DNA from: Archangiaceae bacterium
Lineage (GTDB): Bacteria; Myxococcota; Myxococcia; Myxococcales; Myxococcaceae
Direction: 5' to 3'
DNA: 49,843 bases
NCBI GenBank assembly: GCA_016879935.1
Contig: JAACJQ010000183.1
Span: forward strand, 1-49,843
Shown: piece after piece, positions 1 to 49,843 of the stretch
Numbering within the stretch: the first letter of the stretch is position 1
Layout: each line of letters opens with the position of its first letter
The notes under the pieces: model-generated
What the model was told of the DNA's origin: nothing
Databases searched by the model: none
Seen by the model: the letters and a program-made list of their open reading frames with translations, nothing else
Made by a program: the position numbers and the translations under genes

Positions 1-44
1 ATTCGGCGAAGCAGGTCGTCGAGGCGTTGCTGCATCTCGGTCAC
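1..44 (-). CDS. Possible start of an unknown gene, cut by the window edge
   Basis: Reading the minus strand from a GTG at 44 gives an open frame of 14 codons to the window edge, with an ATG three codons further in. The translation begins VTEMQQRLDDLLRR, an amphipathic helix-like start typical of real proteins. No clear Shine-Dalgarno sequence precedes it. The fragment is too short to identify. It would be transcribed away from the repeat array that begins at about 79. Confidence 0.35.
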   Translation of the reverse strand, partial: MTEMQQRLDDLLRR

Positions 45-78
45 GGGGCGGTGCGCGCGACCGCCGTGCCCCGCCAGC

Positions 79-479
79 ACAACTCGTCTCGGCGAACGCA
101 ACTCCGACTGCCGGCTCGGTGGTTGAACTCGTTCTCGGCGAGCGCAACTCCGACCACCGGCTCGGTGGTTGAACTCGTCTCGGCGAGCGCAACTCCGACC
201 ACCGGCTCGGTGGTTGAACTCGTCTCGGCGAACGCAACTCCGACTACCGGCTCGGTGGTTGAACTCGTTCTCGGCGAAAGCAACTCCGACCACCGGCTCC
301 GTGGTTGAACTCGCTCGGCGAACGCAACTCCGACCACCCGCTCCGTGGTTGAACTCGTCTCGGCGAGCGCAACTCCGACCACCGGCTCGGTGGTTGAACT
401 CGGTCTCGGCGAACGCAACTCCGACTACCGGCTCGGTGGTTGAACTCGTTCTCGGCGAACGCGACTCCGACCACCGAGT
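79..479. repeat. Tandem array of about nine 42-46 bp hairpin-forming units
   Basis: This gene-free stretch is filled by imperfect tandem copies. Full units begin with GGTTGAACTC at 121, 167, 212, 257, 303, 347, 392 and 438. A partial copy runs 79-120, and a decayed one begins at 480 just before the stop codon of the next gene. Unit lengths are 46, 45, 45, 46, 44, 45, 46 and 42, so the reading frame is not kept and the array is unlikely to encode protein. Each unit has two inverted repeats. CCACCG-GCT-CGGTGG is a near-perfect hairpin that extends to about 9 bp with one G:T pair. GTTG..CTCG / CGAG..CAAC flanks a six-base loop. Differences between units are mostly point changes and 1-nt indels, as expected from slippage or unequal crossing-over. 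There are no unique spacers, so it is not a CRISPR array. Confidence 0.9.
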
Positions 480-492
480 GGCTGAACCCGCG

Positions 493-1197
493 TCACTTCC
501 GGCGCAGCAAGAGCCCCACGCCCGGCGTCTTCACGGTGTCGAGTGTGGTGGGGTCGCGCGTCCACTTCGAGGCGAGCGCGATGACGGTCGCCTCGTGGGC
601 ATTGCGCTCCCAGCGCTCGTCGTCGTCGTGGGCGGGCGCGGGCGCGAACGAGATGTCGAGCGAGCGTTCATCGCCCGTCTCGACGCCGAGCTCATGGAGC
701 GTCTTCCCATCGGCACGGGCCCACGCACGCTTGATTCGCCCACTTTCGGCGATGCACCAGCTCGCAGCGCTCACCCCACGATGCGAACCAAAGCCAAACA
801 CCGGGTGCCCCAGCGTGTTGCTCAACCGCGCGAGGTGCTCGAGGTCGGCCTGCGTGTCGGCGGGCCAGTTGACGACGAAGACCCACCCGTCGACGGCCGG
901 CGTCACGAACGCGAGCCTGCTCCCACGACCGACGGACGCACGGTCGAGCCCACACGCCCAGTTGCAGGGCCCCAGGGGCGACGCGAGCTCGAGCTGCTGA
1001 AGGGCCTGCGCGACCTGCGAGGCGCCGTTCGCCTTCACCGCGACCCACCAGCACTTGTACCCAAACGAGCGCGGCGCATCGGGCGTGCTGTCGAGGCTCG
1101 CCGCGAGAAACGGCCGACGCCACACCCACCAACCGGCCAACAGCGGCAGGGCCGTGCACACGAGGGCGAACGTCAGCGCGAAGGCATCTCGGCTCAT
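493..1197 (-). CDS. Unknown protein with one N-terminal membrane segment
   Basis: 234 aa. I do not recognise the family. Residues about 5-25 (from FALTFALVCTALPLLAGWW) form a single hydrophobic helix followed by WRRP, consistent with an uncleaved membrane anchor. The rest is a soluble domain with several Trp and Cys residues. The frame has strong high-GC third-position usage and is much more protein-like than the antisense frames. The stop lies 13 bp from the end of the tandem repeat array, so the array sits in the 3' flank and could act on the transcript end. The next gene, at 1334, is divergent, leaving a 136-bp shared upstream region in which I see no clear promoter. Confidence 0.75.
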   Translation of the reverse strand: MSRDAFALTFALVCTALPLLAGWWVWRRPFLAASLDSTPDAPRSFGYKCWWVAVKANGASQVAQALQQLELASPLGPCNWACGLDRASVGRGSRLAFVTPAVDGWVFVVNWPADTQADLEHLARLSNTLGHPVFGFGSHRGVSAASWCIAESGRIKRAWARADGKTLHELGVETGDERSLDISFAPAPAHDDDERWERNAHEATVIALASKWTRDPTTLDTVKTPGVGLLLRRK

Positions 1198-1333
1198 GGG
1201 AACGACCGAGTCGTAGCCGATCTCGAAACCCGTGCACGATTCCGGCGTCAGTGAAAACCCGGTCCGGTTGACCGACGGCGGAGCGCTTGAGCGCGCGCCT
1301 GAATCAGGACACGCTCACCCCAGTCACTCCGCC

Positions 1334-1570
1334 ATGCGCTTCCTGCTGCTCGCTCTGATGCTCGCGTCGCCTGCCTTCGCCGCCAACCGCGAGTGCGCGA
1401 AGTCGTGCGACGAGCTCGTGAAGAACATGGCCGTGCAGTGCCGCCGCGCCGAGAAGAACGAAGCCAAGGGCTCGGGCCACGGAGACGGCGACCTCTGCCA
1501 GGCGAACATGAAGAAGGTGCGGTTGGCCTGCAACAAGAGCTGCCAGGCCGAGTCGGCGAAGAAGAAGTAG
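1334..1570 (+). CDS. Small secreted Cys-rich protein
   Basis: 78 aa. The start is the ATG at 1334, because only this gives a clean signal peptide (MRFLLLALMLASPAFA, cleavage predicted after AFA). The mature part is about 62 residues, rich in Lys and Glu. It has six cysteines: a CX3C pair near the start (CAKSC), two single Cys in the middle, and a second CX3C pair (CNKSC) near the end, followed by a Lys-rich tail. The spacing resembles twin-CX3C helical hairpin folds stapled by disulfides, but that is inference. A 5-bp gap separates it from the convergent mtgA. Function unknown. Confidence 0.75.
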   Translation: MRFLLLALMLASPAFAANRECAKSCDELVKNMAVQCRRAEKNEAKGSGHGDGDLCQANMKKVRLACNKSCQAESAKKK

Positions 1571-1574
1571 CGCG

Positions 1575-2300
1575 TCACTTCACGTCGTCGAGCCAGTGTG
1601 GGCCGAGCGCGCGCATCTGCTCCACCACCCAACCAGCCCGAGCCTTCACCACGTCACTCGGGTGCTTCACGCTGCGCTTCTTCGGCGCCGGCAGCACGGC
1701 CGCCAGCATCGCCGCCTCTTCGGCCGTCACCTGCTTCGCGCTCTTTCCGTAGAACGCATGACAGGCCGCCTCGACGCCGTAGATGCCGTCACCGAACTCG
1801 GCCACGTTGAGGTGCACCTCGAGAATGCGCGCCTTCGACCAGAAGACCTCGAGCAGCACCGTCAGCATCGCCTCGAGCCCCTTGCGCACGAACGACTGGC
1901 CCGGCCAGAGGAAGAGGTTCTTCGCCACCTGCTGCGTCAGCGTGCTCGCGCCGCGTGTGGAGCGGCCCTCGAACCGGTCCTCCACTGCGTCGGCGAGGGC
2001 CTCGACGTCGAACCCGAAGTGCTGGGGAAACTTCTGGTCCTCCGACGCGACCACCGCGAGCTGCAGCGTCGGTGAGATGCGCTCCAGTGGCACCCACTGC
2101 TGCTTGAGCGAGAACCGCTTGTCGTTCTCTCGCGCGGCCTCGAGGCGACGCTCGAGCATGAAGGCCGTCGTCGGCGGGTCGACGAAGCGGAACACCAGCA
2201 GGCAGAGCACGAGCGCACCGAAGCCGAGGGCCAGCACCCGAAGGGCCCAGCGCATCAGGCGGCGTACGAGCGGCGGACTTGGTGGTGACGGCTTCTTCAC
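1575..2300 (-). CDS. mtgA: Monofunctional peptidoglycan glycosyltransferase (MtgA)
   Basis: 241 aa from a GTG at 2300. It polymerises lipid II into glycan strands at the outer face of the inner membrane. There is one N-terminal membrane anchor (LMRWALRVLALGFGALVLCLL). The GT51 motifs are present: EDQKFPQHFGFD with the catalytic Glu, RGASTLTQQVAKNLFL, and the KARILEVHLNVAEFG block. No transpeptidase domain follows, which separates MtgA from class A PBPs. Length is normal for the family. The open frame runs further upstream, but the GTG start is preferred because GTG overlaps the TGA of the rhodanese gene (GTGA), implying translational coupling. Confidence 0.93.
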   Translation of the reverse strand: MKKPSPPSPPLVRRLMRWALRVLALGFGALVLCLLVFRFVDPPTTAFMLERRLEAARENDKRFSLKQQWVPLERISPTLQLAVVASEDQKFPQHFGFDVEALADAVEDRFEGRSTRGASTLTQQVAKNLFLWPGQSFVRKGLEAMLTVLLEVFWSKARILEVHLNVAEFGDGIYGVEAACHAFYGKSAKQVTAEEAAMLAAVLPAPKKRSVKHPSDVVKARAGWVVEQMRALGPHWLDDVK

Positions 2301-2665
2301 TTCTCCGTCTTCAGCCCCGCCTGGTTCCACGCGAGCATGCCGCCGACCAGATTGATGACGCGCGAGAAGCCCAGCCGGGTCAATGCCTGCGCGGCCTGCC
2401 CCGAGCGGCCACCGCTGCGGCAGATGACGACGTAGGTGCGGTTCTTGTCCCACGTCACGCTCTGGGCGGGCACGGTGGCGAGCGGAACGAGCGTGGCGCC
2501 GGGCACGTGGCCGAGCTCGCCGACGAACTCGTGGGGCTCGCGCACGTCGATGAGCGTCACGCCGTCAGGAGCGGGAACGGGCAGGGCGGTGACGTCGAGG
2601 TCGCGATGGCCGGCAGGGTTGGGGCGGGCGGTGGCGTCGAAGAGCGAAGTGGCGGTGGGCGACAT
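2297..2665 (-). CDS. Single-domain rhodanese
   Basis: 122 aa from the ATG at 2665. It is a sulfurtransferase-like protein with one rhodanese domain (about residues 20-118). The active-site loop is CRSGGRS with the persulfide-carrying Cys at residue 82, in the usual context of YVVIC. LIDVREPHEF and the closing NLVGGMLAWNQAG are typical of the GlpE/PspE-like group. No signal peptide is visible, so it is probably cytoplasmic. It is the first gene of a pair with mtgA and shares a 4-bp GTGA overlap with it. A 75-bp gap separates it from the divergent FHA gene. The physiological acceptor cannot be told from sequence. Confidence 0.9.
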   Translation of the reverse strand: MSPTATSLFDATARPNPAGHRDLDVTALPVPAPDGVTLIDVREPHEFVGELGHVPGATLVPLATVPAQSVTWDKNRTYVVICRSGGRSGQAAQALTRLGFSRVINLVGGMLAWNQAGLKTEK

Positions 2666-2701
2666 GCCTGTTCCATGCGGTGCCACGGCCGAAAACACAA
2701 G

Positions 2702-2730
2702 TTCGACAGTGGGCGGTGCGGCGGTAAGGT
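2702..2730 (+). promoter_or_regulatory. Candidate promoter, possibly leaderless, for the FHA gene
   Basis: TTCGAC (2702-2707) and TAAGGT (2725-2730) are 17 bp apart. The ATG at 2741 is only 10 bp past the second hexamer, so a transcript from here would have almost no leader. No Shine-Dalgarno sequence is seen. The -35 match to consensus is weak. Confidence 0.3.
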
Positions 2731-2740
2731 CGTCCCCGCA

Positions 2741-3541
2741 ATGTCCGACTCCAAGCCCGTGGCCCTTCCCGCGCATCTCTGGGAGGCCCTCGACCTCATG
2801 TCCAACGAGATGGGGGTCGGCCGCGACGCGCTCGTCGCGCAGGCCGTCTTCACGCTCGCCCGCCTCAACGGCTACGTCGTCCCCGGCCGCGGCCTGCAGC
2901 CTGGCGCTGCTGCCGCGTCGGCACCGGCGGCTGCACCGGCTGCCGCTCCTCCGGGCCTCAAGCCAGCGCCTGCCGCCAAGCCGCCGCCGCCCGCCCCGAA
3001 ACCCGCGCCCGCGCCGCCGAAGCGCCCGGCGCCCGCTCCTGAACCCGAGCCTGAGCCCGAGCCCGAGCCGGAACCGGCGCCCGAAGAAGACGAGGGCAAC
3101 CCGTTCGACGAGCCGGCGCCCGAGGAGGACTTCCAGGACGAGCCCGCGCCCGACGAGGAGCCGCAGGACGACCCGCCGCCTGAAGAAGACCTTCCGCCCG
3201 AAGAGGAGCCAGAGCCGGCTCCGCCGCCGCGCGCTGCGGCCGGTGGTGGCAAGCAGTCGCTCACCCTCGTGATGGCGAACCGCGACCCGTTCAAGATGGC
3301 GACCGACGTCGTCACCATCGGTCGCGGCAAGACCTGCGAGTTCGTCATCGAGTCGAACAGGGTCAGCCGCGAGCACGCCCGCATTCTTCGTGAAGCCGGC
3401 GGGTTCGTGCTCGAAGACCTCAACTCTTCGAACGGCACGTTCTTCGGGCCGAACAAGGAGAAGGTCACGCGCCGCCCGATTCGCGACGGCGACGAGTTCA
3501 CCTTCGGTACCGAGAAGGTGAAGTTCCAGATTCGCAAGTGA
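2741..3541 (+). CDS. FHA-domain protein with ribbon-helix-helix-like N-terminus
   Basis: 266 aa. Residues about 7-45 (around LPAHLWEALDLMSNEMG and the following helix) resemble a ribbon-helix-helix DNA-binding segment. This is followed by about 115 residues of Ala/Pro then Pro/Glu-rich linker, including a run of Pro-Glu dipeptides. Residues about 174-265 are a forkhead-associated domain that should bind phosphothreonine peptides. The core is intact: GRGKTCEF, SREHARIL, and D-x-NSSNGTF. It probably acts in Ser/Thr-kinase signalling, and the DNA-binding role is inference. It ends 3 bp from the convergent lipoprotein gene. Confidence 0.88.
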   Translation: MSDSKPVALPAHLWEALDLMSNEMGVGRDALVAQAVFTLARLNGYVVPGRGLQPGAAAASAPAAAPAAAPPGLKPAPAAKPPPPAPKPAPAPPKRPAPAPEPEPEPEPEPEPAPEEDEGNPFDEPAPEEDFQDEPAPDEEPQDDPPPEEDLPPEEEPEPAPPPRAAAGGGKQSLTLVMANRDPFKMATDVVTIGRGKTCEFVIESNRVSREHARILREAGGFVLEDLNSSNGTFFGPNKEKVTRRPIRDGDEFTFGTEKVKFQIRK

Positions 3542-3544
3542 CGG

Positions 3545-4453
3545 TCACTGCACCTCGAGCCCGCACCCTCCGATGACGGTGCTCGTGGTGTCGACCGACG
3601 GCATGCCCAGCTCGTAGCGGCGGTACCCGGCCTTCTCGAAGACCATGGTTCCCCGCTCCGTCGTCGGCGGGAAGTGTACGAAGCCCTCGGCGTCGGTCTG
3701 TCGTGGGCCCGCGAGCAGCCGATTGCCTGGCGCCACCACCGTGACTTCGACGCCGGCGATGGCCGTCGAGGTGGTGAGCTGGCGCACGACGAACGAGACG
3801 CCCTTGCGCAAGAAGCGCGTGTCGGCGCGAACGGTCTGCCCCGGAGCAGCGACGGGCACGGTGCGAGGGTTCGCCTCGTTGTAGAGCTCGGGCGGCACCT
3901 CATCGGCGAGCTGGTACGAGCCGCCGGGCGCGAGGTCGAACTCGAAGCGGCCGTCAGCCTGCGTGGTGAAGGTGCCGAGGTCTCGCGTGCTGCCAGTGCG
4001 CCGCAGATGCACGATGGCGCCCGCAATCGGAGCGTCGGGGTGCAGCACGCTGTTGAACAGAGCGCCCGGGTACTCGACGAGCACGCCCACCACCTTCGCG
4101 CCGACGCCCGCGTCCTCGACCGGTTGCCCCGCATCGACGACACCCGCGTCGTTCACGCCCGCGTCGGCCACGGTCACGCAGGTCACGCGCGCTTCGTCGA
4201 AGCGTTCTCCGGCTGCACAGGCGCGCGAGAGAAAGCAGTCGGGGTTGCACGAGCCCGCCGGCCCACCCGTGTTGCTCTCGAGGCCGAAGTCGCACTCTTC
4301 GAAGGGCAGCTCGAGAAAGCCGTTCCCGCACACGCTCGCGCCGGGCCCTGCATCAGCGGTGGGGTTGTCGCGAATCGAGAGGCGGGGATTGCCGCAGTCG
4401 CAGGCGGCGAGGGTGATCAGACACACGACGAGGGACGGCGCGGGCGAGCGCAT
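3545..4453 (-). CDS. Lipoprotein with Cys-rich repeat and carboxypeptidase-regulatory-like domains
   Basis: 302 aa. The signal peptide ends in the lipobox LAAC, giving a lipidated Cys at residue 18. A DUF4215-like Cys-rich motif follows (CGNGFLE, EECD, CNPDC), common in myxobacterial surface proteins. A low-complexity Asp-Ala-Gly linker (VADAGVNDAGVVDAG) leads to two beta-sandwich segments resembling the carboxypeptidase regulatory fold: one with ADGRFEFDLAPG, the other with DAEGFVHFPP. No catalytic motif is visible. It is probably a surface-exposed binding or structural lipoprotein. It is separated by 94 bp from the M50 protease gene. Confidence 0.85.
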   Translation of the reverse strand: MRSPAPSLVVCLITLAACDCGNPRLSIRDNPTADAGPGASVCGNGFLELPFEECDFGLESNTGGPAGSCNPDCFLSRACAAGERFDEARVTCVTVADAGVNDAGVVDAGQPVEDAGVGAKVVGVLVEYPGALFNSVLHPDAPIAGAIVHLRRTGSTRDLGTFTTQADGRFEFDLAPGGSYQLADEVPPELYNEANPRTVPVAAPGQTVRADTRFLRKGVSFVVRQLTTSTAIAGVEVTVVAPGNRLLAGPRQTDAEGFVHFPPTTERGTMVFEKAGYRRYELGMPSVDTTSTVIGGCGLEVQ

Positions 4454-4547
4454 GCGTTGGCACTCCTGGGTGGAGGTGTGCCCAACGGATGCAACGTGCG
4501 ACGAAAACGTGCACCGACGCGGTGGATTTCGGCCCTGACGTCTTCGT

Positions 4548-5684
4548 TCAGCGCACTTCGCGGCCGAGGCTGTCGCGAGGAGCGGTGGCGCGCAGCCGCT
4601 CGGCGACCTCCATCGCCTGCGCGAGCTCGAGCTCGGTGATGAGCCCGAGGAACATGCCCGAGCGCATCACGGCCGCCGCGCGCACGACGCCACGCTGCAT
4701 CTTCGAGCGCGCGTCATCGAGCGTCTCGAACGGGTCGACGGTCGGCACCTCGCGAATGAGCACCGACGAGACGAACCCCCACGAGCCCTTCGCGCGCGCG
4801 GCCTCGAGCAGATCTTCCCGGCGCACGACGCCGACGAGCCGGCCTGCCTGCTCCACCGCGAACACGGGGAGCGGCGACATCATCAGCACCTGCACTGCCT
4901 CTCCGAGCGTCGTGCCCGGCTCGAAGCGCGGCGCGTAGGGCGTCACCACGTCGGTGGCGCGAATGAGCGCGAGCACGCGGTTCACCTTCGCCTCACGCAC
5001 CTCGGCGCCTGAACCGAAGAACACCACCAGCGCGATGAAGGGCAGCATCGGGCTGAGGTTGGGCACGAAGAGCCAGAGGGCGACGAAGCCGACGGCCACG
5101 ACGCGCGCCACCACCGCCGCGATGCGCGTCGCCCGCTCGGGCGCGAACACGTACGAGAGGAACGCGCGCAGCACACGCCCACCATCCATCGGGAGCGCCG
5201 GCAGCATGTTGAACACCGCGAGCCAGGCGTTCGCCGACACGAGCATGATCCAGATGAGCTCGGCGCGAGGCGGTTCACGCATGATCGTCTGAGAAGCGGC
5301 AACCAGCGCGTCCCACCCTTCGACCGCGATGCCGATGCCCGCGAAGAGCGCTGCCAGCACCACGTTCACGGCGGGGCCGGCGATGGCGATGAGCAGCTCC
5401 TGCGTGGGCGTCTTCGGCCGGTCTTTGAGAATGGCCACGCCACCGATGGGCGTGAGGGTGATGTCGGTGACGGGAATGCCGAAGGCGAGCGCGACGAGCG
5501 AGTGCCCAAGCTCGTGCAACGCGATGCAGGCGAAGACGGCCAGCATCATCACCGCGCCGAAGAGCGCGCCCTTCGCCCCGAAGACGAGCCACGGCCACGC
5601 ACCCATCACCAGCACGAGCACGAAGCTGATGTGCAGGTTGATGTTGATGCCGGCGAAGGTGGCGACGCGCCAGGAGCGATTCAT
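4548..5684 (-). CDS. Site-2-type M50 metalloprotease with two CBS domains
   Basis: 378 aa. It is an intramembrane zinc protease that cuts substrates inside the bilayer. The zinc motif is HELGH (His57, Glu58, His61), inside a membrane helix. The third ligand is Asp167 in NMLPALPMDGGR. Several hydrophobic helices surround both motifs. Residues about 235-355 carry a tandem CBS pair (around TDVVTPYAPRFEPG and REVPTVDPFETLDDA), typical of the SpoIVFB-like/CBS group where nucleotide binding tunes activity. No PDZ domain is present, so it is not an RseP. It lies between a lipoprotein gene and sppA, and its substrate is unknown. Confidence 0.93.
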   Translation of the reverse strand: MNRSWRVATFAGININLHISFVLVLVMGAWPWLVFGAKGALFGAVMMLAVFACIALHELGHSLVALAFGIPVTDITLTPIGGVAILKDRPKTPTQELLIAIAGPAVNVVLAALFAGIGIAVEGWDALVAASQTIMREPPRAELIWIMLVSANAWLAVFNMLPALPMDGGRVLRAFLSYVFAPERATRIAAVVARVVAVGFVALWLFVPNLSPMLPFIALVVFFGSGAEVREAKVNRVLALIRATDVVTPYAPRFEPGTTLGEAVQVLMMSPLPVFAVEQAGRLVGVVRREDLLEAARAKGSWGFVSSVLIREVPTVDPFETLDDARSKMQRGVVRAAAVMRSGMFLGLITELELAQAMEVAERLRATAPRDSLGREVR

Positions 5685-5780
5685 GCCTCACCTCTAACCA
5701 CCGGCACGCGCCGCACCCGTGACGGCTGGCTGAAAGGGCAGCTCACCGCACAGAGTCTCGCACGAGTGCGAGGCGCCAGC

Positions 5781-7679
5781 TCAGCGGGGGTCGACGACCT
5801 CTTCCATCATCGGGAAGACGCGCTCACCGGCGAGCACCTGGCTCGAGAAGACGCCGAGGAACGGCACCTTCTTGAGCAGGCTGCCTGCGGGAGACGCGGC
5901 CAGCGCCTTCTGCACGAGCAGCTGAGACGCGCGCTCCATCGGGTCGCTCTCGTCGTCGTCGTCTCGCGAGAGCAGCGTCTGCACGAACGTCTTCTTCGGC
6001 GTGAAGAGCTCGAGCTTCACCGGCTCGTCGGCGGGCAGGCTGGCTTTCTCTTTCGCGAGCGCGATGGCGGTCTCGACGCCACCGAGGCGGTCGACGAGGC
6101 CCTTCTCGAGCGCTTCATCACCCAGCCACGTGCGGCCCTGCGCGACGGGCTCGAGCTCGTCGTACGTCTTGTGGCGGCCCTTCGCGGCGAGCTCGACGAA
6201 GCGTTTGTACGAGCCGAACAGATCGGCCTCGAAGGCCTTCGCTTCGTCATCGGTCATCTTGCGCGCGCCGATGATGGCGTCGGCGTGGGTGCCGGCCTTG
6301 AACGTCTCGTTGTTGAGGTCGAGCTTCTCGTAGAGCGGCCCGAGGTTCGGCACGACGGCGAAGATGCCGATGCTGCCGGTGTACGTGCTGGGCTGCGCGA
6401 CGATGGCCGTCGCGTCCATCGAGACCCAGTAGCCACCCGACGCCGCGACGTCTGACATCGAGACGATGACGGGCTTCTTCGCGCGCGCCTTCTCGACCTC
6501 GCGCCGCACGTAGTCGCAGCCGAGGCCCGCGCCACCGGGCGAGTCGACGCGGAAGATGATGGCTTTGACGTCGTCGTCTTCGACGGCCTTGCGCAGCGAC
6601 TGAATGATGGCGTCGGCGCCCTGCGCGTCACCGCCTGAGAACGGGTCGACGCCGCCCTTGCCCGCGACGATGAGGCCCACCGAGTAGATGAGCGCGAAGG
6701 TGTTCTTGCCCTCCTTGAGGCCGGCCTGCTTGCCCGAGACGCGGCGGTACTTCGCGGCCGAGACGAACTTCACCTTCTCGTCTGCCTTGAGCCCCGTCTT
6801 CGTGCGCAGCTCGTCTTCGACCTCGTCCCAGTACGCGACGCGATCGATGAGCTTCTTTTCCAGCGCCCAGTCGGCCTTCTCGCCGGCCTCTTCGATGAGC
6901 GCGCGCACCTGGGTGGCGTCGAGCTTGCGGTGCTTCGCCACCGCATCGACGAAGTGGGTGAAGCCGCGCTCGAGGTTGCCGCCGATCATCTCCTTCACGG
7001 GCTCGGTGAACGCCTTGCGGCCGAACTGCTCACCCGAGCCCGACTTGTACTTGCCGAAGCGGAAGTACTGCACCTCGATGCCGAGCTTCTCGAGCAGACC
7101 GGGGTAGTGCGCGAGGTCGGTGGCGAAGCCGTTGAACTCGAAGCGGGAGTCCTTCGGCATGACGATCTCGTCGGCCGCGATGGCGAGCGAGTACTCGCGC
7201 TCGGTCATGTACTCGCTCCAGGCGATGACGAACTTGCCGCTCTGCTTGAAGGCGGTGATGGCGTCACGCAGCTCTTCGATCTTCGCGGGGCCGACCTGCA
7301 GCGGCGACAGCTCGAGGAGCACGCCCTTGATGCGTTTGTCCGCTGCGGCCTTCTTCAGGTTGAAGACGTGCTGCTGCACGGTGACGGGCTTGGGGCCGAA
7401 GAGCTCGTCGAGGCCTTCGCTCTGCACGTACTCGGGAATGGGTCCACCGAGCTTGAGCTTGAGCACCGCGCCGTCGTCGACCGAGGAGCCCCCGCCGCCA
7501 CCCGCTGCAGCGATGGCGGTCGCGACGATGGTGAGCAGCACGAAGCCGCCGCAGCCGATGAAGAGCCACGGGGGTGAGCGTTTCTTCGGAGCTGGTGGCG
7601 TGACGACGGGCCGGGGCGCCGGCTGGGGAAAAGAGGGCGCGGGCAACGGGCTGCCTTCGGGCGACGTCGGTTCGCTCAT
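5781..7679 (-). CDS. sppA: Signal peptide peptidase SppA (67K type)
   Basis: 632 aa. It is a membrane-bound serine protease that degrades cleaved signal peptides. A Pro-rich cytoplasmic stretch (1-33) leads to one membrane helix (WLFIGCGGFVLLTIVATAI), with the rest on the outer face of the inner membrane. Two tandem S49 domains are present. The catalytic Ser414 lies in SDVAASGGYWVS of the C-terminal domain, and the general-base Lys212 in GKYKSGSGEQF of the N-terminal domain, so both halves of the dyad are intact. Length matches the two-domain E. coli-type enzyme. The 96-bp gap upstream of the M50 gene suggests separate transcription or a loose operon. Confidence 0.95.
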   Translation of the reverse strand: MSEPTSPEGSPLPAPSFPQPAPRPVVTPPAPKKRSPPWLFIGCGGFVLLTIVATAIAAAGGGGGSSVDDGAVLKLKLGGPIPEYVQSEGLDELFGPKPVTVQQHVFNLKKAAADKRIKGVLLELSPLQVGPAKIEELRDAITAFKQSGKFVIAWSEYMTEREYSLAIAADEIVMPKDSRFEFNGFATDLAHYPGLLEKLGIEVQYFRFGKYKSGSGEQFGRKAFTEPVKEMIGGNLERGFTHFVDAVAKHRKLDATQVRALIEEAGEKADWALEKKLIDRVAYWDEVEDELRTKTGLKADEKVKFVSAAKYRRVSGKQAGLKEGKNTFALIYSVGLIVAGKGGVDPFSGGDAQGADAIIQSLRKAVEDDDVKAIIFRVDSPGGAGLGCDYVRREVEKARAKKPVIVSMSDVAASGGYWVSMDATAIVAQPSTYTGSIGIFAVVPNLGPLYEKLDLNNETFKAGTHADAIIGARKMTDDEAKAFEADLFGSYKRFVELAAKGRHKTYDELEPVAQGRTWLGDEALEKGLVDRLGGVETAIALAKEKASLPADEPVKLELFTPKKTFVQTLLSRDDDDESDPMERASQLLVQKALAASPAGSLLKKVPFLGVFSSQVLAGERVFPMMEEVVDPR

Positions 7680-7731
7680 GGAGCCGACGACGTAGTGCCC
7701 GCGCTGGCCCGGGGCAACGACGATGCTCCCG

Positions 7732-7962
7732 TCAGATCGACGAGGAGCGGCGCAGACGTTCGCGGGTCGCGACGACGCGAGCGAGCGCTTCGGTCACGCC
7801 CTTGTCGCCGGGCACGAAGCAGAGCGCGAGGCGCAGGTTCGTCTCGGCTGATTGGAGCAGCCCGAGCGCCTCGTCCGACGAGGCGGCGTTCGAGAGGAGC
7901 GTCAGGCGCTCCTGGGCGTTCGAGGGCATGTAGCGGGTGTGCGTTGCGAGACGAGTCGACAT
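7732..7962 (-). CDS. Small unknown helical protein
   Basis: 76 aa if started at the ATG at 7962. An upstream ATG at 8004 would add 14 residues. I prefer 7962 because GGAG (plus-strand 7969-7972) lies 6 nt before it. The protein looks all-helical: a polar N-terminus, then helices around QERLTLLSNAASSDEALGLL and SAETNLRLAL that resemble one TPR-like hairpin, and an Arg-rich C-terminus. No secretion signal or catalytic motif. It lies 52 bp upstream of sppA on the same strand and may share its transcript. Function unknown. Confidence 0.6.
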   Translation of the reverse strand: MSTRLATHTRYMPSNAQERLTLLSNAASSDEALGLLQSAETNLRLALCFVPGDKGVTEALARVVATRERLRRSSSI

Positions 7963-8105
7963 GGGGTGCTCCGCGGCGAGAGGAGTGCGGAGTGTGAGCT
8001 CCATGACGAAATCGCCCTGCGTCGTCGTGGCTCCGAAATCACTGTCTCACGGCTGGTGTCGCCGCGCGAACTGGCACACGCTCTCCCTGCCCGTTCGAAG
8101 CACCC

Positions 8106-8113
8106 GAGGGGGA
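8106..8113 (+). promoter_or_regulatory. Strong Shine-Dalgarno site
   Basis: GAGGGGGA ends 6 nt before the ATG at 8120. It decides the start of the DUF523 gene, whose open frame extends further upstream. Strong sites like this are uncommon in this window. Confidence 0.7.
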
Positions 8114-8119
8114 CCAGTC

Positions 8120-8761
8120 ATGCTGCCTGCGACGCGGTTGGCGAGGCTTCGTGAAGAAGCGGCATCGTGGCCGGCTCCGACGGTGAAAGCGCCCTGGCCG
8201 ATTCTGTTCTCGGGCTGTCTCGCGGGGCTTCGGTGTGGCGTCGACGGTAGCGACAACGGGCCGCATCCGCTGATGGCGCGCCTGGCGTCGTTGCCGACGG
8301 TGAGGTGCGTCGCCTTCTGTCCAGAGGATCTCGCGCTGGGCACGCCGCGAGGGTTGCCGGATCTCACGGGTGGAGACGGTTTCGACGCGCTCGATGGGCG
8401 CGCGCAGGTGCGCCTCGACGACGGGCGCGACGTGACGTCGGCGTTGGTGAGCGCGGCGCACGAGATGGTGAAGGTCGCGCAGCGCGAGCAGGTGCGCTTC
8501 GCCATTCTGATGGACATGAGCGCCGCCTGTGGCTCGCAGGTCATCTCGGACGGGCCGCGGCTGGTGCCCGACCGTCGCTATCGCATCGGCTTCGGCGTGG
8601 CGGCCGCGGCGTTGTTCCGCGCAGGCGTGCCAGTGGTGGCGCAGCGAGATCTGTTCACGCTCGACGAGTTGCTGCGCCGGCTCGACCCGTCAGCGGCGCG
8701 GCTCGACGACGCGGTCGATCACCACGAGCGGCCCTGGTACCGGGAGCACTTCAAGGTTTGA
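8120..8761 (+). CDS. DUF523 family protein
   Basis: 213 aa. The DUF523 signature is recognisable: FSGCLAGLRCGVDG near the start (the CLxGxxCxxDG motif), CPEDLALGTPR in the middle, DVTSALVSAAHEM, and a late MSAACGSQ corresponding to the family's SPSCG motif. Conserved cysteines suggest a metal or cluster site. The biochemical role of the family is not established. The final third, after the Cys motif, reads RYRIGFGVAAAALFRAGVPVV. The start is set by a strong ribosome-binding site. The 3' end overlaps the convergent mannosyltransferase gene by 11 bp. Confidence 0.88.
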   Translation: MLPATRLARLREEAASWPAPTVKAPWPILFSGCLAGLRCGVDGSDNGPHPLMARLASLPTVRCVAFCPEDLALGTPRGLPDLTGGDGFDALDGRAQVRLDDGRDVTSALVSAAHEMVKVAQREQVRFAILMDMSAACGSQVISDGPRLVPDRRYRIGFGVAAAALFRAGVPVVAQRDLFTLDELLRRLDPSAARLDDAVDHHERPWYREHFKV

Positions 8762-10247
8762 AGCGTGACTCGGGGCTCGCGGCGAGGGTTCGGGTTCGTT
8801 CGTCGAGCCAGGGCGTGAACGACGCGTCGCGTTCGCAGGGCCCCGTGTTCAGCCGCAGCAACACCGCGCCGTGGTCGGTGGCGATGAGTTCACCCGTACG
8901 CGTGCCCTCTTCGACGATGACGTAGTTGTAGAAGCGCGTCGCCTCATCGGGCAGCGGGGTTTCGTAGAACGGCACGTCACGGTGCAGCGCGAAGTACGCG
9001 AACGTCGCGCCGCGGGAGCCGAGCGTGAGGCCGAGCCCACACAAGTCGGGGCGGCGGCCGGCCACCATCATGAGTCGCGTCACCGGACCGCCGGAGTCGT
9101 ACGCGCTGACGGGATCCCACCCGCCGATTTGCTGAAAGGTGAGCGTGTGAAAGGTGGCGAACGACCACGCGCTCGTCAGCAGCAGAGCCACTGCGCTCAC
9201 GACGCCGAGCTGCCAGCGCCGCCACGAGAGCAGCTGCTCGACACCCGCGGCCGCGCCTGCGCAGACGAGCGGGAGGAACGGCACGATGAAGCGAAGCTCC
9301 TTGTGTGGCAGCGCGATGTGCCCGAGCAGGAACGCGAGCGCGAGGCCGACGACGGCAGGCGCCCGACGAAGCCCCAGCACCGCGAGCCCGGCGATGAGCA
9401 CCCAGTGCAGCCCGAGGCTCTTCACGAGGTACTTCGTGTAGAACGCTGGCGGAGCCGTTCCCCACTCGGCCGCGCGCCCCTCGATGAGGTTGAAGCGCAG
9501 GTAGTAGATGCCCGAGTGCAGGAAGCTGCCCCACGCGAAGAGGTCGAGCAGGCCGTAGACGACGGCCCAGCCACACAGCACGCCGAACACGATGAGCGCG
9601 TCACCCCGGCGACGTTGCGCGAGCAGCACCAGCACCGCGCCCGCTGCGAAGAGCCCGCAGTGGATTCGGAGAATGACCGCCAGCCCGAGCAGCGACGCAG
9701 CGAGCACGAGCTTCTTGCGGCTCGGAGTCTCGAGCAGCAACGCCAGGCCCCACGTCACCGGCAGCGCCGAGGCGATCTCGCTCATCGCGCGCGGCGAGAA
9801 ATAGATGGCCAGGCTCATCCAGCAGAAGGCGAGCGTGCCGACGACGGCCGACGGCAACGAGCAGCCGGTCGCGCGTGAGAGCCGGTACACGCCCCACACG
9901 GTGCCCACCGACGAGAGCGCGAACAGCACGCGCACCACGGGCACGTAGATGAACGGGTCATCGAGCTTCAGCGCCGCAAGCGTCTCGAGCACGAGCGCGA
10001 TGGCTCCCGGGAGCAGCACGTTGCGCGCACCGACGACGAACTCCCACGCCACCATCGAGTAGCCGAACGCCATGCGGTGCGCGGGCTCGATGGACTGGAA
10101 CACCTCGTCAGGCCAGTACTGGCCGTGGTCGGTGAAGGCGAGCCAGAGCCGGGCCGCCGCGCCGGTGACGAGGCCCACCGCGAGCAACACGCGCCACGGC
10201 AGGGGTCTGGTCCACCACGAGGGGAGCACGGCGGCGCTCCCTCGCAT
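8751..10247 (-). CDS. GT22-type mannosyltransferase (GPI/ALG9-like membrane protein)
   Basis: 498 aa, about ten hydrophobic segments. It resembles family 22 polyprenyl-phosphate-mannose-dependent transferases. The first loop has YWPDEVFQSIEPAH, matching the acidic DE motif that coordinates the lipid-sugar donor. A late LPHKELRFIVPFLP is the HKExRF hallmark of the family. A soluble C-terminal tail of about 110 residues follows (from about FATFHTLTFQQIGGWD). It would transfer a sugar outside the inner membrane; the acceptor is unknown. It starts 15 bp after the Hsp70 stop, suggesting one operon. The alternative is a more general GT-C/PMT-like enzyme. Confidence 0.82.
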   Translation of the reverse strand: MRGSAAVLPSWWTRPLPWRVLLAVGLVTGAAARLWLAFTDHGQYWPDEVFQSIEPAHRMAFGYSMVAWEFVVGARNVLLPGAIALVLETLAALKLDDPFIYVPVVRVLFALSSVGTVWGVYRLSRATGCSLPSAVVGTLAFCWMSLAIYFSPRAMSEIASALPVTWGLALLLETPSRKKLVLAASLLGLAVILRIHCGLFAAGAVLVLLAQRRRGDALIVFGVLCGWAVVYGLLDLFAWGSFLHSGIYYLRFNLIEGRAAEWGTAPPAFYTKYLVKSLGLHWVLIAGLAVLGLRRAPAVVGLALAFLLGHIALPHKELRFIVPFLPLVCAGAAAGVEQLLSWRRWQLGVVSAVALLLTSAWSFATFHTLTFQQIGGWDPVSAYDSGGPVTRLMMVAGRRPDLCGLGLTLGSRGATFAYFALHRDVPFYETPLPDEATRFYNYVIVEEGTRTGELIATDHGAVLLRLNTGPCERDASFTPWLDERTRTLAASPESRFKP

Positions 10248-10262
10248 GAGTCGTCGCGCGTG

Positions 10263-11771
10263 TCAGCGACGGTGGTCGACGATCTGCAACTGCGTCTGCA
10301 TGCCGCCGGGCGCGAGGAGCTTCGCGGTGAGGGCGAAGTCCTGTCCGACGGTGAGCTCGAGGCTGGGCGTGACGTTCGGCGTGGTGCGCCACTCTTCCGA
10401 GATGTGCACGGTGCCGATGATCTCGCGATCGACCGACGTCTGGTCGAGCGACTCGAACACGAGCAGCGGCACCGGCGCGCTCCACGTCGGCAGGTTGTCG
10501 AGCGTGATGGTCTTCACGCACGGCACCGGCGTGTTGGAGGGAATGACTTCGACGCTCCGGCCACCCGGCAACATGATGCTGATGGGCATGGCGACGACGT
10601 CGCTCAAGCCTGAGGCGTTGGTGCGCGAGAGGTTGCGGCCGAGAATGGCAGCGCCGACCGCGACGCCGAGCTCGGGGTGAACGTCTTTCTCGGACGACAG
10701 CCTCGGAAAGTGCGCGAGCCGCTTTCGCACGATGGGCATGCGCGTCTGGCCGCCGACCAGCACGAGCTCGTCGATGTCTTCGGGGCGGAGCTTCGCGCGG
10801 CCGAGCAGGTCGTCGCAGGCCGAGATGCAGCGCTCGACGAGCGGAGCGACGATCTGCTCCATCTCGTCACGGGTCAGCTTCTTCTGCAGGTCGACGAAGC
10901 TGCCGTCGGGCCGCTGCGCCACCACGGGCACGCGCACGTCGACGATCTCGGCGCGAGAGAGCTGAATCTTCGCGTACTCGGCGGCGAGCGCGAGGCGCTG
11001 CATCACCGTGCGACTCTCACGCACCGAAACGCCAGAGGTCTGCTCGAGGTGCGCGGCGAACGCGTCGGCGAGCCGCTCGTCGAAGTCGGAGCCACCGAGA
11101 AACGCGTCACCACCCGTCGCCAGCACCTTCACCACGCGCGCCTCGACGCGGAGCAACGTGGCGTCGAACGTTCCACCGCCGAGGTCGAAGATGAGCACCG
11201 TCTGCTTCGGGCTGCGCAGGTTCGCGTAGAAGAGCGCCGCGGCGGTGGGCTCGTTCACGATGGCGCGCACGGTGAGGCCGGCGTGCTCGGCGGCGCGGCG
11301 AACGGCTTCACGCTGCCGAACGCTCGCGTGCGCGGGCACCGTCATCACGCACTGGGTGAACGGGTGCTTCGCGGCGCGGGTGGCCTTCGCGACGATGTCC
11401 TTCACGATGACGGTGGCGACGTCGACGAGGGGAATCATCTGGCCGTAGATGAGCGCGGCCGTGTAGCCGTCGGCGCCTTCGACGAGGTCGAACGCGAAGC
11501 GGCCTTTGTGCTGCGAGACGTACTCGGAGTTGAAGCGGCGGCCGATGAAGCGCTTGGTGCCGAAGAGCGTGTGCTTCGCGTCGTCGACCAGCTGCGTCTT
11601 TGCCGCCTGACCCACGAGGCACTTCGTCGAGTCTGCCGAGGGGAACCACACCACCGAGGGGAGCACCGCGGACTTGTCGGTGACGGGCACCACCTTGAGG
11701 CGGCCGGTCTGGTCGAACCACGCGGCCGAGGTGTTGGTGGTGCCGAAGTCGATGCCGAGGACGGGCTCCAT
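10263..11771 (-). CDS. Short Hsp70-family chaperone without the lid
   Basis: 502 aa. The ATPase domain fills residues about 1-375 with all nucleotide motifs: GIDFGTTNTSAAW (phosphate 1), FDLGGGTFDATLL (phosphate 2), NEPTAAALFYA (connect) and LVGGQTRMPIV (adenosine). The substrate-binding beta domain is about 115 residues. The helical lid and C-terminal tail of DnaK are missing; DnaK is about 640 aa. The start has AGGAG 5 nt upstream. It is followed 15 bp later by the GT22 gene, and no DnaJ or GrpE gene is nearby, so it is an accessory Hsp70 rather than housekeeping dnaK. Confidence 0.93.
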   Translation of the reverse strand: MEPVLGIDFGTTNTSAAWFDQTGRLKVVPVTDKSAVLPSVVWFPSADSTKCLVGQAAKTQLVDDAKHTLFGTKRFIGRRFNSEYVSQHKGRFAFDLVEGADGYTAALIYGQMIPLVDVATVIVKDIVAKATRAAKHPFTQCVMTVPAHASVRQREAVRRAAEHAGLTVRAIVNEPTAAALFYANLRSPKQTVLIFDLGGGTFDATLLRVEARVVKVLATGGDAFLGGSDFDERLADAFAAHLEQTSGVSVRESRTVMQRLALAAEYAKIQLSRAEIVDVRVPVVAQRPDGSFVDLQKKLTRDEMEQIVAPLVERCISACDDLLGRAKLRPEDIDELVLVGGQTRMPIVRKRLAHFPRLSSEKDVHPELGVAVGAAILGRNLSRTNASGLSDVVAMPISIMLPGGRSVEVIPSNTPVPCVKTITLDNLPTWSAPVPLLVFESLDQTSVDREIIGTVHISEEWRTTPNVTPSLELTVGQDFALTAKLLAPGGMQTQLQIVDHRR

Positions 11772-11775
11772 CGCG

Positions 11776-11780
11776 CTCCT
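11776..11780 (-). promoter_or_regulatory. Shine-Dalgarno site of the Hsp70 gene
   Basis: On the minus strand AGGAG lies 4 nt before the ATG at 11771. It supports this start. Confidence 0.65.
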
Positions 11781-11887
11781 TGAAGGGCCCGCACTGGCGC
11801 CGGTCGATGCCTGGACCCCGCCGTCTCCAGACCGTCAAAGGCTACTCGGGTCGCGCCGTGGGCCAAGCCGAAACGCCGTTGTGGGTC

Positions 11888-12565
11888 TCAGGCTCTCAGA
11901 GACCTCCACAGGAGCAGAGTGGCCACCGCTCCGAGCAGATGCCATGCGGCGTGACCCTGCAGCAGGCTGTGCGGCTCGCAGACGAGCTTCTTCAGGTCGA
12001 GCACCCAGATGCCGAACGCGAGTGCCTGGGTCACGAGCGCACCCAGCAGGAACTGGAGCCCGTGCCGTCGTAGTCGTTTCGTTCGGAGGAGCGCCTCGGT
12101 GACGATGACGCCTCCCAGCGCCAGGCCGAACGCGTGGCGCCGAACTGCGGGAACCGTCACGAGGAGCACGCCGAGCGCGAGGTTCACCAGCACATAGAAT
12201 TGGAGCGCGCGAGACGCCGGCGGCCGACGGAGCGCTTCGACGTTCACCATCAACGCGAGCAACACCACGAGGTACATCGACTGCACGTCGAGGGTCTGGC
12301 CGAAGAAGGTGAGTGACGCGTGGTACACCGCGCTCGTCACGCCGACGAGCATCACCGCGACGATGAAGGTGAGGGCTTCTGCCGAAGTGAGGGAGCCGCG
12401 GGCGCGCTCGGTCCTCCACTGTCCTGTCATCACCAGTGCGGCCACACAGAAGCCGAGGCTCGACCAGGTGTTCGAGGGCTGACGAATCAACCCATCGCCG
12501 ACGGCTTCACAGAAGCACGCGTCGGGCAGACACGTCGCTGGGCTCAGGCCTTCCCACGGGCTCAC
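11888..12565 (-). CDS. Alkaline-ceramidase-family (CREST) membrane hydrolase
   Basis: 225 aa with about seven hydrophobic helices. The family cleaves ceramide-like amides using a membrane-embedded zinc. Typical motifs are present: CEAVGDGLIRQPSNTWSSLGF at the start, SAVYHASLTFFGQTLD in the middle (first His and Asp ligands), and CEPHSLLQGHAAWHLLGA near the end (HxxxH ligand pair). The start is the GTG at 12565, without a visible Shine-Dalgarno sequence. It is separated by 116 bp from the Hsp70 gene on the same strand. Together with the two neutral-ceramidase-like genes near 40-44 kb it points to sphingolipid metabolism. Substrate is inferred. Confidence 0.88.
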   Translation of the reverse strand: MSPWEGLSPATCLPDACFCEAVGDGLIRQPSNTWSSLGFCVAALVMTGQWRTERARGSLTSAEALTFIVAVMLVGVTSAVYHASLTFFGQTLDVQSMYLVVLLALMVNVEALRRPPASRALQFYVLVNLALGVLLVTVPAVRRHAFGLALGGVIVTEALLRTKRLRRHGLQFLLGALVTQALAFGIWVLDLKKLVCEPHSLLQGHAAWHLLGAVATLLLWRSLRA

Positions 12566-12704
12566 GGTGCAGGAGTGTGCCCGATCTTGGTTGTAGGAAA
12601 CGCACCGTTCGAACCACGACGGCGCTTGCGGCTGTCCACTGCGAAGGCGAACTCAATCATGGAGATTGCAGGTCCCAACTCTTCGCACTGCGGGCTTTTG
12701 TGTA

Positions 12705-12719
12705 ATGGCGACCCGCCAT
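12705..12719. promoter_or_regulatory. Short perfect inverted repeat upstream of an unknown gene
   Basis: ATGGCG-ACC-CGCCAT is a 6-bp perfect inverted repeat with a 3-base centre. It lies just before a -10-like TATGCT (12725-12730) and 23 bp before the ATG at 12742. It could be an operator or a small hairpin; nothing shows which. Confidence 0.35.
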
Positions 12720-12741
12720 CCTGGGTATGCTCATGTTTGCG

Positions 12742-13131
12742 ATGGCAACTCCGAAACAACACTTCCTCAATGTCGATCTCGATCTGGAATCGACGCGGCG
12801 CCTGGCAGAGGTGCTCGAGGCGCTCGAACCCCACGTGTTCGTTCTCTCCAGCACGCCTCGTCGCGCGAGTGTTGAGCTGGCGAAGCAACCGCGAACCGCC
12901 GAGGAGGCAGTGCGACGGTTCACGAGGCTCGTGCAGCAATTTGGGGTGAAGGGAAAGAAGGCGTGGCAGCAATGCTCGAAGCGGGTCTTGAACATCGGAT
13001 TGCAGGCCGGCGAGTCACCTCGTCAGCTGGTGGTGCCGCTCAGCGCTCAGGTCGTGCGAGAAGCTTCGAGAGCATCTCTTGGGCTCGCGTTCACCGTGTA
13101 TTCGCCGATTGCCTTGCGCGCTCGCCGATAG
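12742..13131 (+). CDS. Unknown small soluble protein
   Basis: 129 aa from the ATG at 12742; in-frame ATGs at 12727 and 12733 are alternatives. I prefer 12742 because a -10-like TATGCT overlaps the earlier ATGs. The sequence begins MATPKQHFLNVDLDLES with an acidic beta strand, followed by helical segments around RTAEEAVRRFTRLVQQFG. No signal peptide or known motif. Codon use is visibly less GC-biased than in the neighbours. It is followed after 14 bp by a broken lipoprotein frame. Function unknown. Confidence 0.65.
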   Translation: MATPKQHFLNVDLDLESTRRLAEVLEALEPHVFVLSSTPRRASVELAKQPRTAEEAVRRFTRLVQQFGVKGKKAWQQCSKRVLNIGLQAGESPRQLVVPLSAQVVREASRASLGLAFTVYSPIALRARR

Positions 13132-13145
13132 CCAATGGTGCAGCA

Positions 13146-13765
13146 GTGAAAACCCTGGGCTTGTTGCTGGTTGGCTGTCTCGGCGGCTGCGCGGGCCGGG
13201 GACACATTGTGCTGAGGTTGCTCTGTGCCCGATGTCTGAGTCGGACAAGCGGATAGTTGTAGAAGTCCTTGCCGGCCAGGCCGCTCAGCTACGTCTGTTT
13301 GATTTGGGGAGCGCAGAGCCCCCGTCGCCTGAAAACAAAGCCTGGAGCTGCGCGAAGAGGCGGTTCTACTGGGGATGCAGCTCCACGTCGAAGCCGGAGG
13401 TTGAGCTGCTTCTCTGGTACTACGAGGGTCGTCTGGATAGCCTGTCTCTTCACGCGAACGGGACGGTGGGCAGGGTTGTCGAAGTGTGCGCCACCTATCT
13501 TGAACTGAAGAAGGCGCTCGCGAACGAACTCGGTCCTCCATTGCGATCTCAGGTGGGGCCATGTGAGGACGACGATGGTTCCGTCTACCGGCCTTCGTGC
13601 ACTGCCTGGCGAACGCCGCGCGGCACCGTGTCAGTCTCGCTCGATCGAGTGGTGGATGACATGAAGCTTGGCCACCTCGACCTGAAGCTCGCGCCCGACC
13701 AACGAGAGGCTTGCCCCGAACCTGGACCAGACCCGGTGATGGATGAATTGAAGACATCACCCTGA
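13146..13765 (+). pseudogene. Probable lipoprotein gene with a frameshift near its start
   Basis: A GTG at 13146 opens a frame with a good lipoprotein signal (VKTLGLLLVGCLGGCAG), but it stops after 36 codons. A second frame is open through to 13765 and encodes 177 aa from an internal ATG at 13232. Read back from that ATG, the second frame stays open through PGTHCAEVALCP. It can be joined to the lipobox frame by a single-base indel in the run of C and G around 13193-13201. The joined product would be a lipoprotein of about 200 aa with several Cys residues (SCAKRRFYWGC, SCTAW). This could be a real frameshift, a sequencing error, or two overlapping starts. If intact, the internal ATG gives a cytoplasmic protein. 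No family recognised. Confidence 0.55.
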
Positions 13766-13814
13766 ACGTGACTTTCGTCTTGCGCAAACCGCCCTCGGGG
13801 TTTTGGGTGCACCC

Positions 13815-14705
13815 ATGCGCCTCGAGACCACCCTCTCTAAGAAGCTCGGCCTTCGCTACCCCTTCGTCGCCGCGCCGATGTTCCTCATCTCGAACAAAGA
13901 GATGCTCGTCGCCTGCGCCGAGGCCGGCATTCTCGGCTGCATGCCGTCGCTCAACGCGCGCACGCCGCAAGCGTTCCGTGACGACCTCGCGTGGGTGCGC
14001 TCGAAGACCGACAAGCCCATCGGCATCAACCTCACCATCGGGCTCACGCCGCCCGAGCGCATCGAAGCCGACCTCACCGCGTGCCTCGAGTTCGACGTTC
14101 CCGTCATTCTCACCAGCTACGGCAACCCGACCGAAGTCGTGAAGCGCGCCCACGAGAAGCAGCGCCTCGTCTTCCACGACGTCATCTCGTTGCACCACGG
14201 GAAGAAGGCCGTCGCCGCCGGAGTCGACGCCATCATCGCCGTCGGCGCCGGAGCCGGTGGTCACGCGGGCCGCATCTCTCCCTTCGTGCTCGTGCCCTGG
14301 CTCGCGGAGGAATTGAAGGTGCCCATCATCGCCGCGGGCTGCATCTCCGACGGCCGGCAGGTGGTGGCCTCGCTCAGCCTCGGCGCGCAGCTCTGCTACC
14401 TGGGCACGCGCTTCATCGCCTCTGACGAGTGCGGCGCCGCCGACGGCTACAAGCAGATGGTCGTCTCGGCGGGCCCCGAAGACGTCGTCTACACCGACGC
14501 CGTCTCGGGCATTCACGCCAACTTCCTCAAGGCCACGGTGCCCGAGAACTTCACCGCCGACCGGTCTCCCGAAGGCGCCAAGCGCTGGAAAGACATCTGG
14601 AGCGCAGGGCAGGGCGTCGGCCTCATTCACGCCATCAAGCCCATCGGCGCCATCGTCGAAGACCTCGCGCGGGAAGCGCACGACACCCTTGCCACACTGA
14701 CGTGA
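13815..14705 (+). CDS. Nitronate monooxygenase (2-nitropropane dioxygenase family)
   Basis: 296 aa from the ATG at 13815. It is an FMN-dependent TIM-barrel enzyme that oxidises alkyl nitronates; the family also includes FabK-type enoyl reductases. The barrel starts with YPFVAAPMFLISN. The FMN-phosphate loop is GAGAGGHAGR, followed by VPIIAAGCISDGRQV and the LGTRF segment. All are standard. Length is normal. It starts 49 bp after the preceding open frame and is followed 48 bp later by the sensor kinase. FabK-like activity is less likely but not excluded. Confidence 0.88.
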   Translation: MRLETTLSKKLGLRYPFVAAPMFLISNKEMLVACAEAGILGCMPSLNARTPQAFRDDLAWVRSKTDKPIGINLTIGLTPPERIEADLTACLEFDVPVILTSYGNPTEVVKRAHEKQRLVFHDVISLHHGKKAVAAGVDAIIAVGAGAGGHAGRISPFVLVPWLAEELKVPIIAAGCISDGRQVVASLSLGAQLCYLGTRFIASDECGAADGYKQMVVSAGPEDVVYTDAVSGIHANFLKATVPENFTADRSPEGAKRWKDIWSAGQGVGLIHAIKPIGAIVEDLAREAHDTLATLT

Positions 14706-14719
14706 CACTGGCCGTTTCC

Positions 14720-14746
14720 GTGTAATGCGCCCAAGGCCCGTTACAC
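14720..14746. promoter_or_regulatory. Inverted repeat and -10-like site before the sensor kinase
   Basis: GTGTAA (14720-14725) and TTACAC (14741-14746) form a perfect inverted repeat with a 15-bp spacer, a typical operator geometry. The right arm overlaps TACACT (14742-14747), which lies 6 bp before the GTG start at 14754 and could be a -10 element for a leaderless transcript. No -35 match was found at 17 bp. Confidence 0.35.
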
Positions 14747-14753
14747 TCGACGT

Positions 14754-17700
14754 GTGCTTGGGGGCGCGTTTCTGTTGGCGGTGCTGGCGGCCGGTGATGG
14801 CAGCGCGCTTCCATGGAGCAGCCGCTACGACATCTCGAACTGGTCCGTCGCCGAGGGCCTTCCGCAGACGAGCATCACCAGCATCGCGCAGGACGAGCGC
14901 GGGTTTCTGTGGCTCACCACCTTCGGCGGCCTCGTGCGCTTCGACGGCGAGACCTTCGAGCGCTTCGGCGTCGGCAAGGGTGAAGCCGGCGGGCAACGCT
15001 TCACTGCGGTCGCGTGCACGGGCTCGACGGTGTGGGTCGGCGCGCAAGACGGAGCGCTCTTTCGGCTCGACGAGTGGGGGCGCGCTCCGCCGGTTCGGGT
15101 GCCGCTGGGCGTCGACGTCTCCGAGCCCGTCTGGGCGCTGACGGCCCACCGAGGTGGCGTGCTCGTCGCGGCCGCTCACGCCGGAACGTTCTCGGTCGGC
15201 GAGGCGGTCACGCGGCTCGATGGAGAGCTCGCGTTCCGTGTCGTCGAGACACCCGATGGCGCCGTGTGGGTCATGCGCCACGACAGCATCGCGTGTGTCG
15301 CTGGCTGCCCCGCGAAGCCGTCGTTCCCGATTCGAACTCCCGGAGACCTCTGGCTCGAAGAGAGCGGAGAGGTGGCCGTCTCGAACGCCGACGGCCTGTT
15401 CGTGGTGCACGACGGCGAGTTGGTGAACCGGGCGCCTCAGTGGCCCATCAGCCGTGGCCTCTTCGACCCGGGCAGGTCGCGACGCTGGTTGACGGTGGGG
15501 TTTGGCTTGCTGGTGCAGACCTCCGAGCGCACCGAGCGCGTCTTCCTCCCGCCGCCGCGTGGGCAGTCGAAGCCCCTCGACGATTGGCGCACCACCGTGC
15601 ACGTGCTGTTCGTCGACCGGCAGGGCACCGTCTGGGTCGGCACCGACAACGCGGGCCTCTTCCGCGTACGAGACCGGCACCTGCACCACGTCACCATGCC
15701 CGATGACACCACGGCGTCGGTCGCGCTGACGGCGCCCATGGCCGACGGTGGTGCCCTGGTGGCTGGCTACTGTGGCGGGTTGCTGAGGCTCGGGAGCGAC
15801 GAAGCGACGCTCACCCGGGTCTCTGGCATCGCGCACGACGCGTGTGTCTTCTCGCTCGTGCCGGCGCGTGACGGCTCCACCTGGGTCGGCACCGCGGGGC
15901 AGCTCTCGACGTTCGATGGCTCGAGCCTGACCACGCGCTTCGAGCTGGCGCCCTCGCCCGATGGCGTCGGCCCCGAGTTCAAGGTGGTGCTCGAGCATGA
16001 AGGCGAGGTCTGGCTGGGCACCTCACATGGGCTGTGGCAGCTCGCGTGGCGTGGCGCAGCGCTCGAGCGGGTTCGGGTCTTCACGCACGACGATGGGTTG
16101 CCAGGCGACCTCGTGACGGCCGTGCAGCCCGCGCCCGACGGCAGCCTCCTCATCGGCACCACGCGCGGCATCGCCAGGCTCGTCGGCGGAAAGGTCGAGC
16201 GCTTCCTTCGTAAGGAGGACGATCGACGCGCCATCGTTCGCGACATCGTCATCGACGCCTCGGGCGCGGTGTGGCTCGCGTCGTATGGAGAGGGTCTCGC
16301 CTACGTTCCCGCCGGCCCCACGCCCCGAGCCGCGCGGTGGTTCGGCACCAACGAGGGCTTCTGCAGCAACGAGCTCTCGCGGCTGATTCCGCTCGAGGGC
16401 CAGTGGTGGGTCAACAGCAACAGCGGTCTCTTTCGCGTCTCACACCAGGCGCTCGAGGCGTTCGTTCGAGGCGAAGCGCCGCTGCGTTGTCAGCAACTCC
16501 TCTCTGGCGAAGGCAACGGCGGTGGGCATCGCGCGGGCGGGCTGCTCGCGTCGGGTGTGCTCGCGTTTCCCACCGTCGAAGGCGTCGCGCTCGTGCGCCC
16601 GTCCGAGGTGCCGCCAGCGCCTCCGCCGCCGATGGTCTTCATCGAGCGGGCGAGCCTGGGCGGCGAGGTGGTGCTCGAGGGCAGCACGGCCGCTCCTCCC
16701 GCGCACCGCGACTTCGAGGTGCGGCTCAGCACGCCGCCCGACGCCTTCCGCTCGGGCCCGTTGCGGGTGTTGCAGACCCTCAAACGAAACGGCGTCATCG
16801 CGCATGAGACGGTCGGCACGCTCGAGGCGAAGTACGTCGACCTCGACCCCGGCACGTGGACCTTCGAGGTGCGCCCCGAAGGCATGGGCCCTGCGACGCC
16901 GGCGGTCGCCACGCTGCACTTCACCGTCGAGCCCCGGCTCTGGGAGCGGTTGTCCACGCGCGTCGCGCTCCTCGCGGTGCTGGTGCTGCTCGTGCTCGGG
17001 TCGTTCCAGGTGCTCGCGAGTCGAACGCGCGCGCTCGCGGCCGCGCTCGAGGCGCGTGAACGAAGCGCTGCGGCTCAGCGTGAACGCGACGAGGTGTACA
17101 AGACGTTGTTCGACGGCTCGCCCGCGCCGCTGCTCGCGTTTCACCGCGGGGCGCTCGTCAGCCTGAACCCGGCCGCGCTTTCACTGCTCGAGGCGCCAGG
17201 CGCCCCCGCGTCGCTCCCCATCGCCGACCCCACCCAGGCGGCGAGCTTCACCCGATGGCTCGATGAACCCCTGCCCGACGAGCTCGAGGTCTCGCTGCGT
17301 ACGGCGACGGGCCAGCACCGGCTCGTGCGCCTGAAGCAGGCGCGGCTGGGCGTCGATGCCTCGCGGGTGGTGGTGGCGGCCATCGACGTGACGGCCGAGC
17401 GCGAAGCGGCCCAGGAGCGGGAAGCGCTGCTGGCGCGCACCACGAATGCGCAGCGGCTCGAGGCGCTGGGACGGCTGGCGGCGGGCGTCGCGCACGACTT
17501 CAACAACGTGCTGGCCGCGCTGCAGCTCGAGCTCGAAGAGGTGCGCCGGCTGCCCGGCTCCGAGAGCATCGTCGAAGAGATGCAGTCGGGCCTCGATGCT
17601 GGGCGGCGGCTCACGCGGCGCTTCCTCGTCTTCGGCAAGGAGGGCGGTCCCTCCGACGTCATCGCCCTCGACGAGGGTTTGCGGCGCGTGCATCCGATGC

Positions 17701-18551
17701 TGGTGCGGCTGCTGTTGCCCGACGTCGTGCTCGAGCTGTCGTGTGAAGCAGCGGAGGCGAGGGTGCAGCTCGGCGCAGGGCACCTCGACCAGCTGCTGCT
17801 CAACCTCGTCGTCAACGCACAGGAGGCAATCGGCGCGCGTGGCGCCATCACGGTTCGAACTCGCCTCACCGAAGCGCCGCCTGCGGGGCACGTGGTGGTG
17901 CCGTGTGGCCACGGGCCCTTCGTCGAGCTCGCGGTGAGCGACACCGGCAAGGGTATGGCGCCGCAGACGCTGGCCCGGGCGTTCGAGCCGTTCTTCACCA
18001 CCAAGGAGCACGGCAAGGGCACGGGCATGGGCCTCGCGGTGGTGCACGGCATCGCCACGCGCGCGCAGGCAGGCATCGTCGTCGGCACCTCTGCGGCCGG
18101 CACCACCATCTCGCTCCTCTTCCCCCGGCATGACGCGCCGACGACGGTGGCTGGTGCGGTCGCGACGCCATCGGTCAGGGCGTTCACCGGGCGGGTGCTC
18201 ATCTGTGAAGACACCGCGCCGCTGCGACGTGCGCTCGTTCGCCTCTTCAGCGGTGCGGGCTTCGAGGTGGTCGACGTCGAGAACGGTGCGCTGGGGCTCG
18301 CGCAGTTCGAGAAGCAACCGTTTCAGCTCGTCGTCACCGACCTGGTGATGCCCGAGCTCAACGGCGCACAGCTGATTCAGGCGATTCGTCGGAGCGGCTC
18401 GACGGTGCCCATCATCATCGCCTCGGGCTACCCGACCGACGCCCTGGAACAGCTCGACGATGCCTCGCGCGTGGGCGTGAAGAGCATCGAGAAGCCGTGG
18501 GAGACCGACGCGCTGCTCGCGCTCGTGCGCAGCCTGCTCACCGCTTCGTGA
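14754..18551 (+). CDS. Hybrid sensor histidine kinase with extracellular regulator propeller
   Basis: 1265 aa from a GTG. A short signal segment leads into a two-component-regulator propeller (about 25-610) with repeats such as WSVAEGLPQTSITSIAQDERGFLWL and GTVWVGTDNAGLF. A Y_Y_Y-like beta sandwich, then one membrane helix (about 740-762), follow. Inside are a short coiled coil, a PAS-like domain, a HisKA domain with phospho-acceptor His914 in GVAHDFNNVLAAL, an HATPase_c domain with DTGKGMAP and GTGMGLAVVHG, and a C-terminal receiver with Asp1196 in TDLVMPELNG. All key residues are present. No separate regulator gene is adjacent. The 3' end overlaps the convergent SGNH gene by 14 bp. The signal is unknown. 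Confidence 0.93.
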   Translation: MLGGAFLLAVLAAGDGSALPWSSRYDISNWSVAEGLPQTSITSIAQDERGFLWLTTFGGLVRFDGETFERFGVGKGEAGGQRFTAVACTGSTVWVGAQDGALFRLDEWGRAPPVRVPLGVDVSEPVWALTAHRGGVLVAAAHAGTFSVGEAVTRLDGELAFRVVETPDGAVWVMRHDSIACVAGCPAKPSFPIRTPGDLWLEESGEVAVSNADGLFVVHDGELVNRAPQWPISRGLFDPGRSRRWLTVGFGLLVQTSERTERVFLPPPRGQSKPLDDWRTTVHVLFVDRQGTVWVGTDNAGLFRVRDRHLHHVTMPDDTTASVALTAPMADGGALVAGYCGGLLRLGSDEATLTRVSGIAHDACVFSLVPARDGSTWVGTAGQLSTFDGSSLTTRFELAPSPDGVGPEFKVVLEHEGEVWLGTSHGLWQLAWRGAALERVRVFTHDDGLPGDLVTAVQPAPDGSLLIGTTRGIARLVGGKVERFLRKEDDRRAIVRDIVIDASGAVWLASYGEGLAYVPAGPTPRAARWFGTNEGFCSNELSRLIPLEGQWWVNSNSGLFRVSHQALEAFVRGEAPLRCQQLLSGEGNGGGHRAGGLLASGVLAFPTVEGVALVRPSEVPPAPPPPMVFIERASLGGEVVLEGSTAAPPAHRDFEVRLSTPPDAFRSGPLRVLQTLKRNGVIAHETVGTLEAKYVDLDPGTWTFEVRPEGMGPATPAVATLHFTVEPRLWERLSTRVALLAVLVLLVLGSFQVLASRTRALAAALEARERSAAAQRERDEVYKTLFDGSPAPLLAFHRGALVSLNPAALSLLEAPGAPASLPIADPTQAASFTRWLDEPLPDELEVSLRTATGQHRLVRLKQARLGVDASRVVVAAIDVTAEREAAQEREALLARTTNAQRLEALGRLAAGVAHDFNNVLAALQLELEEVRRLPGSESIVEEMQSGLDAGRRLTRRFLVFGKEGGPSDVIALDEGLRRVHPMLVRLLLPDVVLELSCEAAEARVQLGAGHLDQLLLNLVVNAQEAIGARGAITVRTRLTEAPPAGHVVVPCGHGPFVELAVSDTGKGMAPQTLARAFEPFFTTKEHGKGTGMGLAVVHGIATRAQAGIVVGTSAAGTTISLLFPRHDAPTTVAGAVATPSVRAFTGRVLICEDTAPLRRALVRLFSGAGFEVVDVENGALGLAQFEKQPFQLVVTDLVMPELNGAQLIQAIRRSGSTVPIIIASGYPTDALEQLDDASRVGVKSIEKPWETDALLALVRSLLTAS

Positions 18552-19287
18552 GGGCCTCGACGAAGGCCCGCGCGACTTCACGCTGCCCCTTCGCGTTCAG
18601 GTGCCCGCCGTCGTCGGTCCACGAGGCGCGCAGGCACGGCCAGGTCTTTCCATCGCGCTCGAAGGTGCACGCGTCGGTGCCAGTCGATTCCACGGCCGCG
18701 AGGTCGAAGAGGCGCGCAGCGCCGTACGTCTTTCGCAGCAGCTCGTTGAACTCGTGCCGCTTCACGTTCTCCCTCGCGCCCCACGGCGCCGAGCCCGTCA
18801 GCCGCTTCGCGAAGGCCTTGAGGCCCGTCTGCACGACGGTGAGCGGCGCGGTGACGTGCACGAACTCCACCGAGGGGAACTTCGCCTTCAGCGCGTCGTG
18901 CTTCGCCTGGTACGCGGTGAAGAGCGCGGTGACGTCGGTGTCGGGCGCGAAGTCGACGTAGCAGAGCTTGAGCAGCGCGACCTCGACGCCCGGCGTCTTC
19001 TCGAGCGTGGCGGCGAAGTGCTCGAGCTTGCCCAGCGGGTGCTCGTTCTCTCCGACGAAGAAGTGCGTGACGCCGGGCGTGAGCGGAGCGCCAGCGAGTT
19101 CGCGAACTGGAACGGTGACGCCTTCTTCCTTCGCGAGCGCCTCGAGGCCGGCGAGCAGGTTCATGCCCACCGACTGGTGCGCGAAGAGCACGCGCTTCGT
19201 CGAGAGCGTCTCGAGCTGCGTCTTGAGCGGTTGAGCCATGGCCGTCGCTCCGGTGACCGCGAGGAGAGTGACGAATGCGCGCGTCAT
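18538..19287 (-). CDS. Secreted SGNH/GDSL-like hydrolase
   Basis: 249 aa from the ATG at 19287; the open frame continues far upstream but only this start gives a signal peptide (MTRAFVTLLAVTGATAMA). After it, KRVLFAHQSVGMNLL resembles block I of a divergent SGNH group where a Ser follows HQ. HFFVGENEHP and LKLCYVDFAP are the middle blocks, and DDGGHLNAKGQ supplies the late DxxH catalytic pair. It probably hydrolyses an ester in the envelope; the substrate is unknown. Convergent overlap of 14 bp with the sensor kinase; 41 bp from the methionine synthase gene on the same strand. Confidence 0.78.
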   Translation of the reverse strand: MTRAFVTLLAVTGATAMAQPLKTQLETLSTKRVLFAHQSVGMNLLAGLEALAKEEGVTVPVRELAGAPLTPGVTHFFVGENEHPLGKLEHFAATLEKTPGVEVALLKLCYVDFAPDTDVTALFTAYQAKHDALKAKFPSVEFVHVTAPLTVVQTGLKAFAKRLTGSAPWGARENVKRHEFNELLRKTYGAARLFDLAAVESTGTDACTFERDGKTWPCLRASWTDDGGHLNAKGQREVARAFVEALTKR

Positions 19288-19328
19288 GCCGCCAGCATTC
19301 GCCTCGGGCCCGACGCTGACAAGCGAAC

Positions 19329-21989
<2,661 letters not shown>

Positions 21990-22004
21990 TGGAGTCGGCT
22001 CGAT

Positions 22005-23066
22005 TCAGCGAATGGTGAGGGGCTCGAGGCCCGAGAGGCGCTGCACCGTGTGGGGCGCGCCGACGACGTGGGGCTTCTGGCTCTTCACCGCCTGCGCGAT
22101 GGCCGCGATGTGCGCGGGGGTGGAGCCGCAGCAGCCACCGACGAGGTTGAGCCAGCCCTGCTTCGCGAAGTCGCCGAGCACGTTGGCCATGTCGGCCGGC
22201 GTCTCGTCGTAGCCGCCGAAGGCGTTGGGCAGGCCCGCGTTCGGGTAGCAGCTCACGTAGCACTCGGCGACCTGCGCGAGCTCTTCGACGTAGGGCCGCA
22301 TGTCCTTCCCGCCGAGGGCGCAGTTGATGCCCACCGAGAACGGCTTCGCGTGGCGAATCGAGTTGTAGAACGCGGTGATGGTCTGGCCCGAGAGCGTGCG
22401 GCCCGAGCGGTCGGTGATGGTGACCGACACCATGACGGGCACGCGATAGCCGACCTCGTCGAAGACACCCTCGATGGCGAAGAGCGCGGCCTTCGAGTTG
22501 AGCGTGTCGAAGATGGTCTCGACCAGCAGCGCATCGACGCCGCCTTCGAGGAGCGCGCGAATCTGCTCGGTGTACGCGTCGACGACCTGGTTCCACGTGA
22601 CGGCGCGGTACTCGGGGCGGTTCACGTCGGGCGAGAGCGAGAGCGTGCGGTTGAGCGGCCCGATGGCCCCGGCGATGAAACACGTGCGGCCCGGCGTCTT
22701 CGCCTCGGCCTTCTCGACGGCGCGGCGCGCACACGCGATGGCGGCCAGGTTCATCGCTTTGACGTGCGGCTCGAGCTTGAAGTCGGCCTGCGCAATGGAG
22801 GTCGCTCCGAAGGTGTTCGTCTCGATGACGTCTGCGCCGGCCTCGAGGTACTGCAGGTGAATGGCCTCGATGACGTCGGGCCGGGTGATGCAGAGCACGT
22901 CGGAGTTGTTCTTCAGCTCGTGCGGGTGCGTCTTGAACTGCTCGCCGCGGTAGTCGGCCTCGCCGAGCTTGTACGTCTGCACCATCGAGCCCATCGCGCC
23001 GTCGAGCACGACGATGCGTTCGGCGAAGAGCTTCTCGAGGGCCTGGCTTCTGGGTGGAGTGGGCAT
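22005..23066 (-). CDS. metH: Methionine synthase, homocysteine-binding part
   Basis: 353 aa from the ATG at 23066; a GTG at 23099 is an alternative that would overlap the upstream gene. It is the Zn-dependent homocysteine S-methyltransferase barrel that activates homocysteine. It starts with RIVVLDGAMGSMVQTY. The zinc ligands are Cys in GINCALGG and the pair in GGCCGSTP. It ends with the linker that in one-piece MetH leads into the pterin domain. The next gene supplies that domain. It lies 16 bp after the regulator stop, so regulator and both metH parts form one operon. A stand-alone MmuM-like enzyme is less likely given this context. Confidence 0.94.
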   Translation of the reverse strand: MPTPPRSQALEKLFAERIVVLDGAMGSMVQTYKLGEADYRGEQFKTHPHELKNNSDVLCITRPDVIEAIHLQYLEAGADVIETNTFGATSIAQADFKLEPHVKAMNLAAIACARRAVEKAEAKTPGRTCFIAGAIGPLNRTLSLSPDVNRPEYRAVTWNQVVDAYTEQIRALLEGGVDALLVETIFDTLNSKAALFAIEGVFDEVGYRVPVMVSVTITDRSGRTLSGQTITAFYNSIRHAKPFSVGINCALGGKDMRPYVEELAQVAECYVSCYPNAGLPNAFGGYDETPADMANVLGDFAKQGWLNLVGGCCGSTPAHIAAIAQAVKSQKPHVVGAPHTVQRLSGLEPLTIR

Positions 23067-23082
23067 GAGGTCGTCTTTCGGT

Positions 23083-24012
23083 TCAGGCGCGCGCTTCACG
23101 AGCGGCGCGTTTCGAGGGCCGGGCGGGCCGGGAGGCAGTGAGCAGGAACGCGCGGAACGGCGAGCTGCCGTCGCGCGGCGTCGAGGTGAGGGTGACGTCG
23201 GTGAAACCGGCGGCGTGCAGCGCGGCTTCGAGCGTCTGCGGCTCGAAGCCCAGATGCTGGTGGCCGAGGCGCGCCTTCACCCAGCCTTCGGCGTGGGGCA
23301 TCAGCTCCATCACCACGACGCGGCCGTTCGGCTTGAGCAGCTGCCCCGCCTGGGTGAGCACGGCTGCCGGGTCGTTCACGTGGTGCAGGCTCTGCGAGAT
23401 GACGACGAGGTCGTGCTTCGGCAGGCCCGCGGGGAGGTCGTGCAGGTCGGCCTCGACGAACGAGACGTTCGAGCGCTTCTCCCTCGAGAGCCGCGCCTTC
23501 GCCTGCTCGAGCGCCGCGGCGCTGCGGTCGATGGCGGTGACGTGCCGGGCCCAGCGTGAGAGCTCGGCCGTCAGCACGCCGGAGCCGCACCCGAAGTCGG
23601 CCACGTCGAGCTTCGGCAAGAGCGACGACAGCGCCGACGCCCACAAGAGCCACGACTGCCCGGGCTCGAGCAGCTTCTCGTTGAGCGTGTGCCGGTCTTC
23701 ACGGCGGCGGAGCAGCTCGGTCAGCCGGGCCTGGTCGCCGTGCGCGTCTTCCGACTTCTGCGCGAGCTGAATGAGCGGCCACCGCGCGTCGGAGGCGTCG
23801 ACGGCGAGCGAGTAATAGGTGAACCCCGCCTGACGCTCTTCGCGGATCAGCTCGAGGGCTTTGAGCTTCGCGAGGTGGTGCGAGACCGACGACTGCGCCA
23901 CCCCGATGAGCGAGACGACCTCGCTCACGTTCAGCTTGGCCACCGCCACCAGCCGCAGAATGCGCAGCCGCGTCGGGTCGCCCAGGGCGTGGAAGGTCTC
24001 TGACAGCTCCAT
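23083..24012 (-). CDS. ArsR-family regulator fused to a SAM-methyltransferase domain (SahR-like)
   Basis: 309 aa. Residues 1-90 are an ArsR winged helix (FHALGDPTRLRILRL, then SSVSHHLAKLKALELI as recognition helix). Residues about 125-300 are a class I methyltransferase fold with motif I DFGCGSG (139-145) and VVISQSLHHVNDP. This two-domain architecture matches SahR, the repressor of methionine-cycle genes described in Proteobacteria, where the methyltransferase-like domain senses S-adenosylhomocysteine. The gene heads an operon with both metH parts, which fits. No metal-binding Cys pair typical of metal-sensing ArsR is seen. A palindromic site overlaps its start codon, suggesting autoregulation. 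Confidence 0.85.
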   Translation of the reverse strand: MELSETFHALGDPTRLRILRLVAVAKLNVSEVVSLIGVAQSSVSHHLAKLKALELIREERQAGFTYYSLAVDASDARWPLIQLAQKSEDAHGDQARLTELLRRREDRHTLNEKLLEPGQSWLLWASALSSLLPKLDVADFGCGSGVLTAELSRWARHVTAIDRSAAALEQAKARLSREKRSNVSFVEADLHDLPAGLPKHDLVVISQSLHHVNDPAAVLTQAGQLLKPNGRVVVMELMPHAEGWVKARLGHQHLGFEPQTLEAALHAAGFTDVTLTSTPRDGSSPFRAFLLTASRPARPSKRAAREARA

Positions 24013-24040
24013 ATCGGTATATCGATGTACGTCGATATGG
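24009..24040. promoter_or_regulatory. Candidate operator of the SahR-like regulator
   Basis: CCATATCG (24009-24016) and CGATATGG (24033-24040) are a perfect inverted repeat. Between them lies another ATATCGAT (24019-24026) and the self-complementary GTAC. In total there are three ATATCG half-sites within 32 bp. The region is AT-rich against a very GC-rich background. It overlaps the regulator's ATG (24010-24012) and lies about 60 bp from the divergent lipoprotein start. The position and symmetry fit an ArsR-type operator. Confidence 0.65.
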
Positions 24041-24066
24041 AGTGTCGCGCAAGTCGAGCCGCTTTC

Positions 24067-24095
24067 CAGACACCCGCCAGTTGCGCGGGTAACGT
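24067..24095 (+). promoter_or_regulatory. Candidate promoter of the large lipoprotein, possibly leaderless
   Basis: CAGACA (24067-24072) and TAACGT (24090-24095) are separated by 17 bp. The ATG at 24103 lies 7 bp past the second hexamer, with no Shine-Dalgarno sequence between. Confidence 0.35.
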
Positions 24096-24102
24096 TCGCC
24101 AG

Positions 24103-27100
24103 ATGCGAGTCGCGGCAGCCGTCGTGCTGGTGATGTCGAGTGCGTGCATCGAGCTGTCGCTTCCCCAACCGCCGCCGCCTCCTGGGCCGGGCACGGTTCA
24201 AGGTACGGCGGTCTATGCGGTGCCGGGTCGTGCGGGGTACCGGCCCGCAGGCGGAGCGCGCGTCACGCTGCTCTCCACCGGTGCGGGCACGGTGGCCGCG
24301 GCCGACAGCGGGCGCTTCACGCTCTCGAACGTTCGCACCAGCACCGGTCTGCTGCTCTTCACCGTCGACCTCGACGGCGATGGAACGGCCGACCGTCAAC
24401 GCGCGCTCGACCTCGCCACCATCGGCGCCGGCCCCGGGAAGAACGTCGCGCTGGGTGACGTGGTGCTGTCTCAGAACGCGACCGTCACGGGGCGCGTGCT
24501 GCGCGCCGACAACCCGCTGCCCACCGGTCATGGAGGCATCGCCGTCTTCGTTCCCGGCGCGCCGTACGCGACCGCCACCGCCGACACGGGTGACTTCGTG
24601 CTCGAGAACCTGCCCGAGGGCACCGTGCGGCTCGCCTTCTTCCTGCAGGGCTACGGCGCCGAGAGCCGTGACGTCGCCGCGCGAGGTGGTGAAGAGAGCC
24701 GCGTCTCCACCACCAGCCTCAAGCGCAGCACCGAGGCTGTCACGCCGGCGACCGTGTCGGGCGTGATTCGCCTCGACGACGGTACGCCCGTCGCCAACGC
24801 GCGCGTGCGGTTCGTCTCGCCCACGTCGACCTTCGTCGTCACCACCGACGCCACTGGGGCCTTCAGCACCACGACGATGAACGCGACGCTCTACCAGGTG
24901 GCCATCGAGGCCGACGGCGCCACGTCGCTCCGGCTGTACAACGTGCTGCTGCTGCCGGGCATGAACGACCTCGGCGCGTTGCAGTTGACGCGCGGCGAGT
25001 CGATGCCGCTGTCGGTCGATGCGGGTGAGCTGACGCCATTCGACGGAGGCCTCGCGGCTGACGGAGGGCCCGCCGGCACCAGCGCCGTCATCGACCCATC
25101 GGTGCTCGAGCTCGCGCCGGGGGCGATGGGGCAGTTGAGCAGCGGCCGCTCCACGGGGCCCAGGCCGCTCACCGCGCATTGGCGAAACGCGGGAGACGGC
25201 GGCCTCGGCGTCACCTTCAGCGCACCAGACACGAGCGCGTCGTTCGTGCAGGTGTTCGCGCCCGATGCGTCGGGGCTCTTCCCCATCGCATTGCGGGTCA
25301 CCGACGTCGTCGGCGTCGACAGCGTCGAGGCGCGAGGCGTGGTGCGCGTCGGTGCACGGCCCTCGGTGACGGTCTCGGTCGACGGTGGCGTGAGCGTCGC
25401 GCCTGGTGCCACCGTCTCGCTCGACGCCATCGGCACCACGAGCGACGGGCAGAGCATCGCCTCGTTCAGGTGGACGCAGCGCACCGGCCCAGCCATCACC
25501 ATCGGCGCGAACGACGGCCCGCGGCTCTCGTTCATGGCACCGCTCGTCGTCGGCCCCACGCCGATGACCATCGACGTCGTCGCCATCACCACCCTCGGCT
25601 TCGAGAGCACGCCGGCGAGCGTCACCCTCGTGCTTCAGCCGGCTGGAGTTCCGACCCTCGTCGCGAACCCGTCAGCGCCCATCGTGCTCTTCGACGGCGG
25701 CAGCACGGTCGTCACCTTCACCGCGAGCGTCATGGGCGGCCCACCCGACGCGGGGTGGGTCTTCAGCTGGTCTCCGTTGCGCGGCGGGTGCCCGTTGCCT
25801 GACGGCGGCCTCGACTCCACGTGCCCCGAGGGCTGGGCGTTGTCGAACGTGACGGGCGGCACGGCGCAGTTCCAGGCGCCCTTCGTGTCTGGCGACAAGA
25901 CGTTTCCCTTCACGGTGACGGCCACGCCCGCGGCAGGCACGCCCGTCTTGTCGACGCAGGTGTCGGTCGACGTGCTCGACCGACTGCCGCCCACCTGCCG
26001 GAGCAGCCCGCTCTCGCCTCTCAGCGTGCAGGTGCAGTGCAACGAGCCCATGCTGGTCAACGCGCTCACCGGTCTCGACGCAGGCTCCGCTGCATCGTCA
26101 CGCGTGGTGGCCGACGGCGGGTTGCTCACGTTCTTCTTCGCCAGCGTGTTGCCGCCGACGCCGCTGCAGTTCGGCATCAGCGGGCTCGTCGACCGCAGCG
26201 GCAACGCACCGGCGGCCTTCACGCTCGGGGGCACGCCGCGGCTGACGCTCAGCCCCACCTACGTCTCGAGCGGCGCCACCTCGACCACCAACACCCGCGC
26301 CGCGTGGATGAGGCTCGCCACCGACGGCGGCACCTCGCCATTCGCCATCGTCGCGCGCGCCACCGGTTCGGTCGACCGCAAGATCTGGGTGTTCAACCCG
26401 CCTTCCATCTGCGGAGGCCCGTCGTGCCCACTCGTGCCGTCGGTGTTCCAGGAGATTCCCTTCTATGGAGCCCTGACCAGCTCGACCGCGAGCGTCGCGT
26501 TCGCTGGGCGCGCCTACGTCATCACCTCACGCGGAAACCCGTCGTCGCTCGTCGAGTATGCGAACGGCCAGTGGCAGGAGGTGCCGGTGACGTCGACGCC
26601 CGACCTCTTCAGTCTGGGCACCGACGGCAAGCAGCTCTTCGTCTTCTCGGTCGATGGCGGGTCGCTCGAGCGTCGGCTCTTCGATGGAGGAACGTTCGGG
26701 CCCGCCGAGCTGGTGACGCCGATTCCGAATGGCGTGCAGTCGGTCGAGATGGCTGCGACGCCGGGCCGCCGCAGCTTCGTCTTCACCACGACGGCAGGCA
26801 CGGGGAGCGTCTTCGAGCAGCTCTCACCGCCGCTGTGGAACGTGCCGACGAACACGCTGTCGCTCGACACGCAGAACGTCGACCTCAAGGCCGTCATGTT
26901 CGGCGAAGACCTGCACGACGCGTTCGTGTTCCGTCGAATCAGCGATGGGTTCGTCGAGGCGAAGGCGTGGAACCCCTTCACGATGCAGACGATGACGAGC
27001 GCGGGCGTGCCGACCGACGAGTACGACGTCGCGCCCTTCGGTGCGGGCGCGTTGCTGGCGTGGAGCAGCGCCGGCTCGATTCACCTGGCGCTGGTGACGC

Positions 27101-27282
27101 GGGGCCCGGCGGCCATCACGATGTCAGACGTCGTGCTCGAAGACGGCGGCCTGTCGTTCGGCAATGGCGGGCAGGGCTCGTTCCCCCGCCTCACCGTCGA
27201 GGGCACCGAGGTGCGGCTCGCGTGGCAGGAAGAGGCCTTCGCGGGCGCGGGCTACCAGGTGTTCGGGCTCGTGATTCGGTGA
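24103..27282 (+). CDS. Large lipoprotein with beta-sandwich repeats and a probable beta-propeller end
   Basis: 1059 aa from the ATG at 24103, chosen because it yields a lipoprotein signal ending SSAC (Cys at about residue 14). Residues about 30-310 hold carboxypeptidase-regulatory-like sandwiches (VQGTAVYAVPGRAG, ATVTGRVLRADNP, ATVSGVIRLDDGTPVANARV). The middle (about 370-700) has PKD/Ig-like segments, including SFRWTQRTGPAITIG. The C-terminal third has repeated strands with SVDGGSLERRL- and DGGTFG-type turns, which look like a beta-propeller reading. No catalytic motif is visible. Divergent from the SahR-like operon. It is probably an outer-membrane or surface protein of unknown role. Confidence 0.87.
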   Translation: MRVAAAVVLVMSSACIELSLPQPPPPPGPGTVQGTAVYAVPGRAGYRPAGGARVTLLSTGAGTVAAADSGRFTLSNVRTSTGLLLFTVDLDGDGTADRQRALDLATIGAGPGKNVALGDVVLSQNATVTGRVLRADNPLPTGHGGIAVFVPGAPYATATADTGDFVLENLPEGTVRLAFFLQGYGAESRDVAARGGEESRVSTTSLKRSTEAVTPATVSGVIRLDDGTPVANARVRFVSPTSTFVVTTDATGAFSTTTMNATLYQVAIEADGATSLRLYNVLLLPGMNDLGALQLTRGESMPLSVDAGELTPFDGGLAADGGPAGTSAVIDPSVLELAPGAMGQLSSGRSTGPRPLTAHWRNAGDGGLGVTFSAPDTSASFVQVFAPDASGLFPIALRVTDVVGVDSVEARGVVRVGARPSVTVSVDGGVSVAPGATVSLDAIGTTSDGQSIASFRWTQRTGPAITIGANDGPRLSFMAPLVVGPTPMTIDVVAITTLGFESTPASVTLVLQPAGVPTLVANPSAPIVLFDGGSTVVTFTASVMGGPPDAGWVFSWSPLRGGCPLPDGGLDSTCPEGWALSNVTGGTAQFQAPFVSGDKTFPFTVTATPAAGTPVLSTQVSVDVLDRLPPTCRSSPLSPLSVQVQCNEPMLVNALTGLDAGSAASSRVVADGGLLTFFFASVLPPTPLQFGISGLVDRSGNAPAAFTLGGTPRLTLSPTYVSSGATSTTNTRAAWMRLATDGGTSPFAIVARATGSVDRKIWVFNPPSICGGPSCPLVPSVFQEIPFYGALTSSTASVAFAGRAYVITSRGNPSSLVEYANGQWQEVPVTSTPDLFSLGTDGKQLFVFSVDGGSLERRLFDGGTFGPAELVTPIPNGVQSVEMAATPGRRSFVFTTTAGTGSVFEQLSPPLWNVPTNTLSLDTQNVDLKAVMFGEDLHDAFVFRRISDGFVEAKAWNPFTMQTMTSAGVPTDEYDVAPFGAGALLAWSSAGSIHLALVTRGPAAITMSDVVLEDGGLSFGNGGQGSFPRLTVEGTEVRLAWQEEAFAGAGYQVFGLVIR

Positions 27283-27379
27283 CGACGACGAGAAGAGGTT
27301 CAGCACGCGCCCGAGTGAGAAAGCCAGGGTTTGAAGCACCGTTGAAGGGTGGTGTCCGCCATGGACGAATCCCCCGTGA

Positions 27380-27405
27380 TGGAGGATCCCGGAATCGAAC
27401 CGGGG
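27380..27405 (-). other. tRNA 3'-end-like fragment (T arm plus acceptor strand)
   Basis: On the minus strand the sequence has a 5-bp T stem (CCCGG / CCGGG) around the canonical loop TTCGATT, followed by ATCCTCC and A, as in positions 49-73 of a tRNA. No encoded CCA follows. Upstream on the same strand I find GGAGCAC about 45 nt away, which pairs at only 5 of 7 positions, and no anticodon or D arm that folds. So it is a fragment or pseudo-tRNA rather than a working gene. It lies in the 168-bp gap between two convergent genes, just past ttcA. Otherwise the gap is empty. Confidence 0.5.
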
Positions 27406-27450
27406 AGTTTGCGTGTACGGCCTCATCGGCCGGGCGCGTGCTGTGCTCCT

Positions 27451-28359
27451 TCACACGCCCGCGGCGTTCTTTCCTGACGGCGCCTCGAGCCACGCGTCGA
27501 CGTTGGAGTGCACCGGGAGCGCGGCGAATCGTGCCGGCGTCTGCTTCGCGCTCGAGCGGGCTTCGACCTCGACCGGCCGGAGTCGCCACGCTTGCGCCAC
27601 TTCGTCGTCGAGCAGGTGCGTGGGCCGCACGTTGCCGAGCGCCGCCAACATCGACTCCCGCACGCGCGGGTGAAGCGTCTCGAGCTGCGTGAGCAACGCG
27701 CCCATGGCGTCGCGGCGTGAGTCGGGCTGCGAGCCGCACAGCGTGCACGGCAGAATGGGAAAGCCCTCGAGCGCCGCGAACGCCGCGATGTCGACTTCGG
27801 CGCACTCGACCAATGGGCGAATCACGTCGAAGCGCCCGTCATCGGTGCGGTAGCTGGCGGGCATCGCCTGCAGCTTGCCGGTGAAGACGAGGTTGAGCAG
27901 AAACGTCTCGAGCGTGTCTTCGCGGTGGTGGCCCAGCGCGATGGTGGTGCAGCCCAGCCGCTCGGCCGCGGTGTACAGAATTCCCCGGCGGAGTCGGCTG
28001 CAGGTCGAACAGGGTGTCTCTCCCGCGTCGAGGTGCTGCTTCACCGTCGAGTACGTGTCCTCCGACAACACCTCGAAGCGATGGCCCGAGCGCTTCAGGT
28101 ACTCCACGAGCGGCGCGCCGTCGTAGCCGGGCTGGCGCTGGTCGAGGTGCACCGCGACGAGCTCGACGCGAAAGGGCAGGGTGCGCACGAGGCGGGCGAG
28201 CAGGTGCAGCATCGTCCAGCTGTCTTTGCCGCCCGAGAGGCACACCATCACGCGCGCGTCGGGCTTCAGCAGGCCGTGCCCGTGCACCGTCTTCGTGACG
28301 CGCGAGAGCAGCCGGCGCTCGAGGCGTTCACGTTCGTCGCGATTCTCGGTGGCGCTCAT
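27451..28359 (-). CDS. ttcA: tRNA 2-thiocytidine synthase TtcA
   Basis: 302 aa. It thiolates cytidine 32 of certain tRNAs in the cytoplasm, using ATP and an iron-sulfur cluster. The PP-loop SGGKDS is at 42-47. The cluster cysteines are Cys117 and Cys120 (PCSTCSRLRRG) and the CTLC pair at about 205-208. GHHREDTLETFLLNL is the other family block. Length is normal. The gene lies 36 bp downstream of a lipoprotein gene on the same strand. The tRNA-like fragment just past its stop is probably coincidental. Confidence 0.94.
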   Translation of the reverse strand: MSATENRDERERLERRLLSRVTKTVHGHGLLKPDARVMVCLSGGKDSWTMLHLLARLVRTLPFRVELVAVHLDQRQPGYDGAPLVEYLKRSGHRFEVLSEDTYSTVKQHLDAGETPCSTCSRLRRGILYTAAERLGCTTIALGHHREDTLETFLLNLVFTGKLQAMPASYRTDDGRFDVIRPLVECAEVDIAAFAALEGFPILPCTLCGSQPDSRRDAMGALLTQLETLHPRVRESMLAALGNVRPTHLLDDEVAQAWRLRPVEVEARSSAKQTPARFAALPVHSNVDAWLEAPSGKNAAGV

Positions 28360-28395
28360 GCGAGCACCGCATTGCCACGAAGTCGGCGTCGGCCG

Positions 28396-30723
28396 CTACT
28401 CCACCTGCACGACGTAGAAGGTGATGGTCGCCGCCCCAGCGCCGTTCGTGCGGCGCACTGTGATCGCGGTCGAGCCCGAGAAGTCGAAGGTGAACGCCGC
28501 CTCGAGCGGTACCCCGCTGTCGGGCACGTTCGTCTCGCCCATGCCCTGCCCGAAGGACGACTGCGCGCTCGAGAAGACGAAGGTGCGGGAGAGGTCGACG
28601 GCGGTGATCATGGACGAGGCCGAGAGCTGGCCCGGCGTGAGGCTGAGCGTGCGCTCCTGCACCGTGGCGAGCGTGCCGAAGTCGAGGCGCTCGTACTCCG
28701 CGACGCCCAGGGGCATCGCAGCACACCCGGCGTCGAGGTACGCGCGCGCCATGCGAACTTCGGAGGGGCTGACGAGCGGCGCTCCGCGAGCCATCATCGC
28801 GCAGGTGTTGATGTCGCCGTTCACCGCGGTCGTCGCCTGTGTGAGCAGCGCGCGTTGGGTGCTCGCTGGAGGCAGGCCGCTCGAGACCAGGTCGGTGACG
28901 GCCGGCCCGAAGCCACCATCGAAGGCGCCGCGGGTGACGGTGAGGCCCTGCCACTCCACCGCCTGCAGCTCATACCCCGCGCACGCGGTGTTCGAGAGCG
29001 TCACGCTGGTGGGGCTGGTGAGCGAGAAGACGGTGGCGTCTTCGTCGTCGTAGAGCTGCGTGTCGTTGCTGAGGGTCTTCAAGAGGAAGCTCTTGTTCGG
29101 GTCGACACCGCCGCTGGGCAGCGTGATGGGTGAGCCGCACGAGGCCGAGCCGACGGCCATCACGCGCAGGCCGGTCACGATCTCGACCGCCTGCCACTGC
29201 ACCGTCGTGGCCGTCACACCGGCGCGCCTGACGCAGCTCACGTTGCTGCCGCTGATGCGGCACCGCGCCTCGGCGTCGGAGAACGTGTTCGCGGTGCTCG
29301 TCTGGGTGAACAACATGGTCGCGCCCGCCGAGGTGAGCGCGGGCGTGATGGGGCAGGAGGCGCTGAGGGTCTGCGTCACCATGAAGCCTGCGTCGACGCT
29401 GCCGCCATCGGGCAGGCCGCCGTCGAGTGGGGTGACGACCTGCGGGCCCATCACGCACGCACCGCGGCGAACCATCGGCGTCGCGTTCACGGTGACGGTG
29501 GCCGGCGTGAACAACGCGCCCGAGGCCTGGAGCACCACGGCCGAACCGCCCGTCAGCACACGCACGAAGACGGTGTCGGTCGAGGCGCCCGACGCGAGCA
29601 GCTGAGAGGTCGAGGGCGCCGTGCACGACGGGTCGGCGTAGTAGCGCGCGGCGCCGTTGGGCGTGGTGCCGAAGGTGATGGTCGTCGTCGCTCCGACGGG
29701 CGTGGTCACCGTGCCTTTGCGCGTCTGGTAGGTGAGGGCGAAACACTGCCCCGCTCGCAACGGGCTGGGCGGCGCGTTGGTGAACACGATGGTGTCGGGG
29801 CCATCGGTCACCGTGAAGACCTGGCTCGCCGGGGTGAGGCCGCTGGCGGTGGCGACGAGCTGGAACATGCTGGCGGTGGTGCCACGCCCAACGACGGTCG
29901 CCGACGAGCTGCCCGCGGGAATGGTCACCGTCGTGATGGGCGTCGAGGTGCAGTTCGAGGCCGTGTGGAGCGTGGTGGTGGCGTTCGTCGCGAACGTCAC
30001 GACGGTCGGCGCACTCACCGGTGCCGGTCTGCCCTGGGCGTCACGCGCCTCGACCGTGAGCGAGAACGAGCAGGTGTAGACGGGCTGCGTCCGCGGCGAG
30101 TTCGTGAAGACGAGCTGCGTCGGCGGGCCCACGGCCGAGCCTCCACCGCTCGCACCTCCTGCCGCGCCGCCACCTGCCCCTGCGCCGCCACCACCGGTGC
30201 CTGCACCACCACCGCCTGCACCTGCGCCACCACCCGCGCTTCCACCAGCCGCTCCACCCGCGCGCCCACCGGCCGTACCGCCACCGCTCCCACCGGCAGT
30301 GCCCCCTGCGGTGGTTCCGCCAGCCGTCGTTCCACCAGCCGTCGCTCCACCGGCGCTTCCACCCGCGTCGCCGCCTGCGTCACCACCGCCGATGCCGCCC
30401 CCGGCTCCACCTGCGTCGCCACCTGCCGTGCCGCCCGAAGTGCTTCCGCCCGCGGCGTTGCCGCCAGCAGACGAACCACCGCCGGCCAAGCCACCGCTGG
30501 TCGAGCCTCCGCCAATCGCTCCACCAGCCGCGCCGCCCGCGGCGGGCGCGCTCTTCGACACGCACTCGCGGCCACTGCCGACGTCACGACAGACGAAGCC
30601 GTCGAGGCAGTCGTCGTCGCTGGTACAGGCGAAGCGCTTCTGGTCGAGCCCCAGCGGGCCACACTGGCAACCAACGAACGACGCACTGAGGAGCAGCGCC
30701 AGGGCGCGCAGGTCGAGCTTCAT
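28396..30723 (-). CDS. Gly/Ala-linker lipoprotein with Ig-like repeats
   Basis: 775 aa. The signal peptide ends FVGC (Cys19). A small Cys-rich module follows (CTSDDDCLDGFVC). Residues about 60-200 are a low-complexity Gly/Ala/Ser/Thr linker with repeats such as AGGSTSGGTAGG. After it come beta-rich segments resembling Ig-like domains (around TQLVFTNSPRTQPVYT and PDTIVFTNAPPSPLRAG) and a C-terminal sandwich ending TAITVRR and VVQVE. It starts in an ATGA overlap with the upstream gene, so the two are co-translated. The linker layout is shared with the Kelch lipoprotein at 33.6 kb. No enzymatic motif; surface role inferred. Confidence 0.85.
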   Translation of the reverse strand: MKLDLRALALLLSASFVGCQCGPLGLDQKRFACTSDDDCLDGFVCRDVGSGRECVSKSAPAAGGAAGGAIGGGSTSGGLAGGGSSAGGNAAGGSTSGGTAGGDAGGAGGGIGGGDAGGDAGGSAGGATAGGTTAGGTTAGGTAGGSGGGTAGGRAGGAAGGSAGGGAGAGGGGAGTGGGGAGAGGGAAGGASGGGSAVGPPTQLVFTNSPRTQPVYTCSFSLTVEARDAQGRPAPVSAPTVVTFATNATTTLHTASNCTSTPITTVTIPAGSSSATVVGRGTTASMFQLVATASGLTPASQVFTVTDGPDTIVFTNAPPSPLRAGQCFALTYQTRKGTVTTPVGATTTITFGTTPNGAARYYADPSCTAPSTSQLLASGASTDTVFVRVLTGGSAVVLQASGALFTPATVTVNATPMVRRGACVMGPQVVTPLDGGLPDGGSVDAGFMVTQTLSASCPITPALTSAGATMLFTQTSTANTFSDAEARCRISGSNVSCVRRAGVTATTVQWQAVEIVTGLRVMAVGSASCGSPITLPSGGVDPNKSFLLKTLSNDTQLYDDEDATVFSLTSPTSVTLSNTACAGYELQAVEWQGLTVTRGAFDGGFGPAVTDLVSSGLPPASTQRALLTQATTAVNGDINTCAMMARGAPLVSPSEVRMARAYLDAGCAAMPLGVAEYERLDFGTLATVQERTLSLTPGQLSASSMITAVDLSRTFVFSSAQSSFGQGMGETNVPDSGVPLEAAFTFDFSGSTAITVRRTNGAGAATITFYVVQVE

Positions 30724-31766
30724 GGAAAGACTCCAGAGACCGCGACGCCCGTGGGCGAAAACCCGATGGAGACCTGGGCCGGCGACGCGGGCGCTCCGAC
30801 GAAGAACAACACCGCTCCAGCAACGACGAGCGTTCCACCGAGGCCGAACATCACGTTGGCGATGGTGGCTTGCGAGCGCGCCTGCGCCTCGGCGGCGGCC
30901 GCGTCACGCTGCGAGATGCCGGTGACGAGCCCTGCTTCGTTGGTGGCCGCGCCCGTCACGCGCGCGCGCGAACCGTTCGAGAGCAGACCGAACGCCACAC
31001 CGACGCCGATGGCGACGACGCCTGCGCCAGCTGCCGCGTACCCAGCCGGACGAAGCCAGCTTCCCGTGGTCGGCGCTGTTGTCTTCGGCTCGACCGTGAC
31101 GACGGCGGTCTCGACCGGTTTCGGTGGCGTGGTCGCGACTGGGGCTGGGGCTTTGTCCGTGCCTTCGTGGGTGAAGGGCCCGAGCTCGAGCAGCACCTCG
31201 TCGTGTTTGCCGAGCAGCTCGACGCGCCAGACGACCTTCGCGGCCTCGAGCGGAGCCTTCGCAGCACCAGCCTCGATGGGCACTTCGCGTGAGAGGGGCT
31301 CGGGCCCTTCGGTCAGCACGAAGCGCGCCTTCTTCACCAGCCGCAGCGTGTCTTTCTTCACGAGCACGTTGAGGCTGGTCACCTTCGGCCCCGTCGTCGC
31401 GCCCGGCTCGAGCTGCAGCGGCGCGTTCTCGGCGACCCAGTCTTTGGCTTCGTAGAACGGCGTGCGCACGCGGGGCGGGTGGTCTCCCGACAGCTTGAAC
31501 TCGGGGTTCAGCGTGAGGAGCGCGCGGAACGCGTCACGGGCCTTCGGCTCCTTGTTCATCGTGCCGAACACGATGCCCTGCAGCTCGAGCAGCTCGAGCA
31601 CCTGCGCGCGATCGTTTCCCGGCGTGGCTTCGGCGGCCGCGAGCGTGCGCGCAGCCTTCTCGAGCTCGAGGTCTTCGAGCAGCTTTCGCCCTTCGCGAAT
31701 CTTCGGATTGGGTGCGGCGGCGGCGACGGCGGCCAGCAGCACCACGCTCCCCACGAGCATGCGCAT
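30720..31766 (-). CDS. Secreted or membrane protein with TPR-like N-terminus and two late membrane helices
   Basis: 348 aa. A cleavable signal (MRMLVGSVVLLAAVAAAA) leads to helical repeats (GRKLLEDLELEKAARTLAAAE, ARDAFRALLTLNPEF) resembling TPRs. A beta-rich middle (from about 130) and an Ala/Pro/Thr linker follow. Two hydrophobic segments, around YAAAGAGVVAIGVGVAFGLL and FGLGGTLVVAGAVLFFVG, end the protein. This layout is common next to myxobacterial Ser/Thr kinases. The kinase here is divergent across 83 bp. It overlaps the downstream lipoprotein by ATGA. Function unknown. Confidence 0.8.
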   Translation of the reverse strand: MRMLVGSVVLLAAVAAAAPNPKIREGRKLLEDLELEKAARTLAAAEATPGNDRAQVLELLELQGIVFGTMNKEPKARDAFRALLTLNPEFKLSGDHPPRVRTPFYEAKDWVAENAPLQLEPGATTGPKVTSLNVLVKKDTLRLVKKARFVLTEGPEPLSREVPIEAGAAKAPLEAAKVVWRVELLGKHDEVLLELGPFTHEGTDKAPAPVATTPPKPVETAVVTVEPKTTAPTTGSWLRPAGYAAAGAGVVAIGVGVAFGLLSNGSRARVTGAATNEAGLVTGISQRDAAAAEAQARSQATIANVMFGLGGTLVVAGAVLFFVGAPASPAQVSIGFSPTGVAVSGVFP

Positions 31767-31773
31767 TGGCCAC

Positions 31774-31853
31774 CCAGTGTAGAGGAATTCTGTGCTGACA
31801 CTGGATGATCGTTTGACTGATCAACTGCGCGACACCACACTGACCCACAGTGT
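31774..31853. promoter_or_regulatory. Four CAGTGT/ACACTG half-sites in a divergent promoter region
   Basis: CAGTGT at 31775-31780 and ACACTG at 31798-31803 face each other across 17 bp; the arms extend to CCAGTGT and ACACTGG. A second pair, ACACTG at 31837-31842 and CAGTGT at 31848-31853, has a 5-bp spacer and overlaps the kinase GTG start. The first pair overlaps a minus-strand TACACT that lies 9 bp before the ATG at 31766 and may be its -10 box. Symmetry and density suggest an operator shared by both genes. Confidence 0.5.
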
Positions 31854-33583
31854 CCCCGCAGTCTTTTCAGCCCGGACGCGGCGGGTGGGAGCCTGGCACC
31901 ACGGTCGGCTCGTACCTGCTGATGACGCCCATCGCCCAGGGAGGCATGGCGGAGATCTGGCTGGCGCGCCAGTCGGGCCTCAAGGGCTTCGAGCGGTTGG
32001 TCGTCATCAAACGAATGATCGACGCGCTCGAGAGCGACCCCGAGCACGTCGAGATGTTCCTCACCGAGGCGCGGCTCGCGGCGCAGCTGAACCACCCGCA
32101 CGTGGTGCAGATCTTCGATCTCGGCGAAGACGCGAACTCGCTGTACCTGGTGATGGAGTACCTCGACGGCGAGAACCTGTCGGTGGTGCGGCGCATGGGC
32201 GTGAAGCACCAGCTGCCGCTGCTCGATCACTTCGCGGCGCGCATGATCGCGTGGGCTGCTGATGGCCTGCACTACGCGCACACGCGGGTCGGCGTCGACG
32301 GCCGGCCCATCGGCATCGTGCACCGCGACATCTCGCCGCAGAACCTGTTCGCGACGTTCGACGGCGGCATCAAGGTGCTCGACTTCGGCGTGGCGAAGCT
32401 CGCCAGCCAGCACACGAGCTCGGGCAAGCTGAAGGGCAAGCTCGGGTACATGTCGCCGGAGCAGGCGCGCGGGGAGCAGATCGACGCTCGCAGCGACGTC
32501 TTCGCGCTCGGCATCGTGCTCTTCGAGCTGATCACCCGCTCGAGGCTCTTCCCCGGCATCGAAGACACCCAGGTGCTCGGCGCCATCGCTCACGGCACCA
32601 TGCCGCGGCCGAGCGAACGGCGGCCCGACGTCGACCCCGCGATGGAGCAGATCATCTTGAAGGCCATGGCCGGCCGGAAAGAGGAGCGCTATCAGAGCGC
32701 CCGCGAGCTTCAGGACGCGCTCGAGGGCTGGCTCGCGAAGGGCGGCTTCGTCGTCACCACGAGCGACGTCGCCGACTACCTGCGCGCGCTCTTCGCGAGA
32801 CGCATTCACGACCGCCGCCAGATGATCGAAGCGGCGATGCGCGCCGAGATGACGCCGAACGGCGTGGCCAACGTGCAGCGGCTCGCCCGCACGGCCACCA
32901 CGTCGGCCATCACCTCGAAGAGCAAGGCCGAAGCGCAGCGGGCAGGCAAACGGTCTCTGGTGCCCGTCGTCATCGGCGGCCTGCTCGGCGCCATCGTCAT
33001 CGCAGGCGTCACCATCGGCGTGTTGTCGTCGCGCGATCGTGACCCCGAGGTGGTGATGAAGGCGGTGCCGACGGTGGCAGAGGTGAAGCCTCCGCTCGCG
33101 CCTCCCGTGCTCGTGGTCAGCAGCTCTCCGCCGGGCGCCTCCATCAGCGTCGACGGCATCAGCGTCGGCACGGCTCCCGTCACGCTCGACGCGCTCTCGC
33201 CCGGAGAGCACAAGCTCGAAGCGACGCTCGAGGGCTTTCTGCCCGCGACCCGAACGGTGCCGCTGCCGAACCCGGGAGAGCGGTTCAACCTCGAGCTCGC
33301 CTTGGCGCCTGCGCCCGTCGCTCCGCCCGTCGTCGTCGAGAAGCCGGCCGACAAACCCCAGCCCGTGAAGCCCAAAGCGATGGGCAAGCTCACGCTCAAG
33401 ACGACGCCGTGGACGAGCGTGTTCCTCGGCGCCCGCAAGCTGGGTGACACGCCGCTCATCGACGAGCCGCTGCCGGTGGGCACGCACGTGCTCAAGCTCA
33501 AGAACCCCGACACCGGGCTCGACAGCTCCATCGAGGTCGAGATCAAGGCAGGGCAGGTGACGACGAAGAAGCTGCGGCTGTAG
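31850..33583 (+). CDS. Ser/Thr protein kinase with C-terminal PEGA domains
   Basis: 577 aa from a GTG. The kinase domain (about 20-290) is complete: Gly loop IAQGGMAEIW, Lys54 in VVIKR, catalytic Asp160 in HRDISPQN, metal-binding Asp178 in DFGVAK, and GYMSPEQ. A juxtamembrane region leads to one membrane helix at about 369-392 (LVPVVIGGLLGAIVIAGVTIGVL). Outside are two PEGA-like domains (about 420-472 and 511-577; SSPPGASISVDG, TTPWTSVFLGARKLG). HRDIS instead of HRDLK is usual for myxobacterial kinases. Divergent from the TPR-like gene, and followed 50 bp later by the Kelch lipoprotein. Its substrates are unknown. Confidence 0.95.
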   Translation: MSPQSFQPGRGGWEPGTTVGSYLLMTPIAQGGMAEIWLARQSGLKGFERLVVIKRMIDALESDPEHVEMFLTEARLAAQLNHPHVVQIFDLGEDANSLYLVMEYLDGENLSVVRRMGVKHQLPLLDHFAARMIAWAADGLHYAHTRVGVDGRPIGIVHRDISPQNLFATFDGGIKVLDFGVAKLASQHTSSGKLKGKLGYMSPEQARGEQIDARSDVFALGIVLFELITRSRLFPGIEDTQVLGAIAHGTMPRPSERRPDVDPAMEQIILKAMAGRKEERYQSARELQDALEGWLAKGGFVVTTSDVADYLRALFARRIHDRRQMIEAAMRAEMTPNGVANVQRLARTATTSAITSKSKAEAQRAGKRSLVPVVIGGLLGAIVIAGVTIGVLSSRDRDPEVVMKAVPTVAEVKPPLAPPVLVVSSSPPGASISVDGISVGTAPVTLDALSPGEHKLEATLEGFLPATRTVPLPNPGERFNLELALAPAPVAPPVVVEKPADKPQPVKPKAMGKLTLKTTPWTSVFLGARKLGDTPLIDEPLPVGTHVLKLKNPDTGLDSSIEVEIKAGQVTTKKLRL

Positions 33584-33633
33584 TCGACGAACCTGCACAG
33601 AGTGACGCGACGAGGTGTCGTATCGTCAGCGTG

Positions 33634-36387
33634 ATGAAGCTCTTCGTTCGAACCTGTCTGGCCGTCGCGTTCGTCGCGACTACGTCGTGCACGCCGCCCG
33701 TTCAGATGCAGGAGTGCGGGCCTGCCAACTGCTCCGGGTGCTGTCAGGCCGGCCAGTGCCAGGCAGGCGTCACCGAAGGCGCGTGTGGCCGCGGTGGCTC
33801 GACCTGCGCGCCCTGTCAGCTCGGGAGCACGTGCTCGCTCGGCGTCTGCAGCGGCTTCAACCCGACGGGCGGAGGCTTCGTCACGGCGGGCGGCTCCGCT
33901 GCGGGTGGTTCTGCGATGGCTGGTGGCGCGGCCGGCGGGTCGGTCATGGCGGGCGGAACGGCGGGCGGCTCCACGACCGCTGGTGGAACGGCGAGCGCAG
34001 GCGGCGCGGCTGGAGGAATCGCGACGGCAGGTGGAAGTGCGACGGCTGGCGGAGCGGCGACGGCGGGCGGGTCTGCTTCAGCAGGCGGCTCCGCGGCTGG
34101 TGGGTCCGCGGCTGGTGGCTCGGCGACCTGCGCCGGCACGCTCGTCGAATGTTCGAGCATGTGCGTCGACCCGCTCTCGAGCCTCGAGCACTGCGGTGGC
34201 TGCGGGCGCGCGTGTGGTCAGGGAGAGGTCTGCAACCGCGGAACGTGTCAGGTGCTGCCGCTCGACTGCACGACGGGGCCCGGTTGCGGCCCGGGCTTCT
34301 TCTGCGACCCCATCAGCCGTCGGTGCATGGCGGGCTGCCGCCTCATCGCCGACTGCCCCATGGGCGCGACGTGCAACGCGGGGACGTGTCAGTGCCCGTC
34401 GGGACAACACGCGTGCGGCCAGCAGTGCGTCTCTGACACGGCGACGTCGTCGTGCGGTACCTCATGCACCGCCTGCGCGCAGCCGGCGAATGGAACGGCG
34501 ACGTGCGCGGCGTCGAGCTGCAGCTTCACCTGCGCCAGCGGCTACGTGCGGAGCGGCTCGGCGTGCGTCGACGTCAACGAGTGCCTCACCGCCAACGGCG
34601 GCTGCAGCGCGAACGCGACCTGCACCAACACCGTCGGCTCCCGAACGTGCGCGTGCAACACGGGCTTCACCGGAGACGGCGTCACCTGCACCGACGTCGA
34701 CGAGTGCGCGACGAACAACGGCGGCTGTGCGGCGGCGCCAGGCGGCGTGTGCACCAACACCCCGGGCTCGCGAACCTGCGCCTGCGCGAGCGGCTTCACC
34801 GGCAACGGCATGACGTGCACCGACATCGACGAGTGCGCGACGAACAACGGCGGCTGTGCAGCGGCGGCGACGTGTCTCAACACACCAGGCTCGCGCACGT
34901 GCACCTGCAACATGGGTTACTCGGGCAACGGCACCGACATCGACGAGTGCCTCGTGAACAACGGCGGCTGCGCGGTGCCCGGCGGGGTCTGCACCAACAC
35001 GCCCGGCTCGCGAACCTGCGCCTGCGCGACGGGCTTCACGGGAACGGGCATGACGTGCACCGACACCGACGAGTGCGCGACGAACAACGGGGGCTGCGCG
35101 GCGGCCCCTGCGGGCGTCTGCACCAACACACCGGGCTCGCGAACCTGCGCCTGCGCCACCGGCTACACGGGCGACGGGGTCAGCTGCGTCGACGTCGACG
35201 AGTGCCTCACCGGCAACGGCGGCTGCGACCCGAACGCGACGTGCGCGAACACCGTCGGCAGCCGCACCTGCACCTGCCCGGTCGGCTTCGCCGGCAACGG
35301 GGTGACCTGCACCTGTGGCGGGGTCACCTGCCGCACGCCGGGTGCGCCGAGCTGCTCGACGCCCACGAGCCGGGTGGTTCCTTCGACCCCCGCAACGTGC
35401 CCTGCCAACGCGTGCGTGTACTCGATGATGAACGAGGCGTGCCCCAACGGCTGCGTCATGGGGGCGTGCGTGGTGTGGCGTCAGACGGCCTCGGGGAGCG
35501 GCACGAACCGGCCGAGCCCGCGCGCGAGTCACGCGATGGCCTACGACTCCGCCCGGCAGCGCGTGGTGCTCTTCGGCGGCACCGACGGCGTCGGCCGCCT
35601 CTCGGACACCTGGGAGTACGACGGCACCACGTGGACGCAGGTGTTCCCCACCGTGTCACCGCCCGGCCGTGAACGCCACGCGATGGCCTTCGATGCGCAG
35701 CGCTCGCGCGTCGTCATGTTCGGCGGCGTGAACTCGAACGGTGAGCTGCAAGACACGTGGATCTTCACCGGCACCACGTGGGTCGAGCTCGCGACGACGG
35801 GCACCCGGCCCGCGGCCCGCGTCGAGCACGCGATGGCGTATGACTCGCTCAGGCAGCGGGTGGTGCTCTTCGGCGGCAGCAACCTCGGCTTCGCGCTCGG
35901 CGACACGTGGGAGTGGAACGGCGGCGCGTGGACGCAGGTCGCGCTGACGGGAACGACGCCACCCGGCTACCGCGGTCACGCGATGGCGTTCGACTCGACG
36001 CGCAACCGCGTGCTGCTCTTCGGCGGCGGCGGAGGGACCGCCACGTACCAGACGGCGACGTGGGAATGGGATGGCACGACGTGGGTCTCGCAGGGGCCCG
36101 TTGGCTCGGGGCCTCCTCGAGAGTTCGTCGCGATGGCGTTCGATTCGCGGCGCGGGAAGACGGTGCTGTTCGGTGGCTCCTTCACCAGCACGTCGACGAC
36201 CCATTACGACGAGACGTACGAGTGGAGCGGCACGTCTCCCTGGGTGCAGGTCGCGACGACGGGAACGAAGCCGACGCTGCGGCGGCAACACGCCATGGCG
36301 TACGACTCCAACCGCGGCCGCGTCGTGATGTTCGGCGGCGCCAACGGCCAGGCGCGTAACTCGCAGACGTGGGAGTACGGGCCCTGA
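33634..36387 (+). CDS. Surface lipoprotein with six EGF-like and six Kelch-type repeats
   Basis: 917 aa from the ATG at 33634; a GTG just before it is an alternative. The signal ends TTSC. A Cys-rich head is followed by a Gly/Ala linker (about 79-165), a second Cys-rich module, and six calcium-type EGF domains (about 312-560) each opening DxDEC or DVNEC and closing with GNGxTC. The third EGF lacks its last Cys: it reads GYSGNG directly into TDIDEC, a three-residue loss. The C-terminal 300 residues are six Kelch blades (AMAYDSxRxRVVLFGG, then TWxWxG) forming a likely closed propeller. A TATCGT -10-like site lies 7 bp upstream. Probable adhesin or binding protein. Confidence 0.92.
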   Translation: MKLFVRTCLAVAFVATTSCTPPVQMQECGPANCSGCCQAGQCQAGVTEGACGRGGSTCAPCQLGSTCSLGVCSGFNPTGGGFVTAGGSAAGGSAMAGGAAGGSVMAGGTAGGSTTAGGTASAGGAAGGIATAGGSATAGGAATAGGSASAGGSAAGGSAAGGSATCAGTLVECSSMCVDPLSSLEHCGGCGRACGQGEVCNRGTCQVLPLDCTTGPGCGPGFFCDPISRRCMAGCRLIADCPMGATCNAGTCQCPSGQHACGQQCVSDTATSSCGTSCTACAQPANGTATCAASSCSFTCASGYVRSGSACVDVNECLTANGGCSANATCTNTVGSRTCACNTGFTGDGVTCTDVDECATNNGGCAAAPGGVCTNTPGSRTCACASGFTGNGMTCTDIDECATNNGGCAAAATCLNTPGSRTCTCNMGYSGNGTDIDECLVNNGGCAVPGGVCTNTPGSRTCACATGFTGTGMTCTDTDECATNNGGCAAAPAGVCTNTPGSRTCACATGYTGDGVSCVDVDECLTGNGGCDPNATCANTVGSRTCTCPVGFAGNGVTCTCGGVTCRTPGAPSCSTPTSRVVPSTPATCPANACVYSMMNEACPNGCVMGACVVWRQTASGSGTNRPSPRASHAMAYDSARQRVVLFGGTDGVGRLSDTWEYDGTTWTQVFPTVSPPGRERHAMAFDAQRSRVVMFGGVNSNGELQDTWIFTGTTWVELATTGTRPAARVEHAMAYDSLRQRVVLFGGSNLGFALGDTWEWNGGAWTQVALTGTTPPGYRGHAMAFDSTRNRVLLFGGGGGTATYQTATWEWDGTTWVSQGPVGSGPPREFVAMAFDSRRGKTVLFGGSFTSTSTTHYDETYEWSGTSPWVQVATTGTKPTLRRQHAMAYDSNRGRVVMFGGANGQARNSQTWEYGP

Positions 36388-36390
36388 CGT

Positions 36391-36748
36391 TCAGCCGTAG
36401 GGCCCGATGGCAAAGCCGTCTTCGCGCCATCGGGGCTCCACGCCGGTGCGCTTCACCAGAAAGCGCCGGCCCTGCACGAGCCGCGTGAGCGTCGACGTCA
36501 GGGCGTCACCCGCCGCTTTCAGTTGCCTCAGCTCTTCAGGCGACACCGAGACGGCGAGTTCGACCTGCGTGTCTTCACCGCCGTGAAAGTCCACCCGCTC
36601 GGTGAAGACGACGACGAAGGGCTGGCCGCACGTGCACACCGCCGCGTGCACGGTGAAGTGAACGTCATGAACGAACGTGTGCGTCGCCTCTTGGTTGACG
36701 GCGGCCCACGCGAGCGGCGCGGGCGCTCCAAGACATCGGGCACACCCT

Positions 36749-36759
<11 letters not shown>
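36391..36759 (-). CDS. Small protein with CxxC/CxC zinc-ribbon-like motif
   Basis: 122 aa from a TTG at 36759. The TTG is accepted because the N-terminal CARC seems to pair with the later CTCG as a zinc site, and no in-frame ATG or stronger start follows. A strand-rich region (HDVHFTVHAAV, PFVVVFTERVDF) and a helical segment rich in Leu and Thr come next. It overlaps the stop of the upstream RnfD-like gene by 11 bp, so translation is probably coupled. It ends 3 bp from the convergent Kelch gene. No family recognised. Confidence 0.65.
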
Positions 36760-39607
<2,848 letters not shown>

Positions 39608-39645
39608 CGTACCCTGCGACCTGCGTTGCGCCTACTCGCCCGGGC

Positions 39646-41901
39646 TCAGCGCTCGAAGCGCGTGGTGAGTCTGGCGCCGTTGGTGTTGCCCAGCCCGTCG
39701 ACGAGGCCGGCCGGGTCGACGGTGAGGTCCCACGTGCCGCTCGTGCCGGTTGGAAGCGTGAGCACGTACGCCTGCTCCGCGTCGCTCCAGCTGGCGGGGA
39801 GTGCCATGGAGTTCGTGCCGAGCTTCGCGGTGAGCATCATCGAGCCCCCACGCGCGAGCATTCCCCGATCGGAGCGCGAGTCGAAGTCCCTCACGCGGAA
39901 GTTCGCGACGGGCTCTCCACGGTCGAAACGCATCGGCGTCGGCTCGTAGCGCGCCGTGACGAGCACGCGGCCGTCAGTGAGCGAACGAGCTGAGAGCTGC
40001 GTGATGCCGGTCGAGACTCGCAGCGTGAAGGCATGCGACTCGAAGCGATAGGGCTGCACTGCGCCGTTCACCTGTGCGCGGCCGGTCGCCACGAGCCGGT
40101 ACTTGCCTTCGGGTGCGTCGGGCAGCGTCTCCCACAGCGCGGTCCATTCGTGGCGGCGCTTCGTGGCAGCCGGCTCGTTCGCCACCGTCGGCGTCGCGTC
40201 GTAGCGGCGAATCACCTCGGGCCCGTTCACGAGCGCGCGCGTCGGCGACGCCATCACCGCGACGAAGGCACCAGCGACCTCGCGCTCGACCGAGATGGTC
40301 GGCGTCCCGAGGCCCGGCTCTCCACCGGTGAAGACGAAGCGCACGAGGGCGCCACGCTCGAGGTCGGTGGTGTCGGTGACGATGATGGGAGTCGCGTCGC
40401 TCTCTTCGACGGCGCGGCGCATCGGCTCCTCGATGGTGGCAGAAGTCGGCTGCTCCTGAGGCGAGTCTTTCGTGGCGACGAGCTTCGTGGCTTCGTCGAT
40501 GAGGTACTGGCCCATGCGCCAGCCCCACGGCGAGACGGTCGGCTCGTAACCACCACGCAGGAAGTCGTCCTGCTCGAGCAGATAGCCGTAGTGGTCCTGC
40601 GCGTAGCCGAGCACCAGATTCGTCGAGGCGCCGAGTGGCGCGAGCGTGGCAGCGACCTTCTGGCCCACCGCCGTCGTCGGCTCTCCCGGCAGCGACATCA
40701 TCGCGATGTCTTCGATCTGCAGCAGCGTGATGGCGGTGCGCAGACGAGGGCGCGGCTCGACGGGAGCACACAAGAGCGCGCCCTCGGCCGGCGGTGTCAG
40801 CACGACGTTGGCGCAGCTGCGGCCACCCACCTGGCAGCCGATGCCGCCGTGTTCGGGGAACTCGCCGCGCTGGTAGCCGAGCACCTCGCGCGTCAGCAAC
40901 ACGCCGCGATCGACGTGCACCAGCTTCGCTTTCGCCGGAGCCACGCCCGGCTTCGCCTGCTCGAACGCCGTACGCGCGAGCTTCGAGGCGACGTGGCCCG
41001 CCCACTCGAGCCGCTGCGTGCCGTCGAAGCCGAGCGCCGAACCCGCGGGGCTCACGTCACCAGCGCTGCCCTGTGCGAACACGACGGGAACGCCGAGCGC
41101 GTCGGACGTGGCGAGCTCGATGGCGCCGGAGATGTCCGTCGTGAGGAGCGGGTTCGAGCCCGACATCACCGTGCCGTGCACCGAGTAGTGCACCAGCGCC
41201 GCGAACGGCTTCGTCGGCGTGCCCGAGTCGTCGACCTCGTCGAAGCGCACGACGGTGAGCTGCTTGTTGCGAAACTCGGGGCCGTACATCGGGTCGTTCT
41301 CGCAGCGGCGATCGGCGTTGAGCTCGCTCGCTTCGACCGACGCCGAGCCGACGCTCACGCGCTTCAAGTGCGCGAAGGCCTCGATGACGCTGGCGGCAGC
41401 CGCAGCGGCGAGGCGCTCCTCGAGCTCGGCGTCGTACGTGTCCATGCCGAACGCGACGAAGTCGGGCCCAGAAGGGTTGCCGAGGTGCGCGGGCTGGAAG
41501 AACCGCGCGACGTGGCCGTGCGTGTGGGTCGCCTGAATGATGAATGACGCGGGCTCCTGCGCGGCGTCGAGCTTCTGCCGAATGCGCGTTCGCAGCGACG
41601 GCGTGATGAGACACACATCGAGCCGAACGAGCGCCGTGCGGGTGACGCCGTTGGTGAGGGCGAGCGCGCGTGCCGACGCGTCGGTGTGCACGCCCTTCGT
41701 CGAGGGGAAGTTCTTTGCCCAGCGCGAGCCCGGGTCGTCGTCGGTCTTGTCGCGCGAGTAGCCGCCGGTGGGCGCTCCGACAGGCACGTCGACGACCGTG
41801 GTGGCGATGGCTGCCTGAAGAGGCCCTGCGTCGTTCGACGACGCCGGAGGAGGTGGGCACGCGCAGAAGACGACGACCAACGGCAGCAGCAGAACTCTCA
41901 T
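39646..41901 (-). CDS. Neutral/alkaline-ceramidase-like lipoprotein (longer copy)
   Basis: 751 aa. The signal ends in a lipobox-like FCAC (Cys15). The body matches neutral ceramidases: the zinc motif THTHGH (125-130), LVHYSVHGTVMSG as the next His region, FAQGSAGDVSPAG for the glycine-rich Ser/Asp block, and a late YAQDHYGYLLEQDDFLRGGYEP. A C-terminal Ig-like domain follows, as in bacterial neutral ceramidases. It hydrolyses N-acyl sphingoid lipids if the family rule holds. It is a paralogue of the next gene upstream, 58 bp away. The catalytic Ser was not located with certainty. Confidence 0.87.
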   Translation of the reverse strand: MRVLLLPLVVVFCACPPPPASSNDAGPLQAAIATTVVDVPVGAPTGGYSRDKTDDDPGSRWAKNFPSTKGVHTDASARALALTNGVTRTALVRLDVCLITPSLRTRIRQKLDAAQEPASFIIQATHTHGHVARFFQPAHLGNPSGPDFVAFGMDTYDAELEERLAAAAAASVIEAFAHLKRVSVGSASVEASELNADRRCENDPMYGPEFRNKQLTVVRFDEVDDSGTPTKPFAALVHYSVHGTVMSGSNPLLTTDISGAIELATSDALGVPVVFAQGSAGDVSPAGSALGFDGTQRLEWAGHVASKLARTAFEQAKPGVAPAKAKLVHVDRGVLLTREVLGYQRGEFPEHGGIGCQVGGRSCANVVLTPPAEGALLCAPVEPRPRLRTAITLLQIEDIAMMSLPGEPTTAVGQKVAATLAPLGASTNLVLGYAQDHYGYLLEQDDFLRGGYEPTVSPWGWRMGQYLIDEATKLVATKDSPQEQPTSATIEEPMRRAVEESDATPIIVTDTTDLERGALVRFVFTGGEPGLGTPTISVEREVAGAFVAVMASPTRALVNGPEVIRRYDATPTVANEPAATKRRHEWTALWETLPDAPEGKYRLVATGRAQVNGAVQPYRFESHAFTLRVSTGITQLSARSLTDGRVLVTARYEPTPMRFDRGEPVANFRVRDFDSRSDRGMLARGGSMMLTAKLGTNSMALPASWSDAEQAYVLTLPTGTSGTWDLTVDPAGLVDGLGNTNGARLTTRFER

Positions 41902-41959
41902 TGCGACGCGCGCCTTAGCTCAGTGGAGAACGCTCGAAACCGGCCGGCCCGGCGACCAA

Positions 41960-43798
41960 TCAGGGCGAAGGTTCCCAGCCGAGCAAGGTGTCGAGCGCGC
42001 CGAGCACGAGCCCGGTCGTCTTCGGCCCGAGCGAGTTCGTCTCTTCGTAGTGATCGCCCGTCGCCTGCTCCGAGTACGGCTTCGTCGGGTGCAGCTTGTA
42101 GTCGTAGTCGGGCACCAGGTAGCCGTTCTCGTCGTTCGCGAGGCCGAGCACGACCGGCTTCTCTCCGCCCAGCTTCGCCTTCAGGTACGGGGGCGACGGC
42201 GCCTTCGACAGGTCGGGCGGAGCGGGGTTCGCCGGGTCGATGAGGGGCCCACCGAACGCGAACTCGGCGTCGAAGCCCACCGCGAGCTCGGGCAGCAGCT
42301 CTCCGGGCACGCCGACGAAGCGCACGCCGCCGAGCTGCACCTTGCTCACCTCGGTCAGCACGTGGGGAATGTTGTCGGCCGTGACGCCCTTCGTGCGATC
42401 GAAGTCGACGAGCGTGCGGCGAATGATGTCGACGCCGGGCAGCGTGAGCAGGCGGAACGTCTCGTTGTCGATGGGCAACTTCAGCGTCTGCGCTCCGAAC
42501 GCGAGGTTCGGCGCCTTCTCTTCCGTCGCCGTCGCGAGGCCTTCGAGCGCGGCGATGGCGACGAGGTCGCCCACGGCCTTCGTCTTCGCGAACGTGCGAT
42601 CGGCCGGCACGTCTCCGTCGACGCTCGTGGGGTGCGCGTGAAGGCTCGTCATCATGCCGCCCACCGCGCCGCTGAAGTACACGCACGTTCCGCCGATGCC
42701 GGCTGCGACGAGCGAGCCGTCTTTCTTGAACACGCCCTTCTCGACGCCCTCTCGCAGCGCCCACACGAAGTCGGAGCTGATGGAGTTGTTCTCGCCCGCC
42801 AGCGTCTCGGGGTGATTGGCCCACGCGACGAGCGAGCCGATGACGGCGCCGCCCTGCGCCTCGACGAACTGGAGCACCGTCACCGTGTCGTCGGAGACGT
42901 ACGGGTCGCGCGTGTCGCTGATGAGCTGCCTCGTCTTCGCGCCGAGCCGGGGCTGCGCCGAGCGCACCTTCGCGGGCCGCGCCGAGAGCATCGCGTCACT
43001 CACCGCCTGCGCCGCCCCTTCGATGAGCACGTCACGCAGCCACACGTCGTCGACGCCGCGCTCAGGGAGCAGGGCCTTGATCGGTCCCCACTGGCCCATG
43101 GTGTCGACGCTCTCGTGCGTGTGCGTCGACGAGACGAGCACGTAGTCGGGCACGCCCAGGTTGCGCTTCGTGACGGCCGCGCGAATGCGCTCGACGTCGT
43201 CACGGAACAGGCCGACCGCGTCGATGGAGACGAGCGCGATGGAGATGTCTCCGTTCTGCACCACCACGGCGCGGGCCCACACGTCGTCGTGCACGTCGAC
43301 GGCCGGCGTCGTGTTGCCGAAGCCCGCCAGCCACATGCCCTGAAACTTGCCGTCGTTCTCGGTGCCGTCGGCGTCGGGGCCGGAATAGCCGGGGTCGCCC
43401 GGGCACTTCTGGTCTCTGCCGCAGTCGAAGAAGAAGTCGGGCTTGCCATCGCGCTCCGAGCCGTCGGCGTCGGGCGCCACGTAGCCTGTGGAGCCGGGGC
43501 AACGACGATCGACTCCGCAGTCTTCGGTGAACGAGACGAGCTCGCCGCAGCGCTTGAGCCCGTCACTGCCGAGCGGCGCCACCTCGTTGCAGGCCGTGTC
43601 CTTCTTCGAGAGGAAGTCGGGGCGCGGTCGCTCGAAGCGCGGCGTCACCTTCACCGCAGCGATGCCGGCCTTCAGCGTGCCGTCGTTGCCTTTTTCGCAG
43701 CCAGGCCCGCCCGGGCAGAACTTCTCGGGCGGGGTGCCTTTTCCCATCGGTTTGGGACACGCCGACAGACAGAGCAGCAACGGCAGCAGTGCGCGCAT
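41960..43798 (-). CDS. Neutral-ceramidase-like lipoprotein with a TSP3-like insert
   Basis: 612 aa from the ATG at 43798, which gives the lipobox LSAC (Cys14); the open frame continues upstream without a signal. The ceramidase fold starts AGIAAVKVTP and later has STHTHESVD, the zinc motif in variant form, WANHPETL, and VYFSGAVGGMM. Between about residues 60 and 153 is an insert with two CPGxxGYxxPDADGxExDGK repeats, resembling calcium-binding thrombospondin type 3 repeats. It lacks the C-terminal Ig domain seen in the neighbouring paralogue. Lies 28 bp from the metalloprotease gene upstream. Activity on ceramide is less certain than for the longer copy. Confidence 0.85.
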   Translation of the reverse strand: MRALLPLLLCLSACPKPMGKGTPPEKFCPGGPGCEKGNDGTLKAGIAAVKVTPRFERPRPDFLSKKDTACNEVAPLGSDGLKRCGELVSFTEDCGVDRRCPGSTGYVAPDADGSERDGKPDFFFDCGRDQKCPGDPGYSGPDADGTENDGKFQGMWLAGFGNTTPAVDVHDDVWARAVVVQNGDISIALVSIDAVGLFRDDVERIRAAVTKRNLGVPDYVLVSSTHTHESVDTMGQWGPIKALLPERGVDDVWLRDVLIEGAAQAVSDAMLSARPAKVRSAQPRLGAKTRQLISDTRDPYVSDDTVTVLQFVEAQGGAVIGSLVAWANHPETLAGENNSISSDFVWALREGVEKGVFKKDGSLVAAGIGGTCVYFSGAVGGMMTSLHAHPTSVDGDVPADRTFAKTKAVGDLVAIAALEGLATATEEKAPNLAFGAQTLKLPIDNETFRLLTLPGVDIIRRTLVDFDRTKGVTADNIPHVLTEVSKVQLGGVRFVGVPGELLPELAVGFDAEFAFGGPLIDPANPAPPDLSKAPSPPYLKAKLGGEKPVVLGLANDENGYLVPDYDYKLHPTKPYSEQATGDHYEETNSLGPKTTGLVLGALDTLLGWEPSP

Positions 43799-43826
43799 GG
43801 CGCCGCGCAATAGCCGATGCCGCCCG

Positions 43827-46800
43827 TCAAATCGAACGACGCCGTGCGCGAAGCACGAGCAGCACGAAGCCGAGCAGGCTGAACGGAGCCGCACCCGCGC
43901 CGTTGCAACCGCAGCCGCCGAGGACCAGCTCCTGCAGACCCTCGCGACCCTGCGTGACGCCGGCGTCGGTCGGCTCGGGCGTGCCCGCGTCGGTGATGGT
44001 GCCTGCATCGGTCGCCATGACGCCCGCGTCCGCAACGACGACTCCCGAGTCGACGGCCGCTCCGGCGTCGGTGGTGGTTCCGGCGTCGGCCTCGGGCTGA
44101 CCTGCATCGGCGTTGGGGTCGACGGCGACGAAGCTCACCGCGGCGCTGCGCGTCGAGTTGCCCGAAGTGTCGTAGGCAATCGCGACGATGGAGTGCGTGC
44201 CCGCGCTCACCGAGACCTGCGCTGCGTACGGCGACGTCGTGTCGACATCGGCCATCACGCCATCGAGCTCGAACTCCACCCGTCCGACGGCCACGTCGTC
44301 ACTCGCCGTCGCCACGAACATCACCGACAAGCCCGTCATCGCGCCCGCGCTCGGCAACGTCACCGCGACGGTGGGCGGCGTGGTGTCGGTCGTCATGCCG
44401 ATGATGACGAAGACGATGGCGCTCGTCGTGCTGTTGCCCGCCGCGTCGTGCGCGCGCGCCGTGAGCGACTTCGTTCCGTTCGTCCACGCCGTCGTGTCGA
44501 CCTGCAGCTGCCACGGCATCGTCGTCACTTCGCCCAGCTTGGTGGTGCCCTCGAAGAACTCGACGCGAACCACGCCGACGTTGTCGGTCGCCTGCGCGAC
44601 CAGCATGACCTGGCCCGACACGCGCGCGTTGTTCGCCGGTGCGGTGAGCGAGACGGTCGGCGGAGTCGGGTCGGGAATCGCCGTGACCGTCACCGTGCCC
44701 GTCGCTGAGGCCGCGCCTGCGGTGACCGTCACCGTGTGCGGCCCGCCGACGACCGTGCCGGCGGTGAAGAGCCCGTTCGTGTCGATGGTGCCACCGCCAG
44801 CGACCGCCCAGGTGAGGGGGGGCTGAACGCTGAGGGGGTCACCAAACTGGTCGTTCACCACGCCGTCGAACTGCTGCGTGCCCATGACGGCGACGCTCGC
44901 CGTCGTCGGCTGCAGCGCGATGGTGGTCGGCACCGACTGCACCGTGACCGTCACCACGCTCGTCACCATGTTGCCCGCGCCGTCGGTCACCGTGACGATG
45001 AACTCGTAGGTGCCGGCCTGCGTGAAGGTGACCGTCGTGTCCTTCGCGGCGTTGTTGCCGTTCTGCGTGTAGGTGACGGTGCCGGGCGCGATGCTCGCGG
45101 TCCACGAGTAGGTGAGGCCTGCTTCGCCTGCGTCGTCGGTCGCGCGCACCGAGAGCGCCGTCGTCGTTCCCGTCACCAATGACGGCGTCGCGCGCGCGGC
45201 CTGCGTGATGGTCGGCGCACCGCTCCCCACCACCGTGAGCGTCGCCATGCCGGTGAAGCCACCCGCGGTCGCCGTCACCGTGAAGGGGCCACCCGGCGTC
45301 GTGCCTGCGGTGAACTGGCCGTTCGTCGCGATGGTGCCGCCGCCCGAGACGCTCCATGTCGCCGAGCCGAGGAACATGAAGCGGCCGAACTGGTCGCGCC
45401 CCTGCGCCGAGAAGAACTGCGTGCCACCGGTCGCCACCGCCGCCGTCGTGGGGCTCACCATCATGCCCGCGCCGACCTGGGTGACCGTCACGACGACGCT
45501 GGCGCGCACCGACAGGCCACCCGCGTCGGTCACCGTGACCTCGAACGTGTGTGTGCCAGCGCCGGTGAAGGTGACCGTCGTCGACTTCGCGCCGTTGCTG
45601 TTGTTGGCCGAGAACGTCGCGGGCCACGAGCCCGTCACCGTCCACCCGTAGGTGAGGTTCGCTTCGCCGCCATCGTCGGCGCCGAGCACACTCAAGGTGA
45701 CGGTCGCGTTCGACGTCGGGTTCTGGCTCGCACTCGGCGCCATCACGATGGTCGGCGGTGCGTTGACGGTGGTGGTGTCGAAGTCGATGCCGGTGACGTT
45801 GGCGCTGGTGACGGTGGCCATGCGCGTCGCTGGCCCGAACGTGTAGCCCGCCCGCGTCGGCGTCAGCGTGTACGTGCCCGCGGGCACGTTGGTGAGCACG
45901 TAGCGGCCGAGCGAGTCGGTCGTCGACGAGCGCGTGCCGTCGCTCACGAGCACACCTGGCAGCGGCGTGGTGCCGGTGCGCGCGGTACCCGAGATCTGGA
46001 ACGCCGTCGTCGTGCCCGCGACCTGGAAGTTCTGGTTGTTGAGGCTCGTGCCAGCGACGGTGACGGGGTTGGTGAAGTTCTGCGGCTCGAGCGTCACGCC
46101 GGGCGAGGTCGCGGTGACGTTCCACGTGCCGTTGGGCACGCCCTGCAGGTAGTAGAACCACGGCTGCGTCATCGCGCCGCGCGTGGCAGTGGCGGTGCGA
46201 TAGCCGTCGGTGATGACGGGCGCCGTCGTGATGGTCGACGGCAACGAGCCGCTGATGGTCTGGCCCTGCGCGAAGAAGTTGATGCCGGTGACGTTGCCGC
46301 CCAGCACCTCGACGGGGTTGCGCGCGCCCGAGATGGTGAAGGCCCAGCCCGCCTTCGTGGCGGTGACGGTGTAGCGGCCGTTGGGCACGGCGGTGATGGT
46401 GAAGTCTCCGTTCGTGTTGGTGGTGGCCGAGCGCGTGCCGTCAGAGACGACGACGCCTGCGACGCCAGTGCCGCCCGCCGTCACGCGACCCCCGAGGCTG
46501 TACCCGGCCTTCGTCGACGCGGTGAAGGTGAGGCCCGTGACGTTGCCGCCCACGGGGAGCGGCGCGGCGAACCCACGCGCCATCGCGAGGTCGAACTTCG
46601 CCGCGTTGATGGTGTAGCCGGCATCGGAGGCAGGCACGTTGGTGAGCGCCCACGTTCCGTCCGAGAGCGAGAAGGTGGTGCGCGTGCCGTCGGTGATGCG
46701 CGCGCCTTCGACGCCCGCGTCGGCCATCACCACCGCGCCGCTGAGCGTGAACGTCGTCGGCGTGCCCACCGTGACGAAGATGGCCGCCGTCGCGGTGCCG

Positions 46801-48794
46801 CCCTTCATGTCACTCACCGTGCAGCGAATCTGGTGCACCCGGTTGCCGGTGAGCGTCTTCGTCTGCATCGGCCGGTTGTCGACGCTGAAGGTGCCGTCGT
46901 CGAAGTCCCACGCGTAGGCGAGCGTGTCGCCGTTCGGGTCGCTCGCCGTCGCGGTGAAGGTGACCGCCGTGTTCGAAGGCACGGTCGTCATCGAGGCCGC
47001 GAGGCTCACGGTGGGGCTCTGGTTCGACGGGTAGGGCCCGAAGTTGATGACGACGTCGAGCGACTCGGGCGTGGTGCCTCCCTTGCCGACGGGCGTGAAG
47101 TGCACGTTGACCGGCCAGTCCGAGAACGTGCGGCCGATGACGAGCGCCGAGTTCGACGTGTTCCCTCCCGGCGTCATGTCGAGCAGGTGCGAGCCACAGC
47201 CCGTGGGCGGGTTCGTCGGGCACTGGGTGCCAGAGCTGGGGAAGCCGAAGTTGAAGCTCGCGCCGTTCATCATCGACGGGTTGGTGGTGAAGAGCTGGCG
47301 GAACTCGAGCCAGTAGTCGCGGCTCTGCGTGTCGTTGCGCGCCACCTTGAGGGCCTGCATGCCACCGTCGGGCGTCGCCACCTCGAGCGGGTAGAGCCGG
47401 TACGTGCCGCTGGCGGTGACGGTGTTCACCTGGGTGGCCGTCGTCCAGTCGAAGGTGCGCTTGAACCAGACGTTGAAGTGCGAGGCGCCCGAGTTGCCCA
47501 TCACGTCGAAGGGGTTGCCGTACTCCTGCTGGCTGCCTGCGCCGATGATGCTCTCGCCCGCGTTCCAGAAGTTCGCGTGGTACACGCCGTAGTTGTGGCC
47601 GAGCTCGTGCGACGCGACGCCCTGCCCGAAGCTGCCGTTGAGCCAGGTGCCCTTGCTGCCGACGTAGCCGCGGCCCGACCAGCCCGAGAACATGTTCGGG
47701 TGGGCGACGATGTCGAGGTTGTAGTTGTTCGGGTCGTAGCCGGCGTCACGCGCGGCGATGCGCGCGTCGGAGAGCACCTGAAAGTAGTTGCCCGCGTCGC
47801 GGTACCACTCGGCCGGCTGCGGGAGCCGCAACGTCGGCGGAAAGACGCCGCTCAGCTGGGTCTTGTTGAAGCTCTGCGACGTGAAGAACCCGTTCACGTT
47901 GGTGTTGATGAGGCTCTGCGCCGAGGCGAGCGAGAGCGGGTCGCCCGGCCGGTCGCTGAAGTCGACGCGCATGAAGAGCACCGTCTTGGGCCCCTCCGTC
48001 CACGACGAGGCGGCGGTCTCGCCCGCGGCCTCTTCGTTCGCCAGCGCCTGGGCGAGCTCGTCTGCGTGCAGCGGCTGGCAGAAGCCGATGGCCTGATCAC
48101 CGTCGTGCATCACTTCGCTGGCGGTCGAGGCCTTGCGAGAGGTGGGGCAGGGCGAGCCGGGCACGTAGTCGAAGAAGTTCACGTCTTCGGGCTTCAGCCG
48201 CCGCACGGGGAACTCGTAGAGCGCGAACACGCCGTCGAGCTCGATGCCGTGGAGGCGCAGGTCATCACGCGTCTTGAGCCCCTCGCGAAAGCCGTACACG
48301 CCCGCGCGGAGCACCGCGTCGCGACCGTTGAACGTGATGAACTTCTCGGTGGGCTTCGCGGTGAGCACGCCGTCTTCGTCACCGACCGCACCGACGACGT
48401 GCAGCATGCCGCGCCCGTCACGCCACTGCTCGACGTTCTCGGCGACGGCCGCGGGCAGCATGCGGCGCTCGGCGAGGCTCAACGCCATCGACAGCGCCAG
48501 CTCGGGCTCGGTCAGCATGAGGCCCGCGAGGTGTTGGCGCCGCTGCCGCGACAGCGTCACGCCGTCGTCGATGAGGCGCTGGGGCACCGGTGCAGCAGTC
48601 TGCTTGAAGGTGTCGAGCCAGCTCCGAAACGCCGCGTGCGTGGCGACCGCCCGGCTCGCTTCGGGCAGCGTCGGGTCCTGGCCCAGCGCAGCGAAACGAC
48701 GCTCGACGGAGTCGGCTTTTCGCTCCTGCGCACAGCCCACGACGAGGAAGGTGCAGAGGAGAGAAGGTGCGAGCGTTCGCGACAGACGGGACAT
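43827..48794 (-). CDS. Large zinc metalloprotease with Ig/PKD repeats and MYXO-CTERM-like tail
   Basis: 1655 aa from the ATG at 48794, which gives a signal ending VVGC. Catalysis is by a metzincin-type site HELGHNYGVYH (His396, Glu397, His400, His406). After the protease domain (to about 620) come a PKD domain, four carboxypeptidase-regulatory-like sandwiches (LSGAVVMADAGVEGARITDG and similar), alternating PKD-like and Big-2-like Ig domains, two more Ig domains, and a DAG-rich linker. The C-terminus has the Cys-containing GGCGCNGAG, a hydrophobic stretch (SLLGFVLLVL) and Arg-rich RARRRSI, as in MYXO-CTERM sorting signals. It therefore has both a lipobox-like N-terminus and a sorting C-terminus. 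Secreted or cell-surface protease. Confidence 0.92.
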   Translation of the reverse strand: MSRLSRTLAPSLLCTFLVVGCAQERKADSVERRFAALGQDPTLPEASRAVATHAAFRSWLDTFKQTAAPVPQRLIDDGVTLSRQRRQHLAGLMLTEPELALSMALSLAERRMLPAAVAENVEQWRDGRGMLHVVGAVGDEDGVLTAKPTEKFITFNGRDAVLRAGVYGFREGLKTRDDLRLHGIELDGVFALYEFPVRRLKPEDVNFFDYVPGSPCPTSRKASTASEVMHDGDQAIGFCQPLHADELAQALANEEAAGETAASSWTEGPKTVLFMRVDFSDRPGDPLSLASAQSLINTNVNGFFTSQSFNKTQLSGVFPPTLRLPQPAEWYRDAGNYFQVLSDARIAARDAGYDPNNYNLDIVAHPNMFSGWSGRGYVGSKGTWLNGSFGQGVASHELGHNYGVYHANFWNAGESIIGAGSQQEYGNPFDVMGNSGASHFNVWFKRTFDWTTATQVNTVTASGTYRLYPLEVATPDGGMQALKVARNDTQSRDYWLEFRQLFTTNPSMMNGASFNFGFPSSGTQCPTNPPTGCGSHLLDMTPGGNTSNSALVIGRTFSDWPVNVHFTPVGKGGTTPESLDVVINFGPYPSNQSPTVSLAASMTTVPSNTAVTFTATASDPNGDTLAYAWDFDDGTFSVDNRPMQTKTLTGNRVHQIRCTVSDMKGGTATAAIFVTVGTPTTFTLSGAVVMADAGVEGARITDGTRTTFSLSDGTWALTNVPASDAGYTINAAKFDLAMARGFAAPLPVGGNVTGLTFTASTKAGYSLGGRVTAGGTGVAGVVVSDGTRSATTNTNGDFTITAVPNGRYTVTATKAGWAFTISGARNPVEVLGGNVTGINFFAQGQTISGSLPSTITTAPVITDGYRTATATRGAMTQPWFYYLQGVPNGTWNVTATSPGVTLEPQNFTNPVTVAGTSLNNQNFQVAGTTTAFQISGTARTGTTPLPGVLVSDGTRSSTTDSLGRYVLTNVPAGTYTLTPTRAGYTFGPATRMATVTSANVTGIDFDTTTVNAPPTIVMAPSASQNPTSNATVTLSVLGADDGGEANLTYGWTVTGSWPATFSANNSNGAKSTTVTFTGAGTHTFEVTVTDAGGLSVRASVVVTVTQVGAGMMVSPTTAAVATGGTQFFSAQGRDQFGRFMFLGSATWSVSGGGTIATNGQFTAGTTPGGPFTVTATAGGFTGMATLTVVGSGAPTITQAARATPSLVTGTTTALSVRATDDAGEAGLTYSWTASIAPGTVTYTQNGNNAAKDTTVTFTQAGTYEFIVTVTDGAGNMVTSVVTVTVQSVPTTIALQPTTASVAVMGTQQFDGVVNDQFGDPLSVQPPLTWAVAGGGTIDTNGLFTAGTVVGGPHTVTVTAGAASATGTVTVTAIPDPTPPTVSLTAPANNARVSGQVMLVAQATDNVGVVRVEFFEGTTKLGEVTTMPWQLQVDTTAWTNGTKSLTARAHDAAGNSTTSAIVFVIIGMTTDTTPPTVAVTLPSAGAMTGLSVMFVATASDDVAVGRVEFELDGVMADVDTTSPYAAQVSVSAGTHSIVAIAYDTSGNSTRSAAVSFVAVDPNADAGQPEADAGTTTDAGAAVDSGVVVADAGVMATDAGTITDAGTPEPTDAGVTQGREGLQELVLGGCGCNGAGAAPFSLLGFVLLVLRARRRSI

Positions 48795-48849
48795 GGTCGC
48801 GAAACAGGAGCAAGTGCCACGCCACTGAAACAGCCAAGTGCGCGTGACT

Positions 48850-48872
48850 TTTGGAGGAATCGACGTTCCAAA
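48850..48872. promoter_or_regulatory. Inverted repeat upstream of the metalloprotease gene
   Basis: TTTGGA (48850-48855) and TCCAAA (48867-48872) form a perfect inverted repeat with an 11-bp spacer, about 60 bp before the ATG at 48794. It may be an operator or chance. The rest of this 189-bp gap shows nothing else. Confidence 0.3.
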
Positions 48873-48983
48873 CACTGCGGATTCGTTGGCGGCGAGGGGC
48901 GCCACGAGATCAAGCGCGGTGGGTCAGGTCAGCATCGAATGCGTGCCTCGCAGTGATTTCAGAGCGAGTGCGGAGAAGTCCCC

Positions 48984-49843
48984 TCAGTCGACCGTGGAGC
49001 GAATCACACGACCCAGCAGCCCTCGATGAAACGCGTACGCGCCGAGGTGGCCCGAGTCGATCCTCGTCGGTGTCACGCTCCAGTGCTTCGCGATGGCCTC
49101 CATCGACGACGGCGGCACGATGCCATCTGAGGTCGTCGCGACCACGAAGCGACGTGACGACCGCGGCGCAGGTTGCGCGAGCACCGACAACCCACGCAGC
49201 ACTCCGCGAAGCCGTTCGACCGCGTCGTCGCCGAGCGCGCTCCACGTCACGCTCTTCGACAGCGGCCCATCGCAGAACACGACGCTCGCGTCGTCGGACG
49301 GCGCCATCACCGTCACCGGAACGTCGACGTCGAGCGACGCCGCCGCGTGCGCCGACATCTGGCCCGCCATCGAGTAGCCAGCGAGCACCACCGGGAGTCT
49401 CGGCTCCATCGTCAGCGCGGTCATCACCAACGCGCGCGCCTCGATGACGTTCGCGAGGCCCATGCGAAGAAAGTCTCCCACCGTGTGGAGCCCGACGCGG
49501 CGCTGGCCGTCGGCTCGCCGACTCCCGAAGTACGCCCCTTCGAAGAGCCACACCTCGAAGCCCTCGTAGCGGAGCGCGTTCACCAGGAACGAGCGCAGGC
49601 CGAAGCCTTCGTCACCCCACGACGGTGGAACGATGAGCCGTGCGCGGTTCGGCCCCTTCGCGCGCAGCCGCATCACGTGAAGCCGTGAGGTCGCGTGCTC
49701 GAGCAGCGGCGCCGGCGACATGACGAACGCTTCGTCGATGCGCGCCGAGGTCGGCATGAACTCGAGCGAGAGCGGGTCGCACACCGAACGTTTCAGCAGC
49801 GCAGGCACGTGCGCGAGCGGCGCCTCGACGTCGCCCCAGCCCC
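48984..49843 (-). CDS. ABHD18-like alpha/beta hydrolase, N-terminus beyond the window
   Basis: At least 285 residues are visible. The frame stays open to the window edge and reads GWGDVEAPLAH before a GTG at 49808, so the true start is probably outside. The motifs resemble the ABHD18 group: LIVPPSWGDEGFGLRSF, WLFEGAYFGSRRADGQRR, the nucleophile elbow GYSMAGQM with its Ser, and SGHLGAYAF supplying the late His. It is probably a cytoplasmic lipid-ester or thioester hydrolase; no signal peptide is visible in this part. It precedes the metalloprotease gene by 189 bp on the same strand. Confidence 0.78.
   Translation of the reverse strand, partial: GWGDVEAPLAHVPALLKRSVCDPLSLEFMPTSARIDEAFVMSPAPLLEHATSRLHVMRLRAKGPNRARLIVPPSWGDEGFGLRSFLVNALRYEGFEVWLFEGAYFGSRRADGQRRVGLHTVGDFLRMGLANVIEARALVMTALTMEPRLPVVLAGYSMAGQMSAHAAASLDVDVPVTVMAPSDDASVVFCDGPLSKSVTWSALGDDAVERLRGVLRGLSVLAQPAPRSSRRFVVATTSDGIVPPSSMEAIAKHWSVTPTRIDSGHLGAYAFHRGLLGRVIRSTVD

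Follow-up and report, generated by a model that had tools for sequence, protein, structure and literature searches.

The window analysed here is a stretch of 49,843 nucleotides from an Archangiaceae bacterium. It carries a gene for a 309-aa protein, called sahR-like below, in which Pfam recognises an ArsR-type helix-turn-helix (HTH_5, PF01022) and a methyltransferase domain (Methyltransf_11/25) (Table 1). The AlphaFold model of this protein has a mean pLDDT of 87 and a pTM of 0.63, and in a fold comparison its methyltransferase domain aligned with many SAM- or SAH-bound enzymes (Z 18-21). Solved structures found by sequence were separate ArsR-type and methyltransferase proteins, the fused type being absent among the matches listed. 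Both parts of a split methionine synthase, hmt and methC, were identified by Pfam downstream on the same strand, confirming an earlier note on this DNA that had placed the ArsR-methyltransferase gene at the head of a split metH operon. The order sahR-hmt-methC is common to Myxococcaceae and SAR324, with protein identities of 37-45%.

Table 1. Coordinates of the genes and sequence elements discussed (window positions unless a locus is named).
Feature	Position	Strand	Remarks
sahR-like gene, 309 aa	23083..24012	-	ArsR HTH at residues 12-57; class I methyltransferase domain at about 133-274
hmt, homocysteine S-methyltransferase part of split methionine synthase	22005..23099	-	PF02574, 2.5e-93; probable ATG at 23066
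methC, pterin-binding / B12-binding / activation part of split methionine synthase	19329..21989	-	PF00809, PF02607, PF02310, PF02965
Divergent lipoprotein-like gene, 1059 aa	24103-27282	+	
ATG start codon of the regulator	24012..24010	-	directly 3' of GAT(22); start-methionine column invariant in the protein alignment
24-bp operator frame ATCGACGTACATCGATATACCGAT	24013..24036	-	ATC(1) 24034-24036; GAT(14) 24021-24023; GAT(22) 24013-24015
Inner 20-bp palindrome ATATCGACGTACATCGATAT (coding strand)	24019..24038	-	9/10 pairs; SahR type ATC-N10-GAT; proposed main operator
Outer inverted repeat, arms CTCCATATCG (24007-24016) and CGATATGGAG (24033-24042)	24007..24042	.	perfect 10 bp, 16 nt between arms
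-10-like hexamer TACATC, weak	24024..24029	-	inside the operator; matched by position to relatives
-35-like hexamer TTGCGC	24047..24052	-	17 nt before the -10-like hexamer; own match poor
ahcY-linked paralogue	L075 404-1411 (G000:C326)	coding strand	same genome as the window

Three ATATCG half-sites (24011-24016 and 24019-24024 on the forward strand, and 24033-24038 as CGATAT) lie at the start of the sahR-like gene, where the earlier note had placed them, in a 36-bp patch whose G+C is 44%, the window as a whole having 68.7%; just 11 other 36-base positions have a higher A+T content. The perfect inverted repeat noted before was found again and is longer than described. Relatives retain its ATC/GAT core but not the outermost bases. 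A 10-bp repeat at exactly this 16-nt spacing arises at a mean of 0.3 per random window and is not very rare, whereas 40 random windows with matched dinucleotide composition gave no palindrome like the inner one; both figures come from a first-order Markov model, outside which kinship lies. The outer pair of half-sites that had been taken as the repeat does hold the most widely conserved triplets, ATC(1) and GAT(22), but the inner 20-bp palindrome, stronger in the window, had been missed. Triplet 9 of the 24-bp frame is ACA in the window, not ATC. The ATG falls inside the half-site 24010-24016, within one arm of the outer repeat. The claim that the site overlaps the start codon is thus correct for the third half-site alone, as 6 nt separate the inner palindrome from the ATG.

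Orthologues of the 309-aa protein were present in 47 of the 50 sampled family genomes (its own genome counted). Lack of conservation among orthologues, which the earlier note had named as fatal to its proposal, was not what we observed: the site is kept at the same place upstream in 30 orthologues and in 51 named loci, including those of Myxococcus xanthus, Corallococcus, Archangium, Hyalangium and Pyxidicoccus. Among 49 distinct Myxococcaceae sequences (duplicates removed), it has a fixed position relative to the ATG, with ATC(1) in 49 and GAT(22) in 47; these sequences are related, so that the counts are not independent events. As a control, equal triplets at matching upstream offsets were seen in 0 or 1. 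Mean information was 1.45 bits inside the frame compared to 0.34 upstream. In the main type (40/49) the ATG comes directly after GAT(22), with ATC(1) in 40/40, GAT(14) in 34/40 and GAT(22) in 38/40, and in the second type (9/49) it overlaps the last triplet as GATG, with ATC(1) in 9/9, ATC(9) in 6/9 and GAT(22) in 9/9; these type counts are slightly circular because the triplets themselves helped to decide the type (ATG at 25 or 23), a circularity that does not touch the constant position of ATC(1) and GAT(22) seen in the alignments. The aligned relatives showed no covariation between the arms, because the key bases never change. One sequence record, L126 (BNCN01000011.1), is titled "Comamonas sp. 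KCTC 72670" and contains a Myxococcus-like operon and operator; its label is probably wrong.

The position of the site between two genes would also fit a role in the expression of the divergent lipoprotein-like gene. The chances of this are very slim, as the site is kept beside the operon in relatives and the divergent gene is not (one distant match among 51 loci).

The literal pattern ATATCG-N2-CGATAT, taken from a suggestion of the earlier note, had no match. In the 9.5-Mb genome, ATATCG-N8-CGATAT was present in one copy with 0 mismatches and in none with 1; a scan allowing 2 mismatches gave 38 further places, which we took for background coding matches. A 16-base degenerate pattern matched mainly at the sahR-like gene in 17 genomes (reversed control, 0-1 per strand). 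When the ATG was included in the pattern, 11 of the 12 Myxococcaceae genomes searched had exact or near-exact matches and the twelfth had none. The match was single copy in 10 of the 12, genome G114 having one extra match with 1 mismatch, and reversed controls gave 0 in the 12 genomes. One-mismatch sites in L046, L054, L059, L060 and L062-L064 were in or beside unrelated ORFs and were discarded. Judged by its sequence, the site is a real, single-copy control element.

Of the genes near which the earlier note had advised looking for further copies (metH, metK, metF and ahcY), the metH operon of relatives has the site. It was not found at metF and metK of the window genome, and ahcY of that genome is without it (best matrix score 11.9 vs 26.5). 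This ahcY is preceded by a second ArsR-methyltransferase gene, encoding a protein of 335 aa that is 31% identical to that of the window. The paralogue lies directly before ahcY in the window genome and in six relatives, and its conserved AT-rich upstream patch TTGCATTCATGCGCATGGACGAATATTCA is built differently from the metH-operon site. In genomes G068 and G027, a SahR-like site is found before a metK-ahcY pair (L072 164-183, L080 3200-3219), and in G027 the metK ATG comes directly after the second half-site. In a tree covering Myxococcota, SAR324 and two Methylobacterium proteins, whose deepest joins are long branches that are not to be trusted, the metH-linked proteins (Myxococcaceae, SAR324, other Myxococcota), the ahcY-linked proteins of the phylum and the paralogue family of the window genome were separate. 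A SahR regulon would comprise several SAM-cycle operons including ahcY, and we found one near-exact site in the genome. Since regulon size is known from published work to vary between lineages, this single site limits the claim to a classical regulon, not the kinship with the family.

Outside the Myxococcaceae, the pair ATC-N18-GAT was present upstream of the regulator in 26 of 27 SAR324-type loci, compared to 0.8 expected from mononucleotide randomisation, a model outside which kinship again lies. An ATG follows the pair at once in L150, L155, L164 and L171, and by eye also in L167. Many SAR324 loci have the pair 39-72 nt upstream of the ATG, and several SAR324-type loci have a clear TTGnnn-N17-TATAAT 11 nt before the ATG. 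In another SAR324-type locus (L170), a three-triplet site is followed by an ATG that does not share the regulator's reading frame, with a Shine-Dalgarno-like AAGGAGG after it. In 18 loci of other Myxococcota, the regulator heads hmt-methC or ahcY. At least three triplets of ATC(1)-ATC(9)-GAT(14)-GAT(22) were present in 17 of these 18 (0.01 expected, by the same randomisation and with the same reservation on kinship), with all four in 6 and three in 11. About half of the 18 have an in-frame ATG from position 23, within the last triplet. L187, L188, L185 and L180 combine the full ATC-ATC-GAT-GAT with an ATG inside the last triplet, before metH or ahcY; an example of the doubled site is ATCCGTCTATCCGGATATACGGAT in L188. 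Since positions 1/14 and 9/22 both form ATC-N10-GAT, the frame can be read as a pair of interleaved SahR sites offset by 8 bp.

No pair is retained as widely as ATC(1) and GAT(22), in the Myxococcaceae as well as in the SAR324-type loci, and this could also mean that the real operator is the outer 24-bp ATC-N18-GAT, contacted by a single dimer in an extended fashion, with the inner ATC-N10-GAT a lineage-specific addition. We consider this possible but rather doubtful: four or three triplets in the other Myxococcota are what two interleaved ATC-N10-GAT sites predict, GAT(14) is kept in most main-type Myxococcaceae, and the published SahR site is ATC-N10-GAT. The SahR system of Myxococcota and SAR324 may have come apart into separate autorepressors that each serve a single operon, metH in one case and ahcY in the other, and each have an operator of their own. 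The ancestral operator would be a 24-bp doubled site, ATC-ATC-GAT-GAT, its last triplet touching or containing the start codon of a leaderless transcript. We give this scenario an even chance. If true, it would mean that a protein-binding site and a translation start evolve as one element.

No Shine-Dalgarno sequence was detected before sahR in any of 52 Myxococcaceae starts (threshold dG -5 or below), which extends to the family what the earlier note had seen in the window. Elsewhere in the same genomes, such sequences precede the next gene in 84%, ahcY in 59% and methC in 49%. A generic sigma-70 scan found no promoter, and what is said here of a promoter is drawn from the alignment of relatives only. 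Most relatives have TATGTT as the -10-like element, and the window's TACATC matches the -10 consensus poorly; at the -35-like place, TTG is present in 26 of 41 and TGG, CTG or CTT in the rest. From the conserved spacing of these elements, transcription is predicted to begin some 3-6 nt upstream of the ATG, the window's own hexamers being weak. A short or absent leader is likely, and the best reading of the locus would be a nearly leaderless, self-repressing operon. Among delta-proteobacteria, leaderless genes were detected in 8 of 33 genomes, and their share in these was estimated at about 16% (PMC3160421).

The conserved patch spans the -10-like element and the ATG, and an AT-rich -10 region would be expected to be conserved in any case. 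One could thus argue that the patch serves chiefly as promoter and start region, that the palindrome is secondary, and that the regulator has its binding site elsewhere or acts on other genes. This is improbable as the ATC/GAT spacing persists where the distance to the start codon changes, as in many SAR324 loci, the triplets are no requirement of known -10 elements, and their spacing is that of the published SahR consensus. It is also hard to see the palindrome as incidental and the metH operon as under the control of an RNA element, even if SAH or SAM riboswitches do control methionine genes of other Proteobacteria (PMC4239095): the predicted leader is too short to contain one, and a search of this locus, the ahcY locus and that of M. 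xanthus gave no Rfam family at E up to 1. We consider this extremely unlikely.

We propose instead, with a probability of roughly 0.85, that 24013-24038 is the operator of a SahR-like autorepressor that controls sahR and the metH genes, is released by SAH and has its transcript start near the ATG. The proposal builds on features that can be read from the DNA (the site, its conservation, the operon, the missing Shine-Dalgarno sequence and the single copy per genome). The ATC-N10-GAT spacing, conserved among orthologues, fits the 20-bp palindrome published for SahR (PMC4239095), and the methyltransferase domain matches SAH-bound structures; both favor the SahR-like operator that the earlier note had suspected at this gene. 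A repressor dimer would bind ATC-N10-GAT (24019-24038) over the -10 region and so repress its own gene and both metH genes, carried on one transcript. By analogy with characterised SahR, SAH in the methyltransferase-like domain would release the repressor when the methyl cycle backs up. Transcription would start within a few bases of the ATG and the regulator would be translated without a Shine-Dalgarno sequence. The extra GAT beside the ATG might give the protein an additional contact, or be what is left of a second site interleaved with the first. The earlier note had also envisaged that binding blocks access to the start. We dropped this as a separate mechanism, since a DNA-bound protein blocks transcription and leaves the start codon of the mRNA open to ribosomes.

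If this model is correct, SAH-responsive control of methionine synthase would extend to a phylum for which no earlier description was found, with an operator locked to the start codon over a large evolutionary distance (Myxococcaceae and relatives across two phyla). The locus would offer a test case for leaderless initiation and DNA-level repression using the same bases, and another for the break-up of a multi-operon regulon into regulators that each serve one operon from a site of their own. In annotation, the single-copy motif could help in naming the sahR-like gene.

Several known systems resemble this one in part. In Methylobacterium, ArsR-methyltransferase genes on a chromid or megaplasmid (L196, L197) also stand before hmt-methC, with 28-30% identity, and have an autoregulatory-looking perfect 20-bp palindrome, ACATAAAGATATCTTTATGT, upstream; this is of another sequence type, however, and not at the start codon. 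The AcuR repressor of acuI-dddL is likewise encoded by the first gene of its own operon, leaderless and without a Shine-Dalgarno sequence, with its operator beside the start (PMC3017554). AcuR, however, is a TetR-family protein with acrylate as inducer, unrelated in protein and pathway, and its leaderless start was mapped experimentally (PMC3017554). SamR of the Xanthomonadales is a SahR-like ArsR regulator beside metH1/metH2 with a longer, 24-bp palindrome (PMC4239095). It differs in being about 30% identical to SahR and in having a large methionine regulon, the sites being compared here by description (PMC4239095).

The closest system is SahR itself (Novichkov et al. 2014), an SAH-responsive, autoregulated ArsR-family regulator of methyl-cycle genes (PMC4239095, PMC8877191). 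It is known from alpha-, delta- and some gamma-proteobacteria and binds a 20-bp palindrome whose ATC-10 nt-GAT is common to SamR (PMC4239095). The delta groups of the 2014 survey were Desulfovibrionales and Desulfuromonadales only, and Myxococcota are never mentioned (PMC4239095); our literature search for SahR in myxobacteria found nothing relevant. As with SahR, which is known here by its published description, the protein joins an ArsR HTH to a SAM/SAH-binding methyltransferase-like domain (by Pfam, model and fold comparison), its gene has a 20-bp ATC-N10-GAT palindrome upstream, and it is linked to the methyl cycle, through hmt-methC in the window and relatives and through hmt-methC or ahcY across the phylum. 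Published SahR regulons comprise several operons (sahR, ahcY, metH, metF, metK), with metH among the core targets, whereas here there is one site per genome, a separate paralogue at ahcY, and an operator that abuts the start codon and is often a 24-bp doubled site. What is new relative to known SahR is the lineage, the one site per genome, the doubled operator and the start codon tied to the operator.
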